DNA of 64,000 nt from Kitasatospora cineracea (GTDB taxonomy: Bacteria > Actinomycetota > Actinomycetes > Streptomycetales > Streptomycetaceae): positions 3,534,001 to 3,598,000 of the forward strand of contig NZ_RJVJ01000001.1 of NCBI RefSeq assembly GCF_003751605.1, in the 5' to 3' direction. The notes below the pieces were generated by a model. That model worked only from the letters and a program-made list of their open reading frames with translations. It searched no databases and was not told the DNA's origin. This document shows positions 1-64,000 of this stretch, in pieces. Every line of letters begins with the position of its first letter. Position 1 is the first letter of the stretch. The position numbers and the translations under genes were made by a program.

Positions 1-1690
1 TCCACTGGGCGAAGCGTTCGCCGTCCTGGCGGTCGGCCTGGTAGCGGGTCAGCACGCGCTCGACGTAGTCGGGCAGTTCGGCGCTGGTGACCTTCAGGCC
101 GCGGACCTTGCGGCCGAAGCCGGCGTCCAGGCCCAGGGCGCCGCCCAGGTGCACCTGGAAGCCCTCGACCTGCTCGCCGTTCGCGTCGACGACCAGCTGG
201 CCCTTGAGGCCGATGTCGGCGGTCTGGATGCGGGCGCAGGCGTTCGGGCAGCCGTTGATGTTGATGCTCAGCGGCTCGTCGAACTCCGGCAGGCGGCGCT
301 CCAGTTCGTCGATCAGGGTGCGGCCGCGCTCCTTGGTGTCGACGATCGCCAGCTTGCAGTACTCGATGCCGGTGCAGGCCATCGTGCCGCGGCGGAAGGT
401 GGACGGGGTGACCCGCAGGTCCAGCGCCTCCAGGCCGGCCACCAGGGACTCGACCCGGTCCTCGGCGACGTCGAGCACGATCATCTTCTGCTCGACGGTG
501 GTGGCCAGGCGGTCCGAGCCGTGCTCGGCGGCCAGGTCGGCGATCTGCGAGAGCAGCTTGCCGTTGGCGCGGCCGACCCGCGGCGCGAAGCCGACGTAGA
601 ACCTGCCGTCGTTCTGCCGGTGCACGCCGACGTGGTCGCGCCAGCGGTTGCTGGGCTCCTGCGGGCCGGGGCCGTCGGCGAGCTCGCGCTTGAGGTACTC
701 GTCCTGCAGGACCTGGCGGAACTTCTCCGGGCCCCAGTCGGCGACCAGGAACTTCAGGCGGGCGCGGTTGCGCAGGCGGCGGTAGCCGTAGTCGCGGAAG
801 ATGCCGACCACGCCCGCCCAGACGTCCGGGACGTCCTCCAGCGGGACCCAGGCGCCGAGCCGCACGCCCAGCTTCGGGTTGGTGGACAGGCCGCCGCCGA
901 CCCACAGGTCGAAGCCCGGGCCGTGCTCGGGGTGGACCACGCCGACGAAGGCGATGTCGTTGATCTCGTGCACCACGTCGAGCAGCGGCGAGCCGGAGAT
1001 CGCGGTCTTGAACTTCCGCGGGAGGTTGGAGAACTCCTTGTTGCCGATGTACTTGCGGTTGATCTCGTCGATGGCCCAGGAGCCGTCGATGATCTCGTCC
1101 TCGGCGATGCCCGCGACGGGGGAGCCGATCACCACGCGCGGGCAGTCGCCGCACGCCTCGGTGGTGGACAGGCCGACGGCCTCCAGCTTCTGCCAGATCG
1201 CCGGGACGTCCTCGATCCGCACCCAGTGGTACTGGACGTTCTGCCGGTCCGTCAGGTCGGCGGTGCCGCGGGCGTACTGCTCGGAGACCTCGCCGACCGC
1301 CTTCAGCTGGGCCACCGTCAGCTGGCCGCCGTCGATGCGCACCCGCATCATGAAGAACTCGTCCTCGAGCTCGTGCGGCTCCAGGACGGCGGTCTTGCCG
1401 CCCTCGATGCCCTGCTTGCGCTGGGTGTAGAGGCCCCACCAGCGCATCCGGCCGCGCAGGTCGTTGGGGTCGATCCCGGCGAAGCCGGTGTGGGCGTAGA
1501 TCGTCTCGATCCGCGTCCGCACGTTGAGACCGTCGTCGTCCTTTTTGAACTGCTCGTTGCCGTTGAGCGGGGTGAAGTGCCCCATGCCCCACTGGCCCTC
1601 GCCGCGGTGGCGGGTCACCTTGCGGGCGGCGGGGCGGGCCGCGGGCGCGGCGCCGTCCTGAGGCTCGACCGTGTCGGGAGTGCGGGCCAT
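1..1690 (-). CDS. Nitrite/sulfite reductase (ferredoxin), 3' end outside window
   Basis: Siroheme/4Fe-4S hemoprotein reductase that carries out six-electron reduction of sulfite to sulfide (or nitrite to ammonia) in assimilation; cytoplasmic. About 563 residues are visible from ATG 1690 and the C-terminus is cut by the window edge. The two ferredoxin-like half-domains are evident, including TDRQNVQYHWVRIEDVP, then TTEACGDCPRVV in the first half. The cluster-binding cysteines appear as ACTGIEYCKLA and NVNGCPNACAR. A Cys-containing leader peptide lies 177 bp upstream, as is typical for assimilatory sulfite reductase operons in streptomycetes, so sulfite is favoured over nitrite. Sulfate-assimilation genes should follow beyond the edge. 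Family assignment is secure; substrate is inferred. Confidence 0.93.
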   Translation of the reverse strand, partial: MARTPDTVEPQDGAAPAARPAARKVTRHRGEGQWGMGHFTPLNGNEQFKKDDDGLNVRTRIETIYAHTGFAGIDPNDLRGRMRWWGLYTQRKQGIEGGKTAVLEPHELEDEFFMMRVRIDGGQLTVAQLKAVGEVSEQYARGTADLTDRQNVQYHWVRIEDVPAIWQKLEAVGLSTTEACGDCPRVVIGSPVAGIAEDEIIDGSWAIDEINRKYIGNKEFSNLPRKFKTAISGSPLLDVVHEINDIAFVGVVHPEHGPGFDLWVGGGLSTNPKLGVRLGAWVPLEDVPDVWAGVVGIFRDYGYRRLRNRARLKFLVADWGPEKFRQVLQDEYLKRELADGPGPQEPSNRWRDHVGVHRQNDGRFYVGFAPRVGRANGKLLSQIADLAAEHGSDRLATTVEQKMIVLDVAEDRVESLVAGLEALDLRVTPSTFRRGTMACTGIEYCKLAIVDTKERGRTLIDELERRLPEFDEPLSININGCPNACARIQTADIGLKGQLVVDANGEQVEGFQVHLGGALGLDAGFGRKVRGLKVTSAELPDYVERVLTRYQADRQDGERFAQW

Positions 1691-1866
1691 GGTGTCAGTC
1701 CTTTGAGCGGCTTGGCAGGTGCGAGGTGCTGGCGGTCCCCGGACGCGCTCCGCTCCCACCTGCGGCGTTCTACGCAGGCGGTGGGAGGGGTGACGCTGGC
1801 CGGGCGGGTCTTGCGCACATCCGCGACGGCGGGGATGGCGCCGGTGCGGTGCGGCGTACGAAGGGC

Positions 1867-1950
1867 TCAGGTCACCGGACAGATGGCGCTGGACACGCGA
1901 AGGAGGTCGACGTGGAGTCGGCCAACTAGGGTGGTTCCGGCGCTAGACAT
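1867..1950 (-). CDS. Short leader peptide upstream of sulfite reductase (27 aa)
   Basis: ATG at 1950 opens a 27-codon ORF with the core RLHVDLLRVSSAIC, followed by PVT and a TGA. The motif R-L-H-V-D-L-x-R-x-S-S-A-I-C is the one I know from annotated 'putative leader peptides' in front of actinobacterial sulfur-assimilation operons. It lies on the same strand as the reductase and ends 177 bp before its ATG. The Cys codon near the end suggests attenuation by cysteine supply; that role is inference. I see no strong Shine-Dalgarno. The rest of the 1691-2122 gap holds no other supported gene. Confidence 0.72.
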   Translation of the reverse strand: MSSAGTTLVGRLHVDLLRVSSAICPVT

Positions 1951-2122
1951 GGCAAGAGATTCGCACGGCGAGCGACTCGCGGTCCACTAACGTCCGAATC
2001 CTGGACTCCAGCGTTCCGAATGGTGGAACCATCATGGAGGCGGGGCTGCTCGCGGCCCCGCGGGGGTTCCGTTCCCGGCGGCGGCGCACGGGGCCCGCGG
2101 CCCGGGCCGATACCGTAGGGAC

Positions 2123-3343
2123 GTGCAAGCAGCAGGCAGTACCCCCCACCCGGCCGGAGGACCCGGGCCCGCCGGCGACCGGCCCTCCCGCCGCCGCGGC
2201 GGACGGCGCCGCGCCGCCAAGCGGAACACCTGGTACGGCACCGTGTGGGCGCTGGTGAAGGACACCACCAACACCTGCGTCGAGTACCGCGTCACCGGAC
2301 TCGCGGCGGAGGCGGCCTTCTTCACCCTGCTGTCGATCCCGCCGCTGCTGCTCTGCCTGGCCGGCACCCTCGGCTACCTCGACGACATCCTCGGGGCCGG
2401 CACCATCAACAAGCTCAAGAACGACATCGTCTCAGCAGCTGGGACGGTGCTCTCACCGAGCTCCATCGACGAGATCGTCCAACCCCTGCTGCAGGACGTC
2501 TTCGACAGCGCCCGGCCGGACCTGATCTCGATCGGCTTCCTGCTCTCGCTCTGGTCCGGCTCCCGGGCGCTGTACATCTTCATCGACACCATCACCGTGA
2601 TGTACGGCCTCGACGGGAAGCGCGGCCTGGTCAAGACCCGGCTGATGTCGCTCGGCCTCTACCTCGGCGCACTGGTGATCGGCTCCCTGGTGCTGCCGCT
2701 GCTGGTCGCCGGGCCCGGCCTGCTGATCAACACCTTCCCGAGCTGGACCGGGGCGATCACCAGCTTCTACTGGCCCGCCGCGATCGTCCTGCTGATCGTC
2801 TCCCTCACCACCCTCTACCACGTGGCCGTCCCGGTCTCCACGCCCTGGCGCGAGGACATCCCCGGCGCGCTGGTCGCCCTGCTGGTCCTGGTGGTCTGCA
2901 GCGTCGCGCTGCGGATCTACCTGGTCAGCTCGGTCGAGGGCCACTCCGTCTACGGTTCGCTGGCCGCCCCCGTCGCCGTGCTGCTGTGGATCTTCGTGGT
3001 GGCGCTGGCCGTGCTCATCGGCGCCGCCATGAACGCCGCGATAGACCGCCGCTGGCCCACCGTCGAGACCGCCGACGCCCGCGCCGAGAACGAGCGCATC
3101 GCCGAGGACGCCGCCGTCCAGCGCGGCCGCGAGGCCGCCGCCCGCCGGGCCGCCGAACGCGCCGACCGGGCCCGCCAGTTCGGCCTCGCCGACGGCCACG
3201 ACGAGGAACTCTTCGACGACGACGAGGAGGACGACGTCCCCAGCGAGTACCCGGAGCGCTGGGCCTCCTTCCTCCCCTACGGCGACGTCCGGCGCCGGAT
3301 CGGCGGCGGGGGCGAGCGCCGCCGCCGCCGATCCGGGCCGTGA
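2123..3343 (+). CDS. YihY/virulence factor BrkB family membrane protein
   Basis: Integral membrane protein of about 406 residues from GTG 2123. A basic, Pro/Arg-rich N-terminus (1-35) precedes the conserved BrkB core beginning AAEAAFFTLLSIPPLLLC. Further hydrophobic segments follow around residues 130-150, 170-200, 210-230, 240-260 and 275-300 (six in all). The C-terminal 90 residues are charged and cytoplasmic-looking, rich in Arg/Ala then Asp/Glu (DDDEEDDVP). The family was once annotated as ribonuclease BN, which is wrong; its transport or envelope function is unresolved. The gene stands alone, convergent with the gene at 3423, with a hairpin immediately after the stop. Confidence 0.9.
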   Translation: MQAAGSTPHPAGGPGPAGDRPSRRRGGRRRAAKRNTWYGTVWALVKDTTNTCVEYRVTGLAAEAAFFTLLSIPPLLLCLAGTLGYLDDILGAGTINKLKNDIVSAAGTVLSPSSIDEIVQPLLQDVFDSARPDLISIGFLLSLWSGSRALYIFIDTITVMYGLDGKRGLVKTRLMSLGLYLGALVIGSLVLPLLVAGPGLLINTFPSWTGAITSFYWPAAIVLLIVSLTTLYHVAVPVSTPWREDIPGALVALLVLVVCSVALRIYLVSSVEGHSVYGSLAAPVAVLLWIFVVALAVLIGAAMNAAIDRRWPTVETADARAENERIAEDAAVQRGREAAARRAAERADRARQFGLADGHDEELFDDDEEDDVPSEYPERWASFLPYGDVRRRIGGGGERRRRRSGP

Positions 3344-3346
3344 ACG

Positions 3347-3378
3347 GCGGCCCCGCCCGCCGGGGGTAGCGGGGCCGC
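3347..3378. terminator. Hairpin terminator after BrkB gene
   Basis: Perfect 10-bp arms GCGGCCCCGC (3347-3356) and GCGGGGCCGC (3369-3378) begin 4 bp after the BrkB stop. There is no U-tract, as is common in high-GC actinomycetes. Confidence 0.6.
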
Positions 3379-3443
3379 TGCTGCTGTTGCCGCTACTACT
3401 GCCGCCGCTACTACTGCCGCCGCTACTGCTGCTGCCGCTGCTG
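3375..3443. repeat. Triplet-like repeat (CCG/CTA/CTG units) across a stop codon
   Basis: About 70 bp made of CCGCTACTACTG-like 12-mers built from CTA, CTG and CCG triplets. It covers the region between the BrkB terminator and the end of the minus-strand 115-aa ORF, including its last codons (RQQRQQQ) and stop at 3423-3425. This is one of several arrays in this window placed at gene 3' ends. Confidence 0.75.
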
Positions 3444-3770
3444 CCGCGCGGTGGCAGCGGACAGCAGGGCGTGCACCAGGGAACCGGCCAGCGCGGCCGG
3501 GTCGGGGGCGGCGGGGCCCGGGCGGAGGGTGAGCGTGCCGCCCCGGAAGCGGACCCGCACCAGGCCGTCCGGACCGCGCAGTGCCAGCACCGCGCAGCCC
3601 GGGTGCCGCCGCCACAACTCCTCGTCCGACCCGTCCGGGTGCTCGCCGTGCAGCACGTCCGCCAGGTGCCGCACCCGGGCCGGTTCGTCCGTCCGGGCCG
3701 CCAGGTGCCGGTCGCACCGGGCCGGGACGCCCGGGGCGGCCGGGAGCCGGACCGTCACCGTCACCGCCAT
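3423..3770 (-). CDS. Small conserved-looking hypothetical protein (115 aa)
   Basis: ATG 3770 overlaps the end of the upstream gene in the 10-bp block ATGGCGGTGA (start ATG, stop TGA 3763-3761), so it is almost certainly translationally coupled. The product starts MAVTVTVRLPAAPGVP and ends in a Gln/Arg run (RQQRQQQ) encoded by a triplet repeat. I see no signal peptide or transmembrane segment. The middle (VLALRGPDGLVRVRFRGG) looks like beta strands. I do not recognise a family. Coupling suggests it works with the GT-B-like protein, as a partner or chaperone; that is inference. Confidence 0.7.
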   Translation of the reverse strand: MAVTVTVRLPAAPGVPARCDRHLAARTDEPARVRHLADVLHGEHPDGSDEELWRRHPGCAVLALRGPDGLVRVRFRGGTLTLRPGPAAPDPAALAGSLVHALLSAATARQQRQQQ

Positions 3771-5080
3771 CGGCCGCCCCCGTTCCCGTTCCTGCTTCCG
3801 TCCCCGTTCCCACTCCTGTTCCCGTTCCCGCTTCCGCTTCCGTCGGGCCGGTCGGGGCCGGTGAACAGCGGGGCGGGCGGGGGCAGCGGCGGTTCCGCGG
3901 CCGGGTGGGCCGGCTCGCCCAGGTCCAGCACCCGGTACAGCAGGCGGCGGATCCGGGGCAGGAACGAGCCCGGCTCGGAGGAGATCCGGGCCCCGATCGC
4001 CGCGTACGCCTCCGGCCGGTAGAGCCCGTCCGCGTACGCGAGCTGCCGGTCCAGCGGGTGCGCCGGGTCCAGCGCCGGGGCGGTGCGCGCCAGTTGGACG
4101 CCCGGCGAGTCCGGGTTGACGTTCCGGTGCGGGAACCGGGCCAGCAGGATCCGGGCCCCGGTGAGCGAGGCGTACAGCGTCACCGAGCCGTGGTCGCCGA
4201 TCACGTAGTCGGCGGCCACCAGCAGCGGACGCCAGTCGGTCTGCGGGGCGACCAGCGCCACCGTCCCGCCGGACACCCCCTCCACCCAGCGGCGCACCTG
4301 CCAGCCGCCGTGCCCCGCCGTCACGTTGGGGTGCACCACCAGCGCGGTCCGGAAGCGTCCGGCGGGCAGCTCGCGCACCAGCCGGGGCAGCAGCGCGTCC
4401 AACCCGCCGAACACCGAGTCCGGCCCCCAGGTCGAGCAGAGCAGCACCAGCCGCTCCCGCTCGCCCAGGCCCAGCGCCGCCCGGAACTCCGCCCGCCGGG
4501 GCAGCGCGGCGAGGATCCGGTCGTGGTCCCCGTCGCCGACCACCTCCGCGATCGGCACCACCTCCGGGCAGGACTGCTCCAGCGCCGCCAGGTCGTCCCG
4601 GTGCGCCAGCGCGTACGCCGCCGCGTTCGGGCGGCCCTCCCACAGCAGGTAGTTCCGGCCCAGGCCGGAGACCTCCCGCGGGCCGCTGCCGCTGCTACTG
4701 GTGGTGTTGGCGTGCCGCTGCTCCCGGACGCCCGTCACCGAGCCCGCGGGCGGCAGCGCCCGGGCCAGCTTCAGGTGTCCGGCCCCGTGCGGCAGCCGCA
4801 CCAGCGGGCCGCGGACCTGTTCGATCCCCTGCGAGCCGGCGGCCAGCACCAGGTCGAACTCGGTGGCCACCGCCTGCTCCCACGGCACCACCGTGCCGCC
4901 GAGCCCCATCAGGAACGCCGCCACCCCCTCGTTGAACGCGTGCGGCGCGACGGTGAACACCACCTGCACCCGCAGGTCCGCCGCCAGCAGCTCGCACACC
5001 TCGCGCAGCCGCTGCCCGTACACCACCGTGTGCACGACCGCCAGCACCCGCTTGCGGTCGAGCAGAGTCGCCCAGGACAT
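3761..5080 (-). CDS. GT-B-fold glycosyl/glycerophosphotransferase-like protein (439 aa)
   Basis: Start ATG 5080 (MSWATLLDRKRVLAVVHTVVYG) follows GGGAGG at suitable spacing; a longer in-frame ORF to 5227 is less likely. The N-half resembles a Rossmann-like nucleotide-sugar domain. The C-half contains LVLLCSTWGPDSVFGG, TALVVHPNVTAGHGGW and DYVIGDHGSVTLYAS, reminiscent of the GD(H/S)S motif of CDP-glycerol glycerophosphotransferases. Some actinomycete homologues carry misleading names such as 'translation initiation factor 2'. The last 40 residues are low-complexity Gly/Asn/Ser/Arg from a hexanucleotide-like repeat (about 3778-3845). Coupled to the 115-aa gene downstream. Substrate unknown; wall polymer or capsule synthesis is possible. 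Confidence 0.72.
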   Translation of the reverse strand: MSWATLLDRKRVLAVVHTVVYGQRLREVCELLAADLRVQVVFTVAPHAFNEGVAAFLMGLGGTVVPWEQAVATEFDLVLAAGSQGIEQVRGPLVRLPHGAGHLKLARALPPAGSVTGVREQRHANTTSSSGSGPREVSGLGRNYLLWEGRPNAAAYALAHRDDLAALEQSCPEVVPIAEVVGDGDHDRILAALPRRAEFRAALGLGERERLVLLCSTWGPDSVFGGLDALLPRLVRELPAGRFRTALVVHPNVTAGHGGWQVRRWVEGVSGGTVALVAPQTDWRPLLVAADYVIGDHGSVTLYASLTGARILLARFPHRNVNPDSPGVQLARTAPALDPAHPLDRQLAYADGLYRPEAYAAIGARISSEPGSFLPRIRRLLYRVLDLGEPAHPAAEPPLPPPAPLFTGPDRPDGSGSGNGNRSGNGDGSRNGNGGGRWR

Positions 5081-5394
5081 CGGGCCTCCCCCCTTCCTTC
5101 CCGTTCTCCTCCCGGCCTTCCACCGGGACGGCGGGCCCCGTGCACCGCCGTCAGGGGAGGGATGTCCGGGCGCGGTGGTGGGACGGCTGGAGAACCCTTG
5201 CGCGGCTTGCGGAACCCTTGCGTCCATCCATCGGCCTCAACTTCCTTGCTGTGCAAGTGAGTTGACCGACCATCATGGACCGGCGGAAATTCGGTGGCGC
5301 GGGTGACGGGAGGGGACTAGCGTGGCGTCCGCCGATCGAGCGCACCCCGGGCGGGGTGGGCGAGGCGTGCCAGGAGAGGAAGGAGGTGAGGACC
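5081..5394. other. Intergenic region, no gene seen
   Basis: 314 bp between the divergent GT-B-like gene and a possible micro-ORF at 5395. I find no convincing ORF, hairpin or palindrome. It must contain promoters for both directions, but I cannot pick out -35/-10 elements confidently. Confidence 0.5.
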
Positions 5395-5499
5395 GTGAGG
5401 CCTGTTCTCGCAGGTGTTTTCCGCTGTGTTCAGAAGTCTGCCGAGTCCATTACCCCCTGGCCCCCGGCCCGCCGTCCTCCGGCGTCGCGCACCCGCTGA
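5395..5499 (+). CDS. Possible micro-ORF (34 aa) with near-perfect Shine-Dalgarno
   Basis: GTG 5395 is preceded by AAGGAGGTGA (5379-5389 region), a ten-base match to the complement of the 16S rRNA 3' end, with about 8 nt from GGAGG to the GTG. The ORF encodes MRPVLAGVFRCVQKSAESIT and then a Pro/Arg-rich tail, ending TGA 5497-5499, 42 bp before rsgA. I recognise no family. It could be a real microprotein, a leader peptide for rsgA, or fortuitous. The strength of the ribosome site is the only strong evidence. Confidence 0.35.
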   Translation: MRPVLAGVFRCVQKSAESITPWPPARRPPASRTR

Positions 5500-5541
5500 C
5501 GCCCTCCGGCCGGGGCCGCCCGTTCCCTCGAAGGGTCCCCG

Positions 5542-6651
5542 TTGATCACCATGCAGGTCCCCACCCGCCCCTCCGCCCCCTCCCCGTCCGCCCACCCGCT
5601 CTCCGGGCTCGGCTGGACGGACGACCGGGCCGCCGCGTTCGCCCCGCTCGCCGCCACCGGGCTGCTGCCCGGCCGGATCGTCCGGATGGACCGCGGCAGC
5701 TGCGAAGTGCTGCTCGTCGACCCCGAGAGCGGGGAGCCGGCCGTGCAGCGCGCCGCCACCCGCCCGGTCATGACGGCCGACACCGCACACAACCCCTGTA
5801 CGGGGGACTGGGTCGCGTTCGACCCGGCCGCCCGTCCCGCCCCCGCCCTCGCGGCGGTGCTGCCCCGCACCACCGCGATCATCCGCAAGGGCGCCCACAA
5901 GCGCTCCGAAGGCCAGGTCCTGGCCGCCAACGTCGACACCGTACTGATCGCCGTCTCGCTCGCCGCGGAACCCGATCCCGGCCGGGTCGAGCGCCTGCTC
6001 GCCCTCGCCTGGGAGTCCGGGGCCGAACCGCTGATCGTCCTGACCAAGTCCGACCTGGTCCACGACGGCGACTTCGTCCGGGCGGACGTAGAGGCGATCG
6101 CACCCGGTGTCACCGTACTGACGGTCAGCGCCGAAACCGGCGAGGGGATGGACGAGCTGCGCGCCCGGGCCACCGGCTCCTGCGCGCTGATCGGCCAGTC
6201 CGGCGCGGGCAAGTCCACCCTCACCAACGCCCTCGCCGGGACGTCCGCGATGACGGTCCAGCAGGTCCGTTCCGTCGACGAGAAGGGCCGCCACACCACC
6301 ACCGTCCGCGAACTCGTCCCGCTCCCGGCCGGCGGCGCCGTCATCGACACCCCCGGCCTGCGCGGCGTCGGCCTCTTCGGCGGCGAGGGCATCGACCAGG
6401 CCTTCGCCGACATCAGCGCCCTCGCCGCCGACTGCCACTACGCCGACTGCTCCCACCGCAGCGAACCCCGCTGCGCCGTCCGCACCGCCCTCACCGACGG
6501 CACCCTCCCCGAACGCCGCTGGGAGAGCTACCTCAAGCTCCAGCGCGAGAACGACTGGATCGCCGCCCGCACCGACGCCCGCCTCCGTGCCGAACGCGCC
6601 CGCCACCGCAAGCACCTCACCAAGACCACCCGCACCCGCCCCAAGCCCTGA
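5542..6651 (+). CDS. rsgA: Ribosome small-subunit-dependent GTPase A
   Basis: Circularly permuted GTPase (369 aa) that assists late 30S maturation. The N-terminal OB-like domain includes CTGDWVAFD. The GTPase motifs occur in permuted order: G4 LTKSDL near residue 174, G1 GQSGAGKST near 220, and G3 DTPGLRGVG near 272. A C-terminal zinc knuckle follows (DCHYADCSHRSEPRC, then a basic tail). TTG 5542 has AAGGG six bases upstream; ATG 5551 is in frame but spaced less well. The basic Arg/Lys tail fits rRNA binding. Followed by a strong terminator, so probably monocistronic apart from the micro-ORF. Confidence 0.95.
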   Translation: MITMQVPTRPSAPSPSAHPLSGLGWTDDRAAAFAPLAATGLLPGRIVRMDRGSCEVLLVDPESGEPAVQRAATRPVMTADTAHNPCTGDWVAFDPAARPAPALAAVLPRTTAIIRKGAHKRSEGQVLAANVDTVLIAVSLAAEPDPGRVERLLALAWESGAEPLIVLTKSDLVHDGDFVRADVEAIAPGVTVLTVSAETGEGMDELRARATGSCALIGQSGAGKSTLTNALAGTSAMTVQQVRSVDEKGRHTTTVRELVPLPAGGAVIDTPGLRGVGLFGGEGIDQAFADISALAADCHYADCSHRSEPRCAVRTALTDGTLPERRWESYLKLQRENDWIAARTDARLRAERARHRKHLTKTTRTRPKP

Positions 6652-6682
6652 CCCCTGCGCCCCCGGGCCCCGGGTCGTACCA

Positions 6683-6727
6683 ACGGGCCCGATCCCCGCT
6701 GCAACCGAGAGCGGGAATCGGGCCCGT
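6683..6727. terminator. Strong hairpin terminator between rsgA and downstream genes
   Basis: 18-bp arms (6683-6700 and 6710-6727) pair with a single mismatch around a 9-nt loop GCAACCGAG. Placed 31 bp after the rsgA stop and just downstream of the minus-strand ORF ending at 6740, so it can serve both directions. Confidence 0.8.
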
Positions 6728-6739
6728 CGTTCTGCCGGG

Positions 6740-6898
6740 TCAGATTGCTCCGAGCACCGGTCGGGGCGTTTCGAGGATCCGCGCGGCGGCTACGGGGCCG
6801 CTGGTCGCGCTGTCCGAGGGGAGTTGGGCGATCGCCAGGTAGATGGGTATCCAGCCCAGGGTGACTGCCGTTGCCACGAGCGTGATGTACGTGGACAA
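6740..6898 (-). CDS. Possible small single-span membrane peptide (52 aa)
   Basis: TTG 6898 is preceded by a GGGGAGGGG ribosome site about five bases upstream and opens MSTYITLVATAVTLGWIPIY, a clear hydrophobic segment (residues 3-26), then a short polar tail. A longer in-frame ORF from ATG 6967 has an Arg/Pro-rich extension that looks non-coding. It lies between the rsgA terminator and the SARP gene on the same strand as SARP. No family recognised; the support is hydrophobicity and the ribosome site. The 256-bp gap to the SARP stop holds no other feature I can name. Confidence 0.4.
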   Translation of the reverse strand: MSTYITLVATAVTLGWIPIYLAIAQLPSDSATSGPVAAARILETPRPVLGAI

Positions 6899-7154
6899 AT
6901 TTCCCCTCCCCCTGGAGGGCTTGGGCGGGGGAGGGGCGGTTCGGGCAGTCAGACGTGCACGATGCATTTGCAGGTTCCGTTTGTGCGGGATCCGTGGCGT
7001 TCGAGAATCGACACCCTTGTCTCGAACAGGCTATCCGCGACGCGGGTCGATCATCAACTCGGCATCATCGGAACCCTTCGTCTCCGATTCTCGGGAGGTG
7101 TCGCGAACTTGTCGCCCCCGGTGGATCCCGGCGCCCTCGGCCGACTGGTTGTGT

Positions 7155-10100
7155 TCAATTTTGATCACCTTGGCTAGATCTGGAATTCATTCGCTTCGAA
7201 TTCGGGGTGTCGGAGGGGTCCGGCCAGTCACGTCGGAGCAGTGATTCGGTCAGGTCGCCCAGGTTCGGAGCGGTCGCCTCCTCGGCGCGGGCGAGGCGGG
7301 AGCGGTCGGACGACTGTTCACCGTTCCCCTCGTCCTGAGGGGTGGTGCCGATGACGTCCTCCACCTGCTCCAGTCCTTGCCGGGCCTCCTGCTCCTCGTG
7401 CGCGGCGCCGATGCGGGCTGCCAGGCCGGCTGCGGTGGAGTACTGCCGGTGGGCCTCCGGGAGGTTCCCCGAAAGGCGGTGCACCAGGCCGAGTGCGTTG
7501 CGTGCGTCGATTTCGTGGCGGACGTCGTCGAGGAGTCCGAAGGTCCGGGCCGATGAATTCAGCAGTTCCGTCGCCAGCCGGGATTCCTCGGGAATGTCCA
7601 GGGTCAGTGACAGGTTGAGACGGACGGCCGCGAGGTCGGCTTCGGAGAGATTTCCGCCGTCGAGTTCCAGTAGGGCTTCGAAGGACGTGCGGGCGGATTT
7701 CCGGTCGCCGGTGCTCAGATGGATGCCGCCCAGATTGTTCAGGAGCGAGCCGGTGCTGCGCTGATCGCCGAGGCTCCGGAAAATCGGAAGTGCTTCCCGG
7801 AGGGACCGGACGGCGGATTCCTGGTCGCCGAGCAGGGTGTGGAAGATGCCCTGGTTGTTGAGGCTGCGGGCCAGCGGTCCCTCGTCGCCGATCGAGCGGC
7901 GCAGGGTCACCGCTGCGTGCTGGTAGGTGAGGGCGGTCGCAGGGTCGCCGATCTGTCCGTGCAGTTCGGCGAGCCGGCTCAGCGCGTCGGCGTGGGCCGG
8001 GTCGTCGCCGGTGCGCCGGGCCAGAGCGAGGGCGCGTTCGGCGGCGTCGGCGGCGTCGGGGTAGCGGGCGAAGCGGATCAGGGTCCGGGCCAGGTCGAGC
8101 AGGGCGTGTGCCGTCCGCCGGGGATCGTCCTGCGCCGGCCCGGCGGTGGCTGCGGCCTCTTGCATCTGGTGGGCCTCGTGCCACAGGCCGGCGGTGTCCA
8201 GGTGGGGGGCGAGCACGTGGGACAGCCAGCCGGCTTCGGAGACGTTGCCGTCCGCGCGCAACTTCCCTTCCAGCGCGATGAATCCGGGAAGTTCGCGGCG
8301 CAGCCAGGTGGTGGCCGAGGCCTCGTCGGGCCACTCCGGGGTGTCGGGCGGCGTTCCTTCGTCGAAATCGGGAAGACCTGCCGGCGGTGCCAGCCGGAAA
8401 CGCCGGGGCGAGCGGGTGTGGTCGAGGGCGACCAACGCGTCGGTGGCGAAGGCCGACAGTCTTCGGACCGTACTGGAATGATCTTCCGGCGGGTCCGTTC
8501 GGCTTGCCAGGATTCGGCCGAACTCGCTGATGAGATCGTGTATTTCGTATCTGCCGGGGGCGGGCTCGGACGCCAGGTGGACGGTCAGCAGCGCGTCGAT
8601 GATGCGTTCCGTCGCCGCCACCGGGAGGCCGACCAGCGCGGCCGCCGTGTGCGGGCCGAACTCCCCGCCCGGATGCAGGCACAGGCGGCGGAACGCGGTC
8701 TGATGATCAGCTGCCAGGGTTCGGTACGACATCATGAAGGCCCCCTCCAGGCTGCCGAGGTCGTTCCAGAGCTCGCCGATCCTGCCGTCCGCGCGGGAGA
8801 GTCGCCGGATGAGGTGTTCGAGGGTCCACGTCGGGTGCGCCCGGAAGCGACTGGCGGCCAGGTCGAGGGCGAGCGGGTGTCCGCTGCACAACTCGGCGAC
8901 CGCGGTCACCTCTGCGGCCTGTTCCGGTTCCGCGATCCGGCCCCCGCCCGCCAGCCTCCGGAACATCGCGCGGGACGCGGACGGTGACAGCCTGGTGAGG
9001 AGGACCGTACGGACCGCGGGGAGTTCTGCCATCCGGTGGCGGCTGGTGACCAGGACGAAGGAGGGCGACGCGGCCGGCAGCAGCGGGCGTACCTGGGCCG
9101 GTCCGGCGGCGTCGTCCAGCACCACCAGGGCGCGCCGGCCGGCCAGCAGTTCGCGGCACTCGGCGAGCAGTTCCTCCGGGTCGAGCGGTATCTGCTGGGC
9201 GGGTACGCCGAACTGCCGCAGCAGCGCGGTGGCGGCGGTCTCCGGACCGAGGGCGGACGTGCCGCCCGCGTGCGCGGCCAGTGGTACGAACACCTGGCCG
9301 TCCGGGAACTCCCCGCGCAGCAGGGCGGCCGCAGCCAGGGCGAGTCCGGTCTTGCCGGCACCCGGCATGCCGGAGACGGTCACCACCGTCAAGGGGTCGG
9401 GCCGCCCGCCGCCGGCCCGGTCCGGGTTGCGCGCGGCGTCCAGAATGGCGTTCAACTCCGATTCCCGGCCGATGAGTTCGGGAGCGGAGCGAAGGGTCGA
9501 CGGAGGTGCGGAGGCGCGATGGGCGGCCGATCTGCCGGCAGTGGCCGCCGGGCGGCGCAGCAGGTTGCCGACCGGCACCCGGTGCAGGAGTTGCTCGTTC
9601 AGCCGGTTCAGCGACTCGGCGGGACCGGTCCCCAGATCCTCCCGGAGCTTCCGCCGGACATCGCGGTAGACGCTGAGTGCCTCGGCCAGCCGGTCGCAGC
9701 CGTACAGGGCGGTCATCAGCAGTGCCGAGACCCGCTCGTTCCACGGGTGGTCGGCGGCCAGGGCGATCAGCTCCGCGACCACGTCGGAGAACCGGCCGAG
9801 GCGCAGTTCGATCTCGATGCGGGCGAGGGTGGCCGCCAGTTTCCGGTCGGCCAGCAGGACGCGGGTGGACTGTGCCCATTCGCCGGGGAGTCCGGCCAGC
9901 GGTTCGCCCTGCCAGACGTCCTCGGCCTCGCGCAGGAGGGTCCAGGCCCGGTGGTCCTGGCCCGACTCGGCGAGGGTGCGGGCCCGGCCGGTCAGGGTGC
10001 GGAAGTGGTGCCAGTCGACCTGTTCGGACCGGGCCTGCAGCGCGTACGTGCCGGCCTGGGAGACGATTTCGATCCGGGTGCCCGGCCGCCCCGGGGCCCC

Positions 10101-10334
10101 GGCGGCGGCCTCCCGGAGCACGGTGCGCAGCCGGGAGACGTAGCTCTGCAGGGTGGACGTGGCGCTGACCGGTGGTTCGCCGTCCCAGATGCGGTCGGCG
10201 AGGACGGCGGGCGAGAGCGGTTTTCCGAGGTCCAGGGCCAGGCCGGCCAACAGTATTCGCACCTTGTGCGAGCGGATCGTCAGCGGCGTCCCGTCGACCG
10301 CCAGCCCTATGGTCCCCAGAAGATGGATCTCCAC
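7155..10334 (-). CDS. SARP-family transcriptional regulator with NB-ARC and TPR domains (AfsR-like)
   Basis: About 1059 residues from GTG 10334, which has AGGGGG about 8 nt upstream; an ORF extension to 10388 is possible. Order: OmpR-type winged helix DNA-binding domain (VEIHLLGTIGLAVDG to YVSRLRTVLRE, about 1-95), bacterial transcriptional activator domain (about 95-245), NB-ARC ATPase with Walker A SGMPGAGKTGLA near 320 and Walker B ALVVLDDA near 400, then winged-helix and tetratricopeptide repeats (about 680-1000). AfsR-type regulators activate secondary metabolism or development by binding direct repeats near -35. No biosynthetic cluster adjoins, so it may act pleiotropically. Transcribed divergently from an NB-ARC/TPR protein 216 bp away. 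Confidence 0.93.
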   Translation of the reverse strand: MEIHLLGTIGLAVDGTPLTIRSHKVRILLAGLALDLGKPLSPAVLADRIWDGEPPVSATSTLQSYVSRLRTVLREAAAGAPGRPGTRIEIVSQAGTYALQARSEQVDWHHFRTLTGRARTLAESGQDHRAWTLLREAEDVWQGEPLAGLPGEWAQSTRVLLADRKLAATLARIEIELRLGRFSDVVAELIALAADHPWNERVSALLMTALYGCDRLAEALSVYRDVRRKLREDLGTGPAESLNRLNEQLLHRVPVGNLLRRPAATAGRSAAHRASAPPSTLRSAPELIGRESELNAILDAARNPDRAGGGRPDPLTVVTVSGMPGAGKTGLALAAAALLRGEFPDGQVFVPLAAHAGGTSALGPETAATALLRQFGVPAQQIPLDPEELLAECRELLAGRRALVVLDDAAGPAQVRPLLPAASPSFVLVTSRHRMAELPAVRTVLLTRLSPSASRAMFRRLAGGGRIAEPEQAAEVTAVAELCSGHPLALDLAASRFRAHPTWTLEHLIRRLSRADGRIGELWNDLGSLEGAFMMSYRTLAADHQTAFRRLCLHPGGEFGPHTAAALVGLPVAATERIIDALLTVHLASEPAPGRYEIHDLISEFGRILASRTDPPEDHSSTVRRLSAFATDALVALDHTRSPRRFRLAPPAGLPDFDEGTPPDTPEWPDEASATTWLRRELPGFIALEGKLRADGNVSEAGWLSHVLAPHLDTAGLWHEAHQMQEAAATAGPAQDDPRRTAHALLDLARTLIRFARYPDAADAAERALALARRTGDDPAHADALSRLAELHGQIGDPATALTYQHAAVTLRRSIGDEGPLARSLNNQGIFHTLLGDQESAVRSLREALPIFRSLGDQRSTGSLLNNLGGIHLSTGDRKSARTSFEALLELDGGNLSEADLAAVRLNLSLTLDIPEESRLATELLNSSARTFGLLDDVRHEIDARNALGLVHRLSGNLPEAHRQYSTAAGLAARIGAAHEEQEARQGLEQVEDVIGTTPQDEGNGEQSSDRSRLARAEEATAPNLGDLTESLLRRDWPDPSDTPNSKRMNSRSSQGDQN

Positions 10335-10549
10335 CGAAAATGCCCCCTGTCGTCTGTTCCCCGGACGCGCAGGAGGCGAGCATGGCATGAGAGGGAACCG
10401 TCTGCTATACCACCGCCCGGTTTCCTGAACTGCGGGTTTCCATGTTGTCCGGGCGAAAGGGAAACCGACGTGGTATGGGCGAACCGCCTGCGCCGCGTCC
10501 TTCTCCCGCGATCCGGTATCCGCCCCACCAGGCCCAAGGAGGAGCAGAG

Positions 10550-12775
10550 TTGGCGCACGAATCCGGCGTATCGCCGAACTCTCCAGCTCAGCAAGGCTCC
10601 GTTCGCCGCAACAGCGTCGAGGGGAACGCGACGATCAACGGAATGGCGCTCCAGGCCGATCGGATCGAGGGGGGCGTACACGTCTCCGTGCATGCTCCGG
10701 CGCAGCTTCCAGTGCCCCATCAGCTTCCACCCGCCCCTGCGCACCTCCCCGGCCGACGGAGTGAACTGGCCGCGCTGGAAAGGGCGTTGGGCGCCGACCG
10801 GCCCGCCGGTTCGCTCCTGGTCCTCAACGGGCCGGCCGGCGTCGGCAAGAGCGCCCTGGCCGTCAACTGGCTGCGCGCGCACCGCGACCGCTTCCCGGAC
10901 GGCGCCTTCTACGCCGACCTGCGCGGCCACTCCTACGGCGACCCGGCCGATCCGATCGAGGCGCTCGGCCGGTTCCTGCGCGCCCTGGGCCACACCGCGG
11001 TGCCCGCCGAACTCGCCGAGGCCAGCGCACTGTGGCGCTCCGCCACCGCCCGGATGCGGATCGCCGTCCTGCTCGACAGCGCGGTCGGCGCCGCCCAGGT
11101 CCGGCCGCTGCTGCCGACGGCTGCCGCCGCGGTGACGCTGGTGACCAGCCGCACCCGGCTCACCGGACTCGCCATGGACGGCGCCGAGTTCCTCACCGTC
11201 GGCCTGGTCGGGCCGGACGCCGCGAACGCCATCCTCGCCCAGCAGGTCGGGGCGGAGCGGATCGCCGCCGAGCGGTCGGCCGCCGACCAGGTGGTCACCC
11301 GCTGCGCGGGGCTGCCGCTGGCGATCTGCGTGGCCGGGGCCCGGATGGCGGCCCGCCCGCAGCAGCCGCTGGCCGCGACCGCCGAGGCGCTGCGCCGGGA
11401 GGGCGACCGGCTGACCGCCCTGCGGCTGGACGGTGAGGCCGCCGTACGCGGCGTGCTGGACGCCTCCTACCGCGCGCTGGAACCGGCCGCCGCGCGGCTG
11501 TACCGACTGCTCGGCCTGCTACCGGTGCCGGAGTTCACCCCCGAGGCGACCGGTGCGGCCGGCGAGCTCTCCCGGGACGGGGCCGACTGCCTGCTCGACG
11601 CACTGGCCGGGGTGCACCTGCTGGAGGAGCGCGCCGCGGGCCGCTACCGCTTCCACGACCTGGTCCGGCTGCACGCCCGGGAGCGCGGCACTGCCGAGGA
11701 GCCGCCGGAGCAGGGCGGGGCAGCCGTCCGCCGGGTCGCCGAGCACTACCTGGCCGCGGCGACCGCCGCCGAGGCCCTGGTCATGCCGAGCCACCGCCTC
11801 CTGCCCCGCGACTACCTCCAACCACCGCTGCACGCACCGGAGTTCGCAGAGGAGTCGGAGGCACTCGACTGGTTCGAGCGGGAGCGCGACCAACTCGCCG
11901 CAGTACTCCGCGACGGTTCGCGGAACCGCCGGTACGGGCTGGTCTGGCAGTTGGCGGACGCGATGCAGCCGATGTTCATCCGGCTCCGCCCGCACGCCCT
12001 CCAACTGGAGGCCCACGCGCTGGGGCTGGACGCGGCCAGGAAGAGCGGGGACCGGATCGCGGAGCAGTGGATGCTGACCTCCGGCGGGCAGGGGCTGCGC
12101 AGCGCCGGCCGGATCCGGGAGTCCGCCGACTGGTACGCCCGGGCCCTGGAGGTGTCCCGCGCCAACGGCGACGTGCTGGCCGAGGCGCAGTCCTGGACCG
12201 GGCTCGGGCACGCGCACCGCATCCTCGGCGAACTCGACTCCGCACGTGCCCAGTTCGAGGCCGCGCTGCATCTGCGCGAGTCGCTCGGCTACCGGCGCGG
12301 CGTCGGCCTGGTCCGGATCGCGCTGGGCGAGGTGGCGGTGGACGCGGCCGACGAGGCCGGGGCCGTCCGCCACCTGTCCGCGGCCGTCGCCGACCTGACC
12401 GCCGCCGACGACCCGTACGAGGTATCCCGAGCCCGGGCGGTCCGGGCCCGGGCGCACCTGCTGGCCGGCCGGTACGAGGAGGCCCGGGCGGACCTGGAGG
12501 CGGCCCGGGCCGGGTTCGTGGCGGCCGGATCCGCACACTGGCAGGCCCGCACCGACGAGGGACTCGGCGAACTGGCCCTCGCCCAAGGCGACTCGGCGGC
12601 TGCCCGGGAGCTGTTCGACACCGCGCACCGGGCGTACCAGCGGCTCGCCGCCCCCGACACCGCCCGGCTGGCCCGGCGGCTGGAGTCCCTGCCGCCCGAA
12701 GCCTCCCCGCCCGCCGCCTCCCAGCCCGAAGCCTCCCCGCCCGACGCTTCCCAGCCCGCCGCGGAAGGGAGTTGA
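10550..12775 (+). CDS. NLR-like NB-ARC/TPR protein with N-terminal amyloid-like motif
   Basis: TTG 10550 is chosen because AAGGAGG (10536-10542) lies exactly seven bases upstream; the longer in-frame ORF from 10442 has no comparable site. The 741-residue product has a short N-terminal motif (residues 21-45, N-x3-G-x5-G-x3-Q-x3-I-x-G-G-V-H), a Pro-rich linker, NB-ARC (Walker A NGPAGVGKSALA near 103, Walker B IAVLLDSA near 175), a winged-helix region and TPRs (about 460-700). The tail is a 10-residue Pro/Ser repeat (EASPPAASQP type). Without a DNA-binding domain it resembles bacterial STAND signal sensors. Ends 7 bp from the convergent ogt gene. Partner effector not identified. Confidence 0.85.
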   Translation: MAHESGVSPNSPAQQGSVRRNSVEGNATINGMALQADRIEGGVHVSVHAPAQLPVPHQLPPAPAHLPGRRSELAALERALGADRPAGSLLVLNGPAGVGKSALAVNWLRAHRDRFPDGAFYADLRGHSYGDPADPIEALGRFLRALGHTAVPAELAEASALWRSATARMRIAVLLDSAVGAAQVRPLLPTAAAAVTLVTSRTRLTGLAMDGAEFLTVGLVGPDAANAILAQQVGAERIAAERSAADQVVTRCAGLPLAICVAGARMAARPQQPLAATAEALRREGDRLTALRLDGEAAVRGVLDASYRALEPAAARLYRLLGLLPVPEFTPEATGAAGELSRDGADCLLDALAGVHLLEERAAGRYRFHDLVRLHARERGTAEEPPEQGGAAVRRVAEHYLAAATAAEALVMPSHRLLPRDYLQPPLHAPEFAEESEALDWFERERDQLAAVLRDGSRNRRYGLVWQLADAMQPMFIRLRPHALQLEAHALGLDAARKSGDRIAEQWMLTSGGQGLRSAGRIRESADWYARALEVSRANGDVLAEAQSWTGLGHAHRILGELDSARAQFEAALHLRESLGYRRGVGLVRIALGEVAVDAADEAGAVRHLSAAVADLTAADDPYEVSRARAVRARAHLLAGRYEEARADLEAARAGFVAAGSAHWQARTDEGLGELALAQGDSAAARELFDTAHRAYQRLAAPDTARLARRLESLPPEASPPAASQPEASPPDASQPAAEGS

Positions 12776-12782
12776 CGGTCCG

Positions 12783-13322
12783 TCAGAACAGCCGGTCGCC
12801 GCTCTCGTGGGCCAGCAGCCAGCGCTTGGCGTCGATGCCCGCGGCGAAGCCGGTGAGGCTGCCGTTGGCGCCCATCACGCGGTGGCAGGGGCGGACGATC
12901 AGCAGCGGGTTGGCGCCGACCGCGCCGCCGACGGCGCGCACCGCGCGCGGGGACTGGCCCGCGGCGTCGGCGAGTTGGCCGTAGGTGAGGGTGGCGCCGT
13001 ACGGGATGTCGTCCAGGGCGTCCCAGACCTGCTGCCGGAAGGCGGTGCCGACGGGGGCCAGCGGCAGGTCGAAGGCGGTGCGCTCGCCGGCGAAGTAGGC
13101 GGTGAGCTGCTCGACGGCGGGGGCGAGGGCGTCGGCGTCGGGCCGCCAGTGGGCGGCGGGCTCGGCGAGGGCGCCCTTCTGGCCGGGGGCGGTGACGGCG
13201 GCCAGCGCGAAGCGGCCGTCGGCGTCCAGGGGACCGCTGAGCAGCAGGGTGCCGAGCGGGCTGTCCATGGTGGTGAACACGGTGGTGGGCGTGGTGGCGG
13301 GCGTGGCGGGTGCGGTGGTCAT
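12783..13322 (-). CDS. ogt: Methylated-DNA--protein-cysteine S-methyltransferase
   Basis: Suicide repair protein (179 aa) that transfers O6-alkyl groups from guanine (and O4 from thymine) to its active-site cysteine. The signature is IVRPCHRVMGANGSLTGF near residues 138-157, with the acceptor Cys in PCHRV. The helix-turn-helix segment before it (PYGATLTYGQLADAAGQSPRAV) contains the arginine-finger region. ATG 13322 overlaps the stop of the upstream ada-alkA gene by 4 bp (ATGA), so the two are translationally coupled and form an alkylation-repair operon. Confidence 0.96.
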   Translation of the reverse strand: MTTAPATPATTPTTVFTTMDSPLGTLLLSGPLDADGRFALAAVTAPGQKGALAEPAAHWRPDADALAPAVEQLTAYFAGERTAFDLPLAPVGTAFRQQVWDALDDIPYGATLTYGQLADAAGQSPRAVRAVGGAVGANPLLIVRPCHRVMGANGSLTGFAAGIDAKRWLLAHESGDRLF

Positions 13323-14854
13323 GACTGGTCCTCGCGGGTCTTGCGGGTACGGGGGGTGGCGGCGTGGCGTTCGGCCGCGGCCGACCACAGGTGGTGCAGG
13401 GCGTAGGAGCGCCAGGGCGCCCAGCGGGCGGAGCGTTCGGCGGCGGAGCGCGGGTCGCCGTCCGCGCCGAGGGCGCGCAGGCCGTCGCGGACGCCGATGT
13501 CGGTGGGCAGGAACACGTCCGGGTCGGCCAGGGCGCGCATCCGCAGGTAGCCGACCGTCCACGGGCCGATGCCGGGCAGGGCGAGCAGTTCGGCGGCGGC
13601 CTGCTCGCGGTCGACGCCGGGGTCGAGCCGGACGGTGCCGTCGGCGAGCGCCGTGCACAGCCCGAGCAGGGCCCGGCGGCGGGACTGCGGCATCGCCAGG
13701 TGCTCCGGGTCGGCGGCGGCCAGCGCGGCGGCGGTCGGGAACAGCAGGCGCAACCCGCCGTCGGCGGCCGGCAGCGCGCTGCCGTAGCGCTCGGCGAGCC
13801 GGCCGGCGAGGGTGCGGGCGGCGGCCACCGTGACCTGCTGGCCGAGGACCGCCCGGACGGCGAGCTCGTGCGGGTCGACGTGGCCGGGCGAGCGCAGCCC
13901 GGGCCGGGCGGCGGCCAGCGGGGCCAGCAGCGGGTCGGCGGCCAGCCGGGCGTCCACCGCGTCCGGGTCGGCGTCCAGGTCGAACAGGGCGCGCAGCCGG
14001 TGCACGGCCGTGGTCAGGTCGCGCAGGTCGGTGAGGGTCAGCCGGCAGTCCAGCCAGCCCCGGTCCGGCGGGTCGCCGGGGGCGAGCCCGTCCACCTCGG
14101 CCAGGCCGTGCCCGTACGGGAGGGACAGGGTGCGCCGGTAGCTGCGGGTGCCGGGGCGCGGGCCGGGGACGACCTCCTCGACGCCCGGGACGGCCCGCAG
14201 GCCGAGGAAGTCCAGCAGGTGGCCGGTGTCGATCGCGCCCCGGTAGGCCAGCCGCAGGCCGAGCGTGCCGCCGCCGGCCGGGGTGCGGCGGTGGCCGCCG
14301 TGCTCGGTGCGCAGCGTGGACGGGGTGCGGTCGTACACCTCGCGGATGGTGTCGTTGAACTGCCGGACGGAGGCGAAGCCGGCCGCGAACGCCACGTCGG
14401 TGACCGGCAGTTCGGTGGTCTGCAGGAGCAGCCGGGCGGTCTGCGCGCGCTGCGCCCGGGCCAGCGCGAGCGGGCCCGCGCCGAGCTCGGCGGTCAGCTG
14501 CCGCTGCAACTGCCGGGAGCTGTAGCCGAGCCGGGACGCCAGCCCGGCGACGCCCTCCCGGTCGACCACGCCGTCCCCGATCAGCCGCACGGCGCGGCCG
14601 ACCAGGTCGGCCCGGTGGTTCCACTCGGGCGAGCCGGGCACCGAGTCCGGCCGGCAGCGCCGACAGGCCCGGTAGCCGGCGCCCTGGGCGGCGGCCGCGG
14701 TCGGGTAGAAGGTGCAGTTGGTGCGCTTGGGGGTGGTGGCCGGGCAGCTCGGACGGCAGTAGATGCCGGTGGTCCGCACCGCCGTGAAGAACACTCCGTC
14801 GAAGCGGGCGTCCCGGCTGTCCACGGCCCGGTACCTGGTCTCGTCGTCGATCAC
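13319..14854 (-). CDS. Ada-AlkA fusion: AraC-type regulator and 3-methyladenine DNA glycosylase
   Basis: Bifunctional protein (about 511 aa from GTG 14854; ATG 14905 is an in-frame alternative). The N-terminal Ada zinc domain senses methyl phosphotriesters; its four cysteines appear as YCRPSCPA and CRRCRPD, the first Cys being the methyl acceptor. AraC helix-turn-helix follows (about 85-170). The C-terminal part is an AlkA HhH-GPD glycosylase with LPGIGPWTVGYLRMRALADPD, containing the catalytic Asp. It excises alkylated bases and probably activates its own operon when methylated, inferred from Ada. Coupled to ogt. GGAAGG lies unusually close to the GTG, so the start is uncertain. Confidence 0.93.
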   Translation of the reverse strand: MIDDETRYRAVDSRDARFDGVFFTAVRTTGIYCRPSCPATTPKRTNCTFYPTAAAAQGAGYRACRRCRPDSVPGSPEWNHRADLVGRAVRLIGDGVVDREGVAGLASRLGYSSRQLQRQLTAELGAGPLALARAQRAQTARLLLQTTELPVTDVAFAAGFASVRQFNDTIREVYDRTPSTLRTEHGGHRRTPAGGGTLGLRLAYRGAIDTGHLLDFLGLRAVPGVEEVVPGPRPGTRSYRRTLSLPYGHGLAEVDGLAPGDPPDRGWLDCRLTLTDLRDLTTAVHRLRALFDLDADPDAVDARLAADPLLAPLAAARPGLRSPGHVDPHELAVRAVLGQQVTVAAARTLAGRLAERYGSALPAADGGLRLLFPTAAALAAADPEHLAMPQSRRRALLGLCTALADGTVRLDPGVDREQAAAELLALPGIGPWTVGYLRMRALADPDVFLPTDIGVRDGLRALGADGDPRSAAERSARWAPWRSYALHHLWSAAAERHAATPRTRKTREDQS

Positions 14855-14955
14855 GCCTTCCAGTCTGCGCGATCGCGGGAACACCGACTGGCGGGAATCG
14901 GACATCGCCGTGGACGCCCCTGACGCAGGGGTCGGGCCGTCGGCGGAGCGGGGCC

Positions 14956-15462
14956 TCAGCGGAGCGGGTCGGTGCCCGCGAGGGAGTGGGCGAGGCGGTC
15001 GAGGCCGGGGAGGGCGCGCATGACGGCATCGCGGTCGGTGGGGGTGAGGCTCTCCAGGGCGGTGGCGAGGCGGCGTTCGTGGGCGCTCTGCCAGTCGCGC
15101 AGTTGCTGGTGGCCGGCCTCGGTGAGGGCGATCCGGGCGGTGCGGCGGTCGCCCGGGTCGGGCTGGCGGTCGACCAGGCCGGCCTCCAGCAGTTTGGAGA
15201 TGAGGCCGCTGACGGTGTTGGGCGCGAGGCGCTGGCGGGCGGCCAGTTCGCCGACCCGCAGGGGGGAGGCGGCCAGGGTCTGGAGCAGTTCGACCTGGGC
15301 CATCGGCAGCGCCTCCCAGGGGAACTCGGAGCGGATGGAGCTCCGCAGCGCCCGGCGCAGGCGGGTGATCACGTCGGTGAGCTGCTGCGCCCCGGCGAGC
15401 GTGTCGGCGCCCGCGGCCGCGGGTCCGGTCGGCGGCGGGAGCGGCTGGGGCTGCGAAGACAT
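14956..15462 (-). CDS. MarR family transcriptional regulator
   Basis: 168 residues from ATG 15462. The winged-helix core runs from PMAQVELLQTLAASPLRVGELAARQRLAPNTVS (recognition helix region) to the wing DPGDRRTARIALTEAGHQQL, the DxRxxR-type signature of MarR. Dimerisation helices flank it. It is divergent from an MFS drug/solute exporter with a palindrome in the shared promoter, the usual arrangement in which MarR represses the pump and responds to its substrate. Ligand unknown. Confidence 0.92.
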   Translation of the reverse strand: MSSQPQPLPPPTGPAAAGADTLAGAQQLTDVITRLRRALRSSIRSEFPWEALPMAQVELLQTLAASPLRVGELAARQRLAPNTVSGLISKLLEAGLVDRQPDPGDRRTARIALTEAGHQQLRDWQSAHERRLATALESLTPTDRDAVMRALPGLDRLAHSLAGTDPLR

Positions 15463-15531
15463 GGCGGACAGCGTAGCGTCCGGCCACCCGCGGGCCGCCG
15501 GGTGTCCACCCGTCGACCGGCCGAAACACCG

Positions 15532-15655
15532 TGCTGGGCGGGGCGAGGCGGGGCGAGGCGGGGGCGGAAAAGGGCAGGGGGCGGGTGGGGGAGGGGCAAG
15601 GGGAGCGGAAGGCGAGGGGAAGGGCGGGGGAAGAGTGGCGGGCGGATCGGTCGGG
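15532..15655 (+). repeat. G-rich purine tract between MarR and MFS genes
   Basis: About 120 bp in which the plus strand is almost all G/A with runs of three to five G (GGCGGGGCGA units, GGGGGCGGG, GGGGGAGGGG). Strand asymmetry is extreme compared with neighbouring DNA. It could form G-quadruplexes or affect promoter opening; the low coding content on either strand argues against a gene. Confidence 0.55.
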
Positions 15656-15669
15656 TTCCGAAACGCTCC

Positions 15670-15702
15670 TTGAGCGATTATGTCGGAAACAGATATGTTC
15701 GC
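15670..15702 (+). promoter_or_regulatory. Predicted leaderless promoter with overlapping MarR-type palindrome
   Basis: TTGAGC (15670-15675), 18 bp, TATGTT (15694-15699), then 6 bp to the MFS ATG at 15706. This spacing places transcription start on the ATG itself, and no Shine-Dalgarno precedes that ATG. An imperfect dyad GCGANNATNTC..GANATNNTCGC (15674-15702, 8 of 11 positions symmetric) covers both promoter elements, as expected for a MarR repressor site. Confidence 0.5.
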
Positions 15703-15705
15703 CTC

Positions 15706-17133
15706 ATGGCTGAACCCGCGGTCGCCTCCCGGCTGCTCGACACCCTGCAACTGGCCGAACGCCCCCGCCCCCGGGCCGTCGCGCGCTGGCCGCACGCGCA
15801 CTGGCTGGCGGTCGGCACCGTCTGCCTGGGCGCGTTCCTGGGCCAACTCACCGCCAGCGTCACCTCGTTGGTCTTCCCCGCGCTGGAAGACCACTTCGAC
15901 GCCTCGTTCGCCGCCGTCGAGTGGGTCTCGCTGGCGTACCTGCTGGTGCTGGTCGCGCTGCTCGCCCCGGTCGGGCGGCTGTCGGACCTGGTCGGCCGGA
16001 AGACGATGTACCTGGGCGGGTTCGCGGTGTTCGCGCTGGCCTCGCTGGGCGCCGGGCTGGCCGGGAACCTGGCGGTCCTGGTGGCTTGCCGGGCCGTGCA
16101 GGCCGTCGGCGGCGCGATGATGCAGGCCAACAGCGTCGCCCTGGTGGCCCGCGGCGTACCCGAACGGGCGATGCGCACCGCGCTCGGCGTGCAGGCCGCC
16201 GCCCAGGCGCTCGGCCTGGCGCTCGGCCCGACCCTCGGCGGGCTGCTGGTCGCGCACGCGTCCTGGCGCTGGGCGTTCTGGGTCAACGTGCCGATCGGCG
16301 TGCTGGGCATGCTGGCGGGCTGGTTCCTGCTGCCGCGCACCTTCCCCGACGGCCGCTGCCCGGCCCGGACGCCGGACCGCGACGGCCGCTTCGACCTGGC
16401 CGGACTGCTGCTGCTGGCCGGCTCCTCCACCGCGCTGCTGCTCGCCCTCTCGGCCGCCTCCGGCCTGCCGCTGCCCGGCTGGGCGGTCGCCGGACTGCTG
16501 GCCGCGGCCGCCGCCGCCACGTTCGCCCTGGTCCGGCAGGAGCGCCGGGCCGACCGGCCGATCATCCCGCCCGGACTGGTCAACACCCCCGGCATCCGGG
16601 CCGGCCTGCTGGTCGCCCTGGTCGGCTACCTGCTGCTGTTCTGCCCGCTGGTGCTGGAACCCGTCGTGCTGGCCGGACGCGGCACCACCGCCACCGCCGC
16701 GGGCGCCGCGATCACCGCGCTGCCCGCCGCGTTCGCCCTCGCCGCCACCGTCGGCGGCGCGCTGCTGCCCGGCCGCTGGAGCGACGCCGCCCGCTGCCGC
16801 TGCGGCGCGCTCACCGCCGCCGCCGGACTGCTCGCCCTGGCCCTGCTGCCCGCCCCCGGCCCGTGGACGACGGCCGCGCCGCTGCTGCTCACCGGCTACG
16901 GCCTCGGGCTGCTGCTGCCCGCCAACAACGCCCTGGTGATGCGGGCGATCCCCGCGCAGAGCTCGGCCGTCGGCGGCGGGCTGGTCAACATGGTGCGCAG
17001 CCTCGGCACCGCGCTGGGCACCGCGCTCCCGGTGCTGGCCGTCCACCAGGCCGGTGCGGCGGCGGGCGGCCGCGCCGTCCTGCTGCTGCTCGCGGCGGTC
17101 GCGGCGCTGGCGGTCCGGCTCTGCAGGGGCTGA
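15706..17133 (+). CDS. MFS transporter, DHA2-like drug/solute exporter
   Basis: 475 residues, about 14 hydrophobic segments. It starts with a 35-residue cytoplasmic N-terminus then HWLAVGTVCLGAFLGQLTAS. Motif A between TM2 and TM3 is PVGRLSDLVGRKTMYLGG, and motif C-like PTLGGLLVAHASWRWAFWVNVPIG follows TM5, which marks proton-driven antiporters of the 14-TM type. Divergent MarR and shared palindrome suggest substrate-induced expression. Likely exports a drug-like or metabolic compound; no substrate can be read from sequence. Confidence 0.92.
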   Translation: MAEPAVASRLLDTLQLAERPRPRAVARWPHAHWLAVGTVCLGAFLGQLTASVTSLVFPALEDHFDASFAAVEWVSLAYLLVLVALLAPVGRLSDLVGRKTMYLGGFAVFALASLGAGLAGNLAVLVACRAVQAVGGAMMQANSVALVARGVPERAMRTALGVQAAAQALGLALGPTLGGLLVAHASWRWAFWVNVPIGVLGMLAGWFLLPRTFPDGRCPARTPDRDGRFDLAGLLLLAGSSTALLLALSAASGLPLPGWAVAGLLAAAAAATFALVRQERRADRPIIPPGLVNTPGIRAGLLVALVGYLLLFCPLVLEPVVLAGRGTTATAAGAAITALPAAFALAATVGGALLPGRWSDAARCRCGALTAAAGLLALALLPAPGPWTTAAPLLLTGYGLGLLLPANNALVMRAIPAQSSAVGGGLVNMVRSLGTALGTALPVLAVHQAGAAAGGRAVLLLLAAVAALAVRLCRG

Positions 17134-17147
17134 GCCGCCCGACCCGA

Positions 17148-17196
17148 CGCCGGAGGGCGCCGCCCCCGGGTTCCCCCGGGACGGCGCCCTCCGGCG
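17148..17196. terminator. Bidirectional hairpin between MFS and DUF305 genes
   Basis: 15-bp perfect arms (17148-17162 and 17182-17196) with an inner CCCGGG/CCCGGG pairing in the loop. Lies 14 bp after the MFS stop and beyond the DUF305 stop on the other strand. Confidence 0.75.
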
Positions 17197-17210
17197 CGTC
17201 GGCTGCGCCC

Positions 17211-17300
17211 GGTGCCCACCTGTTCAGGCGGACCGTTCAGGCCCGGTGCCCACCGGCTCGGGCAGCCGGTCGTGCCTCGTGCCCACCGGCTCAGGCGGCC
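17211..17300. repeat. 33-34-bp degenerate tandem repeat spanning the DUF305 stop
   Basis: The block GGTGCCCACC recurs at 17211, 17245 and 17278 (third copy lacks one G), each followed by a variant of GGCTCAGGCGGCCGG. The third unit contains the DUF305 stop codon (TCA on the plus strand, 17291-17293), so the array extends from the gene end outward. Confidence 0.65.
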
Positions 17301-18013
17301 GGCTGCGCGCCGCGCTCGGCGAGCATGTCCGTCATCAGCTGGATCTCGGCGTGCTGCGCGTCGACCATGCCCTGGGCGAGCCGCTTCTCCGGGGCGTTGC
17401 GCCCCGCGTCCACGTACGCCTGGGCCATCTCGGCGCCCGCCTTGTGGTGCTTGATCATCAGCTGCAGGTAGTACACCTCGGCGTCCTGGCCGCTGAGCGA
17501 ACGGAGCCTGTCCAGCTCGGTGTTGGTCGCCATGCCGGGCATCAGCGAGCCGTCGTGCGCCTCGTACGGGTGGTTCATCCAGGCCATCGGCTTGGCGGTG
17601 GTGCTCTGCGACAGGCCCCACTGGTCGAGGAAGCCCATCAGCATGCCGCGCTGGTTGGCCTGCGTGTTGATGATGTCGAACGCGAAGCCCCGCACCTCCT
17701 CGCTCTGGGTGCGGTCCCGGATGATGAACGACATGTCGATGGCCTGCTGGTGGTGCGTGGCCATGTCGCGGGCGAACCCGGCCTCCGCCGAGTCGGTGGC
17801 CGGCGCGGCCGAGGCGGCGGCCGTCGGGCTGCCGGACGCCGGGGTGCTGCCGGAGACCAGCGCGGGCACGCCGAGCCCCAGGGCGACCACGGCCGCGAGC
17901 GCGGCGGGCCACCAGAACCGCCGCCGCCCGCGCGGGGCGGCCGGCAGCTCCTCCTCGAACCCCTCGTGCTCCTCGAACTCCGGCTGCCCGCCGTCGGCGG
18001 GGGCCGCGGTCAC
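17291..18013 (-). CDS. DUF305 membrane-anchored protein
   Basis: 240 residues. An acidic N-terminus (1-30) and a single transmembrane anchor (FWWPAALAAVVALGLGVPAL, about 33-54) precede an extracytoplasmic ferritin-like four-helix domain. The paired His/Met motifs are visible: MATHHQQAIDMS and MIKHHKAGAEMA, plus WMNHPYEAH, consistent with metal (often copper) binding in this family. GTG 18013 overlaps the stop of the DUF3105 gene by GTGA, so both are co-translated. Function in metal handling or envelope stress is inference. Confidence 0.9.
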   Translation of the reverse strand: MTAAPADGGQPEFEEHEGFEEELPAAPRGRRRFWWPAALAAVVALGLGVPALVSGSTPASGSPTAAASAAPATDSAEAGFARDMATHHQQAIDMSFIIRDRTQSEEVRGFAFDIINTQANQRGMLMGFLDQWGLSQSTTAKPMAWMNHPYEAHDGSLMPGMATNTELDRLRSLSGQDAEVYYLQLMIKHHKAGAEMAQAYVDAGRNAPEKRLAQGMVDAQHAEIQLMTDMLAERGAQPAA

Positions 18014-18741
18014 ATCTGCCCCGAGCTGCAGCTCGCGCCCTGCTCCAGGGTCTGCGGGCCCTGCACGAACTTGGCGAAGAAGGTCGCGACCCGCGGGTCG
18101 CTGGCGGAGTCCACCACCAGCTGGTTGCTCCACGCGGTCAGCGTGATGGTGCCCGGCTCGTCCGGGTACGGGCTCATCAGGCTGTACGGGGTGGCCTTGA
18201 CCTTGTCGCTGAGGGTCTTGATGTCCTCGGGGGTGGCCTTGCCGTTGTAGGTGACCCAGACCGCGCCGTGCTCCAGCGAGTGGACGGCGTTCTCGTTGCG
18301 GACCGGCTTGTCGTAGACGTTGCCCATGCAGGTCTGCCAGACCGGGTCGTGGTCGCCGCCGACCGGCGGGGTCTGCGGGTACTTCACCTCGGTCTTGACG
18401 TGGTTCTGGGTGAGCTTGCCGAAGGTCTGCAGGCCCGGGATGTCGGCCTTCGAGGCGTCGTCCTTGGCCTTCTGCGCGGCCTCGGCCGCGGCGGTGGCCG
18501 CCGCCTTCTTCTTGTCGCTCTTGTCCTTGGAGTCCATCACCAGCCAGCTGCCGCCGCCGATCATGGCGAGCAGCAGGACGGACGAGATGCCGATGGTGAT
18601 CGTCTTGTTGCGGCGCTCGCGGCGCTGCTCGACGGCGCGCAGCTCGGCGATCCGGGCCCGGCGGTCGGCCTGCTGGGCGGCCTTGCTGCCCGGCTTGGGC
18701 TGCTTGCCGGTGGGGTTGGACTGCTTGGAGGCGGAACCCAT
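18010..18741 (-). CDS. DUF3105 membrane-anchored protein
   Basis: 243 residues from ATG 18741 with AAGGAAG six bases upstream. The basic, coiled N-terminus (AAQQADRRARIAELRAVEQRRE) is cytoplasmic. One TM segment (ITIGISSVLLLAMIGGGSWLV, about 58-78) follows, then an Ala/Lys-rich linker and the conserved DUF3105 domain: GGDHDPVWQTCMGNVYDKPV, ENAVHSLEHGAVWVTY and SPYPDEPGTITLTAW. These Cys/His positions may bind metal. Upstream, same-strand partner of DUF305 with GTGA overlap; the pair recurs in actinomycetes but its role is unknown. Confidence 0.9.
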   Translation of the reverse strand: MGSASKQSNPTGKQPKPGSKAAQQADRRARIAELRAVEQRRERRNKTITIGISSVLLLAMIGGGSWLVMDSKDKSDKKKAAATAAAEAAQKAKDDASKADIPGLQTFGKLTQNHVKTEVKYPQTPPVGGDHDPVWQTCMGNVYDKPVRNENAVHSLEHGAVWVTYNGKATPEDIKTLSDKVKATPYSLMSPYPDEPGTITLTAWSNQLVVDSASDPRVATFFAKFVQGPQTLEQGASCSSGQM

Positions 18742-18853
18742 GGATGTCTTCCTTGTCCCCGCCGTGGCTGGCACGGCGGTCTGCGGTGGGGTGGGGGCAG
18801 CGGAGCCGCCGACCTCCCCGCGCGGCGGGGCGTCGGTCGGCGGTGGGTTCCGC

Positions 18854-19411
18854 TCAGGACCGGTGAACCTGCAGGACGTGCAGGTCGGGCGCGTGGTGCG
18901 ACCCGGTCGGTGCGCCGCAGGCCGAAGCGGCGGGCGTCACCGGCGGGGCGACCAGGCGCGGTCGGACGGCCGTGCCGGGCTCCGGCGGCGCGTTCGGCAG
19001 GTGCGACTCCGGGCCGCAGAAGGGGTGGCTGGAGCAGCCGTGGCCGGGCACCGGACCGGGGTTGTCCGCGGTGCACAGGATGAACGCCGCGCCGGGCGCC
19101 TCCCCGGCCGCGACCGGCAGCACCGTCGCCGGCCCGTGGTGCGACGCCGTCGCACCCGCCCGCACCGGGGCCGCCGTCCGGGATGCCCCGGCGGCCCGGT
19201 CCGTACCGGGCGCCGTCCGCTGCGGCGCGGACGCGCCGTGGGCCTCCTGGCCGGCCGGCGGGGAGCTCAGCGGCCGGGCGCTCGCGGCGGTCGCCGCGCA
19301 GGGCAGCAGCGCGAGCAGCGCGGCCAGCAGCAGGGACCACAGCACCGCCACCGGACGGAGCACCGCGACTGCGGGCCCTCCGGGGCGGGTACGAGATCCT
19401 GGCGCGGCCAT
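18854..19411 (-). CDS. Hypothetical secreted or anchored His/Cys-containing protein (185 aa)
   Basis: ATG 19411 (GTG 19417 also in frame). A hydrophobic stretch near residues 15-40 (VLWSLLLAALLALLPCAATA) is a signal or anchor. The rest is Pro/Ala-rich with FILCTADNPG, GHGCSSHPFCGPESHLP and SACGAPTGSHH, so there are five cysteines and many histidines. No family recognised with confidence. It sits upstream of DUF3105/DUF305 on the same strand, 112 bp apart. The context suggests a shared role in metal binding at the cell surface, which is inference. Confidence 0.65.
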   Translation of the reverse strand: MAAPGSRTRPGGPAVAVLRPVAVLWSLLLAALLALLPCAATAASARPLSSPPAGQEAHGASAPQRTAPGTDRAAGASRTAAPVRAGATASHHGPATVLPVAAGEAPGAAFILCTADNPGPVPGHGCSSHPFCGPESHLPNAPPEPGTAVRPRLVAPPVTPAASACGAPTGSHHAPDLHVLQVHRS

Positions 19412-19417
19412 GCGCAC

Positions 19418-19423
19418 ATATTA
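19418..19423 (-). promoter_or_regulatory. Possible -10 element for the secreted hypothetical gene
   Basis: TAATAT on the minus strand lies exactly 6 bp before ATG 19411, the geometry of a leaderless transcript. I find no good -35, so this is tentative. Confidence 0.3.
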
Positions 19424-19674
19424 ATCAGCCGATCGGGTGAAGCGATGCCCCCCTTGGGCTCTCATTTTCCGGACGAACGCCCCGCCACCCCATCCCCGAA
19501 GCCCCTGTTGGAACCCGTTTGACCCCGTACCGTCGCCCCGTCGCCACCGCCGCGCCACCCGTGGCCGGAACCCCTCCCCGGACGTCCGCGCGATGTTTCG
19601 AATCCCGGACACCGTCGTTGTCCTTCGGAAGAATGACGTGACGTCCGGCCCCCTCACGGATCAGGAGCGGTCAG

Positions 19675-21252
19675 TTGAACGAGCAGGGCCCGCCCAGGCA
19701 GCCCCGTCCCGACGACGCCTGGTGGCACACCGTCTACGCGGGCCCCGCCGGCACCCTCCCCGACACCCCCGCCGCGGACGCCGGCGCCGACACCGGCACC
19801 GTCGACGACTGGTTCACCACCGCCGCCGGACTGATCGCCCCGCAGCGCCGCCCCGAACCGGAGGCCCCGGCGCCGGAACCCGAGGCGCCGGGATCGGGGG
19901 CGCCGGAACCGGAGCGCGCGGCCGCTGCGGCGGAGACGGCGGAGGTGGCGGAGGCGGAGGCGGCGGTCGAACCGCAGCCGGGGCCGACGCCGCGCAGCTG
20001 GGCCGAGGCCGCCTGGCCCGAGCTCCAGCCGAACCTCTCGAAGGAACCGGCCGCCCCGACCCCGACGCTGACGGACCTTCCGACGGCCCCGCCGGAGCCC
20101 TCACCCGAGCCCGAACCGGAGCCGGAGCCCTCGCCCGAACCCGAGCCGGAGTCCTCGCCCGAGCCCGAACCCGAAGCGGTGACCGAACCCGCCCCCGTGC
20201 CGACACCGGAGCCGACCCCCGCTCCCGCCTCCGCTCCGACCCCCGCCCCCGCCCCCGCCCCCGCGCCGACGGTCGTGGTGGGGGCCCCGCCGCCGGACCG
20301 GGCCGCGCCCTGGTCGGGGCGTCCGCAGGCGCCGGCCGTGCCGCACGTGGGGGAGCGGCCCCCGACGTACGCGCCGGAGCCGACCAGCCTGCCCGCCGCC
20401 GATCCGGCCGGGCTGGCGGCGCTGGTGCCCGACACCGCGATCGACGGCGCCGGGTTCGCGGGGACCACGCTGCGGGCGGTGTCGATCCGCGGGGATTCGG
20501 CCCGCTACCGGGGCGAGCCGCGCACCGACGCGCTGCTCACCGTCCGGTTCGGCGAGGGCGAGGAGGCGCTGGTGCTCGCGGTGCTGGCCGCGCCCGCGCG
20601 CCGGGCCAACGCCCAGTGGGGGTCGGCCGCGGCGGCCGAGGCGGCCCGGCAGTTGGCTGCCGCGATCGGCCGCAGCCGGGCCGAACTCGCCGCCGACCTG
20701 CGGGCCGGGGCCCGCGACCGGCTGCGCTACGGGCTGCAGCGGATCGCCCTCCAGGCGGCGGTGCAGCTGCGCAGTGCCGCGGAGCAGGCCGCCCAGGACG
20801 GGGACGGGGACGGGCCGGCCGGCCTGCCGCCCGAGGAGACCGCCTCGCTGCACTGCCTGCTGATGTCCGCGGACCCGGCGGCGACCCACCGGGCCGCGTT
20901 CGGCACCGGCCCCGGCGGGCTGTACCTGCTGCGCTCCGGGCACTGGATCGACGCCTACGCCGCGCGGCTGCTGCACCACCCGGACGGGCAGCCCCCGCTC
21001 CCGCCGGCCTCGATGCCCGCGCCCCGGCCGTTCCGCTTCCGCTTGGTCCCGGCGACCTCCGGCGACATCCTGCTGCTGTGCACCCCGGGCCTGGCCGCCC
21101 CGATCGCCGAGGAGCCCGCCGTGGCGCACTTCCTCTCCAGCCACTGGGCCCACCCGCACCCGCCGGGCACCGTCGACTTCCTCCGCCAGATCCAGGTCCG
21201 CGCCAAGGGCTACGCGGACGACCGCACCGCGGCCGCGGTCTGGACGGAGTGA
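19675..21252 (+). CDS. PP2C-like protein with Pro/Glu-rich linker, probably degenerate
   Basis: 525 residues from TTG 19675, GGAG upstream. The N-terminal 240 residues are disordered, with long Glu-Pro (EPEPEPEPSPEPEPE) and Pro-Ala repeats. The C-terminal domain (about 255-525) follows the PP2C pattern: SIRGDSARYRGEPRTDALL in place of the opening motif, ALHC-like core strands and a final GYADDRTAAAVW carrying the late DD. The canonical ADGHGG metal motif is replaced by LVLAVLAAPARR, so catalysis is doubtful. Possibly a pseudophosphatase or scaffold in a signalling complex. Confidence 0.75.
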   Translation: MNEQGPPRQPRPDDAWWHTVYAGPAGTLPDTPAADAGADTGTVDDWFTTAAGLIAPQRRPEPEAPAPEPEAPGSGAPEPERAAAAAETAEVAEAEAAVEPQPGPTPRSWAEAAWPELQPNLSKEPAAPTPTLTDLPTAPPEPSPEPEPEPEPSPEPEPESSPEPEPEAVTEPAPVPTPEPTPAPASAPTPAPAPAPAPTVVVGAPPPDRAAPWSGRPQAPAVPHVGERPPTYAPEPTSLPAADPAGLAALVPDTAIDGAGFAGTTLRAVSIRGDSARYRGEPRTDALLTVRFGEGEEALVLAVLAAPARRANAQWGSAAAAEAARQLAAAIGRSRAELAADLRAGARDRLRYGLQRIALQAAVQLRSAAEQAAQDGDGDGPAGLPPEETASLHCLLMSADPAATHRAAFGTGPGGLYLLRSGHWIDAYAARLLHHPDGQPPLPPASMPAPRPFRFRLVPATSGDILLLCTPGLAAPIAEEPAVAHFLSSHWAHPHPPGTVDFLRQIQVRAKGYADDRTAAAVWTE

Positions 21253-21304
21253 CCGGACGGGGTGACCGGACGGGGTGACTGGACGGAGCGACTGGACGGA
21301 GTAA
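21240..21304. repeat. 13-bp tandem repeat (5 copies) spanning a stop codon
   Basis: Five units of C(C/T)GGACGG(A/G)G(T/C)(G/A)A. The first copy contains the TGA stop of the PP2C-like gene (21250-21252) and each later copy repeats a stop-like triplet in a new frame. Confidence 0.85.
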
Positions 21305-21328
21305 GGCGGGCCCGGCGGACGGCTGCCG

Positions 21329-21934
21329 TTACGCGGGCAGCCCCAGCAGGGCGCGCGCGGCGGAGCCGGCCTGGGCGAGGGCGTCCTCGCGGGTGGTGGC
21401 GGGCAGGCCGATGGCGAGCGGGATGGCGAGGCCGTCGAGCAGGGCGCGCAGTTGGGCGGCGCGGGCGGGGGTGGTGCCGGCGGCCGGGAGGAGGCCGGTG
21501 GCGCGGCCCTCGGCGAGGAGCGCGGTGAGGTCGTCCTGCCAGGGGGTCTCGATGTCGAGCTGGCCCTGGCGGAGCTCCGCGGTGCCGGGGGAGCGGCTCC
21601 ACACCTCGATCCACAGGATCCACCGGGGGTCGCCGGGGCCCTCGGGGAGGTAGAGCTCGAGGTAGCGGTCGAGCCGGTCGAGGACGGGGACCTCGCGGCG
21701 GGCGAGTTCGCGGCTGCGGCGCTCGCCGAGCTGGGCCTCGCTCCAGCGGAGGGTCTCCAGCAGGAGCTGGTCCTTGCTGCCGAAGTAGTAGAGGAGGTGG
21801 CCGGCGCTCATGCCGAGCTGTTCGCCGAGGCCGGCCATGGTGAGCCGGGCGAGGCCGTGTTCGGCGATCGCGGCGCGGGCGGCGGCGTAGACCTCTTCGC
21901 GGGGGCGCGCCGGGCGGCGGGTGCGGGGCGCCAT
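21329..21934 (-). CDS. TetR/AcrR family transcriptional regulator
   Basis: 201 residues from ATG 21934 with GAGGAG five bases upstream. N-terminal helix-turn-helix: EVYAAARAAIAEHGLARLTMAGLGEQLGMSAG followed by HLLYYFGSKDQLLLETL, the usual TetR YYxF motif. The C-terminal ligand/dimer domain has a Trp-rich segment (PRWILWIEVWSRSPG) like BetI-type regulators. Target not obvious; the nearest same-strand gene is the 53-aa ORF upstream. Confidence 0.92.
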   Translation of the reverse strand: MAPRTRRPARPREEVYAAARAAIAEHGLARLTMAGLGEQLGMSAGHLLYYFGSKDQLLLETLRWSEAQLGERRSRELARREVPVLDRLDRYLELYLPEGPGDPRWILWIEVWSRSPGTAELRQGQLDIETPWQDDLTALLAEGRATGLLPAAGTTPARAAQLRALLDGLAIPLAIGLPATTREDALAQAGSAARALLGLPA

Positions 21935-22043
21935 CCGTACTCCTCGGTGTGGTGCTGTGCGGGGTCCGGTTCCGGCTCCCGGGCGGGGAGGTCCGGTTCT
22001 CCTCCCCGTACGGGAAGTCTCCCGCACGGGCCGGGCGCGGGGT

Positions 22044-22205
22044 TCACCAGCCGCCGTGCTCGCGGCTCTCGGTGGTCTCCCGGCGGCCGTCGGCGAGTCC
22101 GGCGCGGTAGGCGCGGCGGAGCAGGGCGGCGGCCCGGGCCGGGTCGAGGCCGGGGGCGAGGCGGAGGAGTTCGGCGGTGAGGTCGTCCAGGTTCTCCGGG
22201 GTCAT
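22044..22205 (-). CDS. Small hypothetical protein (53 aa)
   Basis: ATG 22205 to TGA 22044. The product MTPENLDDLTAELLRLAPGL continues into an amphipathic helix (DPARAAALLRRAYRAGLADG) and an acidic/basic tail ending EHGGW. It reads like a small helical protein with regular Leu/Ala spacing, and codon use matches neighbours. The ribosome site is weak. No family recognised. Confidence 0.55.
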   Translation of the reverse strand: MTPENLDDLTAELLRLAPGLDPARAAALLRRAYRAGLADGRRETTESREHGGW

Positions 22206-22290
22206 GGGTCCATCACACCGCGCCCCTCCGCCGCCCGCCCGCCCGGACGGGGCGGTGCGCAGCGGGCGACGGGCGGCCCGGCGGTCCGGT

Positions 22291-23049
22291 TCAGTCGCCG
22301 GGCGGGCGGCCGTACCGGGTGGACCAGTGCTCGCCGGGCAGGACGAAGTCGGCGGTCTCGACGGGCCGGCCGGTGGCCCGGTCGTAGTGGGTGCGGCGGA
22401 TGACGAGGGCGGGCGCGCCGGGGAGCGTGGTGAAGGTCTGCGCCTCGGCCCGGTTGAGGCCGCGGGCGGTGACCTCCTCGACGGGTTCGCCGACGTCGAT
22501 GCCGATGACGGCCATCCGCGCGGCGACGCCGATCCCGCCGTACGGTCCGGCCTCGGGCAGCACGATCAGGGCCTGGCCGGTGACGGCCATCGTCTCCCAG
22601 GACTCGGCGAGGTACCCGGGGTCGCCGTTGACCAGGTAGACGTACGAGGTGTGCATCACCGGGTCGCCGGGCTCGATGCCGAGGCGCCCGGCGATCTCCT
22701 TGCTCGCGGCCTCGGTGGTGGAGTGGCTGCGCCAGGTGGGGGTGACGCCCTGCTGGGCGAGGCCGACGGTGTCAGGTCCGACGGCGCCGGCCGCGCCGCC
22801 GCGGCGGACCAGGGTGGGGCGGGGTTCCTGCGGCCGGACGAAGTAGCCGCGCCCCTGCCGGGCGAGCACCACGCCCTCCTGCTCCAGCAGCCGGTACGCG
22901 GACTGGCCGACGCCGTGCGAGAAGCCGTACTGCGCCCGGATCTCGGCCAGGGACGGGAGTTGACTGCCCGGCGGGTACTCGCCGGAGGCGATCCGCTCGC
23001 GGATCCGCTCAGCCACCTGGAGATACGCGGAGGGCCCGCTACCGGTCAT
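22291..23049 (-). CDS. GntR family regulator (HutC/UTRA type)
   Basis: 252 residues, GGAGGA eight bases before ATG 23049. Winged helix (YLQVAERIRERIASGEYPPGSQLPSLAEIRAQYGFSHG, about 8-45) followed by VGQSAYRLLEQEGVVLARQGRGYFV. The C-terminal UTRA ligand-binding domain (about 100-245) includes VYLVNGDPGYLAESW and LVIRRTHYDRATGRPVETADFV. HutC-type GntR proteins bind dyads and release on a small ligand, often a sugar phosphate or amino-acid derivative. A palindrome lies in the divergent promoter to two small genes, so autoregulation is likely. Confidence 0.93.
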   Translation of the reverse strand: MTGSGPSAYLQVAERIRERIASGEYPPGSQLPSLAEIRAQYGFSHGVGQSAYRLLEQEGVVLARQGRGYFVRPQEPRPTLVRRGGAAGAVGPDTVGLAQQGVTPTWRSHSTTEAASKEIAGRLGIEPGDPVMHTSYVYLVNGDPGYLAESWETMAVTGQALIVLPEAGPYGGIGVAARMAVIGIDVGEPVEEVTARGLNRAEAQTFTTLPGAPALVIRRTHYDRATGRPVETADFVLPGEHWSTRYGRPPGD

Positions 23050-23111
23050 GGGACGTTCCTCCGAGAGGTGTGTGGTCCGCCGATCGGTGACACAGTATCC
23101 GGTGGGGCACT

Positions 23112-23127
23112 ACTCTACGTGTAGAGT
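23112..23127. promoter_or_regulatory. GntR-type operator palindrome
   Basis: ACTCTAC-GT-GTAGAGT: perfect 7-bp arms around a 2-bp centre. A weaker second dyad uses AGAGT (23123-23127) with ACTCT (23141-23145). Lies between the divergent GntR gene and the small-gene pair. Confidence 0.65.
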
Positions 23128-23152
23128 CTAGCCCTATATGTACTCTGGGGGA

Positions 23153-23389
23153 GTGGTGCAGATCAGCACGCGTGCGTCCGACCTGCGGACGGCGATCGAA
23201 CGGGCCTCGGGCGCGCGGGCCGACGTGCGGTTCGCCGTCGGCAGCACCAGGATCAGCATCCCCTGCCCACCCGACGACGCCCCGACCTGGAGCGAACTGC
23301 TCCAGGCGCTGCGCACCGCCGACCGCTGGGGCTCGGTCACCGCCGACGGACAGACCGTCATCTGGGCCCAGATCGAGGAGGAGCAGTGA
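23153..23389 (+). CDS. Small hypothetical protein divergent from GntR (78 aa)
   Basis: GTG 23153 (or GTG 23156) follows a GGGGGAG ribosome site; the in-frame ATG 23138 lies too close to the operator region. The product begins VQISTRASDLRTAIERASGA and contains FAVGSTRISIPCPPDDAPTWSEL. It looks like a compact alpha/beta domain ending in an acidic tail (EEEQ). No family recognised. Coupled to the next gene by GTGA overlap and probably repressed by GntR. Confidence 0.6.
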   Translation: MVQISTRASDLRTAIERASGARADVRFAVGSTRISIPCPPDDAPTWSELLQALRTADRWGSVTADGQTVIWAQIEEEQ

Positions 23390-23670
23390 CCGCCGACCAG
23401 CCGCAGCCCGGCCCGCCCCCGGGCGGCCCCGAGCACCACTACCGCCCGTGCCGCCGGTGCCCGCGCTGCACCACCGGCACGGGCCGCCCCCCGACCGCCG
23501 AACAGGACTGCTGGGACGCCTTTCTGACCGGCACCGTCGCCGCGATGGCCGAACGCCGCCGCCGCGAGCGCCGCCACGAGGAGGCGCAGGCCGCCCTCGA
23601 CCCGTCGCCGGGAACGGCCGCGGGCCGGAACTCCCCCTCTGCGGAGGTGGGTTCCGGCCCGCGGTGGTGA
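23386..23670 (+). CDS. Small Cys-rich hypothetical protein (94 aa)
   Basis: GTG 23386 overlaps the preceding TGA in GTGA. The product has a C-x2-C-x2-C motif (YRPCRRCPRCTTGTG), one further Cys, then a helical basic region (MAERRRRERRHEEAQAALD). It could be a small zinc-binding nucleic-acid protein. A terminator-like hairpin lies inside the last 50 bp of the frame, so the true functional C-terminus may be shorter or the hairpin serves the operon end. Confidence 0.55.
   Translation: MTADQPQPGPPPGGPEHHYRPCRRCPRCTTGTGRPPTAEQDCWDAFLTGTVAAMAERRRRERRHEEAQAALDPSPGTAAGRNSPSAEVGSGPRW
23621..23661. terminator. Hairpin inside the end of the 94-aa ORF
   Basis: Perfect 11-bp arms CGGGCCGGAAC (23621-23631) and GTTCCGGCCCG (23651-23661). 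It overlaps codons 79-92 of the ORF and faces the convergent agmatine deiminase gene ending at 23688. Confidence 0.55.
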
Positions 23671-23687
23671 CGCGGTGGTGAGCGGGA

Positions 23688-24734
23688 TCAGGGCCGGGGC
23701 TGCTGCTGGGTGATGCAGTGGATGCCGCCGCCGTTGGCGAAGATCTCGCGGGCGTCGACCAGTTCGACGGTGCGGCCGGGGTAGGCCTTCTCCAGGATCG
23801 CCTTGGCCTGTTCGTCGCGCGGGTCGTCGAAGGCGCAGAGGACGACGGCGCCGTTGGCCACGTAGTGGTTGATGTAGGAGTAGTCGACGGGTTCGCCGTC
23901 CTCGTCGAACAGGACGGTGGGGGCCGGGAGTTCGATCACTTCGAGGGTGCGGCCGCGGGCGTCGGTGGCGGTGCGCAGGAGGTCGGCGAGCTCCTGGCAG
24001 ACGGCGTGGTCGGGGTGGGCCGGGTCGGGCTGGGAGTGGACGACCACGGTGCCGGGGCGGACGAAGGCGGCGACGATGTCGATGTGGCCGCGGGTGCCGA
24101 ACTCGTCGTAGTCGCGGGTGAGTCCGCGCGGCAGCCAGATCGCCTTGGTGGTGCCGAGGTGGGCGTGGAGTTCGGCTTCGACCTGTTCGCGGGTCCAGTC
24201 GGCGTTGCGGCCCTCGCCGAGCTGCACGGTGTCGGTGACCAGGACGGTGCCCTCGCCGTCGACGTGGATGCCGCCGCCCTCGTTGATCAGCCGGGAGGCG
24301 AAGCGGCGCGCGCCGGTCAGGTCGGTGACGTGTTCGGCGATGTCCTGGTCCTTGTCCCAGCGGGCCCAGGACTGGGCGCCCCAGCCGTTGAACACCCAGT
24401 CGGCGGCGGCGAGTTCGCCGTTGCCGTCGATCAGGAAGGACGGGCCGATGTCGCGCATCCAGGCGTCGTTCAGCGGCCGTTCGACGATCTCCACCTCGGC
24501 GGCGAGGTAGCGGCGGGCTTCCTCGCTCTCGCCGGTGTTGACCACCACGGTGACCGGCTCGTACCGGACGACGGTGTCGGCGACCTCCGCCCAGGCGCGG
24601 CGGGCCGCGTCGAGCTGTTCGGGGCCGTCGAAGGTGGGGTTCGGGGTGGGGAAGGCCATCCAGGTGCGCTGGTGCGGGTGCCACTCGGCGGGCATCTTGA
24701 AGCCGAGCTCGGCGGGGGTGGGGGAGTTGCTCAT
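23688..24734 (-). CDS. aguA: Agmatine deiminase
   Basis: Guanidine-modifying enzyme (348 aa) converting agmatine to N-carbamoylputrescine and ammonia. Family motifs: DAWMRDIGPSFLI near 90, NEGGGIHVDGEGTVLVT near 150, RGHIDIVAAFVRPGTVVV near 215, and the catalytic Cys in FANGGGIHCITQQQP near the C-terminus. The family also includes peptidyl-arginine deiminases, but the length fits agmatine deiminase. It starts 30 bp after the stop of the urease alpha gene on the same strand, so the three genes form one operon that may link polyamine or guanidine nitrogen to a urease-type hydrolase. Confidence 0.93.
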   Translation of the reverse strand: MSNSPTPAELGFKMPAEWHPHQRTWMAFPTPNPTFDGPEQLDAARRAWAEVADTVVRYEPVTVVVNTGESEEARRYLAAEVEIVERPLNDAWMRDIGPSFLIDGNGELAAADWVFNGWGAQSWARWDKDQDIAEHVTDLTGARRFASRLINEGGGIHVDGEGTVLVTDTVQLGEGRNADWTREQVEAELHAHLGTTKAIWLPRGLTRDYDEFGTRGHIDIVAAFVRPGTVVVHSQPDPAHPDHAVCQELADLLRTATDARGRTLEVIELPAPTVLFDEDGEPVDYSYINHYVANGAVVLCAFDDPRDEQAKAILEKAYPGRTVELVDAREIFANGGGIHCITQQQPRP

Positions 24735-24764
24735 GGGGTCAAGTCCTATGCGGGGGAGGGTTGT

Positions 24765-26486
24765 TCAGAGGAAGTAGAGGCGGCTGAGCGAGACCGAGTC
24801 GGCGGGTGCCGAGCGCAGCGGCTCGCCGTCGAGCGAGACCAGGCCGGTGGCGGAGACGTCGACCCGGCCGGTCCGGCCGTTGCGGAGCATCGAGCGGGGG
24901 CCGATGCCGCGGGTGCCGCGCACGCCCACCCGGCGCCGGCGGGTGGGGAGTTGGTCGCCGGCCACGTCCAGGTAGGCGGAGTCGGCGGCGGCCTGGGCGA
25001 CGAAGGCCACCGAGAGGTCGGCGGCGGTGGCCCCGTGCGCGCCGAACTGCGGGCCCAGGACGAGGGGTTCGCAGCGGTCGGTGGAGGCGTTCGGGTCGCC
25101 GACCACGCCGTAGGCGGGGAAGCCGGCCTTGAGGACGAGTTGCGGCTTGGCGCCGAAGTGGTCGGGGCGCCACAGCACCAGGTCGGCGAGCTTGCCGACC
25201 TCGATCGACCCGATCTCGTGCGAGAGGCCGTGCGCGATCGCCGGGTTGATGGTGAGTTTGGCGATGTAGCGCAGCACCCGCTCGTTGTCGTCGCCGCCCT
25301 CGGCGGTCCCGTACGAGCCGGTGCCGTCGAGCGGGCCGAGTTCGGCCTTCATCTTCCCGGCCATCGCGAAGGTGCGGCGGACGGTCTCGCCGGCCCGGCC
25401 CATGCCCTGGGCGTCGGAGGAGGTGATGCCGATGACGCCCAGGTCGTGCAGCACGTCCTCGGCGCCCATCGTCCCGGCCCGGATCCGGTCGCGGGCCATC
25501 GCGGCGTCGCCGGGCAGGTCGGGCTTGAGGTCGTGGGCGGAGACGATCATGTCGTAGTGCTCGCCCAGCGCGTCCCGGCCGAACGGGAGGGTGGGGTTGG
25601 TGGAGGAGCCGATGACGTTCTCCACGCCCGCCATCTTCAGCACGTTCGGCACGTGGCCGCCGCCGCAGCCCTCGATGTGGAAGGCGTGGATGGTGCGGCC
25701 CTCCAGGACGGCGAGGGTGTCCTCGACGGACAGGCACTCGTTCAACCCGTCGGTGTGCAGGGCGACCTGGACGTCGTACTCCTCGGCGACCCGCAGCGCG
25801 GTGTCCAGCGCCCGGGTGTGCGCGCCCATGTCCTCGTGCACCTTGAAGCCGGAGGCGCCGCCCTCGGCCAGCGCCTCCACCAGCGGCGCCGGGTCGGAGG
25901 ACGAGCCGCGCCCCAGGAAGCCGATGTTGACCGGCCAGGCGTCGAAGGCGTTGAACGCGTGCCGCAGCGCCCAGGGCGAGTTGACGCCGACGCCCCAGAC
26001 CGGGCCGAACTCCTGGCCGATGATCGTGGTCACGCCGGAGGCCAGCGAGGCCTCCATGATGCGCGGCGAGAGCAGGTGCACGTGGGTGTCGACGGCGCCG
26101 GCGGTGGCGATCAGGCCCTCGCCGGAGACGATGGTGGTGCCGGTGCCGACCACCACCTCGACCCCGTCCAGGGTGTCCGGGTTGCCGGCCCGGCCGATCG
26201 AGGTGATCCGGCCTTCCCGGATGCCGATCGAGGTCTTCCGGATGCCCTGCACCGCGTCGATCACCAGCACGTTGGAGACCACCACGTCGCAGGTCTCCCG
26301 GACGGCGGCGGGCTTCAGGTGCAGGCCGTCCCGGGCGGTCTTGCCGAACCCGGCCAGGAACTCGTCGCCGGGGGCCTGCGAGTCGGACTCGACCCGGACG
26401 ATCAGCCCGGAGTCGCCGAGCCGGACCCGGTCGCCCGCGCGCGGGCCGTGCACCGAGATGTAGTCGTGCGGGGTGATGGCGCTCAT
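24765..26486 (-). CDS. ureC: Urease subunit alpha, non-canonical active-site flap
   Basis: 573 residues, normal length for UreC. Metal ligands are kept: HVH in GAVDTHVHLLSP, carbamylated Lys and next His in GFKVHEDMG, His in ALHTDGLNE, His in GCGGGHVPN, Asp in TSSDAQGMG. The mobile flap usually reads MVCHHLDP; here it is MIVSAHDLKPD, so the Cys and general-acid His are not at their usual places. Upstream is the fused gamma-beta gene, downstream agmatine deiminase. No ureDEFG/H accessory genes are near, so nickel loading must use factors elsewhere. Hydrolysis of urea is likely but unproven. Confidence 0.9.
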   Translation of the reverse strand: MSAITPHDYISVHGPRAGDRVRLGDSGLIVRVESDSQAPGDEFLAGFGKTARDGLHLKPAAVRETCDVVVSNVLVIDAVQGIRKTSIGIREGRITSIGRAGNPDTLDGVEVVVGTGTTIVSGEGLIATAGAVDTHVHLLSPRIMEASLASGVTTIIGQEFGPVWGVGVNSPWALRHAFNAFDAWPVNIGFLGRGSSSDPAPLVEALAEGGASGFKVHEDMGAHTRALDTALRVAEEYDVQVALHTDGLNECLSVEDTLAVLEGRTIHAFHIEGCGGGHVPNVLKMAGVENVIGSSTNPTLPFGRDALGEHYDMIVSAHDLKPDLPGDAAMARDRIRAGTMGAEDVLHDLGVIGITSSDAQGMGRAGETVRRTFAMAGKMKAELGPLDGTGSYGTAEGGDDNERVLRYIAKLTINPAIAHGLSHEIGSIEVGKLADLVLWRPDHFGAKPQLVLKAGFPAYGVVGDPNASTDRCEPLVLGPQFGAHGATAADLSVAFVAQAAADSAYLDVAGDQLPTRRRRVGVRGTRGIGPRSMLRNGRTGRVDVSATGLVSLDGEPLRSAPADSVSLSRLYFL

Positions 26487-26517
26487 GCAAGGTCCTTCCG
26501 GGGGGTCGCGGGGGCGG

Positions 26518-27228
26518 TCACCGGGTCGGCCCGGCGTCGTCGAACTCGGTCAGGTAGCCGGTCGCCCGGGCCTTGGCCAGCGCCGCGTCCTTCGCTCCCG
26601 GCGCGTCCAGCGGGCCGTCCACCAGCCCGGCGAAGCCGATCGCGACCCGGGCCCCGCCGATCGGGACCAGGCCGACCTCGACCGTCGCGCCCGGGTCGAA
26701 GCGCACCGAGGAGCCGGCCGGCACCGCGAGGTGGGTGCCGTACGCGGCGGCCCGGTCGAAGGCCAGGCGCGGGTTGGACTCGAAGAAGTGGAAGTGCGAG
26801 GTGACCGAGATCGGCACCGAGGCGGTGTTGTGCACCGGCAGCCGCAGGGTCTCCTCCACCGGGTCGTAGCCCGCCCCGGTGCCGGGCAGCGCCGCGCCCG
26901 GGGCGCCCTCGCCGAGCGAGCCCGCGCCGCGGAACGGGTCGGTGACCACGGCCAGCCGCGTCCCGTCCTCGAACACCGCCTCCACCTGCACCACCGTGAC
27001 CACGTCCGGGACGCCCGGCAGCACGTCCCCGGCGCCCAGCACGGTGCGGCCGGCCTCGATCGCCTCGGCCAGCCGGCGGCCGTCGCGGGCCGCCTCGCAG
27101 ACGGTGTCGGCGATCAGGGCCGTCGCCTCGGGGACGTTCAGCCGCACGCCCCGGGCCCGCCGGGCGCGGGCCAGTTCGGCCGCGGTGAAGATCAGCAGCC
27201 GGTCCCGTTCAGTGGGGGTCAGTCGCAC
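26518..27228 (-). CDS. Fused urease subunits gamma and beta
   Basis: 236 residues from GTG 27228. The gamma part (1-100) starts VRLTPTERDRLLIFTAAELA and contains LNVPEATALIADTVCEAARDG and GVPDVVTVVQVEAVFEDGT. The beta part (about 125-215) has SVPISVTSHFHFFESN, AFDRAAAYGTHLAVPAGSSV and the GFAGLVDGPLD end. Separate ureA and ureB are usual; fusion is known in some bacteria. The beta N-terminus is short and the junction is Gly/Ala/Pro-rich. Operon order here is gamma-beta, alpha, agmatine deiminase. Confidence 0.94.
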   Translation of the reverse strand: MRLTPTERDRLLIFTAAELARARRARGVRLNVPEATALIADTVCEAARDGRRLAEAIEAGRTVLGAGDVLPGVPDVVTVVQVEAVFEDGTRLAVVTDPFRGAGSLGEGAPGAALPGTGAGYDPVEETLRLPVHNTASVPISVTSHFHFFESNPRLAFDRAAAYGTHLAVPAGSSVRFDPGATVEVGLVPIGGARVAIGFAGLVDGPLDAPGAKDAALAKARATGYLTEFDDAGPTR

Positions 27229-27274
27229 GGTGCCTCGCTTTGCGGGGGTCGCGGAGGGATGGTCGGTACAGATG

Positions 27275-27291
27275 TTAGAACGTCGTTCAAA
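27275..27291. promoter_or_regulatory. TetR-type operator-like dyad upstream of urease genes
   Basis: TTAGAACG-T-CGTTCAAA: GAACG/CGTTC arms are perfect and flanking bases nearly so. It lies 47 bp upstream of the urease fusion start. TTGAAC/GTTC dyads of this size are typical TetR sites, but no TetR gene adjoins. Confidence 0.45.
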
Positions 27292-27334
27292 CTTAGCACC
27301 GCCGACACCCTGGGCACACGGGCGACGGACCCGC

Positions 27335-27376
27335 GGGCCCGGTCGAGGGGCCGTCGACGGGCCCCGGAGGGTTTTT
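27335..27376 (+). terminator. Hairpin followed by T-run upstream of the ATPase gene
   Basis: GGGCCCGGTCGA (27335-27346) pairs with TCGACGGGCCC (27354-27364) with one bulge, then GGAGGGTTTTT ends at 27376. It lies 100 bp before ATG 27478 in a region with no upstream plus-strand gene, so it may be an attenuator. Confidence 0.5.
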
Positions 27377-27477
27377 CGAGGGCTGAGTGGGCAAGAGGAG
27401 GAACGAGAAGGGGCAGCCGGCCCGGCGGGGGAGCGGGCGGCGGCCGTTCGGAACTACCCCGGGGGCGTACGAGGTTG

Positions 27478-27975
27478 ATGGACGGTCAGGCGAGGTTTCC
27501 GCGACAGCGGTCGGCCACGTGGCGGGAGGGGGCCGAGCACCGGGGGCCGGTGGCGCAGACGCCGGCGGCACACCAGCCCGGGTGCGCACTGCACCGCCGG
27601 CTGCACGCCGCGCTGGACGCGGCGGACCTGCCGGCGGTGGGGGCGGTGCGCCGGCGGCTGCGGGCGGCACTCGACCACTGGGGCCTCCCGGCGGAGCTGT
27701 CCGACACCGCCGAGCTGCTCGCCTCCGAACTGGTCACCAACGCGCTGGTGCACACCGGCCGGGGCGCGGTGTTCGACGCGGTGCTGACCGGCGGCTCGCG
27801 GCTGCGGGTCGAGGTGCAGGACGCCGCGGGCGGCCAGGTGCCCAACCGGCGCGCCGCCTCCGAGACGGCCACCTCGGGGCGCGGCCTGCTGCTGGTGGAG
27901 GCGCTGGCGGACGACTGGGGCGTGCAGCTGCGGGCGGACGGGAAGACCACCTGGTTCGAGCTCTCCGCGGGCTGA
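27478..27975 (+). CDS. ATP-binding protein, RsbW/SpoIIAB-like anti-sigma kinase
   Basis: 165 residues from ATG 27478. The HATPase_c fold shows the N-box AELLASELVTNALVHTGRG, the G1-box-like VQDAAGGQVPNR and the G2 box TSGRGLLLVEALADDWGV. Such single-domain actinomycete kinases usually phosphorylate STAS antagonists or sequester sigma factors. The first 50 residues are Arg/Pro-rich and poorly ordered. Neighbour: a SpoIIE phosphatase with its own C-terminal kinase domain of the same type. Probable members of one partner-switching system. Confidence 0.88.
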   Translation: MDGQARFPRQRSATWREGAEHRGPVAQTPAAHQPGCALHRRLHAALDAADLPAVGAVRRRLRAALDHWGLPAELSDTAELLASELVTNALVHTGRGAVFDAVLTGGSRLRVEVQDAAGGQVPNRRAASETATSGRGLLLVEALADDWGVQLRADGKTTWFELSAG

Positions 27976-28215
27976 ACCGGGAATTGCGCCCACCCGCCAC
28001 CGGGCCCGGCCGCGGGCCGGGGCGGGTGAATATGCCGGAGGCGATCGTGTGCGATCGGCACCGTTCGGCCCCCTGCCATTGCCGCCTTGCCGAACATACG
28101 AGAGGGTAGTGAGAATGTGTGCCAGGAGGCACACGCAACCATCGCGGTCCGGCCGGCCCAGTAGGGGACACGGGAACAACCAGCGGCCGCCAGGCAAGGC
28201 ACCGGCAGGAGAAGC

Positions 28216-30408
28216 ATGGCCACAGAGCCCGAGGCGCCTGGGCCCGCCCGCCGCACCCCGCCCGCCCAGGCCACCAGGAACGAGACCCCCGCGAACCCGC
28301 TGCGCACCGCCCCCGGCCCGTCCGGCGGGCGGATCGCGCCGTCCGGCCGCGGCCTGCCGACCCGCACCGGCGACTCCAGCCCCGAGTGGCTGGAACCCGC
28401 GATGGCGGCCAACGGCATCGGCTCGTTCGACTGGGACATCCGCCGCGACGTGCTGGTCGGCGACCAGCGGGCCTGCGCGATCCTCGGCCTGGTCGGCCAG
28501 CCCTTCGACCGCACCTCCGCCTCCTTCCTGGCCCTGCTGCACCCCGAGGACGCGCCCGTGGTGCGCCGCCGGGTCGAGCGCGCCGTCGCCGAACTCGGCC
28601 AGTGCGGCGCCTACTACCGCACCGTCTTCCCGAACGGCGAACTGCACGCCGTGCGCTTCCGCGGCCGGGTGCTGGCCGACGCCTTCGGCCGCCCGTCCCG
28701 GATGGTCGGCTTCGTCTGGGACGCCACCGTCGAACTGCACAAGCGCGAGCGGGCCGACGAACAGGCCCAGCTGCGCGAGCAGCGCTCCCGGTTCATCAAG
28801 GAGGCCGCCCGGGCGCTCTCCGAGGCCGTCACCGTCCGGGACGTCGCCCGGGTGTTCACCGAACTGCCGCTGCCGGGCCTGGGCCCCGACGGCCTCGCGC
28901 TGGCCTCGCTGGAGGCCGGGCGGATCGCGCTGCTCGGCTCCAACGGCTACCACAACGGGCTCAGCAACCAGTTCGACCGGATCCCGCTCGCGCCCACCCA
29001 CCCCGCCGCCGAGGCGGTCCGGCAGCGCGCCCCGATCTTCGTCTCCAGCCGCGAGGAGTACCGCGAGCGCTACCCCGAGGCCTGGGACTGGGCCGAGGAG
29101 AGCGGCCGCTCCTCCTGGGCCTTCCTGCCGCTGATCGCCAGCGGCCGCCCCACCGGCATCTGCGTGGTCTCCTTCGACGACGACCGCGAACTCGACGCCG
29201 ACGAGCGGACCCTGCTCTCCACCCTCGGCGGCCTGGTCGCGCAGTCCCTGGCCCGGGCCCGCCTGCACGACGCCGAGCACGAGCTCGCCGCCGGCCTGCA
29301 GCGCGTCATGCTGCCCCGCACCGTCCCCGCCGTCCCCGGCGTCAGCACCGCCGTCCGCTACCTCGCGGCCGGCTCGGGCCTGCAGATCGGCGGCGACTGG
29401 TACGACGTCGTCCCGCTGCCCGGCGGGCACGTCGGCCTGGTGATCGGCGACGTCCAGGGCCACGACGTGCACGCCGCCGGCATCATGGGCCAGCTGCGGA
29501 TCGCGCTGCGCGCCTACGCCGCCGAGGGCCACCCGCCCGCCGCGGTGATGGCCCGCGCCTCCCGCTTCCTGGCCGACCTCGACACCGACCACTTCGCCAC
29601 CTGCACCTACGCCGAGGTCAACGTCGACTACGGCGTGGTCTACGCCGTCCGGGCCGGCCACCTCGACCCGGTGGTGCGCCGCGCCGACGGCACCGCGCAC
29701 CCCGTCCCGGTCTCCGGCGGCCTGCCGCTGGGCGTCGACCCCGACGAGGAGTACCGGGTCACCCGGTTCAGCCTCGACCCCGGCGAGACGGTCGTGCTCT
29801 GCACCGACGGCCTGGTCGAGGCCCGCGACATGGACCTCGACACCGGCTTCGCCCGGCTCTGCGAGAACGTCTCCGGCGACCTCCCCGGCATCGACGAGTC
29901 ACCGCGCGAACCGCTCGAGGAACTCGCCGACCGGATCGCCTCCGGGGCCTCCGACAGCAGCGAGCGCGAGGACGACATCGCCCTGCTCCTGCTGCGCTGG
30001 GACGGCCCCGCGGGCGGCCGCGCCGCCCAGCAGCTGCGCCGCCGGATCGGCCAGGCCGACCTGGCCCGGATCGCCGAACTGCGCGGCGAACTCCGCGACG
30101 CGCTGCGCCGCTGGGGCGTGCCCGAACTGATCGACACCGCCGAACTGCTCTCCTCCGAGCTGGTCACCAACGCGATCCGGCACACCGACCGGGACGCGAT
30201 GTTCACCGCCCGCCTCTACCAGGAGCACGGCCGGGCCCGCCTGCGGGTCGAGGTCGAGGACGAGTCGGACCTCTGGCCGACCCGCCGCACCCCCGGCGAG
30301 CAGGCGTCCTCCGGCCGCGGCCTGATGCTGGTCGAGGCGCTCGCCGACACCTGGGGCGTGGAGCCCCGGGGCACCGGCAAGCGGATGTGGTTCGAACTCA
30401 GCAGCTGA
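28216..30408 (+). CDS. PAS-GAF-SpoIIE phosphatase with C-terminal HATPase domain
   Basis: 730 residues; AGGAG precedes ATG 28216. Domains: disordered N-terminus (1-55), PAS (about 60-175), GAF (about 200-350), PP2C-type SpoIIE phosphatase (about 365-590) with GGDWYDVVPLPGG, VIGDVQGHDV and REDDIALLLL, then HATPase_c (about 600-730) with AELLSSELVTNAIRHTDRD and ASSGRGLMLVEALADTWGV. One polypeptide therefore carries opposing phosphatase and kinase activities toward STAS proteins. Metal-binding Asp residues look intact. The 240-bp gap upstream has no other gene. Confidence 0.94.
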   Translation: MATEPEAPGPARRTPPAQATRNETPANPLRTAPGPSGGRIAPSGRGLPTRTGDSSPEWLEPAMAANGIGSFDWDIRRDVLVGDQRACAILGLVGQPFDRTSASFLALLHPEDAPVVRRRVERAVAELGQCGAYYRTVFPNGELHAVRFRGRVLADAFGRPSRMVGFVWDATVELHKRERADEQAQLREQRSRFIKEAARALSEAVTVRDVARVFTELPLPGLGPDGLALASLEAGRIALLGSNGYHNGLSNQFDRIPLAPTHPAAEAVRQRAPIFVSSREEYRERYPEAWDWAEESGRSSWAFLPLIASGRPTGICVVSFDDDRELDADERTLLSTLGGLVAQSLARARLHDAEHELAAGLQRVMLPRTVPAVPGVSTAVRYLAAGSGLQIGGDWYDVVPLPGGHVGLVIGDVQGHDVHAAGIMGQLRIALRAYAAEGHPPAAVMARASRFLADLDTDHFATCTYAEVNVDYGVVYAVRAGHLDPVVRRADGTAHPVPVSGGLPLGVDPDEEYRVTRFSLDPGETVVLCTDGLVEARDMDLDTGFARLCENVSGDLPGIDESPREPLEELADRIASGASDSSEREDDIALLLLRWDGPAGGRAAQQLRRRIGQADLARIAELRGELRDALRRWGVPELIDTAELLSSELVTNAIRHTDRDAMFTARLYQEHGRARLRVEVEDESDLWPTRRTPGEQASSGRGLMLVEALADTWGVEPRGTGKRMWFELSS

Positions 30409-30493
30409 CGCCCCGTCGGGCTCGGCAGCTGACGCTCCGACCGGCTCGGCAGCCGACGTCCCGTCGGGATCGGTGGCTGACGCCCCGTCAGGA
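30402..30493. repeat. 24-bp tandem repeat (3.8 copies) starting at the SpoIIE stop codon
   Basis: Units at 30402, 30426, 30450 and 30474 (partial) of CAGCTGACGCCCCGTCGGGC plus TCGG. The first copy includes the TGA stop at 30406-30408. The array fills most of the gap to the DUF2637 gene. Confidence 0.85.
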
Positions 30494-30496
30494 CCG

Positions 30497-31504
30497 TCAA
30501 CCGAACTGCTGCTCCAGGTCCTTGAGCTTCTGCTCCAGCGAGTCGAGCCGGGGCAGCGTCACGGTGTCCTCCTCCGGGGTGAGGTCGATGCTGCGGTGGG
30601 CCGCCGGGGTGGCGGGCAGGCCGGCGGGGGCTATGGCGGGCTCCGTCGGGGCGGGCGGGACGGTGGCGGCGGCGGGTTCGAGCTGGCGGGCGGCGCGGTG
30701 GCGCCAGCCGCTGCCCGGCTGGCGGCCGATCGCCCGGATCTCGGCCCGCTCCCGGCGGGAGGCCAGCCGGCGGCGCTCCCGGTTCTCGGCGGCCGTCCGC
30801 TTGTCGTCGCGGACCTCCTCGACCGCCTCGTCCAGGGTGCGCACGCCCTCCAGCAGCATCAGCGACCAGGCGGCGTACGTCTCGCGCGGGGCGCGCAGCC
30901 AGCGCACCACCCGGATCTGCGGCAGCGGGCGGGGCACCAGGCCCTGCTCGCGCAGGGCGGCGACCCGGGTCTGCTTCAGCGCCCGGTCGAACAGCACGGC
31001 CGCCGAGAGCGACATCCCGGCGAAGAACTGCGGCGCCCCGTCGTGGGCACCGCCGCGCGGGGCGTGCACCCAGTTGAACCAGGCGGACGCGGCGGCGAAC
31101 AACCACACCAGCAGGCGGGAGCCGAGCGCCGCGTCACCGTGGCTGGCCTCGCGGACGGCGAGCACCGAGCAGAACATCGCCGCGCCGTCCAGGCCGAACG
31201 GGACGAGGTACTCCCAGCCGCCGGAGAGCCCGAGGTTCTGGACGCCGAAGCCGACCAGCCCGTGGAAGGAGAGGGCCGCGGCCACGCCGGCGCAGCAGAA
31301 GAGCAGCAGGTAGGAGGCGCCGCCGTAGAGGGATTCGGTGCGGCGGCGGCGTTCCTCGGCGCGCTCCCAGGAGGAGTCCGTACCGCTGCCGGCGGGGGCG
31401 GAGCCGGTGGTGCGGCTGCGGGCGAAGGCCAGCAGTGCGACGGCGACCACCAGGGCGGCCGTACCGGCGACGGCCCAGCCAAGCGGTATGTCCGACAGTC
31501 TCAT
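30497..31504 (-). CDS. DUF2637 membrane protein
   Basis: 335 residues from ATG 31504; an in-frame ATG at 31552 is less likely. TM segment near residues 6-26 (GWAVAGTAALVVAVALLAFA), then a cluster of three or four TMs (about 60-165) with SYLLLFCCAGVAAALSFHGL, and a long charged cytoplasmic tail with coiled-coil ending LDSLEQKLKDLEQQFG. DUF2637 proteins occur on actinomycete chromosomes and mobile elements, some near SpdB transfer proteins; function is unknown. No other mobile gene is adjacent. Confidence 0.85.
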   Translation of the reverse strand: MRLSDIPLGWAVAGTAALVVAVALLAFARSRTTGSAPAGSGTDSSWERAEERRRRTESLYGGASYLLLFCCAGVAAALSFHGLVGFGVQNLGLSGGWEYLVPFGLDGAAMFCSVLAVREASHGDAALGSRLLVWLFAAASAWFNWVHAPRGGAHDGAPQFFAGMSLSAAVLFDRALKQTRVAALREQGLVPRPLPQIRVVRWLRAPRETYAAWSLMLLEGVRTLDEAVEEVRDDKRTAAENRERRRLASRRERAEIRAIGRQPGSGWRHRAARQLEPAAATVPPAPTEPAIAPAGLPATPAAHRSIDLTPEEDTVTLPRLDSLEQKLKDLEQQFG

Positions 31505-31608
31505 GACCTGATCAAGCCTCGCTTTCCGCGTCGTGATGGCGGGGACCATCATGGCGGAGAAAATCGGCGATCAAGGCGGGATCGGGGCCATTACCCCGAT
31601 AGGGGGGA

Positions 31609-31635
31609 ATTTCCGCCGGGATATCCCCCGGAAAT
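31609..31635. terminator. Hairpin downstream of FhuF-like gene
   Basis: ATTTCCG (31609-31615) pairs with CGGAAAT (31629-31635), continuing as GGG/CCC around ATAT with a small bulge. It lies 15 bp beyond the FhuF stop on the minus strand in an unusually AT-rich patch. Confidence 0.5.
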
Positions 31636-31650
31636 GAATTATTGTCAGAT

Positions 31651-32451
31651 CTATTTGACGCGCGGACAGCTGACGCAGAGTTCGGTCGGGCGCACCGTGT
31701 AGTACAGGCAGCAGCTGACCCTGGTCCGGGCCCGGCCGCCGCCCCCGGCGCGGAAGCCCGGGGTGCCGACGAACGGGGCCGCCGCCGCGTCCCCGGTCAG
31801 CAGCGCCTCCAGCGCGGCCACCGCCGCGGGCTCCTCGCCCAGCAGGCCCGCCGCGTACCAGAGGCCGTCCACCACGTCGTCGGTGACCAGTGCCCACAGG
31901 GTGCGCGGGCCGCGCCGGACCAGGGGGCGGAAGGAGTCGAGGACCGGCGCGAAGTGCTCGGCGAGCGCGGTGCGCAGGGCGGCGTCGAGCGCCGGCCGGT
32001 CCGGGACCACCAGCGCGTCGGGGCGGCCGGCCGCCGGGTCGTCGGGCAGGCAGTGGAAGCCGGCCGGACGGGCGGTCAGCTCCCCGGTGGTGCGGTTGAT
32101 CGAGACCCGGGACGGCGGCAGCAGCGGGACCCGGCGCTCCAGCAGCCAGGGCAGCGTGAAGGCCAGCGCGACCGGCCAGGCGTAGCGGTGCAGGCTGAAC
32201 CCGGCGGTGACGTCCGGGCGGGTCGGGGCGCCGTACAGGTCGAGGCCGAGCCGCTCGTCGAAGGCGACCATCGCCGCCAGCGCGGCCGGCTCCCCGGCCA
32301 GCGCCGCGGCGGTGGTCCAGCCCGGGCCGGTGCGCGGGGCCGCGTGGTGGATCCGCAGGTCCGGGAAGACCCGGCCCAGCCGCAGCCAACTGCCCCGACA
32401 GGGAAGGGAGTCGAGGGACGGGGGGCACTGCTCGACCTGGTGGACGGTCAC
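31651..32451 (-). CDS. FhuF-like 2Fe-2S siderophore-iron reductase
   Basis: 266 residues from GTG 32451, which has GGGAG five bases upstream. The diagnostic C-terminal motif is VSCCLYYTVRPTELCVSCP (CC-x10-C-x2-C), the 2Fe-2S ligand set of FhuF-type ferric reductases. Reduces Fe(III)-siderophore in the cytoplasm to release iron. An iron box 79 bp upstream indicates repression by DmdR1/IdeR with iron. No siderophore genes adjoin in this window. Confidence 0.9.
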   Translation of the reverse strand: MTVHQVEQCPPSLDSLPCRGSWLRLGRVFPDLRIHHAAPRTGPGWTTAAALAGEPAALAAMVAFDERLGLDLYGAPTRPDVTAGFSLHRYAWPVALAFTLPWLLERRVPLLPPSRVSINRTTGELTARPAGFHCLPDDPAAGRPDALVVPDRPALDAALRTALAEHFAPVLDSFRPLVRRGPRTLWALVTDDVVDGLWYAAGLLGEEPAAVAALEALLTGDAAAAPFVGTPGFRAGGGGRARTRVSCCLYYTVRPTELCVSCPRVK

Positions 32452-32529
32452 GCGGGCTCCCTGGTGGTGCTCCCGGGGGCGGGCCCGGGTACGGCGAGGT
32501 GGACCTGCCCGGGCTGCTGCTCGGCCCGG

Positions 32530-32548
32530 GCAGGTAAGGCTCACCTTA
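32530..32548. promoter_or_regulatory. Iron box (DmdR1/IdeR-type operator)
   Basis: GCAGGTAAGGCTCACCTTA matches 14 of 19 positions of the palindromic consensus TTAGGTTAGGCTAACCTAA. Sits upstream of the FhuF-like gene and overlaps the TAA stop (32546-32548) of the TPR gene. Confidence 0.8.
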
Positions 32549-33355
32549 GCTGATGTCGTGCCGCAGGTCGCGCGGTGCGCCGCCGCCCGGGGGACCCGGC
32601 TGCGCCGGGACCTGCGCCAACCGCCTCGCCAGCCACACCGGCACCCCGCCCAGCGCCTGCACCAGCCGGGCCGCCTCCGCCCGCAGCCGCTCCGCCTCGG
32701 CCGGCTCCGACACCTCCGCCAGCGAGGCCAGCGCCGGCGCCACCCCCACCGTGAAACCCAGCTCCTCGCGCAGCCGCAGCGAGGCCGCGAACCCCGCCTG
32801 GGCCCGCTCCCGGTCGCCCGCCGCCTGCGCCAGCCCCGCCAGGTGCCGCCAGGTCGAGGACCGCAGCAGCTCGTCCCCGCGCTCCCGGGCCCCCTCGTGC
32901 GCCCGGGCGTACGCACTGTGCGCCGCCGCCGGGTCGTGCAGCAGGTTCTCCGCCACCAGCCCGCGCCGGAAGTCCAGCAGCGGACGGCCCGCCGCCCGCG
33001 GCGCCAGCAGCGCCGACGTCCGCCCCAGCGCCGCCTGCGCCTCGTCCAGCCGGTCCCGGCGGCCCAGCACGCTCGCCACGTACGCCAGGAACCCCCGGGC
33101 GCAGGACGCCGACGCCCGCGCCTCGATGCCCGCCACCGACGCCTCCGCCTGGCGCAGCGCGTCCTCCGCCCGCTCCCAGTGGTCCGCGGTGAACAGGCAC
33201 TGCTCGATCAGCAGCTCGGCCCGCTGGAGCGCCGCGGCCGGGTCCCGCCCGGCCTGCGGGCGCAGCAGGTCGGCCGCGTCCTGCCAGCAGCCGCGCGATC
33301 TCAGCCGCCAGACGACGTCCGCCATGCCCCCCGGGGCAGTCCCGTGCACCGACAA
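32546..33355 (-). CDS. Tetratricopeptide-type protein
   Basis: 269 residues if started at TTG 33355, which has AAGGAGG five bases upstream; GTG 33349 and ATG 33325 are in frame. The product is all-helical with repeating Leu/Ala patterns (EDALRQAEASVAGIEARASA, LDEAQAALGRTSALLA, STWRHLAGLAQAAGDRERAQAGFAAS) matching TPR-like units. No enzymatic motif. Its stop overlaps the iron box of the next gene, so transcription from here could run into fhuF. Likely an adaptor; partner unknown. Confidence 0.75.
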   Translation of the reverse strand: MSVHGTAPGGMADVVWRLRSRGCWQDAADLLRPQAGRDPAAALQRAELLIEQCLFTADHWERAEDALRQAEASVAGIEARASASCARGFLAYVASVLGRRDRLDEAQAALGRTSALLAPRAAGRPLLDFRRGLVAENLLHDPAAAHSAYARAHEGARERGDELLRSSTWRHLAGLAQAAGDRERAQAGFAASLRLREELGFTVGVAPALASLAEVSEPAEAERLRAEAARLVQALGGVPVWLARRLAQVPAQPGPPGGGAPRDLRHDIS

Positions 33356-33540
33356 CGCCACCTCCTTGTGCGCGCCATGCAGCGACCCGCCGGCCCTCCC
33401 CAAGGGCCCGCATCGTGGCGGCAATTCAACACGCGCGGGAGCTTGTGCACCAGATCACGAGCGCGAGGAAATCCGGAACGGCCCGATCCGGACGGTGCGC
33501 GGCCGACGCGGCGCCAGGGCGCCGGGCCGCTCCCGGTCGG

Positions 33541-33575
33541 AAGGCGGCGGAGGGCGGCGGAGGGCGGCGGAGGGG
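33541..33575. repeat. 10-bp tandem repeat downstream of zinc-ribbon gene
   Basis: AGGGCGGCGG repeated about 3.5 times (33541-33575), 25 bp beyond the stop of the minus-strand gene ending at 33600. Confidence 0.7.
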
Positions 33576-33599
33576 GTCAGGCGGCGGGGGCGGCCCCGG

Positions 33600-34457
33600 T
33601 CAGGACGTCCAGCCGGTCTCCATCAGGGCCTCCGCGGCGCCGTTCGACGGCTGCGGGATGCCCGCCGCGTCCAGCGTGAACAGCGCGACCAGCAGCTGCT
33701 CGCCGCGCACCACGCTCTGCCGGGAGTAGCCGGAGACGGTGAACATGGCGGCCGCGACGTCCTCGCTGTGCAGGGTCTCCAGCCACAGGCACTCCACCGC
33801 CTTGACGTCGGCCGGCTCGGTCCAGGTGTCCACCTGGGCCACGATCCGGCCGCCCAGCAGGGTGGTCGAGTCCCGTTCCTGGCCCGGTGTCAGCTCCAGA
33901 TCGGCGAAACCCAGCCACTGCAGGTAGCGGGCCGCCGTCAGCACCGCGTCCTGCGGGGTGCTCACCGGCTGCGGACGGAACGGCGGACGCAGCGCCCGGG
34001 CCGGGCCCGAACCCGCGGCCGGCGGGTCCGGCAGCACGGACGGCGCGACCGGCGGCACCGCCGTCGTGTACGGGCGGGCGGTCTCCACCGGGCGGGCCGA
34101 ACGCGGACCGGCGCTCTGCAGCCGCGGTGCCCGGTCCACCGGCAGCCGGACCGTCGCCCCGCAGTCGCAGGTGAACTCCGGCTGCGGCCACTGGTCGCTG
34201 CGCCCGCAGTGCGGGCAGCGCATGCTCAGCCAGGAGTCCTCCCAGGACCGGAACCGCACCTGCACCGGCACCCCGCCGCGCAGCAGCGGCACCCGCAGCT
34301 GCGCCCCGCACGGGCACGGCAGGCTCGGCGGCTCGTACCGGTGCTCGGCCCGGCAGGCCGGGCAGCGCAGGTGGCTCGCCCCCGACGGCGAACCGGGAGG
34401 GAAACCGGTCGGCTCCGGGGCGCGGGCGGCGTCGGCGGCGTCCTCGGGCAGCGGCAT
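33600..34457 (-). CDS. Zinc-ribbon protein with possible nuclease-like C-terminal domain
   Basis: 285 residues from ATG 34457. Two zinc ribbons: LRCPACRAEH...LPCPCGAQLR (about 31-54) and MRCPHCGRSD...FTCDCGATVR (about 79-103). A Pro-rich linker follows, then a C-terminal alpha/beta domain (about 170-285) with AARYLQWLGFADLELTPGQ, IVAQVDTWTEPADVKAVECLW and VRGEQLLVALFTLD. The order resembles Mrr/PD-(D/E)xK-type folds, but I do not see a clean D-ExK set, so nuclease activity is speculative. No obvious operon partner. Confidence 0.65.
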   Translation of the reverse strand: MPLPEDAADAARAPEPTGFPPGSPSGASHLRCPACRAEHRYEPPSLPCPCGAQLRVPLLRGGVPVQVRFRSWEDSWLSMRCPHCGRSDQWPQPEFTCDCGATVRLPVDRAPRLQSAGPRSARPVETARPYTTAVPPVAPSVLPDPPAAGSGPARALRPPFRPQPVSTPQDAVLTAARYLQWLGFADLELTPGQERDSTTLLGGRIVAQVDTWTEPADVKAVECLWLETLHSEDVAAAMFTVSGYSRQSVVRGEQLLVALFTLDAAGIPQPSNGAAEALMETGWTS

Positions 34458-34690
34458 GGGCGGTCACCGTCCGTTCGGATCGGGAGGTGGAGCTCGGGAG
34501 GGGTAGGACTCCATCCTGGCCGATCGGCGCCCCGCCCGGCACGGAATGAGGGATTCCTCCAGCGGAGTTGAGGTGGGGAAAAGGTGCGCGAACGGTCGCG
34601 CGCCGGGGGGCGCACGCGGCCGCCGCGGGTGCCGGGGGCGGAAGTTGACGGTGCGTCAGGCGGGGTTCCCGGTGGGGGCCGGGCGGCGCG

Positions 34691-35284
34691 TCAGGCGATG
34701 CCCCAGCGGGGGAGGTCGGCCGGGGTGTCGAGGTCGTCCGGGACGGCCGCGTCCGTGCAGTCGACCAGCGCCACCGGGCGGGACGCCAGCAGGCGGCGGG
34801 CGCCCGCGTCGCCGGTGGCGGTGGCGCGGAGGAAGGGGAAGTGGGCGGCGCCGATCAGGACCGGGTGGGCCCGGCGGCCGGCGTAGGCGGCCGCGGCGAG
34901 GTCGGCGGGGCCGGTGTGGGCCGCGAGCAGGAGGCGGACCGCCTCCGGGGTGACGCCCGGGGTGTCCACCAGCAGGACCAGGGCCGCCGTCGTGCCCGGG
35001 GGCAGGGCGGCCAGGCCGGCGAGCAGCGAGGAGGCCATGCCGGTGGGCCAGCCGGGATTGTCGACGAGTCGACAGTCGTCGGCGGCGCGCACCCGGGCCC
35101 GCACCTCGGCGGCGGCCGCGCCCAGCACCGCCACCGCCCCGGCGCAGCCGCCCGCCCGGGCCGTCGCCAGCGCGTGCTCCAGCAGCGGGCGCCCCCGGTA
35201 GGGGAGGAGCGCCTTCGGACGCCCGCCCAACCGGGAGCCGCCGCCCGCCGCCAGCACCAGGGCCGGCACCCGCAGTTCCGCCAT
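34691..35284 (-). CDS. MocA/MobA-like nucleotidyltransferase
   Basis: 197 residues. N-terminal nucleotide motif LVLAAGGGSRLGGRPKALLP (L-A-A-G-x-G-x-R-x-G-x-x-K), then VDNPGWPTGMASSL and LVDTPGVTPE with metal-binding Asp. The closest family is molybdenum cofactor cytidylyltransferase (MocA), which forms MCD for xanthine-dehydrogenase-type enzymes, rather than MobA. It lies divergent from moaA, 131 bp apart, supporting a molybdopterin role. Confidence 0.85.
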   Translation of the reverse strand: MAELRVPALVLAAGGGSRLGGRPKALLPYRGRPLLEHALATARAGGCAGAVAVLGAAAAEVRARVRAADDCRLVDNPGWPTGMASSLLAGLAALPPGTTAALVLLVDTPGVTPEAVRLLLAAHTGPADLAAAAYAGRRAHPVLIGAAHFPFLRATATGDAGARRLLASRPVALVDCTDAAVPDDLDTPADLPRWGIA

Positions 35285-35415
35285 GCCCGCCAGTCTGCCC
35301 CCGTCCCCCGCCGGGCCGCCTTGGACGATCCGACAGGCCGCACCGGCCCGGCCGCCGCCGCTCCCGGCCGTTCCGTCCCTGGACCGGCCCCCCGCCGCCC
35401 CCGTTCACTGGCCCC

Positions 35416-36435
35416 ATGGCACCGCGCACCACTGACGCCCCCGCCGACGCCCCCGCACCGCTGGTCGACCGGTACGGCCGGGTCCACACCGACCTGCGGA
35501 TCTCGCTCACCGACCGGTGCAACCTGCGCTGCACCTACTGCATGCCCGCCGAAGGACTCGACTGGCTGCCGCGCGACCAGACCCTCGACGACGACGAACT
35601 GCTGCGCCTGGCCGGCATCGCCGTCCACCGCCTGGGCATCCGCACCCTGCGGCTGACCGGCGGCGAACCGCTGCTGCGCCGCGGCCTGCCCGGCCTGGTG
35701 GCCCGGCTGGCCGGCCTCGGCGCCGAACTCTCGCTCACCACCAACGGCATCGGACTCGCCCGGCGGGCAACGGAGTTGAAGCAGGCCGGACTGCACCGGG
35801 TGAACGTCAGCCTGGACACCCTGCGCCCCGAGCGGTACGCGGCGCTCACCCGCCGCGACCGGCTCCCCGACGTGCTGGCCGGGCTGGCCGCCGCCCGGGC
35901 CGCCGGGCTGGCGCCGGTGAAGGTCAACGCGGTGCCGGTGCGCGGCGTCAACGAGGACGAACTCGTCGACCTGGTCGAGTTCGCCGTCGACGGCGGCTAC
36001 CGGATGCGGTTCATCGAATCGATGCCGCTGGACGCCCAGGGCGCCTGGGACCGCGCCGCGATGGTCACGGCCGACGAGATCCTCGACGTCCTCGCCGCCC
36101 GCTGGCGCCTCGTCCCGGTCGGCCGGCACGGCAACGCGCCCGCCGAGGAGTGGCGGCTGGCCGGCACCGACCACGTGGTCGGCGTGATCGCCTCCGTCAC
36201 CCGCCCGTTCTGCGGCGGCTGCGACCGGGTCCGGCTCACCGCCGACGGCCAGCTGCGCAACTGCCTGTTCGCCACCGAGGAGTCCGACCTGCGGGCCCTG
36301 CTGCGCGGGGGCGCCGACGACGCCCGGATCGAACGGGCCTGGCGGGACTGCGTCGCCCGCAAGGCGCCCGGACACCGGATCGGCGACGCGGGCTTCGTCC
36401 GGCCGGACCGGCCGATGTCGGCGATCGGCGGCTGA
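35416..36435 (+). CDS. moaA: GTP 3',8-cyclase
   Basis: Radical SAM enzyme (339 aa) that makes 3',8-cH2GTP, the first step of molybdopterin synthesis. N-terminal cluster motif DRCNLRCTYCMP (C-x3-C-x2-C), LTGGEPLLRRG for SAM, and the C-terminal second 4Fe-4S motif FCGGCDRVRLTADGQLRNC. The C-terminal GG tail (SAIGG) needed for activity is present. Starts at ATG 35416; divergent from the MocA-like gene. Confidence 0.97.
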   Translation: MAPRTTDAPADAPAPLVDRYGRVHTDLRISLTDRCNLRCTYCMPAEGLDWLPRDQTLDDDELLRLAGIAVHRLGIRTLRLTGGEPLLRRGLPGLVARLAGLGAELSLTTNGIGLARRATELKQAGLHRVNVSLDTLRPERYAALTRRDRLPDVLAGLAAARAAGLAPVKVNAVPVRGVNEDELVDLVEFAVDGGYRMRFIESMPLDAQGAWDRAAMVTADEILDVLAARWRLVPVGRHGNAPAEEWRLAGTDHVVGVIASVTRPFCGGCDRVRLTADGQLRNCLFATEESDLRALLRGGADDARIERAWRDCVARKAPGHRIGDAGFVRPDRPMSAIGG

Positions 36436-36674
36436 GGACGGGGCGGCGGGGAGGAGGGGGACACCGGCGGGGCGGGGAGGAAGCGTCCGCCCCCGCGAGG
36501 GCCGCGGCCTCGGTGCGCGCCCGCCGGCTCGACGCCCCGTGGCGGATCCGGGCCCGGCCCGACCGCCGGCCGTAGCCGACGGGGGCTGCTGTCGCCGGGC
36601 CGGCAGCCGGGCGTAGGGTGCCCGGACGGGCCCCGGCGTCGGACCGGCGGGGCCGCAGGACGGGGGTGGGCGGC

Positions 36675-37607
36675 ATGACGGGGGCCTGGGACGGTGCGGG
36701 GCTGCCGCCGGTGGCGGCGGCGCGGGTCGCCGGGGGGCGGGACGGCGGGACGTGGTCGTCGGCGCTGTCCACGGGCGAGTTCGCCGCGATCAGGTCGGTC
36801 GGGTTCGAGCCGGTCGGCCAGGTGATGGGGTCGGCGGTCTACCGGGTCGGCCGCAGCGGGCGGTACTGGGGGTACCACGCCTGCGGATACCGCAGCGGGT
36901 GGTCCAACGGCGGCAACCCCGCGCCCGTCGCCCTGTCCGGGCAGGGCGCGCCCTCCGCCGCCCTGGTGCAGGTGCTGGACGACGCCCGGCGCGCCGCGCT
37001 GGGCCGGATGACCGCCGAGTGCACCGCGCTCGGCGGGGACGGCGTGGTGGCGGCCCGGCTGACGATGGCTCCGTTCCCGGCCGCGCCGCACTGCCTGGAG
37101 TTCAAGGTGATCGGCACCGCGGTGCGCGCCGCGGGGGAGGTCCGGCCGCACCGCCCGTTCACCTCGCACCTGGACGGCGCGGGCTTCGCCAAGCTGATCA
37201 CCGCGGGCTGGGTGCCGGTCGGCCTGCTGGTCGGCATGTCGGTCGGGGTGCGCCACGACGACTACCGGACCGGCCTGCAGCGGTTCTCCTGGTCCAACCA
37301 GGAGGTGGACGGCTGGACCGACCTGGTCCGGCAGGTCCGGGCCGACGCCCGGGCCCAGCTGCGCCGGCAGGCGGCCGACTGCGGCGGCCGGGGCGTGATC
37401 CTCGCCGACCACGACCTGCGGGTCTGGCAGGAGCCCTGCCTGACCAGGGACAAGCAGACCGACCACATCACCGAGAGCACCCTGGTCGGCACCGCCGTCG
37501 TCCGCTTCGCCACCGCCCCCGCCCGGCCGCGCACCCTCACCGTCATGCCGCTGAACGGCGACGGCGACCGGCTGCGCCGCCGCCTCGCCCAGGCGGCCCG
37601 CCGGTAG
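36675..37607 (+). CDS. Double YbjQ-type (heavy-metal-binding fold) protein, paralogue 1
   Basis: 310 residues from ATG 36675; an upstream in-frame GTG at 36618 is less likely. Two repeats of the YbjQ-like pentamer-forming fold: SALSTGEFAAIRSVGFEPVGQVMGSAVYRV ... LEFKVIGTAV (about 28-155) and TSHLDGAGFAKLITAGWVPVGLLVGMSVG ... STLVGTAVVRF (about 165-290). Upstream of a second, similar double-domain gene and a small hypothetical, all on one strand. Family function is uncertain despite the 'heavy-metal-binding' label. The 239 bp upstream of it are Gly/Arg-type GC-rich DNA with no gene seen. Confidence 0.82.
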   Translation: MTGAWDGAGLPPVAAARVAGGRDGGTWSSALSTGEFAAIRSVGFEPVGQVMGSAVYRVGRSGRYWGYHACGYRSGWSNGGNPAPVALSGQGAPSAALVQVLDDARRAALGRMTAECTALGGDGVVAARLTMAPFPAAPHCLEFKVIGTAVRAAGEVRPHRPFTSHLDGAGFAKLITAGWVPVGLLVGMSVGVRHDDYRTGLQRFSWSNQEVDGWTDLVRQVRADARAQLRRQAADCGGRGVILADHDLRVWQEPCLTRDKQTDHITESTLVGTAVVRFATAPARPRTLTVMPLNGDGDRLRRRLAQAARR

Positions 37608-37646
37608 CGGCGGACCGACACCGGACCGCCACCGGACCGCACGTCA

Positions 37647-37703
37647 CACCAGCGCCGCACGCCATATCGGCGCCTGACACCGCACCAGCGCCGCACGCCA
37701 CAT
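37647..37703. repeat. 36-bp direct repeat between YbjQ paralogues
   Basis: CACCAGCGCCGCACGCCA occurs at 37647-37664 and again at 37683-37700, 36 bp apart, within the 123-bp gap after the first YbjQ gene. Confidence 0.65.
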
Positions 37704-37730
37704 CAGCACAGCCATGGGGAGACTGACCGG

Positions 37731-38561
37731 ATGAACACCTTCGATCCCACCGCGCAGGGCGTGCCGGCCGACGCGATGCGGCGGCTCGCCGAGCTGCAGC
37801 CCGGCAAGCCGGGCTCGATCTTCACCAGCGACCTGTCGGTCAACGAGTTCCTGCTGGTCCGGGAGGCCGGGTTCCGGCCGATCGGGCTGGTCCTGGGCAG
37901 TTCGATCTACCACGTCGGGATCCAGCTCGGCCGCTGGGGCAAGAACCAGGAGCTGGAGACGCTCAGCCAGGCCATGTACCACGCGCGCGAACTCGCCATG
38001 ACCCGGATGGAGGCCGAGGCCGCGACCCTGGGCGCGGACGGGATCGTCGGCGTCCGGCTGAGCGTGGAGGCGCGGGACTTCGGCGCGGACATCGCCGAGT
38101 TCATCGCCATCGGCACCGCCGTCAAGGCCGACCACCCCGCGCCCGGCGGCACCGACTGGCGCAACAACAAGGGCCAGCCGTTCACCTCCGACCTCTCCGG
38201 CCAGGACTTCTGGACCCTGATCCGGGCCGGCTACGCACCGCTCGGCATGACCATGGGCACCTGCGTCTACCACATCGCGCACCAGAAGATGAGCTCGGTC
38301 TTCTCCAACCTCGGCAAGAACGTGGAGATCGAGCCGTTCACCCAGGCCCTGTACGACGCCCGCGAGTTGGCGATGGCCCGGATGCAGGCCGAGGCCGAGG
38401 CGCTGGGCGCCGAGGGGATCGTCGGGGTGCAGCTCAACGCGCACAACCACCGCTGGGGCGGCCACACCACGGAGTTCTTCGCCATCGGCACCGCGGTCCG
38501 CCCGCTGCGCGAGGACCACGAGATCGAACGGCCCACCATGGTGCTGAGCCTGGACGGCTGA
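37731..38561 (+). CDS. Double YbjQ-type protein, paralogue 2
   Basis: 276 residues from ATG 37731, GGGGAGA upstream. Two domains: IFTSDLSVNEFLLVREAGFRPIGLVLGSSIYHVG ... AEFIAIGTAVKA (about 30-135) and PFTSDLSGQDFWTLIRAGYAPLGMTMGTCVYHIA ... TEFFAIGTAVRPL (about 145-262). Both keep the shared ARELAMxRMxAEAxxLGAxGIVGV helix-strand, better conserved than in paralogue 1. A tandem gene duplication on top of an internal domain duplication. Confidence 0.88.
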   Translation: MNTFDPTAQGVPADAMRRLAELQPGKPGSIFTSDLSVNEFLLVREAGFRPIGLVLGSSIYHVGIQLGRWGKNQELETLSQAMYHARELAMTRMEAEAATLGADGIVGVRLSVEARDFGADIAEFIAIGTAVKADHPAPGGTDWRNNKGQPFTSDLSGQDFWTLIRAGYAPLGMTMGTCVYHIAHQKMSSVFSNLGKNVEIEPFTQALYDARELAMARMQAEAEALGAEGIVGVQLNAHNHRWGGHTTEFFAIGTAVRPLREDHEIERPTMVLSLDG

Positions 38562-38648
38562 GGCCCGGACCGCCGCCGCGCCCCGGACCCGTAGGCTCGC
38601 TGCGGACAGCGCGGGCGCACCCGCCGACCGACCGCACCGAGGAGTGAC

Positions 38649-39080
38649 ATGACCGACGGCCAGCTCGAACCGGCCGCCCCGGACGAGGGCTCGATCGACC
38701 TGCTGACGGCCGCCCTCCGCCGGGACGCCGCCGACCTGGAGGCGTACACCCGGGTGCTGGCCGGCGCGCTCGCGGACGCCCTCCCGGCGGACGCGGTGAC
38801 GGTCGGGCGCAGGCGCGGCCTGGCCGACCGGATGGCCGGGCGGCCCGGCCGGATCGAGCGGCTGGACGTCTCGACCGACGGGCAGCGGCTCAGCCTGACC
38901 GTCACCGGGGGGCGGGCGGCGGCCGAGGTGTGCCAGGTGGTGCGCGGCGTGGTGCTGTCGCGGCGGCCGGTCCCGCTCGACGAGTGGACCCGGGAGCTGG
39001 CCGCGGCCCTCACCGCCCGGGCCCGCTCCGACGCCCGCGCCCGGGAGGCGCTGGAACGGCTGCTGCTCGGCGACCGCTGA
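38649..39080 (+). CDS. Hypothetical protein linked to YbjQ pair (143 aa)
   Basis: ATG 38649 with GAGGAG five bases upstream. Helical N-terminus (IDLLTAALRRDAADLEAYTRVLAGALADALP), then a beta region with VTVGRRRGLADRMAGRPGRIERLDV and LSLTVTGGRAAAEVCQVVRGVVL, then a C-terminal helix. No family name recognised, but position next to double-YbjQ genes suggests a shared complex. Confidence 0.75.
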   Translation: MTDGQLEPAAPDEGSIDLLTAALRRDAADLEAYTRVLAGALADALPADAVTVGRRRGLADRMAGRPGRIERLDVSTDGQRLSLTVTGGRAAAEVCQVVRGVVLSRRPVPLDEWTRELAAALTARARSDARAREALERLLLGDR

Positions 39081-39147
39081 CCGGGAGCCGGGAGCCGGGA
39101 GCCGGGAGCCGGGAGCCGGGAGCCGGGAGCCGGGAGCCGGGAGCCGG
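39081..39147. repeat. 7-bp tandem repeat (9.5 copies) immediately after a stop codon
   Basis: CCGGGAG repeated without interruption from 39081, the base after the TGA of the 143-aa gene, to 39147. The perfect copies suggest a young or actively slipping array. Confidence 0.92.
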
Positions 39148-39318
39148 TGACCGGCGATCTGCGGTCGGTGGCGGAGCGGGAACGGGTCAGGCGTGCGTCG
39201 GGACGATATTTGCCCGTTTTGTGAGGTGGGTCATGCTGCGGCCCGAACCGCTTGACCCGGCAGGGCGGGGCTGGTCTCCTGGTGGGCCGTCAGAGTCGCC
39301 CAGCCGCAGAGGAACACC

Positions 39319-40080
39319 GTGCGCTCCCGCCGTACCGCCGCAGTCGCCGTCCTGTTGCTCGCCCCGTTGGCCCTCGCCGGGTGCACCAGTGCGAAGAAGG
39401 GGCCGTCGGGCGGGGCGGGTTCCGGTTCCGGCTCCGGGGCGGTGTCGCAGGGCACGAACCCGCTGCAGAACCCGGACGGCACCAAGCCCGGCCTGGCGCC
39501 CGTCACCGCCGACGCCGACAAGAAGGCCGGACGCGACCTGATCGTCCAGGTCAGGACGGCCGACCCGGGCCCGAAGACCGGCTACGACCGGGACCAGTTC
39601 GGACCGGCCTGGACGGACAACGTGGACGGCGTGCCGATGGGGCACAACAACTGCGGGACCAGGGACGACGTGCTGGCCCGCGACGGCAAGGGCGTCGAGC
39701 GCAAGGACGGCTCCGCCTGCGTGGTCACCGCGATGACCATCTGGGACCCGTACACCGGCAAGACCGTGCAGTGGACCAAGCAGCAGCCGTCGAAGATCCA
39801 GATCGACCACGTGATGCCGCTGTCCTACGACTGGCAGCAGGGCGCCTCGCAGTGGGAGAAGGCCAAGCGGGTGCAGATCGCCAACGACCCGCTCAACCTG
39901 ATCCCCGCCGACGGCTCGCAGAACGCCTCCAAGGGCGACGCCGGCCCGGCGTCCTGGCTTCCCGCCAACACCGAGATCCGCTGCTCGTACGCGATCCGCT
40001 GGGCGCAGGTGTCGCTGAAGTACCAACTGCCGGTGACGCCCGCCGACAAGAAGACCATGCTCGCGCTGTGCGGCGGCTGA
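39319..40080 (+). CDS. Secreted lipoprotein HNH nuclease (DUF1524-like)
   Basis: 253 residues from GTG 39319 with GAGGA upstream. Lipoprotein signal peptide with lipobox LAGC (residues 19-22), Gly/Ser linker, then an HNH-type domain with KIQIDHVMPLSYDWQQGA, the NDPLNLI loop and NASKGDAGPASW. Family members are secreted DNases. Three further Cys residues could form disulfides outside the membrane. A nutritional or competition role is possible. Confidence 0.9.
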   Translation: MRSRRTAAVAVLLLAPLALAGCTSAKKGPSGGAGSGSGSGAVSQGTNPLQNPDGTKPGLAPVTADADKKAGRDLIVQVRTADPGPKTGYDRDQFGPAWTDNVDGVPMGHNNCGTRDDVLARDGKGVERKDGSACVVTAMTIWDPYTGKTVQWTKQQPSKIQIDHVMPLSYDWQQGASQWEKAKRVQIANDPLNLIPADGSQNASKGDAGPASWLPANTEIRCSYAIRWAQVSLKYQLPVTPADKKTMLALCGG

Positions 40081-40124
40081 GGCGAGGAGCCGGGCGCGCC
40101 CGGAACGGCTGGTATTACTAGGAC

Positions 40125-40202
40125 ATGCAGGAAGAGATTGCACGCTCCGCGATCGACACGTTCATCTCCGCGTTCAACGCCTCGGACGACAGCTACCTGG
40201 AC
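40125..40202 (+). pseudogene. SnoaL/NTF2-like gene, 5' fragment (26 codons)
   Basis: ATG 40125 encodes MQEEIARSAIDTFISAFNAS and continues to GAC at 40202. The following TAA (40203-40205) belongs to the inserted element. The reading frame continues without loss in the 3' fragment at 41923, giving a 127-residue NTF2-fold protein typical of SnoaL-like enzymes or proteins. The intact gene's substrate is unknown. Confidence 0.82.
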
Positions 40203-40215
40203 TAATTGCAGTGCG

Positions 40216-40231
40216 CCGGGCTTCGGTCCGG
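40216..40231. other. Left-end hairpin of the IS element
   Basis: CCGGGC-TTCG-GTCCGG, a 6-bp stem with one G-T pair and a TTCG tetraloop, 13 bp inside the left boundary. Subterminal hairpins of this size are TnpA recognition sites in IS200/IS605 elements. Confidence 0.5.
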
Positions 40232-40310
40232 TGGTGGAGCGGTTCTGGGCCCTGTTCTGACGTCGGTAGTGGGTGTCCTCCCGCGCTGTGGACGGTGTCC
40301 ACCGCGGGCG

Positions 40311-40600
40311 TCAGGTCGGGCGGTTCTGCTGCTCGATGTACTGGCGTACCACCGACAGGGGTGCGCCGCCGACGGAGCCGGCGAAGTACGAGCCGGACCA
40401 GAGCCGCTGTGCCCGCCAGTAGTGCTTGACCGGGGTGGCCTTGGGGGGCGAGCGGATGGATGCGGTCGCCCTCCCCGTTGGACTCGCAGGGTCGGCGCGG
40501 AGTCGGCGCGGATGCTCCGCGTGGTCTCTTCGAGCCGGCTCAGGTGGCGGTCGGCGGACATTTTGTGGCGGTATTCCGTCATGAAGGCCCAGTGTGTGGG
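40311..40600 (-). pseudogene. Decayed tnpA (IS200 Y1 transposase)
   Basis: The C-terminal 40 codons, ending at TGA 40311, read KHYWRAQRLWSGSYFAGSVG then GAPLSVVRQYIEQQNRPT, the conserved end of IS200-type TnpA. In a different frame upstream is an N-terminal remnant, HWAFMTEYRHKMSADRHLSR then LEETTRSIRAD. The middle, which should hold the HUH metal-binding motif, is deleted and the two parts are frameshifted. Catalytic activity is therefore lost. Divergent from tnpB as in IS605-type elements. Confidence 0.82.
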
Positions 40601-40663
40601 CGGGTGTCGACCGTTCGGGTCGTTGTGGCGTCCGGCCGTGGGTCGGGGGGCTACGGTGCGGTT

Positions 40664-41905
40664 GTGCAGCTCAGGTACTCCTTCCGCGTCTACCCGACGA
40701 CGGGTCAGCGGGCGGCGCTGGCGAGGGCGTTCGGGTGCGCGCGGGTGGTGTACAACGACGCTTTGCGTGCCCGGGAGGACGCCCGTTCGGCGGGGCTGCC
40801 GTTCCCGAAGGCGGGGGACCTGTCGAAGGCGCTGATCACCGGGGCGAAGAAGACCCCGGAACGCGCCTGGCTCGGCGAGGTGTCGGCCGTGGTGCTCCAG
40901 CAGTCCCTGCGGGACCTGGACGCCGCGTACCGGAACTTCTTCGACGGGCTGAAGGGCAGGCGTCCGCGCATGGGGGTGCCGCGGTTCAAGTCGCGCAAGG
41001 ACACCCGGCAGGTCGTGCGCTTCACCGCCAACGCCCGCTGGAGGATCACCCCGGGCGGGAAGCTGTCCCTGCCGAAGATCGGTGACCTGACGGTGAAGTG
41101 GTCGCGCACGCTGCCCTCGACGCCGTCCACGGTGACGGTGGTCAAGGACAGTGCGGGCCGGTACTTCGCAAGCTTCATCGTGGAGACCGACCCCGCCGCC
41201 GACCTGGCCCGCATGCCCGACACCGACCATGTGGTCGGCATCGACCTGGGGCTTGCGCACTTCGCGGTCCTGTCCGACGGCACGAAGACCGACAGCCCGC
41301 GTTTCCTGCGCCGCGCCGAGAAGAAGCTCAAGAAGGCCCAGCGCGCCCTGTCCCGCAAGGAGAAGGGGAGCAGGAACCGGGAGAAGGCCCGTTGCAAGGT
41401 CGCCCGTGCTCACGCGCAAGTGGCCGACGCGCGGCGTGAGTTCCACCACCGGCTCTCCACGAAGGTCGTCCGCGAGAACCAGGCGGTGGCCGTGGAGGCG
41501 CTGTCGGTGAAGGGGCTCGCGCGTACGCGCATGGCCAAGTCGGTGTACGACGCCGGGTGGTCGGCGTTCGTGGCCGTGCTGGAGTACAAGGCCGCGCGCT
41601 ACGGGCGGCGGTTCGTCCGGATCGGCCGCTTCGAGCCCACCAGCCAGGTGTGCTCGAACTGCGGCGTCAAGGACGGCCCCAAGCCCTTGCACGTCCGGAT
41701 GTGGACGTGTGGGGCGTGCGGGGCCGTCCTGGACCGGGACGTCAACGCGGCGGTCAACGTCGCCAAGGCCGCCGGACTGGCGGTGACAGCCTGTGGAGCG
41801 CAGGTCAGACGGACACCCGTGCCCGCACCGCGCAGCGAAGCAGGAACCCACCCGAAGCGACCCACACTGCCGGTGTGGGAGCAGGCGGGAATCCCTGGCC
41901 CCTAG
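40664..41905 (+). CDS. tnpB: TnpB RNA-guided nuclease (IS605 OrfB)
   Basis: 413 residues from GTG 40664, full length for TnpB. The N-terminal helical domain begins VQLRYSFRVYPTTGQRAALARAF. RuvC-like catalytic residues are intact: Asp in VVGIDLGLAHFAV, Glu in AVAVEALSVKGLART, and Asp in AVLDRDVNAAVNVAK. The zinc finger is CSNCGVKD...CGACG. TnpB cuts DNA next to a target motif using a right-end RNA guide and preserves element copies. The basic C-terminal tail runs to the right end. Confidence 0.95.
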   Translation: MQLRYSFRVYPTTGQRAALARAFGCARVVYNDALRAREDARSAGLPFPKAGDLSKALITGAKKTPERAWLGEVSAVVLQQSLRDLDAAYRNFFDGLKGRRPRMGVPRFKSRKDTRQVVRFTANARWRITPGGKLSLPKIGDLTVKWSRTLPSTPSTVTVVKDSAGRYFASFIVETDPAADLARMPDTDHVVGIDLGLAHFAVLSDGTKTDSPRFLRRAEKKLKKAQRALSRKEKGSRNREKARCKVARAHAQVADARREFHHRLSTKVVRENQAVAVEALSVKGLARTRMAKSVYDAGWSAFVAVLEYKAARYGRRFVRIGRFEPTSQVCSNCGVKDGPKPLHVRMWTCGACGAVLDRDVNAAVNVAKAAGLAVTACGAQVRRTPVPAPRSEAGTHPKRPTLPVWEQAGIPGP

Positions 41906-41922
41906 GCCAGGGAGGATGTCAA
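41770..41922 (+). ncRNA. Candidate right-end guide RNA (omega RNA) region
   Basis: In IS605-type elements a scaffold RNA is made from the 3' end of tnpB and the right end, with its guide read from the flank just outside. Here the right end contains a perfect hairpin CCCTGGCC-CCTA-GGCCAGGG (41893-41912) 10 bp before the boundary. The 5' limit given is approximate. The guide would begin at 41923 (GTGACGGCTCTGC). Expression is not shown by sequence. Confidence 0.4.
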
Positions 41923-42228
41923 GTGACGGCTCTGCTCTCCCGGGCCCTGACCTCGGACGTGGTCTTCTGGGGGCCGCTGGGACGCAGCGAGGGGATCGCG
42001 GCGGTCGAGCGGTTCGTGCTGGACATCCGGCACCACCCGGCGGGGACCGGCACGATGGCGCGCTGCTCGGAGGTGGACGTGCCCGACGAGTGGGCCCGGT
42101 ACCGGTGGGTCTTCGCCACGCCGGACGGGGGTCCCCGCCTGGTGGGGACGGACGTGGTCCATCTGCGCCGGAGCCTCATCGACCAGGTCGTCGTCTTCGC
42201 GGGGGAGATCGAACCGCTCGCCCCCTGA
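41923..42228 (+). pseudogene. SnoaL/NTF2-like gene, 3' fragment (101 codons)
   Basis: Continues the frame of the 40125 fragment with VTALLSRALTSDVVFWGPLG, then AAVERFVLDIRHHPAG, DEWARYRWVFATPDGG and a C-terminal GTDVVHLRRSLIDQVVVFAG, typical of SnoaL-like NTF2 domains. GTG 41923 could serve as a start but lacks a good ribosome site. The sequence itself shows no decay, so the insertion is likely recent. Confidence 0.82.
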
Positions 42229-42271
42229 GCCGTCCCCGCGGTGCCGCTCACCGCGCCGGGGAGCCGACGGG

Positions 42272-42322
42272 CCCGAGGCCGTCCGGACTCCCCGGGGGGT
42301 GGGGAGTCCGGACGGCCTCGGG
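42272..42322. terminator. Long perfect hairpin terminator
   Basis: 22-bp perfectly complementary arms (42272-42293 and 42301-42322) with a 7-nt loop GGGGGGT. Placed between convergent SnoaL-like and GT39 genes; bidirectional. Confidence 0.88.
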
Positions 42323-42353
42323 GGCTTTCCGGGGCGGGCGCGCCGGTCTCCGG

Positions 42354-44777
42354 TCAGAGGCCGGGGGACTTGGGCGCCGCGGTCAGGTCGTACAGGGTGG
42401 TGCTGCCGACGGTCTTGGCGGTGTAGGTGGACTCCACCCAGGAGGTGATCTCCGAGGAGTAGTTGGAGCCGCCCATGCTGCCGCCGCCCATGCCGCCCAT
42501 GCCGCCGCCGCCGATGAACCAGTGCACCTTGCCCTCCTTGACCAGCTGCTTGAAGCCGTCCAGGGAGAGCGACGGGTCGCTGCCGTTGAAGCCGCCCAGC
42601 GCCATCACCGGCTCGCCGCTGGCGAGTTGGTAGCTGGCCTGGTTCTGCGAGCCGACGGCGGCCGCGACCCAGGTGTACTGGCCGGCGTCCTGCTTGAGCA
42701 GGTCGGCCACCTCGGAGGAGACCCGGGCGCCGTTCAGCAGGCCGCCCATGCCGCCGCCGCCCATGCCGCCTCCCGTGCCGCCGAAGCCGCCGCGGCCGGT
42801 GCGGCCGTCCCGGCTCTCGCCGGTGCTGCCGGTGCCGGTGCCGCCGGGGAAGCCCGGGAAGGTGCCGGTGCTGCCGGTGCCGGTGCCGTTCCGGGTGCCG
42901 CCGGGGAAGTTCGGCATGCTGCCGCCGTTGGTGCTGCCGCCGGTGCCGCCGCCGGTGCCGCCGCCGGGGAAGCCCGGGAAGGTGCCGTTCTGGCCGCCGT
43001 TGCGGTTGCCGCCGGGGAAGCCGCCTCCGCCGCCCGGGAAGCCGCCCCGGCCGCCGAAGCCGCCGCTCTGGACGGCCGGTCCGGCGGTGACGATGGAGCC
43101 GCTGTGGCCGGTGGAGACGGTGTCGAGGGCGTACGCGGCCGGGCCGGCCAGGCCGGCGGCCAGTGCGGTGAGGCCCGCGACGGTGGCGATCCGGCGGCCG
43201 GGGCGGCCGGGGATGCGGCCGGCCAGCAGCAGGGCGATCGCGGCCAGGACGCCGCCGATCAGCACCGCGTTCCGCAGCCAGGGCACGAACTGCGAGCTGC
43301 GGCCCAGCAGTTGGTGCGCCCACCAGGCGGTGACGGCGACCGTGACGGCCAGCACGGCCGCGTACGGGAGGCGGTGGCGGGCCCGCCACAGGCCGTCGGC
43401 GCCCATGCCGACCAGGGCGGCGACCGCCGGGACGAGGGCCACCGTGTAGTACTGGTGGAAGATGCCGGACATGAAGCTGAAGGTCAGCGCGGTGGAGAGC
43501 AGCCAGCCGCCCCAGACCAGGAAGCCGATCCGGGCCGAGTCGGTGCGCGGGTGGCGGCGGGTCGCCCACAGGCCGAAGAGCAGCAGGATCAGCGCGGCGG
43601 GCATCAGCCAGGCGATCTGCCCGCCGATGTCGCCGTCGAACAGCCGGGTGATGCCGGTGGAACCCCACATGCCACCGCCACCGCCGCCCGTCCGGCCGCC
43701 ACCGCCGCCGCCGCCGACCGAGCCGGTCTCGTCGCCGGTGATCCGGCCGAAGCCGTTGTAGCCGAAGGTCAGCGAGAGGAAGGAGTTGTCCTGCGAGCCG
43801 CCGATGTACGGGCGGGCCGAGGCCGGCATCAGCTCGACGACCGCCACCCACCAGCCGCCGGCCGCCACCATCGCGAGGGTGCCGTACAGCAGTTGGAGGA
43901 AGCGCCGGCGCAGACCGGTGGGCGCGCAGACCAGGTAGACCAGGGCGAACGCGGGCAGCACCAGGAACGCCTGCAGGGTCTTGGTGAGGAAACCCAGGCC
44001 GAACATCACGCCGACGAACACCAGCCAGCGGGTGGAGGCCGTCTCGGTGGCCCGGACGGTGCCGTACGCGGCCAGGGTGAGCAGCAACACCAGCAGCGCG
44101 TCCGGGTTGTTGAAGCGGAACATCAGCGCCGCGACGGGGGTGAGCGCCAGCGCGGCGCCCGCGACCAGGCCGGCCAGCGGGGTGAAGCGGCGGCGCACCG
44201 TCGCGTACACGGTGGCGACCGTGCCGACGCCCATCAGCACCTGCGGGGCCAGCACGCTGAACGAGCTGAGGCCGAACAGGCGGGCGGAGAGCGCCATCGG
44301 CCACAGCGACAGCGGCGGCTTGTCGACGGTGATGAAGTTCGCCGAGTCCGAGGAGCCGAAGAACATCGCCTTCCAGCTGACCGAGCCGGCCTGCACGGCG
44401 GCCGAGTAGAAGGCGTTCGCCCAGCCGGAGGCGGTCAGGTTCCAGAAGTACAGGACGGCCGTCGCCAGCAGCAGGCCGAGGAACGCCGGACGCACCCAGC
44501 GCGGGTCGTCCTCGCGCCCCCGCCAGGTGCGGGCGGGCAGGGTGCGCAGCCGGCCGGCCCGGGAGGCCCGGCCCCCGGGGCCGGCGGGGGGCGGCGCGAC
44601 GGGCGGGAACAGCGTCTCAGCGGGCCGCTCGCGTTCGGCCCCGGCGGGCGGGAGCGGCGCCGCGTCGGGCCAGGCGGTCGGCCCGGCTGCGGCGTCGGCC
44701 GCGACCGCCGGTGGCGGGTAGTTCGCGGCCTCGGGCCACGGCTCGCTGGTCGGAGGAACGGAACTGGACGTGGTCAT
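42354..44777 (-). CDS. ArnT/PMT-like GT39 membrane glycosyltransferase
   Basis: 807 residues from ATG 44777. A Pro-rich cytoplasmic N-terminus (1-90), then about 11 TM segments with the GT39 lumenal loop GWANAFYSAAVQAGSVSWKAM, SANFITVDKPPLSLW (catalytic Asp region), MFRFNNPDALLVLLLT and QDNSFLSLTFGYNGFGRITG. Transfers sugars from polyprenyl-phosphate donors outside the membrane. Large glycine-rich inserts occur near residues 360-385 and 555-650 (GGRGGFPGGGGGFPGGNRNG type). A C-terminal alpha/beta domain ends the protein. Acceptor unknown; cell-wall polymer or lipid possible. Confidence 0.92.
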   Translation of the reverse strand: MTTSSSVPPTSEPWPEAANYPPPAVAADAAAGPTAWPDAAPLPPAGAERERPAETLFPPVAPPPAGPGGRASRAGRLRTLPARTWRGREDDPRWVRPAFLGLLLATAVLYFWNLTASGWANAFYSAAVQAGSVSWKAMFFGSSDSANFITVDKPPLSLWPMALSARLFGLSSFSVLAPQVLMGVGTVATVYATVRRRFTPLAGLVAGAALALTPVAALMFRFNNPDALLVLLLTLAAYGTVRATETASTRWLVFVGVMFGLGFLTKTLQAFLVLPAFALVYLVCAPTGLRRRFLQLLYGTLAMVAAGGWWVAVVELMPASARPYIGGSQDNSFLSLTFGYNGFGRITGDETGSVGGGGGGGRTGGGGGGMWGSTGITRLFDGDIGGQIAWLMPAALILLLFGLWATRRHPRTDSARIGFLVWGGWLLSTALTFSFMSGIFHQYYTVALVPAVAALVGMGADGLWRARHRLPYAAVLAVTVAVTAWWAHQLLGRSSQFVPWLRNAVLIGGVLAAIALLLAGRIPGRPGRRIATVAGLTALAAGLAGPAAYALDTVSTGHSGSIVTAGPAVQSGGFGGRGGFPGGGGGFPGGNRNGGQNGTFPGFPGGGTGGGTGGSTNGGSMPNFPGGTRNGTGTGSTGTFPGFPGGTGTGSTGESRDGRTGRGGFGGTGGGMGGGGMGGLLNGARVSSEVADLLKQDAGQYTWVAAAVGSQNQASYQLASGEPVMALGGFNGSDPSLSLDGFKQLVKEGKVHWFIGGGGMGGMGGGSMGGSNYSSEITSWVESTYTAKTVGSTTLYDLTAAPKSPGL

Positions 44778-44890
44778 GGGCAATACGCTCGGAGGCGAGG
44801 CTGAGAGGTTGATGAGAGGGGGCTATGAGGCCGCTCTAATCTCCGGGCGTCCGGGTGGACCTGCGCCGCCGCGCGCGCCCTGACGGTGCG

Positions 44891-46039
44891 TCAGCCGGCG
44901 GCGGGGGCGGCCGTGGGGGCCGGGGTGGGCGGGGCGAGGCGGGTGCCGAGCCAGGTGAGGGCCGGGGGGATCTCGCGGGTCCAGGTGTGGAAGTTGTGGC
45001 CGCCGCTGTCCAGGGTGATGGTGGACACCCGGGTCGGGGCCTTGAACGCGGCGACCATCTGCTGGGTGGGCTGGTAGTTCTCCTCGTTGCGGCTGGTGGC
45101 CAGCAGCAGCGAGACCGGCGGGGCGGGGTGGTTGCGCAGCCGCCACAGCAGGTCGTTGTCCTGCTTGACCTGGTCGCTGCCGCCGAACAGGTCGCCGGTG
45201 GTGGGGTCGTTGTGCACCTCGTAGTAGCCGGACAGCGAGATCGCCGACCGGTACGCGTCGGGCTTGCGCACCGCGAACTTGACGGCGCAGTAGCCGCCGG
45301 TGGAGTCGCCGATCACGGCCCGCGACTCGGGCCGGTCGTCGACCCGGTAGGAGGCGGACATCGCCTTCGGCAGGTCCTCGGTGAAGAAGGTCTCCACCTG
45401 CGGGCCGTTCGGGACGTCCATGCACTCGGTGTCGCGGTTGCCGACCAGGGTGGGCCGCATCATCACCAGCACGGTGGGCGGCAGTTCCTCGGCCTCGATG
45501 GCCTTCAGGGTGGACGCCGGGTACTGCAGCAGCGAGATCAGCTTCTCCGGGGTGCCCGGGTAGCCGGACAGCGCCAGCACCATCGGGAAGCGGCTGTTCG
45601 CGTAGGCGGGCTGGAAGTACTGCGGCGGCAGGTAGACGTACGCGGGGGTGCCGGTCAGGCCGGTGCCGGTGCCGTGGATCTCCACCTTCTGGATCACCCC
45701 GGAGCGGTCCTGGGCGGAGCCCTGCGCGGAGTACATCTTCTGCTCGCCGGTCACCGAGACGGCCTTGCCGCCGGGCTGGTGGTCGACCACGGTGCCGGGG
45801 CTGCCGTCCAGGCCGAGCAGGTCGCTCCAGGTCGAGTAGAAGCCGAAGTACGAGTTGGCGACCAGTCCCATGGCGACCAGCACCGCGACCTGGGTGCCGA
45901 GGAACGCCCCGATCCGGCCGAGCCAGGACCGCCAGCCCCGCCCGCCGAGCCGGGGCCACAGCCACATGGTGGCGGCGAACGCGGCGACGGCCGCCAGGAC
46001 GGCGATGATCTGCAGCGGGAGTCCGGTCAGGCTGGGCAC
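44891..46039 (-). CDS. Antigen-85/esterase-D-like alpha/beta hydrolase with TM anchor
   Basis: 382 residues from GTG 46039. Three hydrophobic N-terminal segments (about 7-25, 45-65) place the hydrolase outside the cell. The catalytic domain has FPMVLALSGYPGT, the nucleophile elbow VIGDSTGGYCAVKFA (Ser in GDSTGG), Asp region in NDPTTGDLFGG and His in DSGGHNFHTW. TACGAT lies 6 bp before the GTG on this strand, so a leaderless transcript is possible. Probable acyl-ester or cell-surface hydrolase; no mycolates are expected here. Confidence 0.88.
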   Translation of the reverse strand: MPSLTGLPLQIIAVLAAVAAFAATMWLWPRLGGRGWRSWLGRIGAFLGTQVAVLVAMGLVANSYFGFYSTWSDLLGLDGSPGTVVDHQPGGKAVSVTGEQKMYSAQGSAQDRSGVIQKVEIHGTGTGLTGTPAYVYLPPQYFQPAYANSRFPMVLALSGYPGTPEKLISLLQYPASTLKAIEAEELPPTVLVMMRPTLVGNRDTECMDVPNGPQVETFFTEDLPKAMSASYRVDDRPESRAVIGDSTGGYCAVKFAVRKPDAYRSAISLSGYYEVHNDPTTGDLFGGSDQVKQDNDLLWRLRNHPAPPVSLLLATSRNEENYQPTQQMVAAFKAPTRVSTITLDSGGHNFHTWTREIPPALTWLGTRLAPPTPAPTAAPAAG

Positions 46040-46183
46040 CCGATGATCGTAAGGTACGCCTTCACGAAGCTCACAGTCGGCTCCCAGCAGGTTCACGGTT
46101 TGGCCAAGGCGGCCCCAAGCGCACCCCAACCCACCTGCGGCGCGGGCCTGTCAGGAACGCCGGCGGCGGGGGCCCGGGACGGG

Positions 46184-46226
46184 CGGCGGCCCGCCGCACC
46201 CATGGGGAAGGTGCGGCGGGCCGCCG
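46184..46226. terminator. Terminator downstream of chitinase
   Basis: 17-bp perfect arms (46184-46200 and 46210-46226), loop CATGGGGAA, 14 bp past the chitinase stop on the minus strand. Confidence 0.85.
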
Positions 46227-46239
46227 GTCCGGGGAGGGG

Positions 46240-48564
<2,325 letters not shown>

Positions 48565-48659
48565 GGAGGAACCTCCGGAGAAGTGGGGTTGTCCGGTAGG
48601 TGCGGCGGCCGTGGGGACCAGGTGGGAGCCTGCGCGCCTGGGGTGAGCGCGTCACCTAG

Positions 48660-48675
48660 ATTGGACTGGACCATT
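48660..48675. promoter_or_regulatory. DasR-responsive element-like site
   Basis: On the minus strand, AATGGTCCAGTCCAAT matches 12 of 16 positions of the dre consensus ACTGGTCTAGACCACT. It is about 95 bp upstream of the chitinase ATG, a normal place for DasR control. Confidence 0.65.
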
Positions 48676-48787
48676 CGTCCGGGTCAAGGATTTCGGCCCA
48701 CGAACCGTCAGGAACCTTTCCGATCAGTCCTTCTGCGGGGGCGTCCCGGGAGCGCGAGTGGCGCCGTTGTGCGCCCCTGGCTCGTAG

Positions 48788-48804
48788 TTGCACATGACTT
48801 GCAA
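48788..48804. promoter_or_regulatory. Nur-type nickel operator-like site
   Basis: TTGCA-CATGAC-TTGCAA, a TTGCA/TGCAA dyad resembling sites bound by the nickel-responsive Fur homologue Nur. It lies 71 bp before the ATG of a nickel/cobalt permease. Confidence 0.6.
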
Positions 48805-48874
48805 TTACGAGCGGATAAAAGGAAGGATGGCCCAGCTCACCGCCCCCGCGGCACCCTGTTCGGAAGGAAGTCCC

Positions 48875-49966
48875 ATGGCAGCGCCCAGCCGTCTGCGCGA
48901 CCGGCTCACCCGGGAGGAGTGGCTCCGGCTCGCCGGGATGGGCGGGTTCGTCCTGCTCCTGCACGTGGTGGGCTGGGTCACCCTGCTCGCGGTGATCGCC
49001 CCGAGGCACTACGACGTGGGCGGCCAGGTGTTCGGCGCCGGGATGGGCCTCACCGCGTACACCCTGGGCATGCGGCACGCCTTCGACGCCGACCACATCG
49101 CGGCGATCGACAACACCACCCGCAAGCTGATGGGCCAGGGCAAGCGCCCGCTCTCGGTGGGCTTCTGGTTCTCGCTCGGCCACTCGTCGATCGTGTTCGC
49201 GCTGTGCGCGCTGCTGGCGTTCGGGATCCGCTCGCTGGCCGGGCAGGTGGAGTCGGACGACTCGACGCTGCACCAGGCCACCGGCCTGATCGGGGTCAGC
49301 GTCTCCGGCACCTTCCTGGTGCTGATCGGCCTGATCAACCTGGGCGCGTTCAACGGCATCCTCAAGGTGTTCCGCAAGATGCGCCGGGGCGAGTTCGACG
49401 AGGCCGAGCTGGAGCGCCAGTTGGACAGGCGCGGCTTCCTGAACCGGATCCTCGGCCGGGTCACCCGGGCGGTCACCAAGCCCTGGCACATGTACCCGGT
49501 GGGCCTGCTGTTCGGCCTCGGCTTCGACACCGCCACCGAGGTCTCGCTGCTGGTGCTGGCGGGCGGCGCGGCCGCGTTCGCACTGCCCTGGTACGCGCTG
49601 CTGGTGTTGCCGATCCTGTTCGCGGCCGGCATGAGCCTGCTCGACACCATCGACGGCTCGTTCATGAACTTCGCCTACGAGTGGGCGTTCTCCAAGCCGG
49701 TCCGGAAGATCTACTACAACCTGACGGTGACCGGCCTGTCGGTGGTGGTGGCGCTGGTGATCGGCGTGATCGAACTGGTCGGGCTGCTCTCCGAGAAGCT
49801 GGACATCACCGGCGGCCCGATCGGCTGGATCGGCTCGCTGGACCTCAACCTGGTCGGCTACGTGATCGTCGGCCTGTTCGTGGTCACCTGGGCCGGGGCG
49901 CTGGCGTTCTGGAAGTTCGGCCGGGTCGAGCAGAAGTGGGGCGCGGGGCTGCGCGAGCAGTCGTAG
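48875..49966 (+). CDS. HoxN/HupN/NixA nickel/cobalt transporter (NiCoT)
   Basis: 363 residues from ATG 48875 with AAGGAAG upstream; ATG 48827 is in frame but its ribosome site abuts it. Eight TM helices. NiCoT signatures are intact: GMRHAFDADHIAAIDN in TM2 (HX4DH), FSLGHSSIV, and LFGLGFDTATEVSLL. High-affinity uptake of Ni(II)/Co(II). Urease and Ni-superoxide dismutase are plausible users; the urease operon is 22 kb away here. Confidence 0.95.
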   Translation: MAAPSRLRDRLTREEWLRLAGMGGFVLLLHVVGWVTLLAVIAPRHYDVGGQVFGAGMGLTAYTLGMRHAFDADHIAAIDNTTRKLMGQGKRPLSVGFWFSLGHSSIVFALCALLAFGIRSLAGQVESDDSTLHQATGLIGVSVSGTFLVLIGLINLGAFNGILKVFRKMRRGEFDEAELERQLDRRGFLNRILGRVTRAVTKPWHMYPVGLLFGLGFDTATEVSLLVLAGGAAAFALPWYALLVLPILFAAGMSLLDTIDGSFMNFAYEWAFSKPVRKIYYNLTVTGLSVVVALVIGVIELVGLLSEKLDITGGPIGWIGSLDLNLVGYVIVGLFVVTWAGALAFWKFGRVEQKWGAGLREQS

Positions 49967-50011
49967 CGCGGCGGCCGCCGACGGCCGTCGTCCGCGGCGC
50001 GAGCAGGAGGA

Positions 50012-50033
50012 GGGGTGCCCGTCCGGGCGCCCC
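50012..50033. terminator. Hairpin after NiCoT gene; remainder of gap empty
   Basis: GGGGTGCCCG (50012-50021) pairs with CGGGCGCCCC (50024-50033) with one G-T pair. The remaining 49967-50271 gap (305 bp) contains a GTTCAC heptamer near 50077 but no clear gene. Confidence 0.5.
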
Positions 50034-50271
50034 TTCCGGCGTTCCCGGGGCGGGAGGTCTGCGCAGGTGGGGAACTGTTCACGTCCGCACCCTTGTCGCG
50101 TCAACTTCTACGCGCGTATCTTCTGGAACCGGATCTACGCGAGTAGCCCGACAGGGCCCGTCCGGCTGTCCGGACCGGCCCTGGCCGACAGCCTTCTGAC
50201 GAACCCTCACCACCCGGAGCGCCCCGGCGGCGCCCCGGGCTTCGGTCCTGCCGTGAAGGAGCCCCGCAACG

Positions 50272-52716
50272 GTGCCCAGCCCCACTCCCGTCCGCCGTTC
50301 CCGCCGCACCCTGCTGCGCGTCACCGCGACGGCCGCGGTCGCCGCGTCCCTGCTGGCCGTCCCGCTGCCGGGCGCGTCCGCCGCGCCGTCCACCGGCGCG
50401 GTGATCGCCGAGGTGTACGGCGGCGGCGGCAACTCCGGTGCGACGCTGAAGAACGACTTCATCGAGCTGGGCAACCCGTCCGGCGCGGCCTTCGGCCTGG
50501 CCGGCTACAGCGTGCAGTACCTGCCCGGCAGCCCGAGCGCCTCCAGCCAGTGGGGCGTCACCCCGCTGACCGGCTCGGTCGCCCCCGGCGGCCGCTACCT
50601 CGTCGCCGAGGCCGCGGGCACCGGCGGCACCACCGCCCTGCCCGCCGCCGACGCCACCGGCACCCTGGCGCTGTCGGCCACCAGCGGCACCGTCGCCCTG
50701 GTCGACGGCACCGCCGCGCTGACCTGCAAGACCGCCGCAGACTGCGCCGCCGACCCGCGGATCGTCGACCTGGCCGGCTTCGGCACCGCGGTGGTCCGCG
50801 AGGGCAGCGGCCCGGCCGCGGGCGCCTCCAACAGCGCCTCGGTGGCGCGCGGCGCCTCGCTCGCCGACACCGACGACAACGCCAAGGACCTCGCGGCCGG
50901 CGACCCGACGCCCACCAACACCAAGGGCGAGACCACCGGCGGCAGCACCACCCCCGGCGGCGGCGACGGCGGCACCACCCCGCCGGTGCCCGGCGCGCTG
51001 CGGATCCACGACATCCAGGGCACCACCCGGATCTCGCCGAAGAACGGACAGACCGTCACCAACGTGCCGGGCGTCGTCACCGGCGTGCGGGCGTACGGCA
51101 CCAAGGGCTTCTGGATCCAGGACCCGAACCCGGACAACGACCCGGCCACCAGCGAGGGCGTGTTCGTCTACACCTCCGCCGCCCCGACCGTGAAGGTCGG
51201 CGACTCGGTGCTGGTCACCGCCAAGGTCAGCGAGTACTACCCGAACAGCTCCGGCGGCTCGCAGTCGATCACCGAACTGACCGGCCCCAAGACCACCGTG
51301 CTCTCCTCCGGCAACCCGGTGCCCGCGCCGGTCGTGCTGGACGGCGCGAACATCCCGGCCGCCTACGCCCCCGACGCGGCCGGCGGCTCGATCGACGCGC
51401 TGCCGCTGGACCCGTCGAAGTACGCCCTCGACCTCTACGAGTCGCTCGAGGGCATGAACGTCCAGGTCGCCGACGTGCCGGTGGTGCAGGCCACCGACAA
51501 GTACAACGAGCTGTGGGTGGACGCCCGTCCGGCCGACCCGCGGACCGACCGCGGCGGCGTGGTCTACCTCGGCTACGACAAGCCGAACAGCGGCCGGATC
51601 ATGGTCCAGTCGCTGCCGCCGCTGACCGAGACGCCGTTCCCGGTCGCCAACGTCGGCGACGAGCTGACCGGCGCCACCGCCGGCCCGCTCGACTACAACC
51701 AGTTCGGCGGCTACACCATCGCCGCCAACACCCTGGGCGCCGTCCGGGACAACGGCCTGCAGCGCGAGGTCGCCGACCGGGCGCTGCCCAGCGAACTCTC
51801 CATCGCCACCTACAACGTGGAGAACCTCGACCCGAGCGACGGCCCGGCCAAGTTCGACGAGCTCGCCCAGGCCGTCGTCACCAACCTGCGCTCGCCCGAC
51901 ATCATCGCCCTGGAGGAGATCCAGGACGACAACGGCGCCGTCAACGACGGCACCGTGGACGCCTCGCTCACCGTCAAGACCTTCACCGACGCGATCAAGG
52001 CGGCCGGCGGCCCGTCCTACGACTGGCGCTCCATCGACCCGGTGGACGGCAAGGACGGCGGCGAGCCCGGCGGCAACATCCGCCAGGTGTTCCTGTTCAA
52101 CCCCGACCGGGTCTCCTTCACCGACATCCCCGGCGGCACCTCCACCACCGCCGTGGACGTCACCGGCACCGGCAAGCGCACCGCGCTGACCGCCTCGCCC
52201 GGCCGGATCGCCCCGAACGACGAAGCCTGGAACTCCAGCCGCAAGCCGCTGGTCGGCCAGTTCAGCTTCCACAACAAGCCGGTCTTCGTGATCGCCAACC
52301 ACTTCAACAGCAAGGGCGGCGACCAGGGCATCGACAGCCGCTTCCAGGCCCCGACCCGCTCCTCCGAGGTGCAGCGCGTCCAGCAGGCCACCCTGGAGCA
52401 GGCGTTCGTCGCCAAGCTGCTCGCGGCCGACCCCGGCGCCCGGATCGTCTCGCTCGGCGACTTCAACGACTACCAGTTCTCGCCCGCGCTGCAGACCCTC
52501 ACCAAGGACGGCGTGCTGCGCGACCTGGTGAACGACCTGCCCGCCGACGAGCGCTACTCGTACGTCTACCAGGGCAACTCGCAGGTCCTCGACCACATCC
52601 TGGTCAGCGACGCGTTCAAGCGGCAGCACGTCCGCTACGACGTGGTGCACATCAACAGCGAGTTCGCCGCCCAGGCGTCCGACCACGACCCGCAGGTGGT
52701 CCGGGTCAAGCCCTGA
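50272..52716 (+). CDS. Secreted ExeM/NucH-like nuclease: lamin-tail and EEP domains
   Basis: 814 residues from GTG 50272, AAGGAG ten bases upstream. Signal peptide with double Arg (RRSRRTLLRVTATAAVAASLLA), cleaved near residue 37. Lamin-tail domain (about 40-180: VIAEVYGGGGNSGATLKNDFI, IELGNP), a Gly/Thr linker, an OB-like region (about 240-470), then an endonuclease/exonuclease/phosphatase domain (about 505-814) with IATYNVENLD, IIALEEIQDD, VIANHFNSKGGD, VSLGDFNDYQFS and ASDHDPQVV. Extracellular nuclease for DNA scavenging or biofilm turnover. Confidence 0.94.
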   Translation: MPSPTPVRRSRRTLLRVTATAAVAASLLAVPLPGASAAPSTGAVIAEVYGGGGNSGATLKNDFIELGNPSGAAFGLAGYSVQYLPGSPSASSQWGVTPLTGSVAPGGRYLVAEAAGTGGTTALPAADATGTLALSATSGTVALVDGTAALTCKTAADCAADPRIVDLAGFGTAVVREGSGPAAGASNSASVARGASLADTDDNAKDLAAGDPTPTNTKGETTGGSTTPGGGDGGTTPPVPGALRIHDIQGTTRISPKNGQTVTNVPGVVTGVRAYGTKGFWIQDPNPDNDPATSEGVFVYTSAAPTVKVGDSVLVTAKVSEYYPNSSGGSQSITELTGPKTTVLSSGNPVPAPVVLDGANIPAAYAPDAAGGSIDALPLDPSKYALDLYESLEGMNVQVADVPVVQATDKYNELWVDARPADPRTDRGGVVYLGYDKPNSGRIMVQSLPPLTETPFPVANVGDELTGATAGPLDYNQFGGYTIAANTLGAVRDNGLQREVADRALPSELSIATYNVENLDPSDGPAKFDELAQAVVTNLRSPDIIALEEIQDDNGAVNDGTVDASLTVKTFTDAIKAAGGPSYDWRSIDPVDGKDGGEPGGNIRQVFLFNPDRVSFTDIPGGTSTTAVDVTGTGKRTALTASPGRIAPNDEAWNSSRKPLVGQFSFHNKPVFVIANHFNSKGGDQGIDSRFQAPTRSSEVQRVQQATLEQAFVAKLLAADPGARIVSLGDFNDYQFSPALQTLTKDGVLRDLVNDLPADERYSYVYQGNSQVLDHILVSDAFKRQHVRYDVVHINSEFAAQASDHDPQVVRVKP

Positions 52717-52876
52717 CGGCCCGCGGTTCCCGTAGTTCCCCGCAGCCCCCGTCCGGCCGTCCGCGCCGGGCGGGGGCCGCGGCGCGCCCACCGGAAGTTA
52801 CCGGTGGGTTGACCGCGGGGCGCGCAGGCCGGAGGATCATGGCACCCCCGAGCCAGGTCTGGAAGGACGGCCCCGC

Positions 52877-54535
52877 ATGGCCCACGACGCCGACGTCATC
52901 GTGATCGGAGCGGGCCTCGCCGGCCTGGCCGCCACCGCCGAACTCGCCGACGCCGGACGGAAGGTGCTGCTGCTCGACCAGGAGCCCGCCGGCTCGCTCG
53001 GCGGACAGGCGCACTGGTCCTTCGGCGGCCTGTTCCTGGTCGACTCGCCCGAACAGCGCCGGATGCGGATCAAGGACTCCCGCGACCTCGCCTGGCAGGA
53101 CTGGCTCGGCACCGCCGGGTTCGACCGCGACGAGGACGCCTGGGCGCGCCGCTGGGCCGAGGCGTACGTCGACTTCGCGGCCGGCGAGAAGCGCGCCTGG
53201 CTGCACGCCCAGGGCGTCCGGCTGTTCCCGGTGGTCGGCTGGGCCGAACGCGGCGGACTGCTCGCCTCCGGGCCCGGCAACTCCGTCCCGCGCTTCCACA
53301 TCACCTGGGGCACCGGCCCCGGCATCGTCGAGCCCTTCGCCCGCCGGGTCCGCGAGGCCGTCAGGGCCGGACTGGTCGAACTGCGCCCCCGGCACCGGGT
53401 CACCGGCCTCGCCGCCAGTGCCGGGACGCTCGACACCGTCACCGGCGAGGTGCTCGCCCCGTCCGCCGTGCAGCGCGGCGAGGCCAGCTCCCGCGAGGTC
53501 ACCGGGCACTTCGAACTGCGCGCCCAGGCCGTGGTCGTGGCCTCCGGCGGCATCGGCGGCAACCACGACAAGGTCCGCGCCGCCTGGCCCGAGCGGCTCG
53601 GCACCCCGCCCGCCAAGCTGCTCTCCGGCGTCCCCGCGCACGTCGACGGCCTGATGCTGGACGTCGCGGGCGAGGCCGGCGGCCACCTGGTCAACGGCGA
53701 CCGGATGTGGCACTACACCGAGGGCATCGAGAACTGGAACCCGATCTGGGCCAGGCACGGCATCCGGATCCTCCCCGGCCCGTCCTCGCTCTGGCTCGAC
53801 GCCACCGGCAAGCGGCTGCCCGTCCCGCTCTTCCCCGGCTTCGACACCCTCGGCACCCTCGAACACATCATGCGCACCGGCCACCAGCACACCTGGTTCG
53901 TGCTCACCCAGAAGATCATCGAGAAGGAGTTCGCGCTCTCCGGCTCCGAACAGAACCCCGACCTCACCGGCCGCTCGATCCGCCAGGTCCTCGGCCGCGC
54001 CCTGCCCGGCGCCACCGGCCCGGTCGAGGCGTTCAAGCAGCACGGGCCGGACTTCGTGGTCGCCGACACCCTGGAGGAACTGGTGCGCGGCATGAACGAG
54101 CGGCAGGGCGACGCCCCCGCCATCGACGGCGCCGAGCTGCGCCGCGAGATCGAGGCCCGCGACCGCGAGATCGCCAACCCGTTCAGCAAGGACCTCCAGG
54201 TCACCGCCATCCACGGGGCCCGCCGCTACCTCGGCGACAAGCTGATCCGCACCGCGAGCCCGCACCGCCTGCTCGACCCCAAGGCCGGCCCGCTGATCGC
54301 CGTCCGGCTCAACATCCTCACCCGCAAGTCCCTCGGTGGCCTGCAGACCGACCTCGACTCCCGCGTCCTGCGCGCCGACGGCACCGTCCTGGACGGCCTC
54401 TACGCGGCCGGCGAGGCGGCGGGCTTCGGCGGCGGCGGCGTCCACGGCTACCGCTCCCTGGAGGGCACCTTCCTCGGCGGCTGCCTCTTCTCCGGCCGCA
54501 CCGCCGGCCGGGCCGCGGCGGCCGCCACCGGCTGA
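52877..54535 (+). CDS. FAD-binding dehydrogenase (KstD/fumarate-reductase-like)
   Basis: 552 residues, ATG 52877 with GGAAGG upstream. N-terminal dinucleotide fold DVIVIGAGLAGLAATAELADAG and the acidic residue after the second strand. The substrate-side region contains HWSFGGLFLVDSPEQRR and VVVASGGIGGNHDKVR, and the C-terminal FAD motif GLYAAGEAAGFGGGGVHGYRS. Family includes 3-ketosteroid dehydrogenases and succinate/fumarate oxidoreductase flavoproteins; this long variant is often left as 'FAD-binding dehydrogenase'. Substrate unknown. Confidence 0.92.
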   Translation: MAHDADVIVIGAGLAGLAATAELADAGRKVLLLDQEPAGSLGGQAHWSFGGLFLVDSPEQRRMRIKDSRDLAWQDWLGTAGFDRDEDAWARRWAEAYVDFAAGEKRAWLHAQGVRLFPVVGWAERGGLLASGPGNSVPRFHITWGTGPGIVEPFARRVREAVRAGLVELRPRHRVTGLAASAGTLDTVTGEVLAPSAVQRGEASSREVTGHFELRAQAVVVASGGIGGNHDKVRAAWPERLGTPPAKLLSGVPAHVDGLMLDVAGEAGGHLVNGDRMWHYTEGIENWNPIWARHGIRILPGPSSLWLDATGKRLPVPLFPGFDTLGTLEHIMRTGHQHTWFVLTQKIIEKEFALSGSEQNPDLTGRSIRQVLGRALPGATGPVEAFKQHGPDFVVADTLEELVRGMNERQGDAPAIDGAELRREIEARDREIANPFSKDLQVTAIHGARRYLGDKLIRTASPHRLLDPKAGPLIAVRLNILTRKSLGGLQTDLDSRVLRADGTVLDGLYAAGEAAGFGGGGVHGYRSLEGTFLGGCLFSGRTAGRAAAAATG

Positions 54536-54591
54536 CCCGCGGCGGGGCCGGCGGGCCCGGCGGGGCGGGGCCGGCGGGTCGGCCGGGCGGC

Positions 54592-55095
54592 TCAGCGGCC
54601 GGTGGTGCCGTCGAGCTGTTCGCGCAGGATGTCGGCGTGGCCCGCGTGGCGGGTCGTCTCACCGGTCATGTGGGCCAGCACCCAGCGCAGCGAACGGGGT
54701 TCGCCGCGCACCACCGGGGTCGCGGTCGGGGCGTCCGGGCCGCCGGCGGCCCGGATGGCGGCGTCGCTGTCCGCGCAGGCCCGCCGGTAGTCGGCCAGCA
54801 CCCGCTCGGCCGGGACGTCCGCCGGGACGGCCATGTCGAAGTCGACGTCCTCGTACTCGGCCAGGCCCGCCAGGTGGTAGCCGAACCAGTACCGCTCGGC
54901 CGCCGTCAGGTGCTGCACCAGCCCCAGCAGGTTCGTCCCGGTCGGCACCAGGACGCGGCGCAGCTGCTCCTCCGCCAGCCCCTCGGTCTTCTTCACCACG
55001 CACTCCCGGGCGAAGGCCAGGAAGGCGAGCGCGATGTCGAGTTCGCCGCCGTCGGCGAGGGGCACGGGGCGGCGCTGCGTTTCGAAGGTCGTCAT
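54592..55095 (-). CDS. DinB family (DUF664-type) protein
   Basis: 167 residues from ATG 55095. Four-helix DinB fold with LVQHLTAAERYWFGYHLAGL (His 1 near 64) and LRWVLAHMTGETTRHAGHADIL (His 2 and 3), the metal-binding three-His triad. Some family members are thiol-dependent transferases (mycothiol or bacillithiol). Mycothiol is the relevant thiol in actinomycetes, but the activity here is unknown. Convergent with the flavoprotein gene. Confidence 0.92.
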   Translation of the reverse strand: MTTFETQRRPVPLADGGELDIALAFLAFARECVVKKTEGLAEEQLRRVLVPTGTNLLGLVQHLTAAERYWFGYHLAGLAEYEDVDFDMAVPADVPAERVLADYRRACADSDAAIRAAGGPDAPTATPVVRGEPRSLRWVLAHMTGETTRHAGHADILREQLDGTTGR

Positions 55096-55288
55096 GTCCG
55101 TGAACCTAGCCGGGCCCGGCGCCGGGGCGCACCGGGTTTCGGCGGCCGGCGCGGGAAGTCCCGGTGGAACCCCTGGTGGTCGGACGAAGTCGGGTGCGCG
55201 GCAGTGAGGATGCCGCATCCGGCCCGACCCGTCGAACGGCCCGGCCCCGGTGATCGTCGAGAATGGGGGCGTGAGCGGAGGAGTCGCG

Positions 55289-56053
55289 GTGGCGGAGTTG
55301 GACGGACGGCCGGTGTCGGCGGGGCAGTTGCAGGTGCTGGCGCTGACGAACTACGGGCACTTCACCACGATGGTGGTGGAGGACGGGCGGGTGCGGGGGC
55401 TGGGGTTGCACCTGGAGCGGTTGGAGCGGGACTGCGCGGCGCTGTTCGGGGTGGTGCCGGACCGGGAGCGGGTGCGGGAGTTCGCCCGGCGGGCGGTGCC
55501 GGGGGCGGGGGTGGTGGCGGTGCGGGTGACGCTGTTCGATCCGGCGATCGACCTGGGGAGCATCGGGGGGAAGGCGGAGCCGCGGGTGCTGGTGACGGCG
55601 CGTCCGGTGGGCAGCGGGGTGCCGGGGCCGATCCGGGTGCGGACGGTGCGGTTCGAGCGGGAGCTGCCGGAGGTGAAGAGCGTGGCGCTGTTCGGGGCGC
55701 TGCGGCAGCGGCGGCTGGCGCAGCAGGCGGGGTTCGACGACGCGCTGTTCGTGGACCGGGACGGCGGGGTGACCGAGGGCGGGACGTGGAACGTCGGGTT
55801 CCTGCGCGGGGGCGGGGTGCTGTGGCCGCGCGGGGCGTACCTGGCGGGGACGGCGATGGCGCTGCTGCGCGGGGCGTGCGGGGGCGCGGAGGAGCGGGTG
55901 GGGCCGGAACTGGCGGGGGTGGAGGCGGTGTTCGCCACCAACGCGGCGGTCGGGGTGCGGCCGGTGGCGGCGGTGGACGGGCGGGTGTTCGACACGGCGG
56001 GGGTGGCGCGGCTGCGGGAGGCGTACCTGGCGGTGCCGGGGGAGCGCTTGTAG
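55289..56053 (+). CDS. Class IV PLP-dependent aminotransferase
   Basis: 254 residues from GTG 55289, chosen because GGAGGAG (55277-55283) lies five bases upstream. Starts AELDGRPVSAGQLQVLALTNYGHF. PLP Lys probably in ELPEVKSVALFGALRQRR. FVDRDGGVTEGGTWNVGFL is the phosphate-binding Glu/Gly/Thr region. Related to branched-chain aminotransferases and aminodeoxychorismate lyase (PabC); exact substrate cannot be told. Third codon positions are nearly all G or C, and G-rich. Confidence 0.88.
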   Translation: MAELDGRPVSAGQLQVLALTNYGHFTTMVVEDGRVRGLGLHLERLERDCAALFGVVPDRERVREFARRAVPGAGVVAVRVTLFDPAIDLGSIGGKAEPRVLVTARPVGSGVPGPIRVRTVRFERELPEVKSVALFGALRQRRLAQQAGFDDALFVDRDGGVTEGGTWNVGFLRGGGVLWPRGAYLAGTAMALLRGACGGAEERVGPELAGVEAVFATNAAVGVRPVAAVDGRVFDTAGVARLREAYLAVPGERL

Positions 56054-56213
56054 CGGGACGGGGCCGGTGGGGGGCGTGAGGGCAGGCGGGGCCGGTCGCG
56101 GGGGCGGTTTTACCATCCCATGGTCTGATCATGTGCTGGGCCAGGCCGACACGATGACGGTCGTTCACCGACCATCCGGGCGGCGGCCACCGGCCGCTGA
56201 CAGTCTCCCGCGC

Positions 56214-57830
56214 ATGGATATCCCCAACATGGGCGTGCCCGCCCGGCTCGCCGCCCGCATGAGCATGGCGGAGCAGCACGAGTACCTGCGCAGCAAGCTG
56301 TCCCGCCGCACCCTGCTGCGCTCCGGCGCGGTCACGGTCGGCGCGCTGGCCGTCGGCGGGGCGACGGGTTCCGGCACGGCGTTCGCCGACCAGCCCGTGA
56401 AGTCCGCCACCGACGGGGTGACCGGTTCGCTGGTCGCGCCGATCGGCCGCCACCTGCAGTTCGGCGCCGACGCCGGCACCCAGATGCGGGTGTCCTGGCA
56501 GGTGCCGGCCGCGGTGAAGAAGCCGTTCCTGCGCTTCGGCCGCCACCCCTGGGACCTGAGCGGCAAGATCGAGGCCGAGGTGCGCGCGCTGCACACCCCG
56601 GCGCTGGTCGACGGCGCCACCCCGGTCGACCAGTACTACCTGCACGTGTCGCTGGACCACCTGCAGCCGGGCACCACCTACTACTACGGCGTCGGCCACG
56701 AGGGCTTCGACCCGGCCTCGCAGCAGGCCGTCTCGACCCTGAGGACCTTCACCACCGCGCCGTCCCGGCACGGCCGGCACAACCGCCCGTTCGAGCCGTT
56801 CACCTTCACCGCCTTCGGCGACCAGGGCGTCTCGACCCACGCGGCCGGCAACGACAACGTGATCCTGGCGCAGGACCCGGTGTTCCACCTGCACGCCGGC
56901 GACATCTGCTACGCCGACCCGATGGGCCAGGGCCTGGACAGCGACAAGTCCGCGTTCAACGCGCTGACCTGGGACGCCTTCCTGGCGCAGACCGAGCCGG
57001 TCTCCGCGAAGATCCCGTGGATGGTCTCCTACGGCAACCACGACATGGAGGCCTGGTACTCGCACAACGGGTACGGCGGCGCCGACACCCGCTTCACCCT
57101 GCCGGGCAACGGCCCGGACCCGCGCAAGGCCCCCGGCGTCTACTCCTTCACCTACGGCAACGTCGGCGTGATCTCGCTGGACGCCAACGACGTCTCGTAC
57201 GAGATCCCGGTCAACTTCGGCCTCACCAACGGCCGGCAGACCCAGTGGCTGGAGCGCACCCTGCGCGAGCTGAGGGCCGACGAGTCGATCGACTTCATGG
57301 TGGTCTTCTTCCACCACTGCGCCTTCTCCACCACCCACCAGCACGCGTCCGAGGGCGGTGTCCGGGAGGCCTGGGTGCCGCTGTTCGAGAAGTACCGGGT
57401 GGACCTGGTCGTCAACGGCCACAACCACGTGTACGAGCGCACCGACGCGATCCTCGGCAACAAGGTCAGCAAGGCGGTGCCGAGCGGCGCGACGGTCGAC
57501 CCGGTCAAGGACGGCGTGGTCTACGTGACCGCGGGCGCGGCCGGCCGCAGCCTGTACTACTTCGACGCCCCCGACACCTACGAGGGCCACGAGAACCACC
57601 AGGACGAGGTGGTCACCTTCCACTTCGAGAAGGGCGCCGTGAAGGTCCCCGAGACCGTCCAGTGGTCGCGGGTCCGCTACACCGGCTACTCCTTCATCAA
57701 GGTGGACGTCACCCCGGCGCACCGCGGCGCGAACACCACCATGGAGGTGACCGCGCTGGCCGAGAACGGCACCCGGATCGACCACTACTCGATCGTCCGC
57801 CGCGCGGGCCGCAGCGAGCACGGCCACTGA
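56214..57830 (+). CDS. Secreted purple acid phosphatase-like metallophosphoesterase
   Basis: 538 residues from ATG 56214. Tat-like signal KLSRRTLLRSGAVTVGALAVGG (about 29-50) precedes a fibronectin-like purple acid phosphatase N-domain (VSWQVPAAVKKPFLRFGR) and a metal-binding phosphoesterase core: FGDQG, HAGDICYAD, SYGNHDMEAWY, FFHHCAFS and VVNGHNHVYERTD, the five-block PAP set. Releases phosphate from organic esters outside the cell. A GTTCACC heptamer (56163-56169), the core of PhoP repeats, lies 45 bp upstream; one unit only, so PhoP control is weakly supported. Confidence 0.94.
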   Translation: MDIPNMGVPARLAARMSMAEQHEYLRSKLSRRTLLRSGAVTVGALAVGGATGSGTAFADQPVKSATDGVTGSLVAPIGRHLQFGADAGTQMRVSWQVPAAVKKPFLRFGRHPWDLSGKIEAEVRALHTPALVDGATPVDQYYLHVSLDHLQPGTTYYYGVGHEGFDPASQQAVSTLRTFTTAPSRHGRHNRPFEPFTFTAFGDQGVSTHAAGNDNVILAQDPVFHLHAGDICYADPMGQGLDSDKSAFNALTWDAFLAQTEPVSAKIPWMVSYGNHDMEAWYSHNGYGGADTRFTLPGNGPDPRKAPGVYSFTYGNVGVISLDANDVSYEIPVNFGLTNGRQTQWLERTLRELRADESIDFMVVFFHHCAFSTTHQHASEGGVREAWVPLFEKYRVDLVVNGHNHVYERTDAILGNKVSKAVPSGATVDPVKDGVVYVTAGAAGRSLYYFDAPDTYEGHENHQDEVVTFHFEKGAVKVPETVQWSRVRYTGYSFIKVDVTPAHRGANTTMEVTALAENGTRIDHYSIVRRAGRSEHGH

Positions 57831-57839
57831 CGCCGGGTC

Positions 57840-57884
57840 GGCGCCCGCCCCGGACCAGGTGCTGCCGGGTCCGGGGCGGGCGCC
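57840..57884. terminator. Terminator after purple acid phosphatase
   Basis: 16-bp perfect arms (57840-57855 and 57869-57884) and a 13-nt loop, 10 bp after the stop. Confidence 0.85.
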
Positions 57885-57899
57885 GTCTAGGGTGGGGCG

Positions 57900-58232
57900 G
57901 TGAGCACCGCCCGTTCGATCCTGCTGTTCGCGCTGGCCGCGGTCCTGGAGATCGGCGGCTGCTGGCTGGTCTGGCAGTCCGTCCGTGAGTCCCGCCCGTG
58001 GTGGCTGGCCGGGCTCGGCGTGGTCGCGCTGGGCCTGTACGGCTTCACCGCGGCCCTCCAGCCGGACGCCGACTTCGGCCGGGTGCTGGCCGCGTACGGC
58101 GGCGTGTTCGTGGCCGGGTCGCTGCTGTGGGGCGTCCTCCTGGACGGGTTCCGCCCCACCCGCTGGGACGTGCTCGGCACGCTGGTCTGCCTGGCCGGCG
58201 TCGGCGTGATCATGTACGGGCCGCGCCGGTAG
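57900..58232 (+). CDS. YnfA/UPF0060 family membrane protein
   Basis: 110 residues, GTG 57900, four predicted TM helices. It starts [24 protein letters not shown] with the family Glu, then [34 protein letters not shown] and [19 protein letters not shown]. Small four-TM transporters of this group resemble SMR-type exporters. The immediate upstream hairpin means its promoter must lie in the 57860-57899 region or be internal to the hairpin. Confidence 0.93.
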
Positions 58233-58247
58233 GTCCTGTCCGGCCGG

Positions 58248-58736
58248 TCAGGACGCGATCCAGCGCCAGCCGTTCTTGTCCACGCAGACGATGGTCCGGC
58301 CGGAGGCGTCGGTGCCCGAGACGCCGTGGTCGGAGGCCCGGCAGAACTGGCCCGCCTTGTAGCAGTTGCCCGCGTTGGACAGCGGGTGGCAGCCCGCCGC
58401 CTGCTGGGTGTGCGTCGGCTCGGCGGGCGGCTTGCTGGTGGTGCGCGCCGCGGTGGGCGTGGCGGCGGGCTTGGTGGTGGCGGTCCTCGGCGCCTGGGTG
58501 GTCGCCGCGACGGTCGGCTCCGGCGTCGGGGTCGGCGTCGCTTCGGGCGTCTGCGTGGGCGTCGGTGTCGGGGTCGGCGTGGGGGAGGGGCTCGGCGCGG
58601 GGGCGCTGCTGCTGTGCGACGGCGCGACGGACGCGGGCGCGACCTGGTCGGTCGGCTCGCAGGCGGTGGCGAACAGCGCGGCGGCCAGCAGCGCGCCGGC
58701 CGCCGAGGCCCGGCGCAGGCGGAGGGAGAGGGACAA
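58248..58736 (-). CDS. Lipoprotein with Pro/Thr-rich linker and C-terminal Cys domain
   Basis: 162 residues from TTG 58736. Signal peptide with lipobox LFATAC (Cys 26). A long Pro/Thr/Ser linker (SPSPTPTPTPTPTQTPEATP type) leads to a short domain with four Cys: AAGCHPLSNAGNCYKAGQFCRASDHG and GRTIVCVDKNGWRW. This C-terminal unit is common on actinomycete surface proteins. Start codon is uncertain because the region upstream has no clean ribosome site. Confidence 0.75.
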   Translation of the reverse strand: MSLSLRLRRASAAGALLAAALFATACEPTDQVAPASVAPSHSSSAPAPSPSPTPTPTPTPTQTPEATPTPTPEPTVAATTQAPRTATTKPAATPTAARTTSKPPAEPTHTQQAAGCHPLSNAGNCYKAGQFCRASDHGVSGTDASGRTIVCVDKNGWRWIAS

Positions 58737-58821
58737 GAGGACTCATCTCGGAGGGACGGCTCGGGACGGGACGCCATCCTTCCGAGTGTGTGCGACCGGT
58801 GGACTTCGAGTGATGGCTTCG

Positions 58822-59067
58822 TTACCGATCGGCAATCGGAACGCCGCGCAGCACCCCCTCGACGCAAACCCGGACGTGCCGGCTCGGGTCCGCGCGCAGC
58901 CCGGCGATCAGCTTCCACCCCTCCGGAGTCCCCAGCGGTGCAAGCGACTTGACGGCCCGTGTGCGGACCGGCCCGGCACTCCGGAGAGCCGGCCGTCGAG
59001 GGGGTGACCGCGGCGCCGGCCTCCCCGACGGGAAAGCCCGGTGCGGGTTCGAACGGAAGTGCTGCAT
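58822..59067 (-). pseudogene. Possible HEAT-repeat protein remnant
   Basis: An open frame whose last 48 codons read TRAVKSLAPLGTPEGWKLIA then GLRADPSRHVRVCVEGVLRG, matching the two-helix rhythm of HEAT repeats. The N-terminal third is Arg/Pro-rich and looks non-coding. No ribosome site or start is convincing, so a decayed gene or chance frame are both possible. It occupies most of the 58737-59093 gap; nothing else is seen there. Confidence 0.3.
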
Positions 59068-59093
59068 TCACCGGGCTTCAGGCGGGGAGGATC

Positions 59094-59879
59094 ATGCGGG
59101 ACTACGTGGCGGGGATCGGCCGGACGATCGCGGTGCGCGCGGTGGTGGGGACGTTCGTCCTGGTGGGCGGGCTGTTCTGGCACGCGGTGCAGGACCCGGG
59201 CGGACGGGCGGACGGGGCGCGGACCGAGGACGGCGGGCCCGCCGTGTGCCGCCCGATCCAGGAGGGCGAGCCGGCCGGCTACCCGGCGATGTGCGCCGCG
59301 CTGAACCGCCCCGGCCTGGCGGAGCTGGTCGGCGCCCCGGGCGAGCGCGTGGTGTCCGCCGGGGTCGGCTCCTACTCGCCGTGGGAGACCGGGGCGGCGC
59401 AGGTGCAGGTCGGCAAGGTGAAGGCCGCGGTGTCCGAGAGCCGCACCGTCCCGTACGACCTGCTGCTGGACAGCGCCCGGGTGAGCGCCCGCGAGGTGGC
59501 GCCGGTGGCCGGGCGGCCCGCGGTCGCCTACGCGGAGCAGCTGCACTGGATGACCGTCAACCTCGGTACCGGCGGCTCGGGTCCGGGCTCGGGCTCGGGT
59601 TCCGGCCGGGTCTCCGTGCCCCAGGGCGACCCCGGCACGGCGTACCACCTGATGGTGGCCCGGAACGCGGACGGCAGCGGCGGCTCCCTCGAAGTCTCCC
59701 TGTGGCGGGAGGACGGCGGTTTCGCGGACAGCGGCCTGCTGCCCGCGCTGGCCGAGAAGCTGATGGCCGACCTGGACGGCTGGAACGCGCCCCCGCTCCC
59801 GGCCGAGCCGGGACAGCCGACCCGCCCGCCCCGGCCCTCCCCGTCCCCGACCCCGTTCCGGCCGTTCGGCGGGCGCTGA
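59094..59879 (+). CDS. Hypothetical anchored protein (DUF6215-like)
   Basis: 261 residues from ATG 59094, GGGGAGG three bases upstream. One TM segment (IAVRAVVGTFVLVGGLFWHAV, about 12-32), then an extracytoplasmic domain with two Cys close together (AVCRPIQEGEPAGYPAMCAALNRPGLAELVGAPGE), a beta-rich middle and a Pro/Ser tail. The CRP...YPAMCAALNRP signature matches proteins I have seen under DUF6215, though I cannot confirm it here. Function unknown. Confidence 0.72.
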   Translation: MRDYVAGIGRTIAVRAVVGTFVLVGGLFWHAVQDPGGRADGARTEDGGPAVCRPIQEGEPAGYPAMCAALNRPGLAELVGAPGERVVSAGVGSYSPWETGAAQVQVGKVKAAVSESRTVPYDLLLDSARVSAREVAPVAGRPAVAYAEQLHWMTVNLGTGGSGPGSGSGSGRVSVPQGDPGTAYHLMVARNADGSGGSLEVSLWREDGGFADSGLLPALAEKLMADLDGWNAPPLPAEPGQPTRPPRPSPSPTPFRPFGGR

Positions 59880-59905
59880 GCCGGGGCCCGGGCCCGGGCC
59901 TCGCG

Positions 59906-61117
59906 CTACTGGCGGTAGGTGGCCAGGAAGCGGCCGATCCGGTTGATCGCGGTCTCCAGTTCGTCGGCGCGCGGGAGGGTGACGAAGCGGAAGTGGTCGG
60001 GGCGGGGCCAGTTGAAGCCGGTGCCCTGGACGATGTGGATCTTCTCGCGGAGCAGCAGGTCGAGGACGAAGCGCTCGTCGTCGACGATCCGGTGCACGGC
60101 GGGGTCGAGCTTGGCGAAGGCGTACAGGGCGCCCTTGGGCTTGACGCAGGAGACGCCGGGGATCTCGTTCAGGGCGCGCCAGGTGACGTCGCGCTGTTCG
60201 GTGAGCCGGCCGTTGGGCAGCACCAGGTCGTTGATGGACTGCCGGCCGCCGAGCGCGGCCTGCACGGCGTACTGGGCGGGCACGTTGGGGCACAGCCGCA
60301 TCGCGGCCAGCATGGTGAGGCCCTCCAGGTAGTCCTTGGCGTGCTCCTTGGGGCCGGAGACCACCAGCCAGCCGCTGCGGAAGCCGGCCACCCGGTACGC
60401 CTTGGACAGGCCGTTGAAGGTGAGGGTGACCACGTCGTCGGCGAGGGCGGCGAGGCAGTGGTGCTCGGCGTCGTCGTAGAGGATCTTGTCGTAGATCTCG
60501 TCGGCGAAGACCAGCAGGTGGTGGCGGCGGGCCAGGTCGAGGATGCCCTCCAGCAGTTCCTTCGGGTAGACCGCGCCGGTCGGGTTGTTCGGGTTGATCA
60601 CCACGATGGCCTTGGTGCGGTGGGTGATCTTGGCGGCGATGTCGTCCAGGTCCGGGTACCAGTCGGACTCCTCGTCGCACAGGTAGTGCACCGCCTTGCC
60701 GCCGGCGAACCGGACCACGGCCGTCCACAGCGGGAAGTCCGGCGCCGGGACGAGCACCTCGTCGCCGTCGTCCACCAGCGCCTGGACGGCCATCTGGATC
60801 AGCTCGGAGGCGCCGTTGCCCAGGTAGACGTCGTCCACGCCGACGCCCGGGACGCCGCGCTGCTGGTAGTACTGCACGACGGCGCGGCGGGCGGGGAGGA
60901 TGCCGCGGGCGTCGGAGTAGCCGTGCGCGTTGGGCAGGTTGCGGATGATGTCCTGGAGGATCTCCTCCGGGGCCTCGAAGCCGAACGGGGCCGGGTTGCC
61001 GGTGTTCAGCCGCAGCACGCTGTGGCCGGCCTCCTCCAGCGCGTTGGCGGTGTCGACGACCGGGCCCCGGATCTCGTAGCACACGTCCTTCAGCTTGCTG
61101 GACTGGCGAAACTCCAT
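59906..61117 (-). CDS. PLP-dependent aminotransferase, AlaA type
   Basis: 403 residues, ATG 61117 with GGGAGG six bases upstream. Class I/II fold: LRLNTGNPAPFGFEAPEEIL at the N-terminus, YLGNGASELIQ, VINPNNPTGAVYPKELLEG, DEIYDKILYDD, and the PLP-binding Lys in FNGLSKAYRVAGFRSGW. Strong resemblance to alanine/valine-pyruvate aminotransferases of the AlaA group. Its divergent neighbour is an HxlR regulator with a palindrome between them. Confidence 0.94.
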   Translation of the reverse strand: MEFRQSSKLKDVCYEIRGPVVDTANALEEAGHSVLRLNTGNPAPFGFEAPEEILQDIIRNLPNAHGYSDARGILPARRAVVQYYQQRGVPGVGVDDVYLGNGASELIQMAVQALVDDGDEVLVPAPDFPLWTAVVRFAGGKAVHYLCDEESDWYPDLDDIAAKITHRTKAIVVINPNNPTGAVYPKELLEGILDLARRHHLLVFADEIYDKILYDDAEHHCLAALADDVVTLTFNGLSKAYRVAGFRSGWLVVSGPKEHAKDYLEGLTMLAAMRLCPNVPAQYAVQAALGGRQSINDLVLPNGRLTEQRDVTWRALNEIPGVSCVKPKGALYAFAKLDPAVHRIVDDERFVLDLLLREKIHIVQGTGFNWPRPDHFRFVTLPRADELETAINRIGRFLATYRQ

Positions 61118-61170
61118 CAGCGGCCTCCCGACCCGTCACCGAGCCCCTGCGGCCGGCTTGCTTCGTTCTA

Positions 61171-61210
61171 CCAAGTGAGCACTTGGAAAGTCCAACCTAT
61201 TGGCTATGCT
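61171..61210 (+). promoter_or_regulatory. Palindromic operator and predicted leaderless HxlR promoter
   Basis: CCAAGTG-AG-CACTTGG (61171-61186) is a perfect 7+2+7 palindrome; TTGGA-AAG-TCCAA (61183-61195) overlaps it. TTGGAA (61183-61188), 16 bp, TATGCT (61205-61210) and 6 bp to ATG 61217 form a promoter that would start transcription at the ATG. The palindrome covers the -35. Confidence 0.6.
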
Positions 61211-61216
61211 GACGGC

Positions 61217-61585
61217 ATGCCACGCCGAAGCTACGACCAGTACTGCGCCGTCGCCCGCGCCCTGGACGCGGTCGGGGAGCGCTGGAGCCTCCTGATCGTC
61301 CGTGAACTCCTCGGCGGACCGCGCCGCTACACCGACCTGCACGCCGACCTGCCCGGCGTCTCCACCGACATCCTCGCCACCCGGCTCAAGCAGCTGGAGG
61401 GCGAGGGCCTGGTCGAGCGCCGCCGCCTGGAGCGCCCCGCCAACGCCACCGTCTACGAACTCACCCCCCGCGGCGCCGACCTGCGCCCCGTCGTCGAGGC
61501 GCTCGCCCGCTGGGGCGGCCCCGACCTGGGCGAACCGCGGCCCACCGACGCCGTCCGTGCGCACTGGTACACCGCCGCCGACTGA
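61217..61585 (+). CDS. HxlR family transcriptional regulator
   Basis: 122 residues from ATG 61217. Winged-helix DUF24 domain: YCAVARALDAVGERWSLLIVRELLGGPRRYTDLHADLPG then STDILATRLKQLEGEGLVERRRLE, with VYELTPRGADLRPVVEALARWG. HxlR proteins act as dimers on dyads, often sensing aldehydes, quinones or redox state. The divergent aminotransferase gene and its own promoter are the likely targets. Confidence 0.93.
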   Translation: MPRRSYDQYCAVARALDAVGERWSLLIVRELLGGPRRYTDLHADLPGVSTDILATRLKQLEGEGLVERRRLERPANATVYELTPRGADLRPVVEALARWGGPDLGEPRPTDAVRAHWYTAAD

Positions 61586-61702
61586 ACCCCGTCCCGCCTC
61601 CAACTCCTGAGCCCACCTTGAGGCTTGACGAACCCTCTGCCGGGTAGCCTGACGCCATCCGGGTCGCCGCACCGGCCCCGGAGACGGACGGGGGTCCCCA
61701 CC

Positions 61703-61885
61703 ATGCCGCGCCTGCTCGCACTCGCCGCCTCGGCCGCCCGCGCGGCCACCCGCCCGTTCCGGTCCGGGCGCCGGGCGTACGACCACGCCGAGGCCCACCG
61801 CGCCGAGGTCGACCGCGCCGCGGCGGTCTCCCGCCACCACCGCTCCGCCCACCACAGCTGGACGGGCGGCGGCCCGGCCCAGTAG
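61703..61885 (+). CDS. Small basic hypothetical protein (60 aa)
   Basis: ATG 61703 starts MPRLLALAASAARAATRPFR and continues with many His and Arg (AYDHAEAHRAEVDRAAAVSRHHRSAHHSW). No TM segment beyond a weak N-terminal helix. GGGGGTCCCC lies upstream, a mediocre ribosome site. It could be a small regulatory or nucleic-acid-binding protein; support is codon pattern only. Confidence 0.45.
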   Translation: MPRLLALAASAARAATRPFRSGRRAYDHAEAHRAEVDRAAAVSRHHRSAHHSWTGGGPAQ

Positions 61886-61972
61886 GCCCGGCGCACCCGT
61901 GTCCGGCGAGCGCCGTGTCCCGCAGGGCCGGTGCGGCGCCGCGAACCGCGCCTCCGGCGGGCCCGGCGTGCG

Positions 61973-62794
61973 TCAGGCCGCCCGGGCCTGCGGCCGCGGC
62001 GCCTCGGACACGGTGGCGTCGATCTCGAAGACCTTCACCAGCCCGGTGGTCCGGAGCACCTTCAGGAGGCGCGGCTCGGTCACCGCGAGGACGAGCGTGC
62101 CGCCCTCGCCCCGCAGCAGCTTGAGCCCGCCGACCAGCGCCCCCAGTCCGGCGCCGTCCAGGTGCCCGACGCCGTCCAGGCCGACGACGAGCCGGGTTCG
62201 GCCCTGGCCGGCGAGGTCGTGGATCCGCCGGCGCAGGTTCTGCGCGGTGCGCTGGCAGAAGCAGCCGGAGAGCGCGATCCGGGCGCTGGACCCCTCCTGC
62301 TCCGCCGCCTCCGACAGCTCCAGCCCGGCGCAGACCTCGGGGTGCCGGGGCGCGGCCGCGCCGCCCGCCGGCCGGACGGCCGGGCCGGGGCGGGCCGCCG
62401 GGGCGGCACCGACGGCCGCCACCTGCCGCGGCAGCTCCTCCTCCGCCCGGGCGACCGAGTCGTAGAACGCGAAGACCCTGATCAGCCCCGTGATCCGGAA
62501 CGACTCCATCAGCCGCGGGTCGCTCGTGACGCAGACCACCGTGCCGCCCCGCGCCCGGGTCCGCTTCAAGGCGCCCACCAGCACCCCGAGTCCGGTGCTG
62601 TCGATGGCCTCGCAGCGCGTGAGGTCGACGACGAGCCGCACGTGGCCCCGGTCGACCACGTCGGTCAGCGTCGCGCGCAGGGTCGGACAGGTGTAGACGT
62701 CGAGCTCGCCGACGACGGTCACCACGGTCGCCGCGGCGGAGACGTGTTGGCACGAGACCGTGAGGTCCCCACAGGAAGTGGTGATGGTCTCCAC
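61973..62794 (-). CDS. Double-STAS anti-sigma factor antagonist-like protein
   Basis: 273 residues from GTG 62794 with GGAGGGG five bases upstream. First STAS domain (about 10-115): VVTVVGELDVYTCPTLRATL and RCEAIDSTGLGVLVGALKR, with the phosphorylatable Ser of DST. A Pro/Ala linker. The second domain (about 165-265) has LDGVGHLDGAGLGALVGGLK, where Ser is replaced by Gly, so it cannot be phosphorylated in the usual way. A fusion of one regulated and one locked antagonist, presumably binding an RsbW-like kinase. Confidence 0.88.
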   Translation of the reverse strand: METITTSCGDLTVSCQHVSAAATVVTVVGELDVYTCPTLRATLTDVVDRGHVRLVVDLTRCEAIDSTGLGVLVGALKRTRARGGTVVCVTSDPRLMESFRITGLIRVFAFYDSVARAEEELPRQVAAVGAAPAARPGPAVRPAGGAAAPRHPEVCAGLELSEAAEQEGSSARIALSGCFCQRTAQNLRRRIHDLAGQGRTRLVVGLDGVGHLDGAGLGALVGGLKLLRGEGGTLVLAVTEPRLLKVLRTTGLVKVFEIDATVSEAPRPQARAA

Positions 62795-62828
62795 GCGTTC
62801 CCCTCCGTCCACGGCGCCTGGCGGGATC

Positions 62829-63065
62829 CTACGCGGGGCCGCCGGTGCGGCGGCCGGCGTCCACCAACCTGGCCGTCCAGAGCATGAGTTGACGCATCAG
62901 CCGCTCGGCGCGCCGGTCCCCGCCCGGCAGGAACGGGAGCAGCACCAGCGCCGGGAGGCTGGCGACGGCGGCCAGCAGCAGCGGTGGCGCCAGCAGCGCG
63001 ACCACGGCGACGGCCCGGGCCGCGTCGAACGGGCGGTCGGACAACGGGACGGGCAGCAAGGGCAC
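62829..63065 (-). CDS. Small membrane protein (78 aa)
   Basis: GTG 63065 with GGAGG five bases upstream. One or two hydrophobic segments: AVAVVALLAPPLLLAAVASL then PALVLLPFLPGG. The C-terminal helix is basic (DRRAERLMRQLMLWTARLVD). Divergent from an HTH-ATPase gene 145 bp away. No family recognised; it could be a membrane partner. Confidence 0.65.
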   Translation of the reverse strand: MPLLPVPLSDRPFDAARAVAVVALLAPPLLLAAVASLPALVLLPFLPGGDRRAERLMRQLMLWTARLVDAGRRTGGPA

Positions 63066-63210
63066 TTCGACCTCCGGGTGAAGTTTCCGATCGGCGCCGG
63101 TCCTTCCCCGGCCCGGTCCACAATGGAGCCCGCGACCAGGGCGGCCGCGCTCCTGCGACGAGGTGCGACGGGGCCGCGGCCGGAGCGGGACGGGACGGGG
63201 GGAGCGTGCG

Positions 63211-64000
63211 ATGGGGAGCGACGGGAACCGCGGCCGCGCGGGGACGGCCCGGCAGGTGCCGCCGCCGCAGCTGCCGCCGGGGCCGCTGCGCGAGTTCAAG
63301 GAGTACCTGCACCGGCTCTACCTGGACGCGGGCGCCCCCACCCTGGCGGGCATCGCCGCCGAGGTCGGCGAACGCGACGACCTGCCCGGCGCCCCCGGCA
63401 AGGACACCGTCGCCCGGATCCTCGGGGGCGACACCCTGCCGGGCCGTGACGACGCGGTGTCCGTCGCCGCCGTGCTCGCCGCCCGGGCCGACCGGTCGCC
63501 GGACGAGGTGCGGGAAGCCGTCCGCGCCCGTTGGGCCGAGGCCGGCGCGCACCGGCCGCCCCGGCCGCGCACCGTCCGGCAGTGGGACCCGGTGGCGCTC
63601 GGGGTGCAGCGGGCCCCCGCGGCCGACGGCAGCGACCCCGGCACCCCCACCGAGTACGTCGAACGCGCCCACGACCTGGCGCTGCGCGCGCACCTGCGGC
63701 AGGCCGCCGGGCCCGGCCGCCGCCGCTCCGTCCTCGCCGTCCTGGCCGGCGCCCCCGGCACGGGCCGGACCAGGGCCGCGTACCGGGCGGTCCACCGGGC
63801 CGTCCCCGACTGGCCGCTGCTGCACCCCGCCCGGGGACCGGAGGAACTGCTGGCCCTGCTCGCCGCCGACGCCGTCCCGCCCCGCACCGTGCTCTGGCTC
63901 GACGACCTGGCCCGCCACCTCGACGGCGGGACCGGCGAGGACGTCGCCACCGCGCTCGCCGACCTGCTGGAACGGGCCGCCCCGATCGTGGCGATCGGCA
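63211..64000 (+). CDS. HTH-containing ATPase (STAND/AAA-like), 3' end outside window
   Basis: ATG 63211 with GGGGGAG six bases upstream; 263 codons visible. The N-terminus (about 15-95) is a helical, probably helix-turn-helix region: PTLAGIAAEVGERDDLPGAPGKDTVARILGG. A P-loop follows near 185 with AVLAGAPGTGRTRAAYRAV, where the usual Lys of GxGKT is Arg. Walker B is TVLWLDDLARHL. Similar HTH-NTPase proteins in streptomycetes have WD40 or TPR C-termini, but that part lies outside. Role in signalling or conflict is inference. Confidence 0.72.
   Translation, partial: MGSDGNRGRAGTARQVPPPQLPPGPLREFKEYLHRLYLDAGAPTLAGIAAEVGERDDLPGAPGKDTVARILGGDTLPGRDDAVSVAAVLAARADRSPDEVREAVRARWAEAGAHRPPRPRTVRQWDPVALGVQRAPAADGSDPGTPTEYVERAHDLALRAHLRQAAGPGRRRSVLAVLAGAPGTGRTRAAYRAVHRAVPDWPLLHPARGPEELLALLAADAVPPRTVLWLDDLARHLDGGTGEDVATALADLLERAAPIVAIG

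What the first reader, a model, noticed from the sequence alone, without database searches (positions are those of the whole stretch)
40125..42228. Codon-exact IS605-family insertion in a SnoaL-like gene
Two fragments (26 and 101 codons) on either side of a 1720-bp IS200/IS605 element rejoin in frame when 40203-41922 is removed, with neither loss nor gain of a base. The stop after the 5' part is provided by the element's first three bases (TAA). The fragments show no decay, so the insertion looks recent and could revert by precise excision.
Basis: partly seen in the sequence, partly recalled or inferred. Interest (0 to 1): 0.62.

Follow-up and report, generated by a model that had tools for sequence, protein, structure and literature searches.

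The report
Nested jumping genes: IS605 inside cargo
A common type of jumping gene has landed inside a small gene that looks like the stranded cargo of a second kind of jumping gene, one that carries different single genes from copy to copy in soil actinobacteria and that I did not find described.

Summary
Related copies share the preceding GCTAC, and two other copies have empty sites ending exactly there. The element is therefore 40197-41922, 1726 bp, and splits a 125-codon gene into 24 + 101. TnpB looks intact. TnpA is a 35-residue remnant, the only Y1 transposase match in the genome, so precise excision now looks unlikely. The interrupted SnoaL_2-like gene is itself acquired: 11 of 11 close relatives read lack it there. 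Elsewhere it is cargo of an IS630-family element with CTAG ends; one copy sits in a CRISPR spacer, and removing it restores 32 nt exactly. Transposases about 94-95% identical carry unrelated single cargo genes (immunity proteins, acetyltransferases, hydrolase, phosphatase and others). My searches of an open-access library found no description of such an IS630 group. The window's own copy has no IS630 ends, so its route here is inferred.

The parts
40104..40124 (+). Last 21 nt of the conserved 5' flank of the SnoaL-like cargo gene (AACGGCTGGTATTACTAGGAC); the cargo element's terminal inverted repeat, normally about 85 nt before the ATG, is missing here
40125..40196 (+). SnoaL_2-like gene, codons 1-24
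   Evidence: homologue rows in register
40192..40196 (+). GCTAC: target site left of the IS605 element and predicted TnpB target-adjacent motif
   Evidence: shared by 7 of 8 related elements; empty sites 11 of 11 and 2 of 2 loci read
40197..41922 (+).
40203..40205 (+). TAA that ends the 5' gene part (24 gene codons + Leu-Asp + stop); element bases 7-9
40326..40430 (-). tnpA (Y1 transposase) remnant: C-terminal 35 residues; HUH region lost and upstream part frame-shifted
40664..41905 (+). tnpB, 413 aa, GTG start, aligned to the solved ISDra2 TnpB
41793..41922 (+). Right end / predicted omega-RNA scaffold ending in TCAA; terminal hairpin 41892-41913
   Evidence: 10-sequence alignment and fold, 11 of 31 pairs with compensatory change
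41923..41942 (+). Predicted omega-RNA guide; matches the re-formed empty site behind GCTAC
   Evidence: inference from anatomy and the ISDra2 model
41923..42228 (+). SnoaL_2-like gene, codons 25-125 and stop
39319..40080 (+). Neighbour gene (GmrSD_C/HNH); next to the mannosyltransferase in 10 of 11 relatives read, with about 0.6 kb of other DNA between them in G023
42354..44783 (-). Neighbour gene (PMT_2 mannosyltransferase)

Best explanation
This is a nested insertion. Step 1 (inferred from comparison): a SnoaL_2-like gene, elsewhere carried as cargo by IS630-family elements with ends CTAG-TGCTGTGACC...GGTCACAGCA-CTAG, entered the spacer between the HNH gene and the mannosyltransferase gene in this Kitasatospora-group lineage. 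It survives here as a solitary gene without its transposase or either end. Step 2 (shown by comparison): an IS200/IS605 element of 1726 bp (40197-41922) inserted 3' of GCTAC, after codon 24, with no loss or gain of bases, leaving 24 + 101 codons. Step 3 (inferred): its own TnpA is dead, so it may have been moved by a TnpA supplied in trans. Its intact-looking TnpB, with an omega-RNA whose guide is 41923-41942, would cut a re-formed GCTAC-GTGACGG... site and so favour keeping the element; with no Y1 transposase found in the genome it is probably fixed in place.
For: IS605 boundary: none of 109 homologue rows has Leu-Asp; shared GCTAC; empty sites of two other copies. TnpB: OrfB_IS605, Cas12f1-like_TNB and HTH_OrfB_IS605 above cut-off; aligns with ISDra2 TnpB 8bf8 over residues 6-373. 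Dead TnpA; full-length versions occur elsewhere in the genus. Cargo origin: an IS630 transposase (NF033545, 170.6 bits against cut-off 100) lies beside the gene in 6 copies of full extent, and the left inverted repeat (up to 3 mismatches) is seen in 74 of 109 rows. The gene is absent from this site in 11 of 11 close relatives read. A full-length SnoaL-carrying copy sits in a CRISPR spacer whose 61-nt period is restored exactly when it is taken out.
Against: The G000 copy of the SnoaL-like gene has neither inverted repeat nor transposase (no match near it), so its arrival by IS630 transposition rests on homology alone. SnoaL_2 is a sub-threshold Pfam match (23.5-24.4 bits against 27) and the AlphaFold model was poor. 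Activity of TnpB and the omega-RNA was not tested. The search for TnpA in the genome used one Pfam profile only. Many SnoaL copies have a decayed transposase, including the CRISPR one, whose transposase matched in three pieces.
Confidence: 0.87

Rival explanations
1. One reading: the element starts at 40203, and the gene of this lineage carried two extra codons (CTG GAC) before insertion.
For: The 127-codon join is in frame.
Against: None of 109 homologue rows has the two codons; related elements have GCTAC and then their own first letters at the same point; empty sites of other copies end at GCTAC.
Confidence: 0.03
2. The SnoaL-like gene is an ordinary chromosomal gene lost from relatives, and its presence in IS630 elements elsewhere is secondary capture.
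For: The G000 copy has no IS630 ends; the gene is under purifying selection (median dN/dS 0.13).
Against: 11 of 11 close relatives read lack it at this place; copies in other genomes sit in different neighbourhoods, with the left IS630 end in 74 of 109 rows.
Confidence: 0.1
3. The element reverts freely: TnpA from another IS605 copy or a plasmid excises it and restores the gene.
For: Both ends look intact; full-length TnpA occurs in other genomes of the genus.
Against: The only Y1_Tnp match in the 5-contig genome is the 35-residue remnant; TnpB is predicted to cut the empty site.
Confidence: 0.1

Closest known systems
ISDra2 (IS200/IS605 family) of Deinococcus radiodurans, TnpB 8bf8
   Same: tnpB of about 410 aa aligned over nearly its whole length, right end giving the guide RNA in ISDra2, insertion 3' of a pentanucleotide (TTGAT there; GCTAC here)
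   Different: tnpA here is a remnant; target/TAM GCTAC instead of TTGAT; TnpB activity untested
IS630 family of insertion sequences (NF033545)
   Same: Transposase of the SnoaL-carrying element passes the family cut-off; ends flanked by TA within CTAG
   Different: 15 of 21 genus loci and 7 of 8 plasmid loci examined carry an extra, variable stretch between the transposase and one inverted repeat
Transporter IS (tIS), IS derivatives with passenger genes (PMC9330008, passages seen)
   Same: One transposase gene plus a passenger between inverted repeats
   Different: Seen here for an IS630 group, with a different cargo gene in nearly every copy examined; I found no paper on such a group
SnoaL_2 / 'nuclear transport factor 2 family protein' (name on annotated plasmids)
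   Same: Weak SnoaL_2 match over most of the protein
   Different: Below the Pfam cut-off; encoded on a mobile element; function unknown

Membership tests
IS200/IS605 family | TnpB with RuvC-like and zinc-ribbon domains | tested here: met
   Pfam and NCBIfam guided_TnpB above cut-off; alignment to 8bf8. The more specific IS200_TnpB model scored 347.5, under its cut-off of 425
IS200/IS605 family | Y1 (HUH) TnpA | tested here: not met
   Only 35 residues left, HUH region lost; a relative of the element (L051) has full-length TnpA, so I read this as a decayed member; many family members lack tnpA (recalled)
IS200/IS605 family | Insertion 3' of a fixed short target, without target duplication | tested here: met
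   GCTAC, three sites with empty homologues
IS200/IS605 family | Structured ends | tested here: met
   Right end: 11 of 31 pairs with compensatory change. Left end seen by eye only
IS200/IS605 family | RNA-guided cleavage of the empty site by TnpB | not testable with these tools
   Needs a plasmid interference assay
IS630 family (the SnoaL-carrying element elsewhere) | IS630 DDE transposase | tested here: met
   NF033545 170.6 bits, cut-off 100; DDE_3 60.5 bits
IS630 family (the SnoaL-carrying element elsewhere) | Terminal inverted repeats and TA target duplication | tested here: met
   Ends of the 6 full SnoaL copies match at 23-26 of 32, of 15 other cargo elements at 24-32 of 32; exact empty sites 3 of 3 for one cargo element; CRISPR ruler for a SnoaL copy. 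TA and CTAG duplication cannot be told apart
IS630 family (the SnoaL-carrying element elsewhere) | The G000 copy of the gene has IS630 ends | tested here: not met
   No match to CTAGTGCTNTGACC (up to 3 mismatches) within 14 kb of it in the window; 5 matches elsewhere, fewer than the 9.9 expected by chance
SnoaL_2 (PF12680) | Score over the curated cut-off (27 bits) | tested here: not met
   17.9 bits for the C-terminal part; 23.5 and 24.4 for full-length homologues

The most novel reading that the evidence does not exclude
A group of IS630-family elements in actinobacteria works as a single-gene shuttle. One transposase type, a CTAG target and 32-bp ends move a different gene in almost every copy examined (NTF2/SnoaL-like, orphan immunity proteins Imm53 and MafI, GNAT acetyltransferases, alpha/beta hydrolase, histidine phosphatase, HD, PemK-like), with cargo exchanged faster than the transposase diverges. 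The gene interrupted in this window is a stranded cargo of that group, later hit by an IS605 element whose guide is aimed at the cargo sequence.
Probability: 0.6. Interest if true: 0.66.

Novelty: new variant of a known kind. Interest (0 to 1): 0.52.

Why it matters
The IS605 insertion itself is ordinary. Its host gene leads to a compact gene-moving route in antibiotic-producing actinobacteria that I did not find described: small transposons that carry one gene each. It offers a testable explanation for how orphan immunity and small-enzyme genes spread among these soil bacteria, and it raises the question of how an IS630 element swaps its cargo.

Tried and rejected
Rejected: the 40203 boundary. 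Rfam gave only a sub-threshold HgcC match (19 bits, cut-off 50) at the right end, taken as chance. Imm51 as a cargo of L279: the nearest right repeat lies before it, so that copy was counted as plain. The transposase tree was not used, because the script picked the longest open frame, which was the wrong one in several rows; identities were recomputed. The AlphaFold model of the SnoaL-like protein (mean pLDDT 52.7) was too poor for a fold search, and none was made.

Inconclusive: the empty site of a short, transposase-less SnoaL element (L143), 7 loci, flanks too diverged; the flank of G000's own IS630 copy (L218) had one match in another genome, which starts 103 nt from the junction; plasmid copy L269 has no right repeat and its left edge was not clean; L270's right-end match (14 of 32) and L271 gave no credible right repeat; L280, the relative of the CRISPR-array plasmid, gave no clean empty site for that spacer.

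Limits of the counts: the 109 SnoaL rows were found by looking for an intact SnoaL-like protein, so the excess of copies with a decayed transposase partly reflects the search. A 14-base pattern with 3 mismatches is met by chance about 10 times per 64 kb, so of the 35 right repeats, sought over some 1.8 kb each, a fair part may be chance; the left repeat was sought in 90 nt only. 'Complete' means extent, not an unbroken transposase. My own notebook entry says that 11 of 11 relatives have the two neighbour genes directly adjacent; it is 10 of 11.

Full report
What was claimed and what is there. A TnpB-bearing element lies between two open parts of a small gene. TnpB (413 aa, GTG at 40664) has OrfB_IS605, Cas12f1-like_TNB and HTH_OrfB_IS605 above cut-off and aligns along nearly its whole length with the solved ISDra2 TnpB, including the three acidic RuvC positions as I read the alignment (of these D191 is named in PMC8612924, passages seen, the other two are recalled).

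The left edge. The C-terminal part was found in 31 of 70 genomes of the genus, G000 included. Of the 31 matches outside G000, 29 were read. With 80 further loci from genome contigs (the best 80 of 262 relatives) this gives 109 rows, at least 10 of them the same locus seen twice. None has Leu-Asp before the valine of codon 25 (two rows are offset by one codon and are read). Eight related IS605 copies could be aligned at their extreme left end: the alignment begins at 40192 in six and at 40183-40184 in two, and GCTAC precedes the element in 7 of 8, GCTTC in one; the letters after it vary (CTGG, CAGG, CAGA, CGGA) but keep C and G at the first and third base. For two other copies the empty site could be read in relatives: L002 (same genome, 94% identical over 1394 bp) in 11 of 11 loci read, and L044 in 2 of 2, each ending exactly at GCTAC (only the best matches were read, out of 69 and 68 other genomes with some match). 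The element is therefore 40197-41922, 1726 bp, inserted 3' of GCTAC. In the homologues the five bases before the junction are GCTAT in at least 82 of 109 rows and GCTAC in two (one of them L036), so the target may have arisen by a silent TAT to TAC change in this lineage (inference).

Can it revert? The element's TnpA survives as 35 C-terminal residues (40326-40430, minus strand). Aligned with a full-length relative (L051) it shows several deletions, loss of the HUH region and frame changes; the second copy in the genome (L002) has lost nearly all of tnpA and shares a 12-nt gap in its N-terminal part. This remnant is the only Y1_Tnp match in the genome, while 29 of 70 genomes of the genus, G000 included, have some match, several full length. 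The right end folds into a structure with compensatory changes at 11 of 31 pairs across 10 copies. In the published model for ISDra2, TnpB cuts the re-formed donor joint next to the target motif and so helps to restore the element (PMC8612924, passages). If that holds here, GCTAC would be the motif and 41923-41942 the guide. Reversion by precise excision is therefore unlikely at present. Whether the insertion is recent cannot be dated from these data.

The interrupted gene looks like mobile cargo. In 11 of 11 close relatives read the SnoaL-like gene is absent between the HNH and mannosyltransferase genes: 10 have them adjacent and one (G023) has about 0.6 kb of other DNA. The homologues are 86-92% identical to the window part across Streptomyces, Kitasatospora, Actinomadura, Nonomuraea, Streptosporangium and Micromonospora, 90-99% to the first of 26 full-length proteins, and lie in different neighbourhoods. 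Upstream similarity among them typically ends about 85 nt before the ATG, at CTAG-TGCTGTGACC. In six copies of full extent (L153, L155, L169, L191, L196, L198) the gene is followed by a convergent transposase and then GGTCACAGCA-CTAG or a near match; the transposase frame is open over 398 aa in L169 and L196 but looks broken in L155. The transposase is IS630 family (NF033545 170.6 bits, cut-off 100; DDE_3). Of 109 rows, 74 show the left repeat (up to 3 mismatches in 90 nt), 35 the right one (up to 3 mismatches in 1.8 kb, so partly chance), 29 both, 8 more than 80% of the transposase and 6 are complete. The reading frame is regular in 108 of 109 rows and the median pairwise dN/dS is 0.13 (4503 pairs), which points to selection on the protein. 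On plasmids the gene was found in 21 of 72,556 records, named 'nuclear transport factor 2 family protein' in most of those with annotation; in 50,697 phage records there was no match. The window copy keeps only about 21 nt of the 5' flank and ends at the stop; no IS630 end lies near it.

A natural ruler. In the S. atratus plasmid NZ_CP108285.1 a full-length SnoaL-carrying element (its transposase matched in three pieces) sits inside a CRISPR array with 29-nt repeats and 61-nt period. The two repeats around it are 1797 nt apart; without the element (1736 nt, one TA kept) the distance is 61 and the spacer 32 nt. This shows insertion of the whole unit, gene included, with duplication of TA (or CTAG; the two cannot be told apart). 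In the related plasmid of strain NBC_00043 another element, with a gene named IS630 family transposase, has gone into the CTAG at its right end.

One transposase type, many cargoes. The IS630 transposase was sought in the genus at E <= 1e-20: 47 of 70 genomes matched, and 21 of the 30 loci made (L214-L234, the best per genome) were examined. Fifteen carry both repeats with 300-991 nt between transposase and right repeat. Four have only 41-42 nt there (L219, L222, L226, L229; L229 instead has its left repeat some 340 nt further out than usual). Two lack an assignable repeat (L224, L232). In L230, L233 and L234 part of the transposase is missing. The 32-bp ends match at 24-32 of 32 in the fifteen. 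One open frame per region, chosen by eye from the three longest, was run against Pfam: alpha/beta hydrolase, MDMPI_N, GNAT (two kinds), Imm53 (G000's own copy at C1:2974785-2975876), histidine phosphatase, HD, PemK-like; seven of fifteen had no match. Of eight annotated plasmid copies chosen among the best-scoring of 97 records, seven carry a stretch of 390-700 nt (methyltransferase, MDMPI, GNAT twice, MafI immunity protein, one hypothetical, one unannotated) with ends matching at 26-31 of 32, and one is plain. For the phosphatase-carrying copy the empty site is exact in 3 of 3 relatives. In G050 three copies of 1497 bp are 100% identical with unrelated flanks. Among 34 transposases the nearest relative carries a different cargo label in 29 cases and the same in 5 (labels set by hand, each unknown counting as different). 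The closest pairs with unlike annotated cargo are hydrolase/GNAT 95.0% (one of them truncated), methyltransferase/MDMPI 94.8% and SnoaL/MDMPI 94.2%; three of the six SnoaL copies are nearest to each other, three are nearest to elements with other cargo. Cargo thus seems to change faster than the transposase.

Literature. Searches for IS630 with passenger, cargo, SnoaL, CTAG, Streptomyces and actinobacteria terms listed no paper that by title or abstract treats an IS630 group with variable cargo. I read passages of PMC9330008 (defines transporter IS), PMC11092175 and PMC7371123 (no IS630 cargo in the passages) and PMC8612924; the rest were seen as listings only. The library is open-access only and ISfinder was not available, so novelty is provisional.

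Verdict. The reported IS605 insertion is a real but ordinary, partly decayed member of a known family, with the boundary corrected by 6 bp. The more interesting fact is that its host gene looks like stranded cargo of an IS630-type gene shuttle.

Noticed in passing
L218 (G000:C1:2974785-2975876 and flanks): The window's own genome has a full-length IS630 element with an Imm53 immunity-protein gene as cargo, ends matching 27 of 32.
   Followed up: partly
L268 2746-5303 and L284 (S. atratus plasmids): SnoaL-carrying IS630 element inside a CRISPR spacer; in L284 a second transposase element sits at its right-hand CTAG.
   Followed up: yes
L259 (G061:C1:1374500-1379500): An IS630 element lies in the centre of a palindrome around CTAG (TTGCGGCGCATCACA-CTAG-TGTGATGCGCCGCAA).
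   Followed up: no
L018/L143, L016/L141, L134, L035, L037 and others: Short SnoaL-carrying elements with both ends (up to 3 mismatches) but no transposase, like miniature elements that keep only the cargo gene.
   Followed up: partly
left flanks: Several IS630 insertions appear to sit at a CTAG that could be a TAG stop codon of an upstream gene (seen by eye).
   Followed up: no
window 41910-41925: The IS605 right end (GGGAGGATGTCAA) puts a Shine-Dalgarno-like GGGAGG 7 nt before GTG, codon 25; re-initiation of the 101-codon part is conceivable.
   Followed up: no
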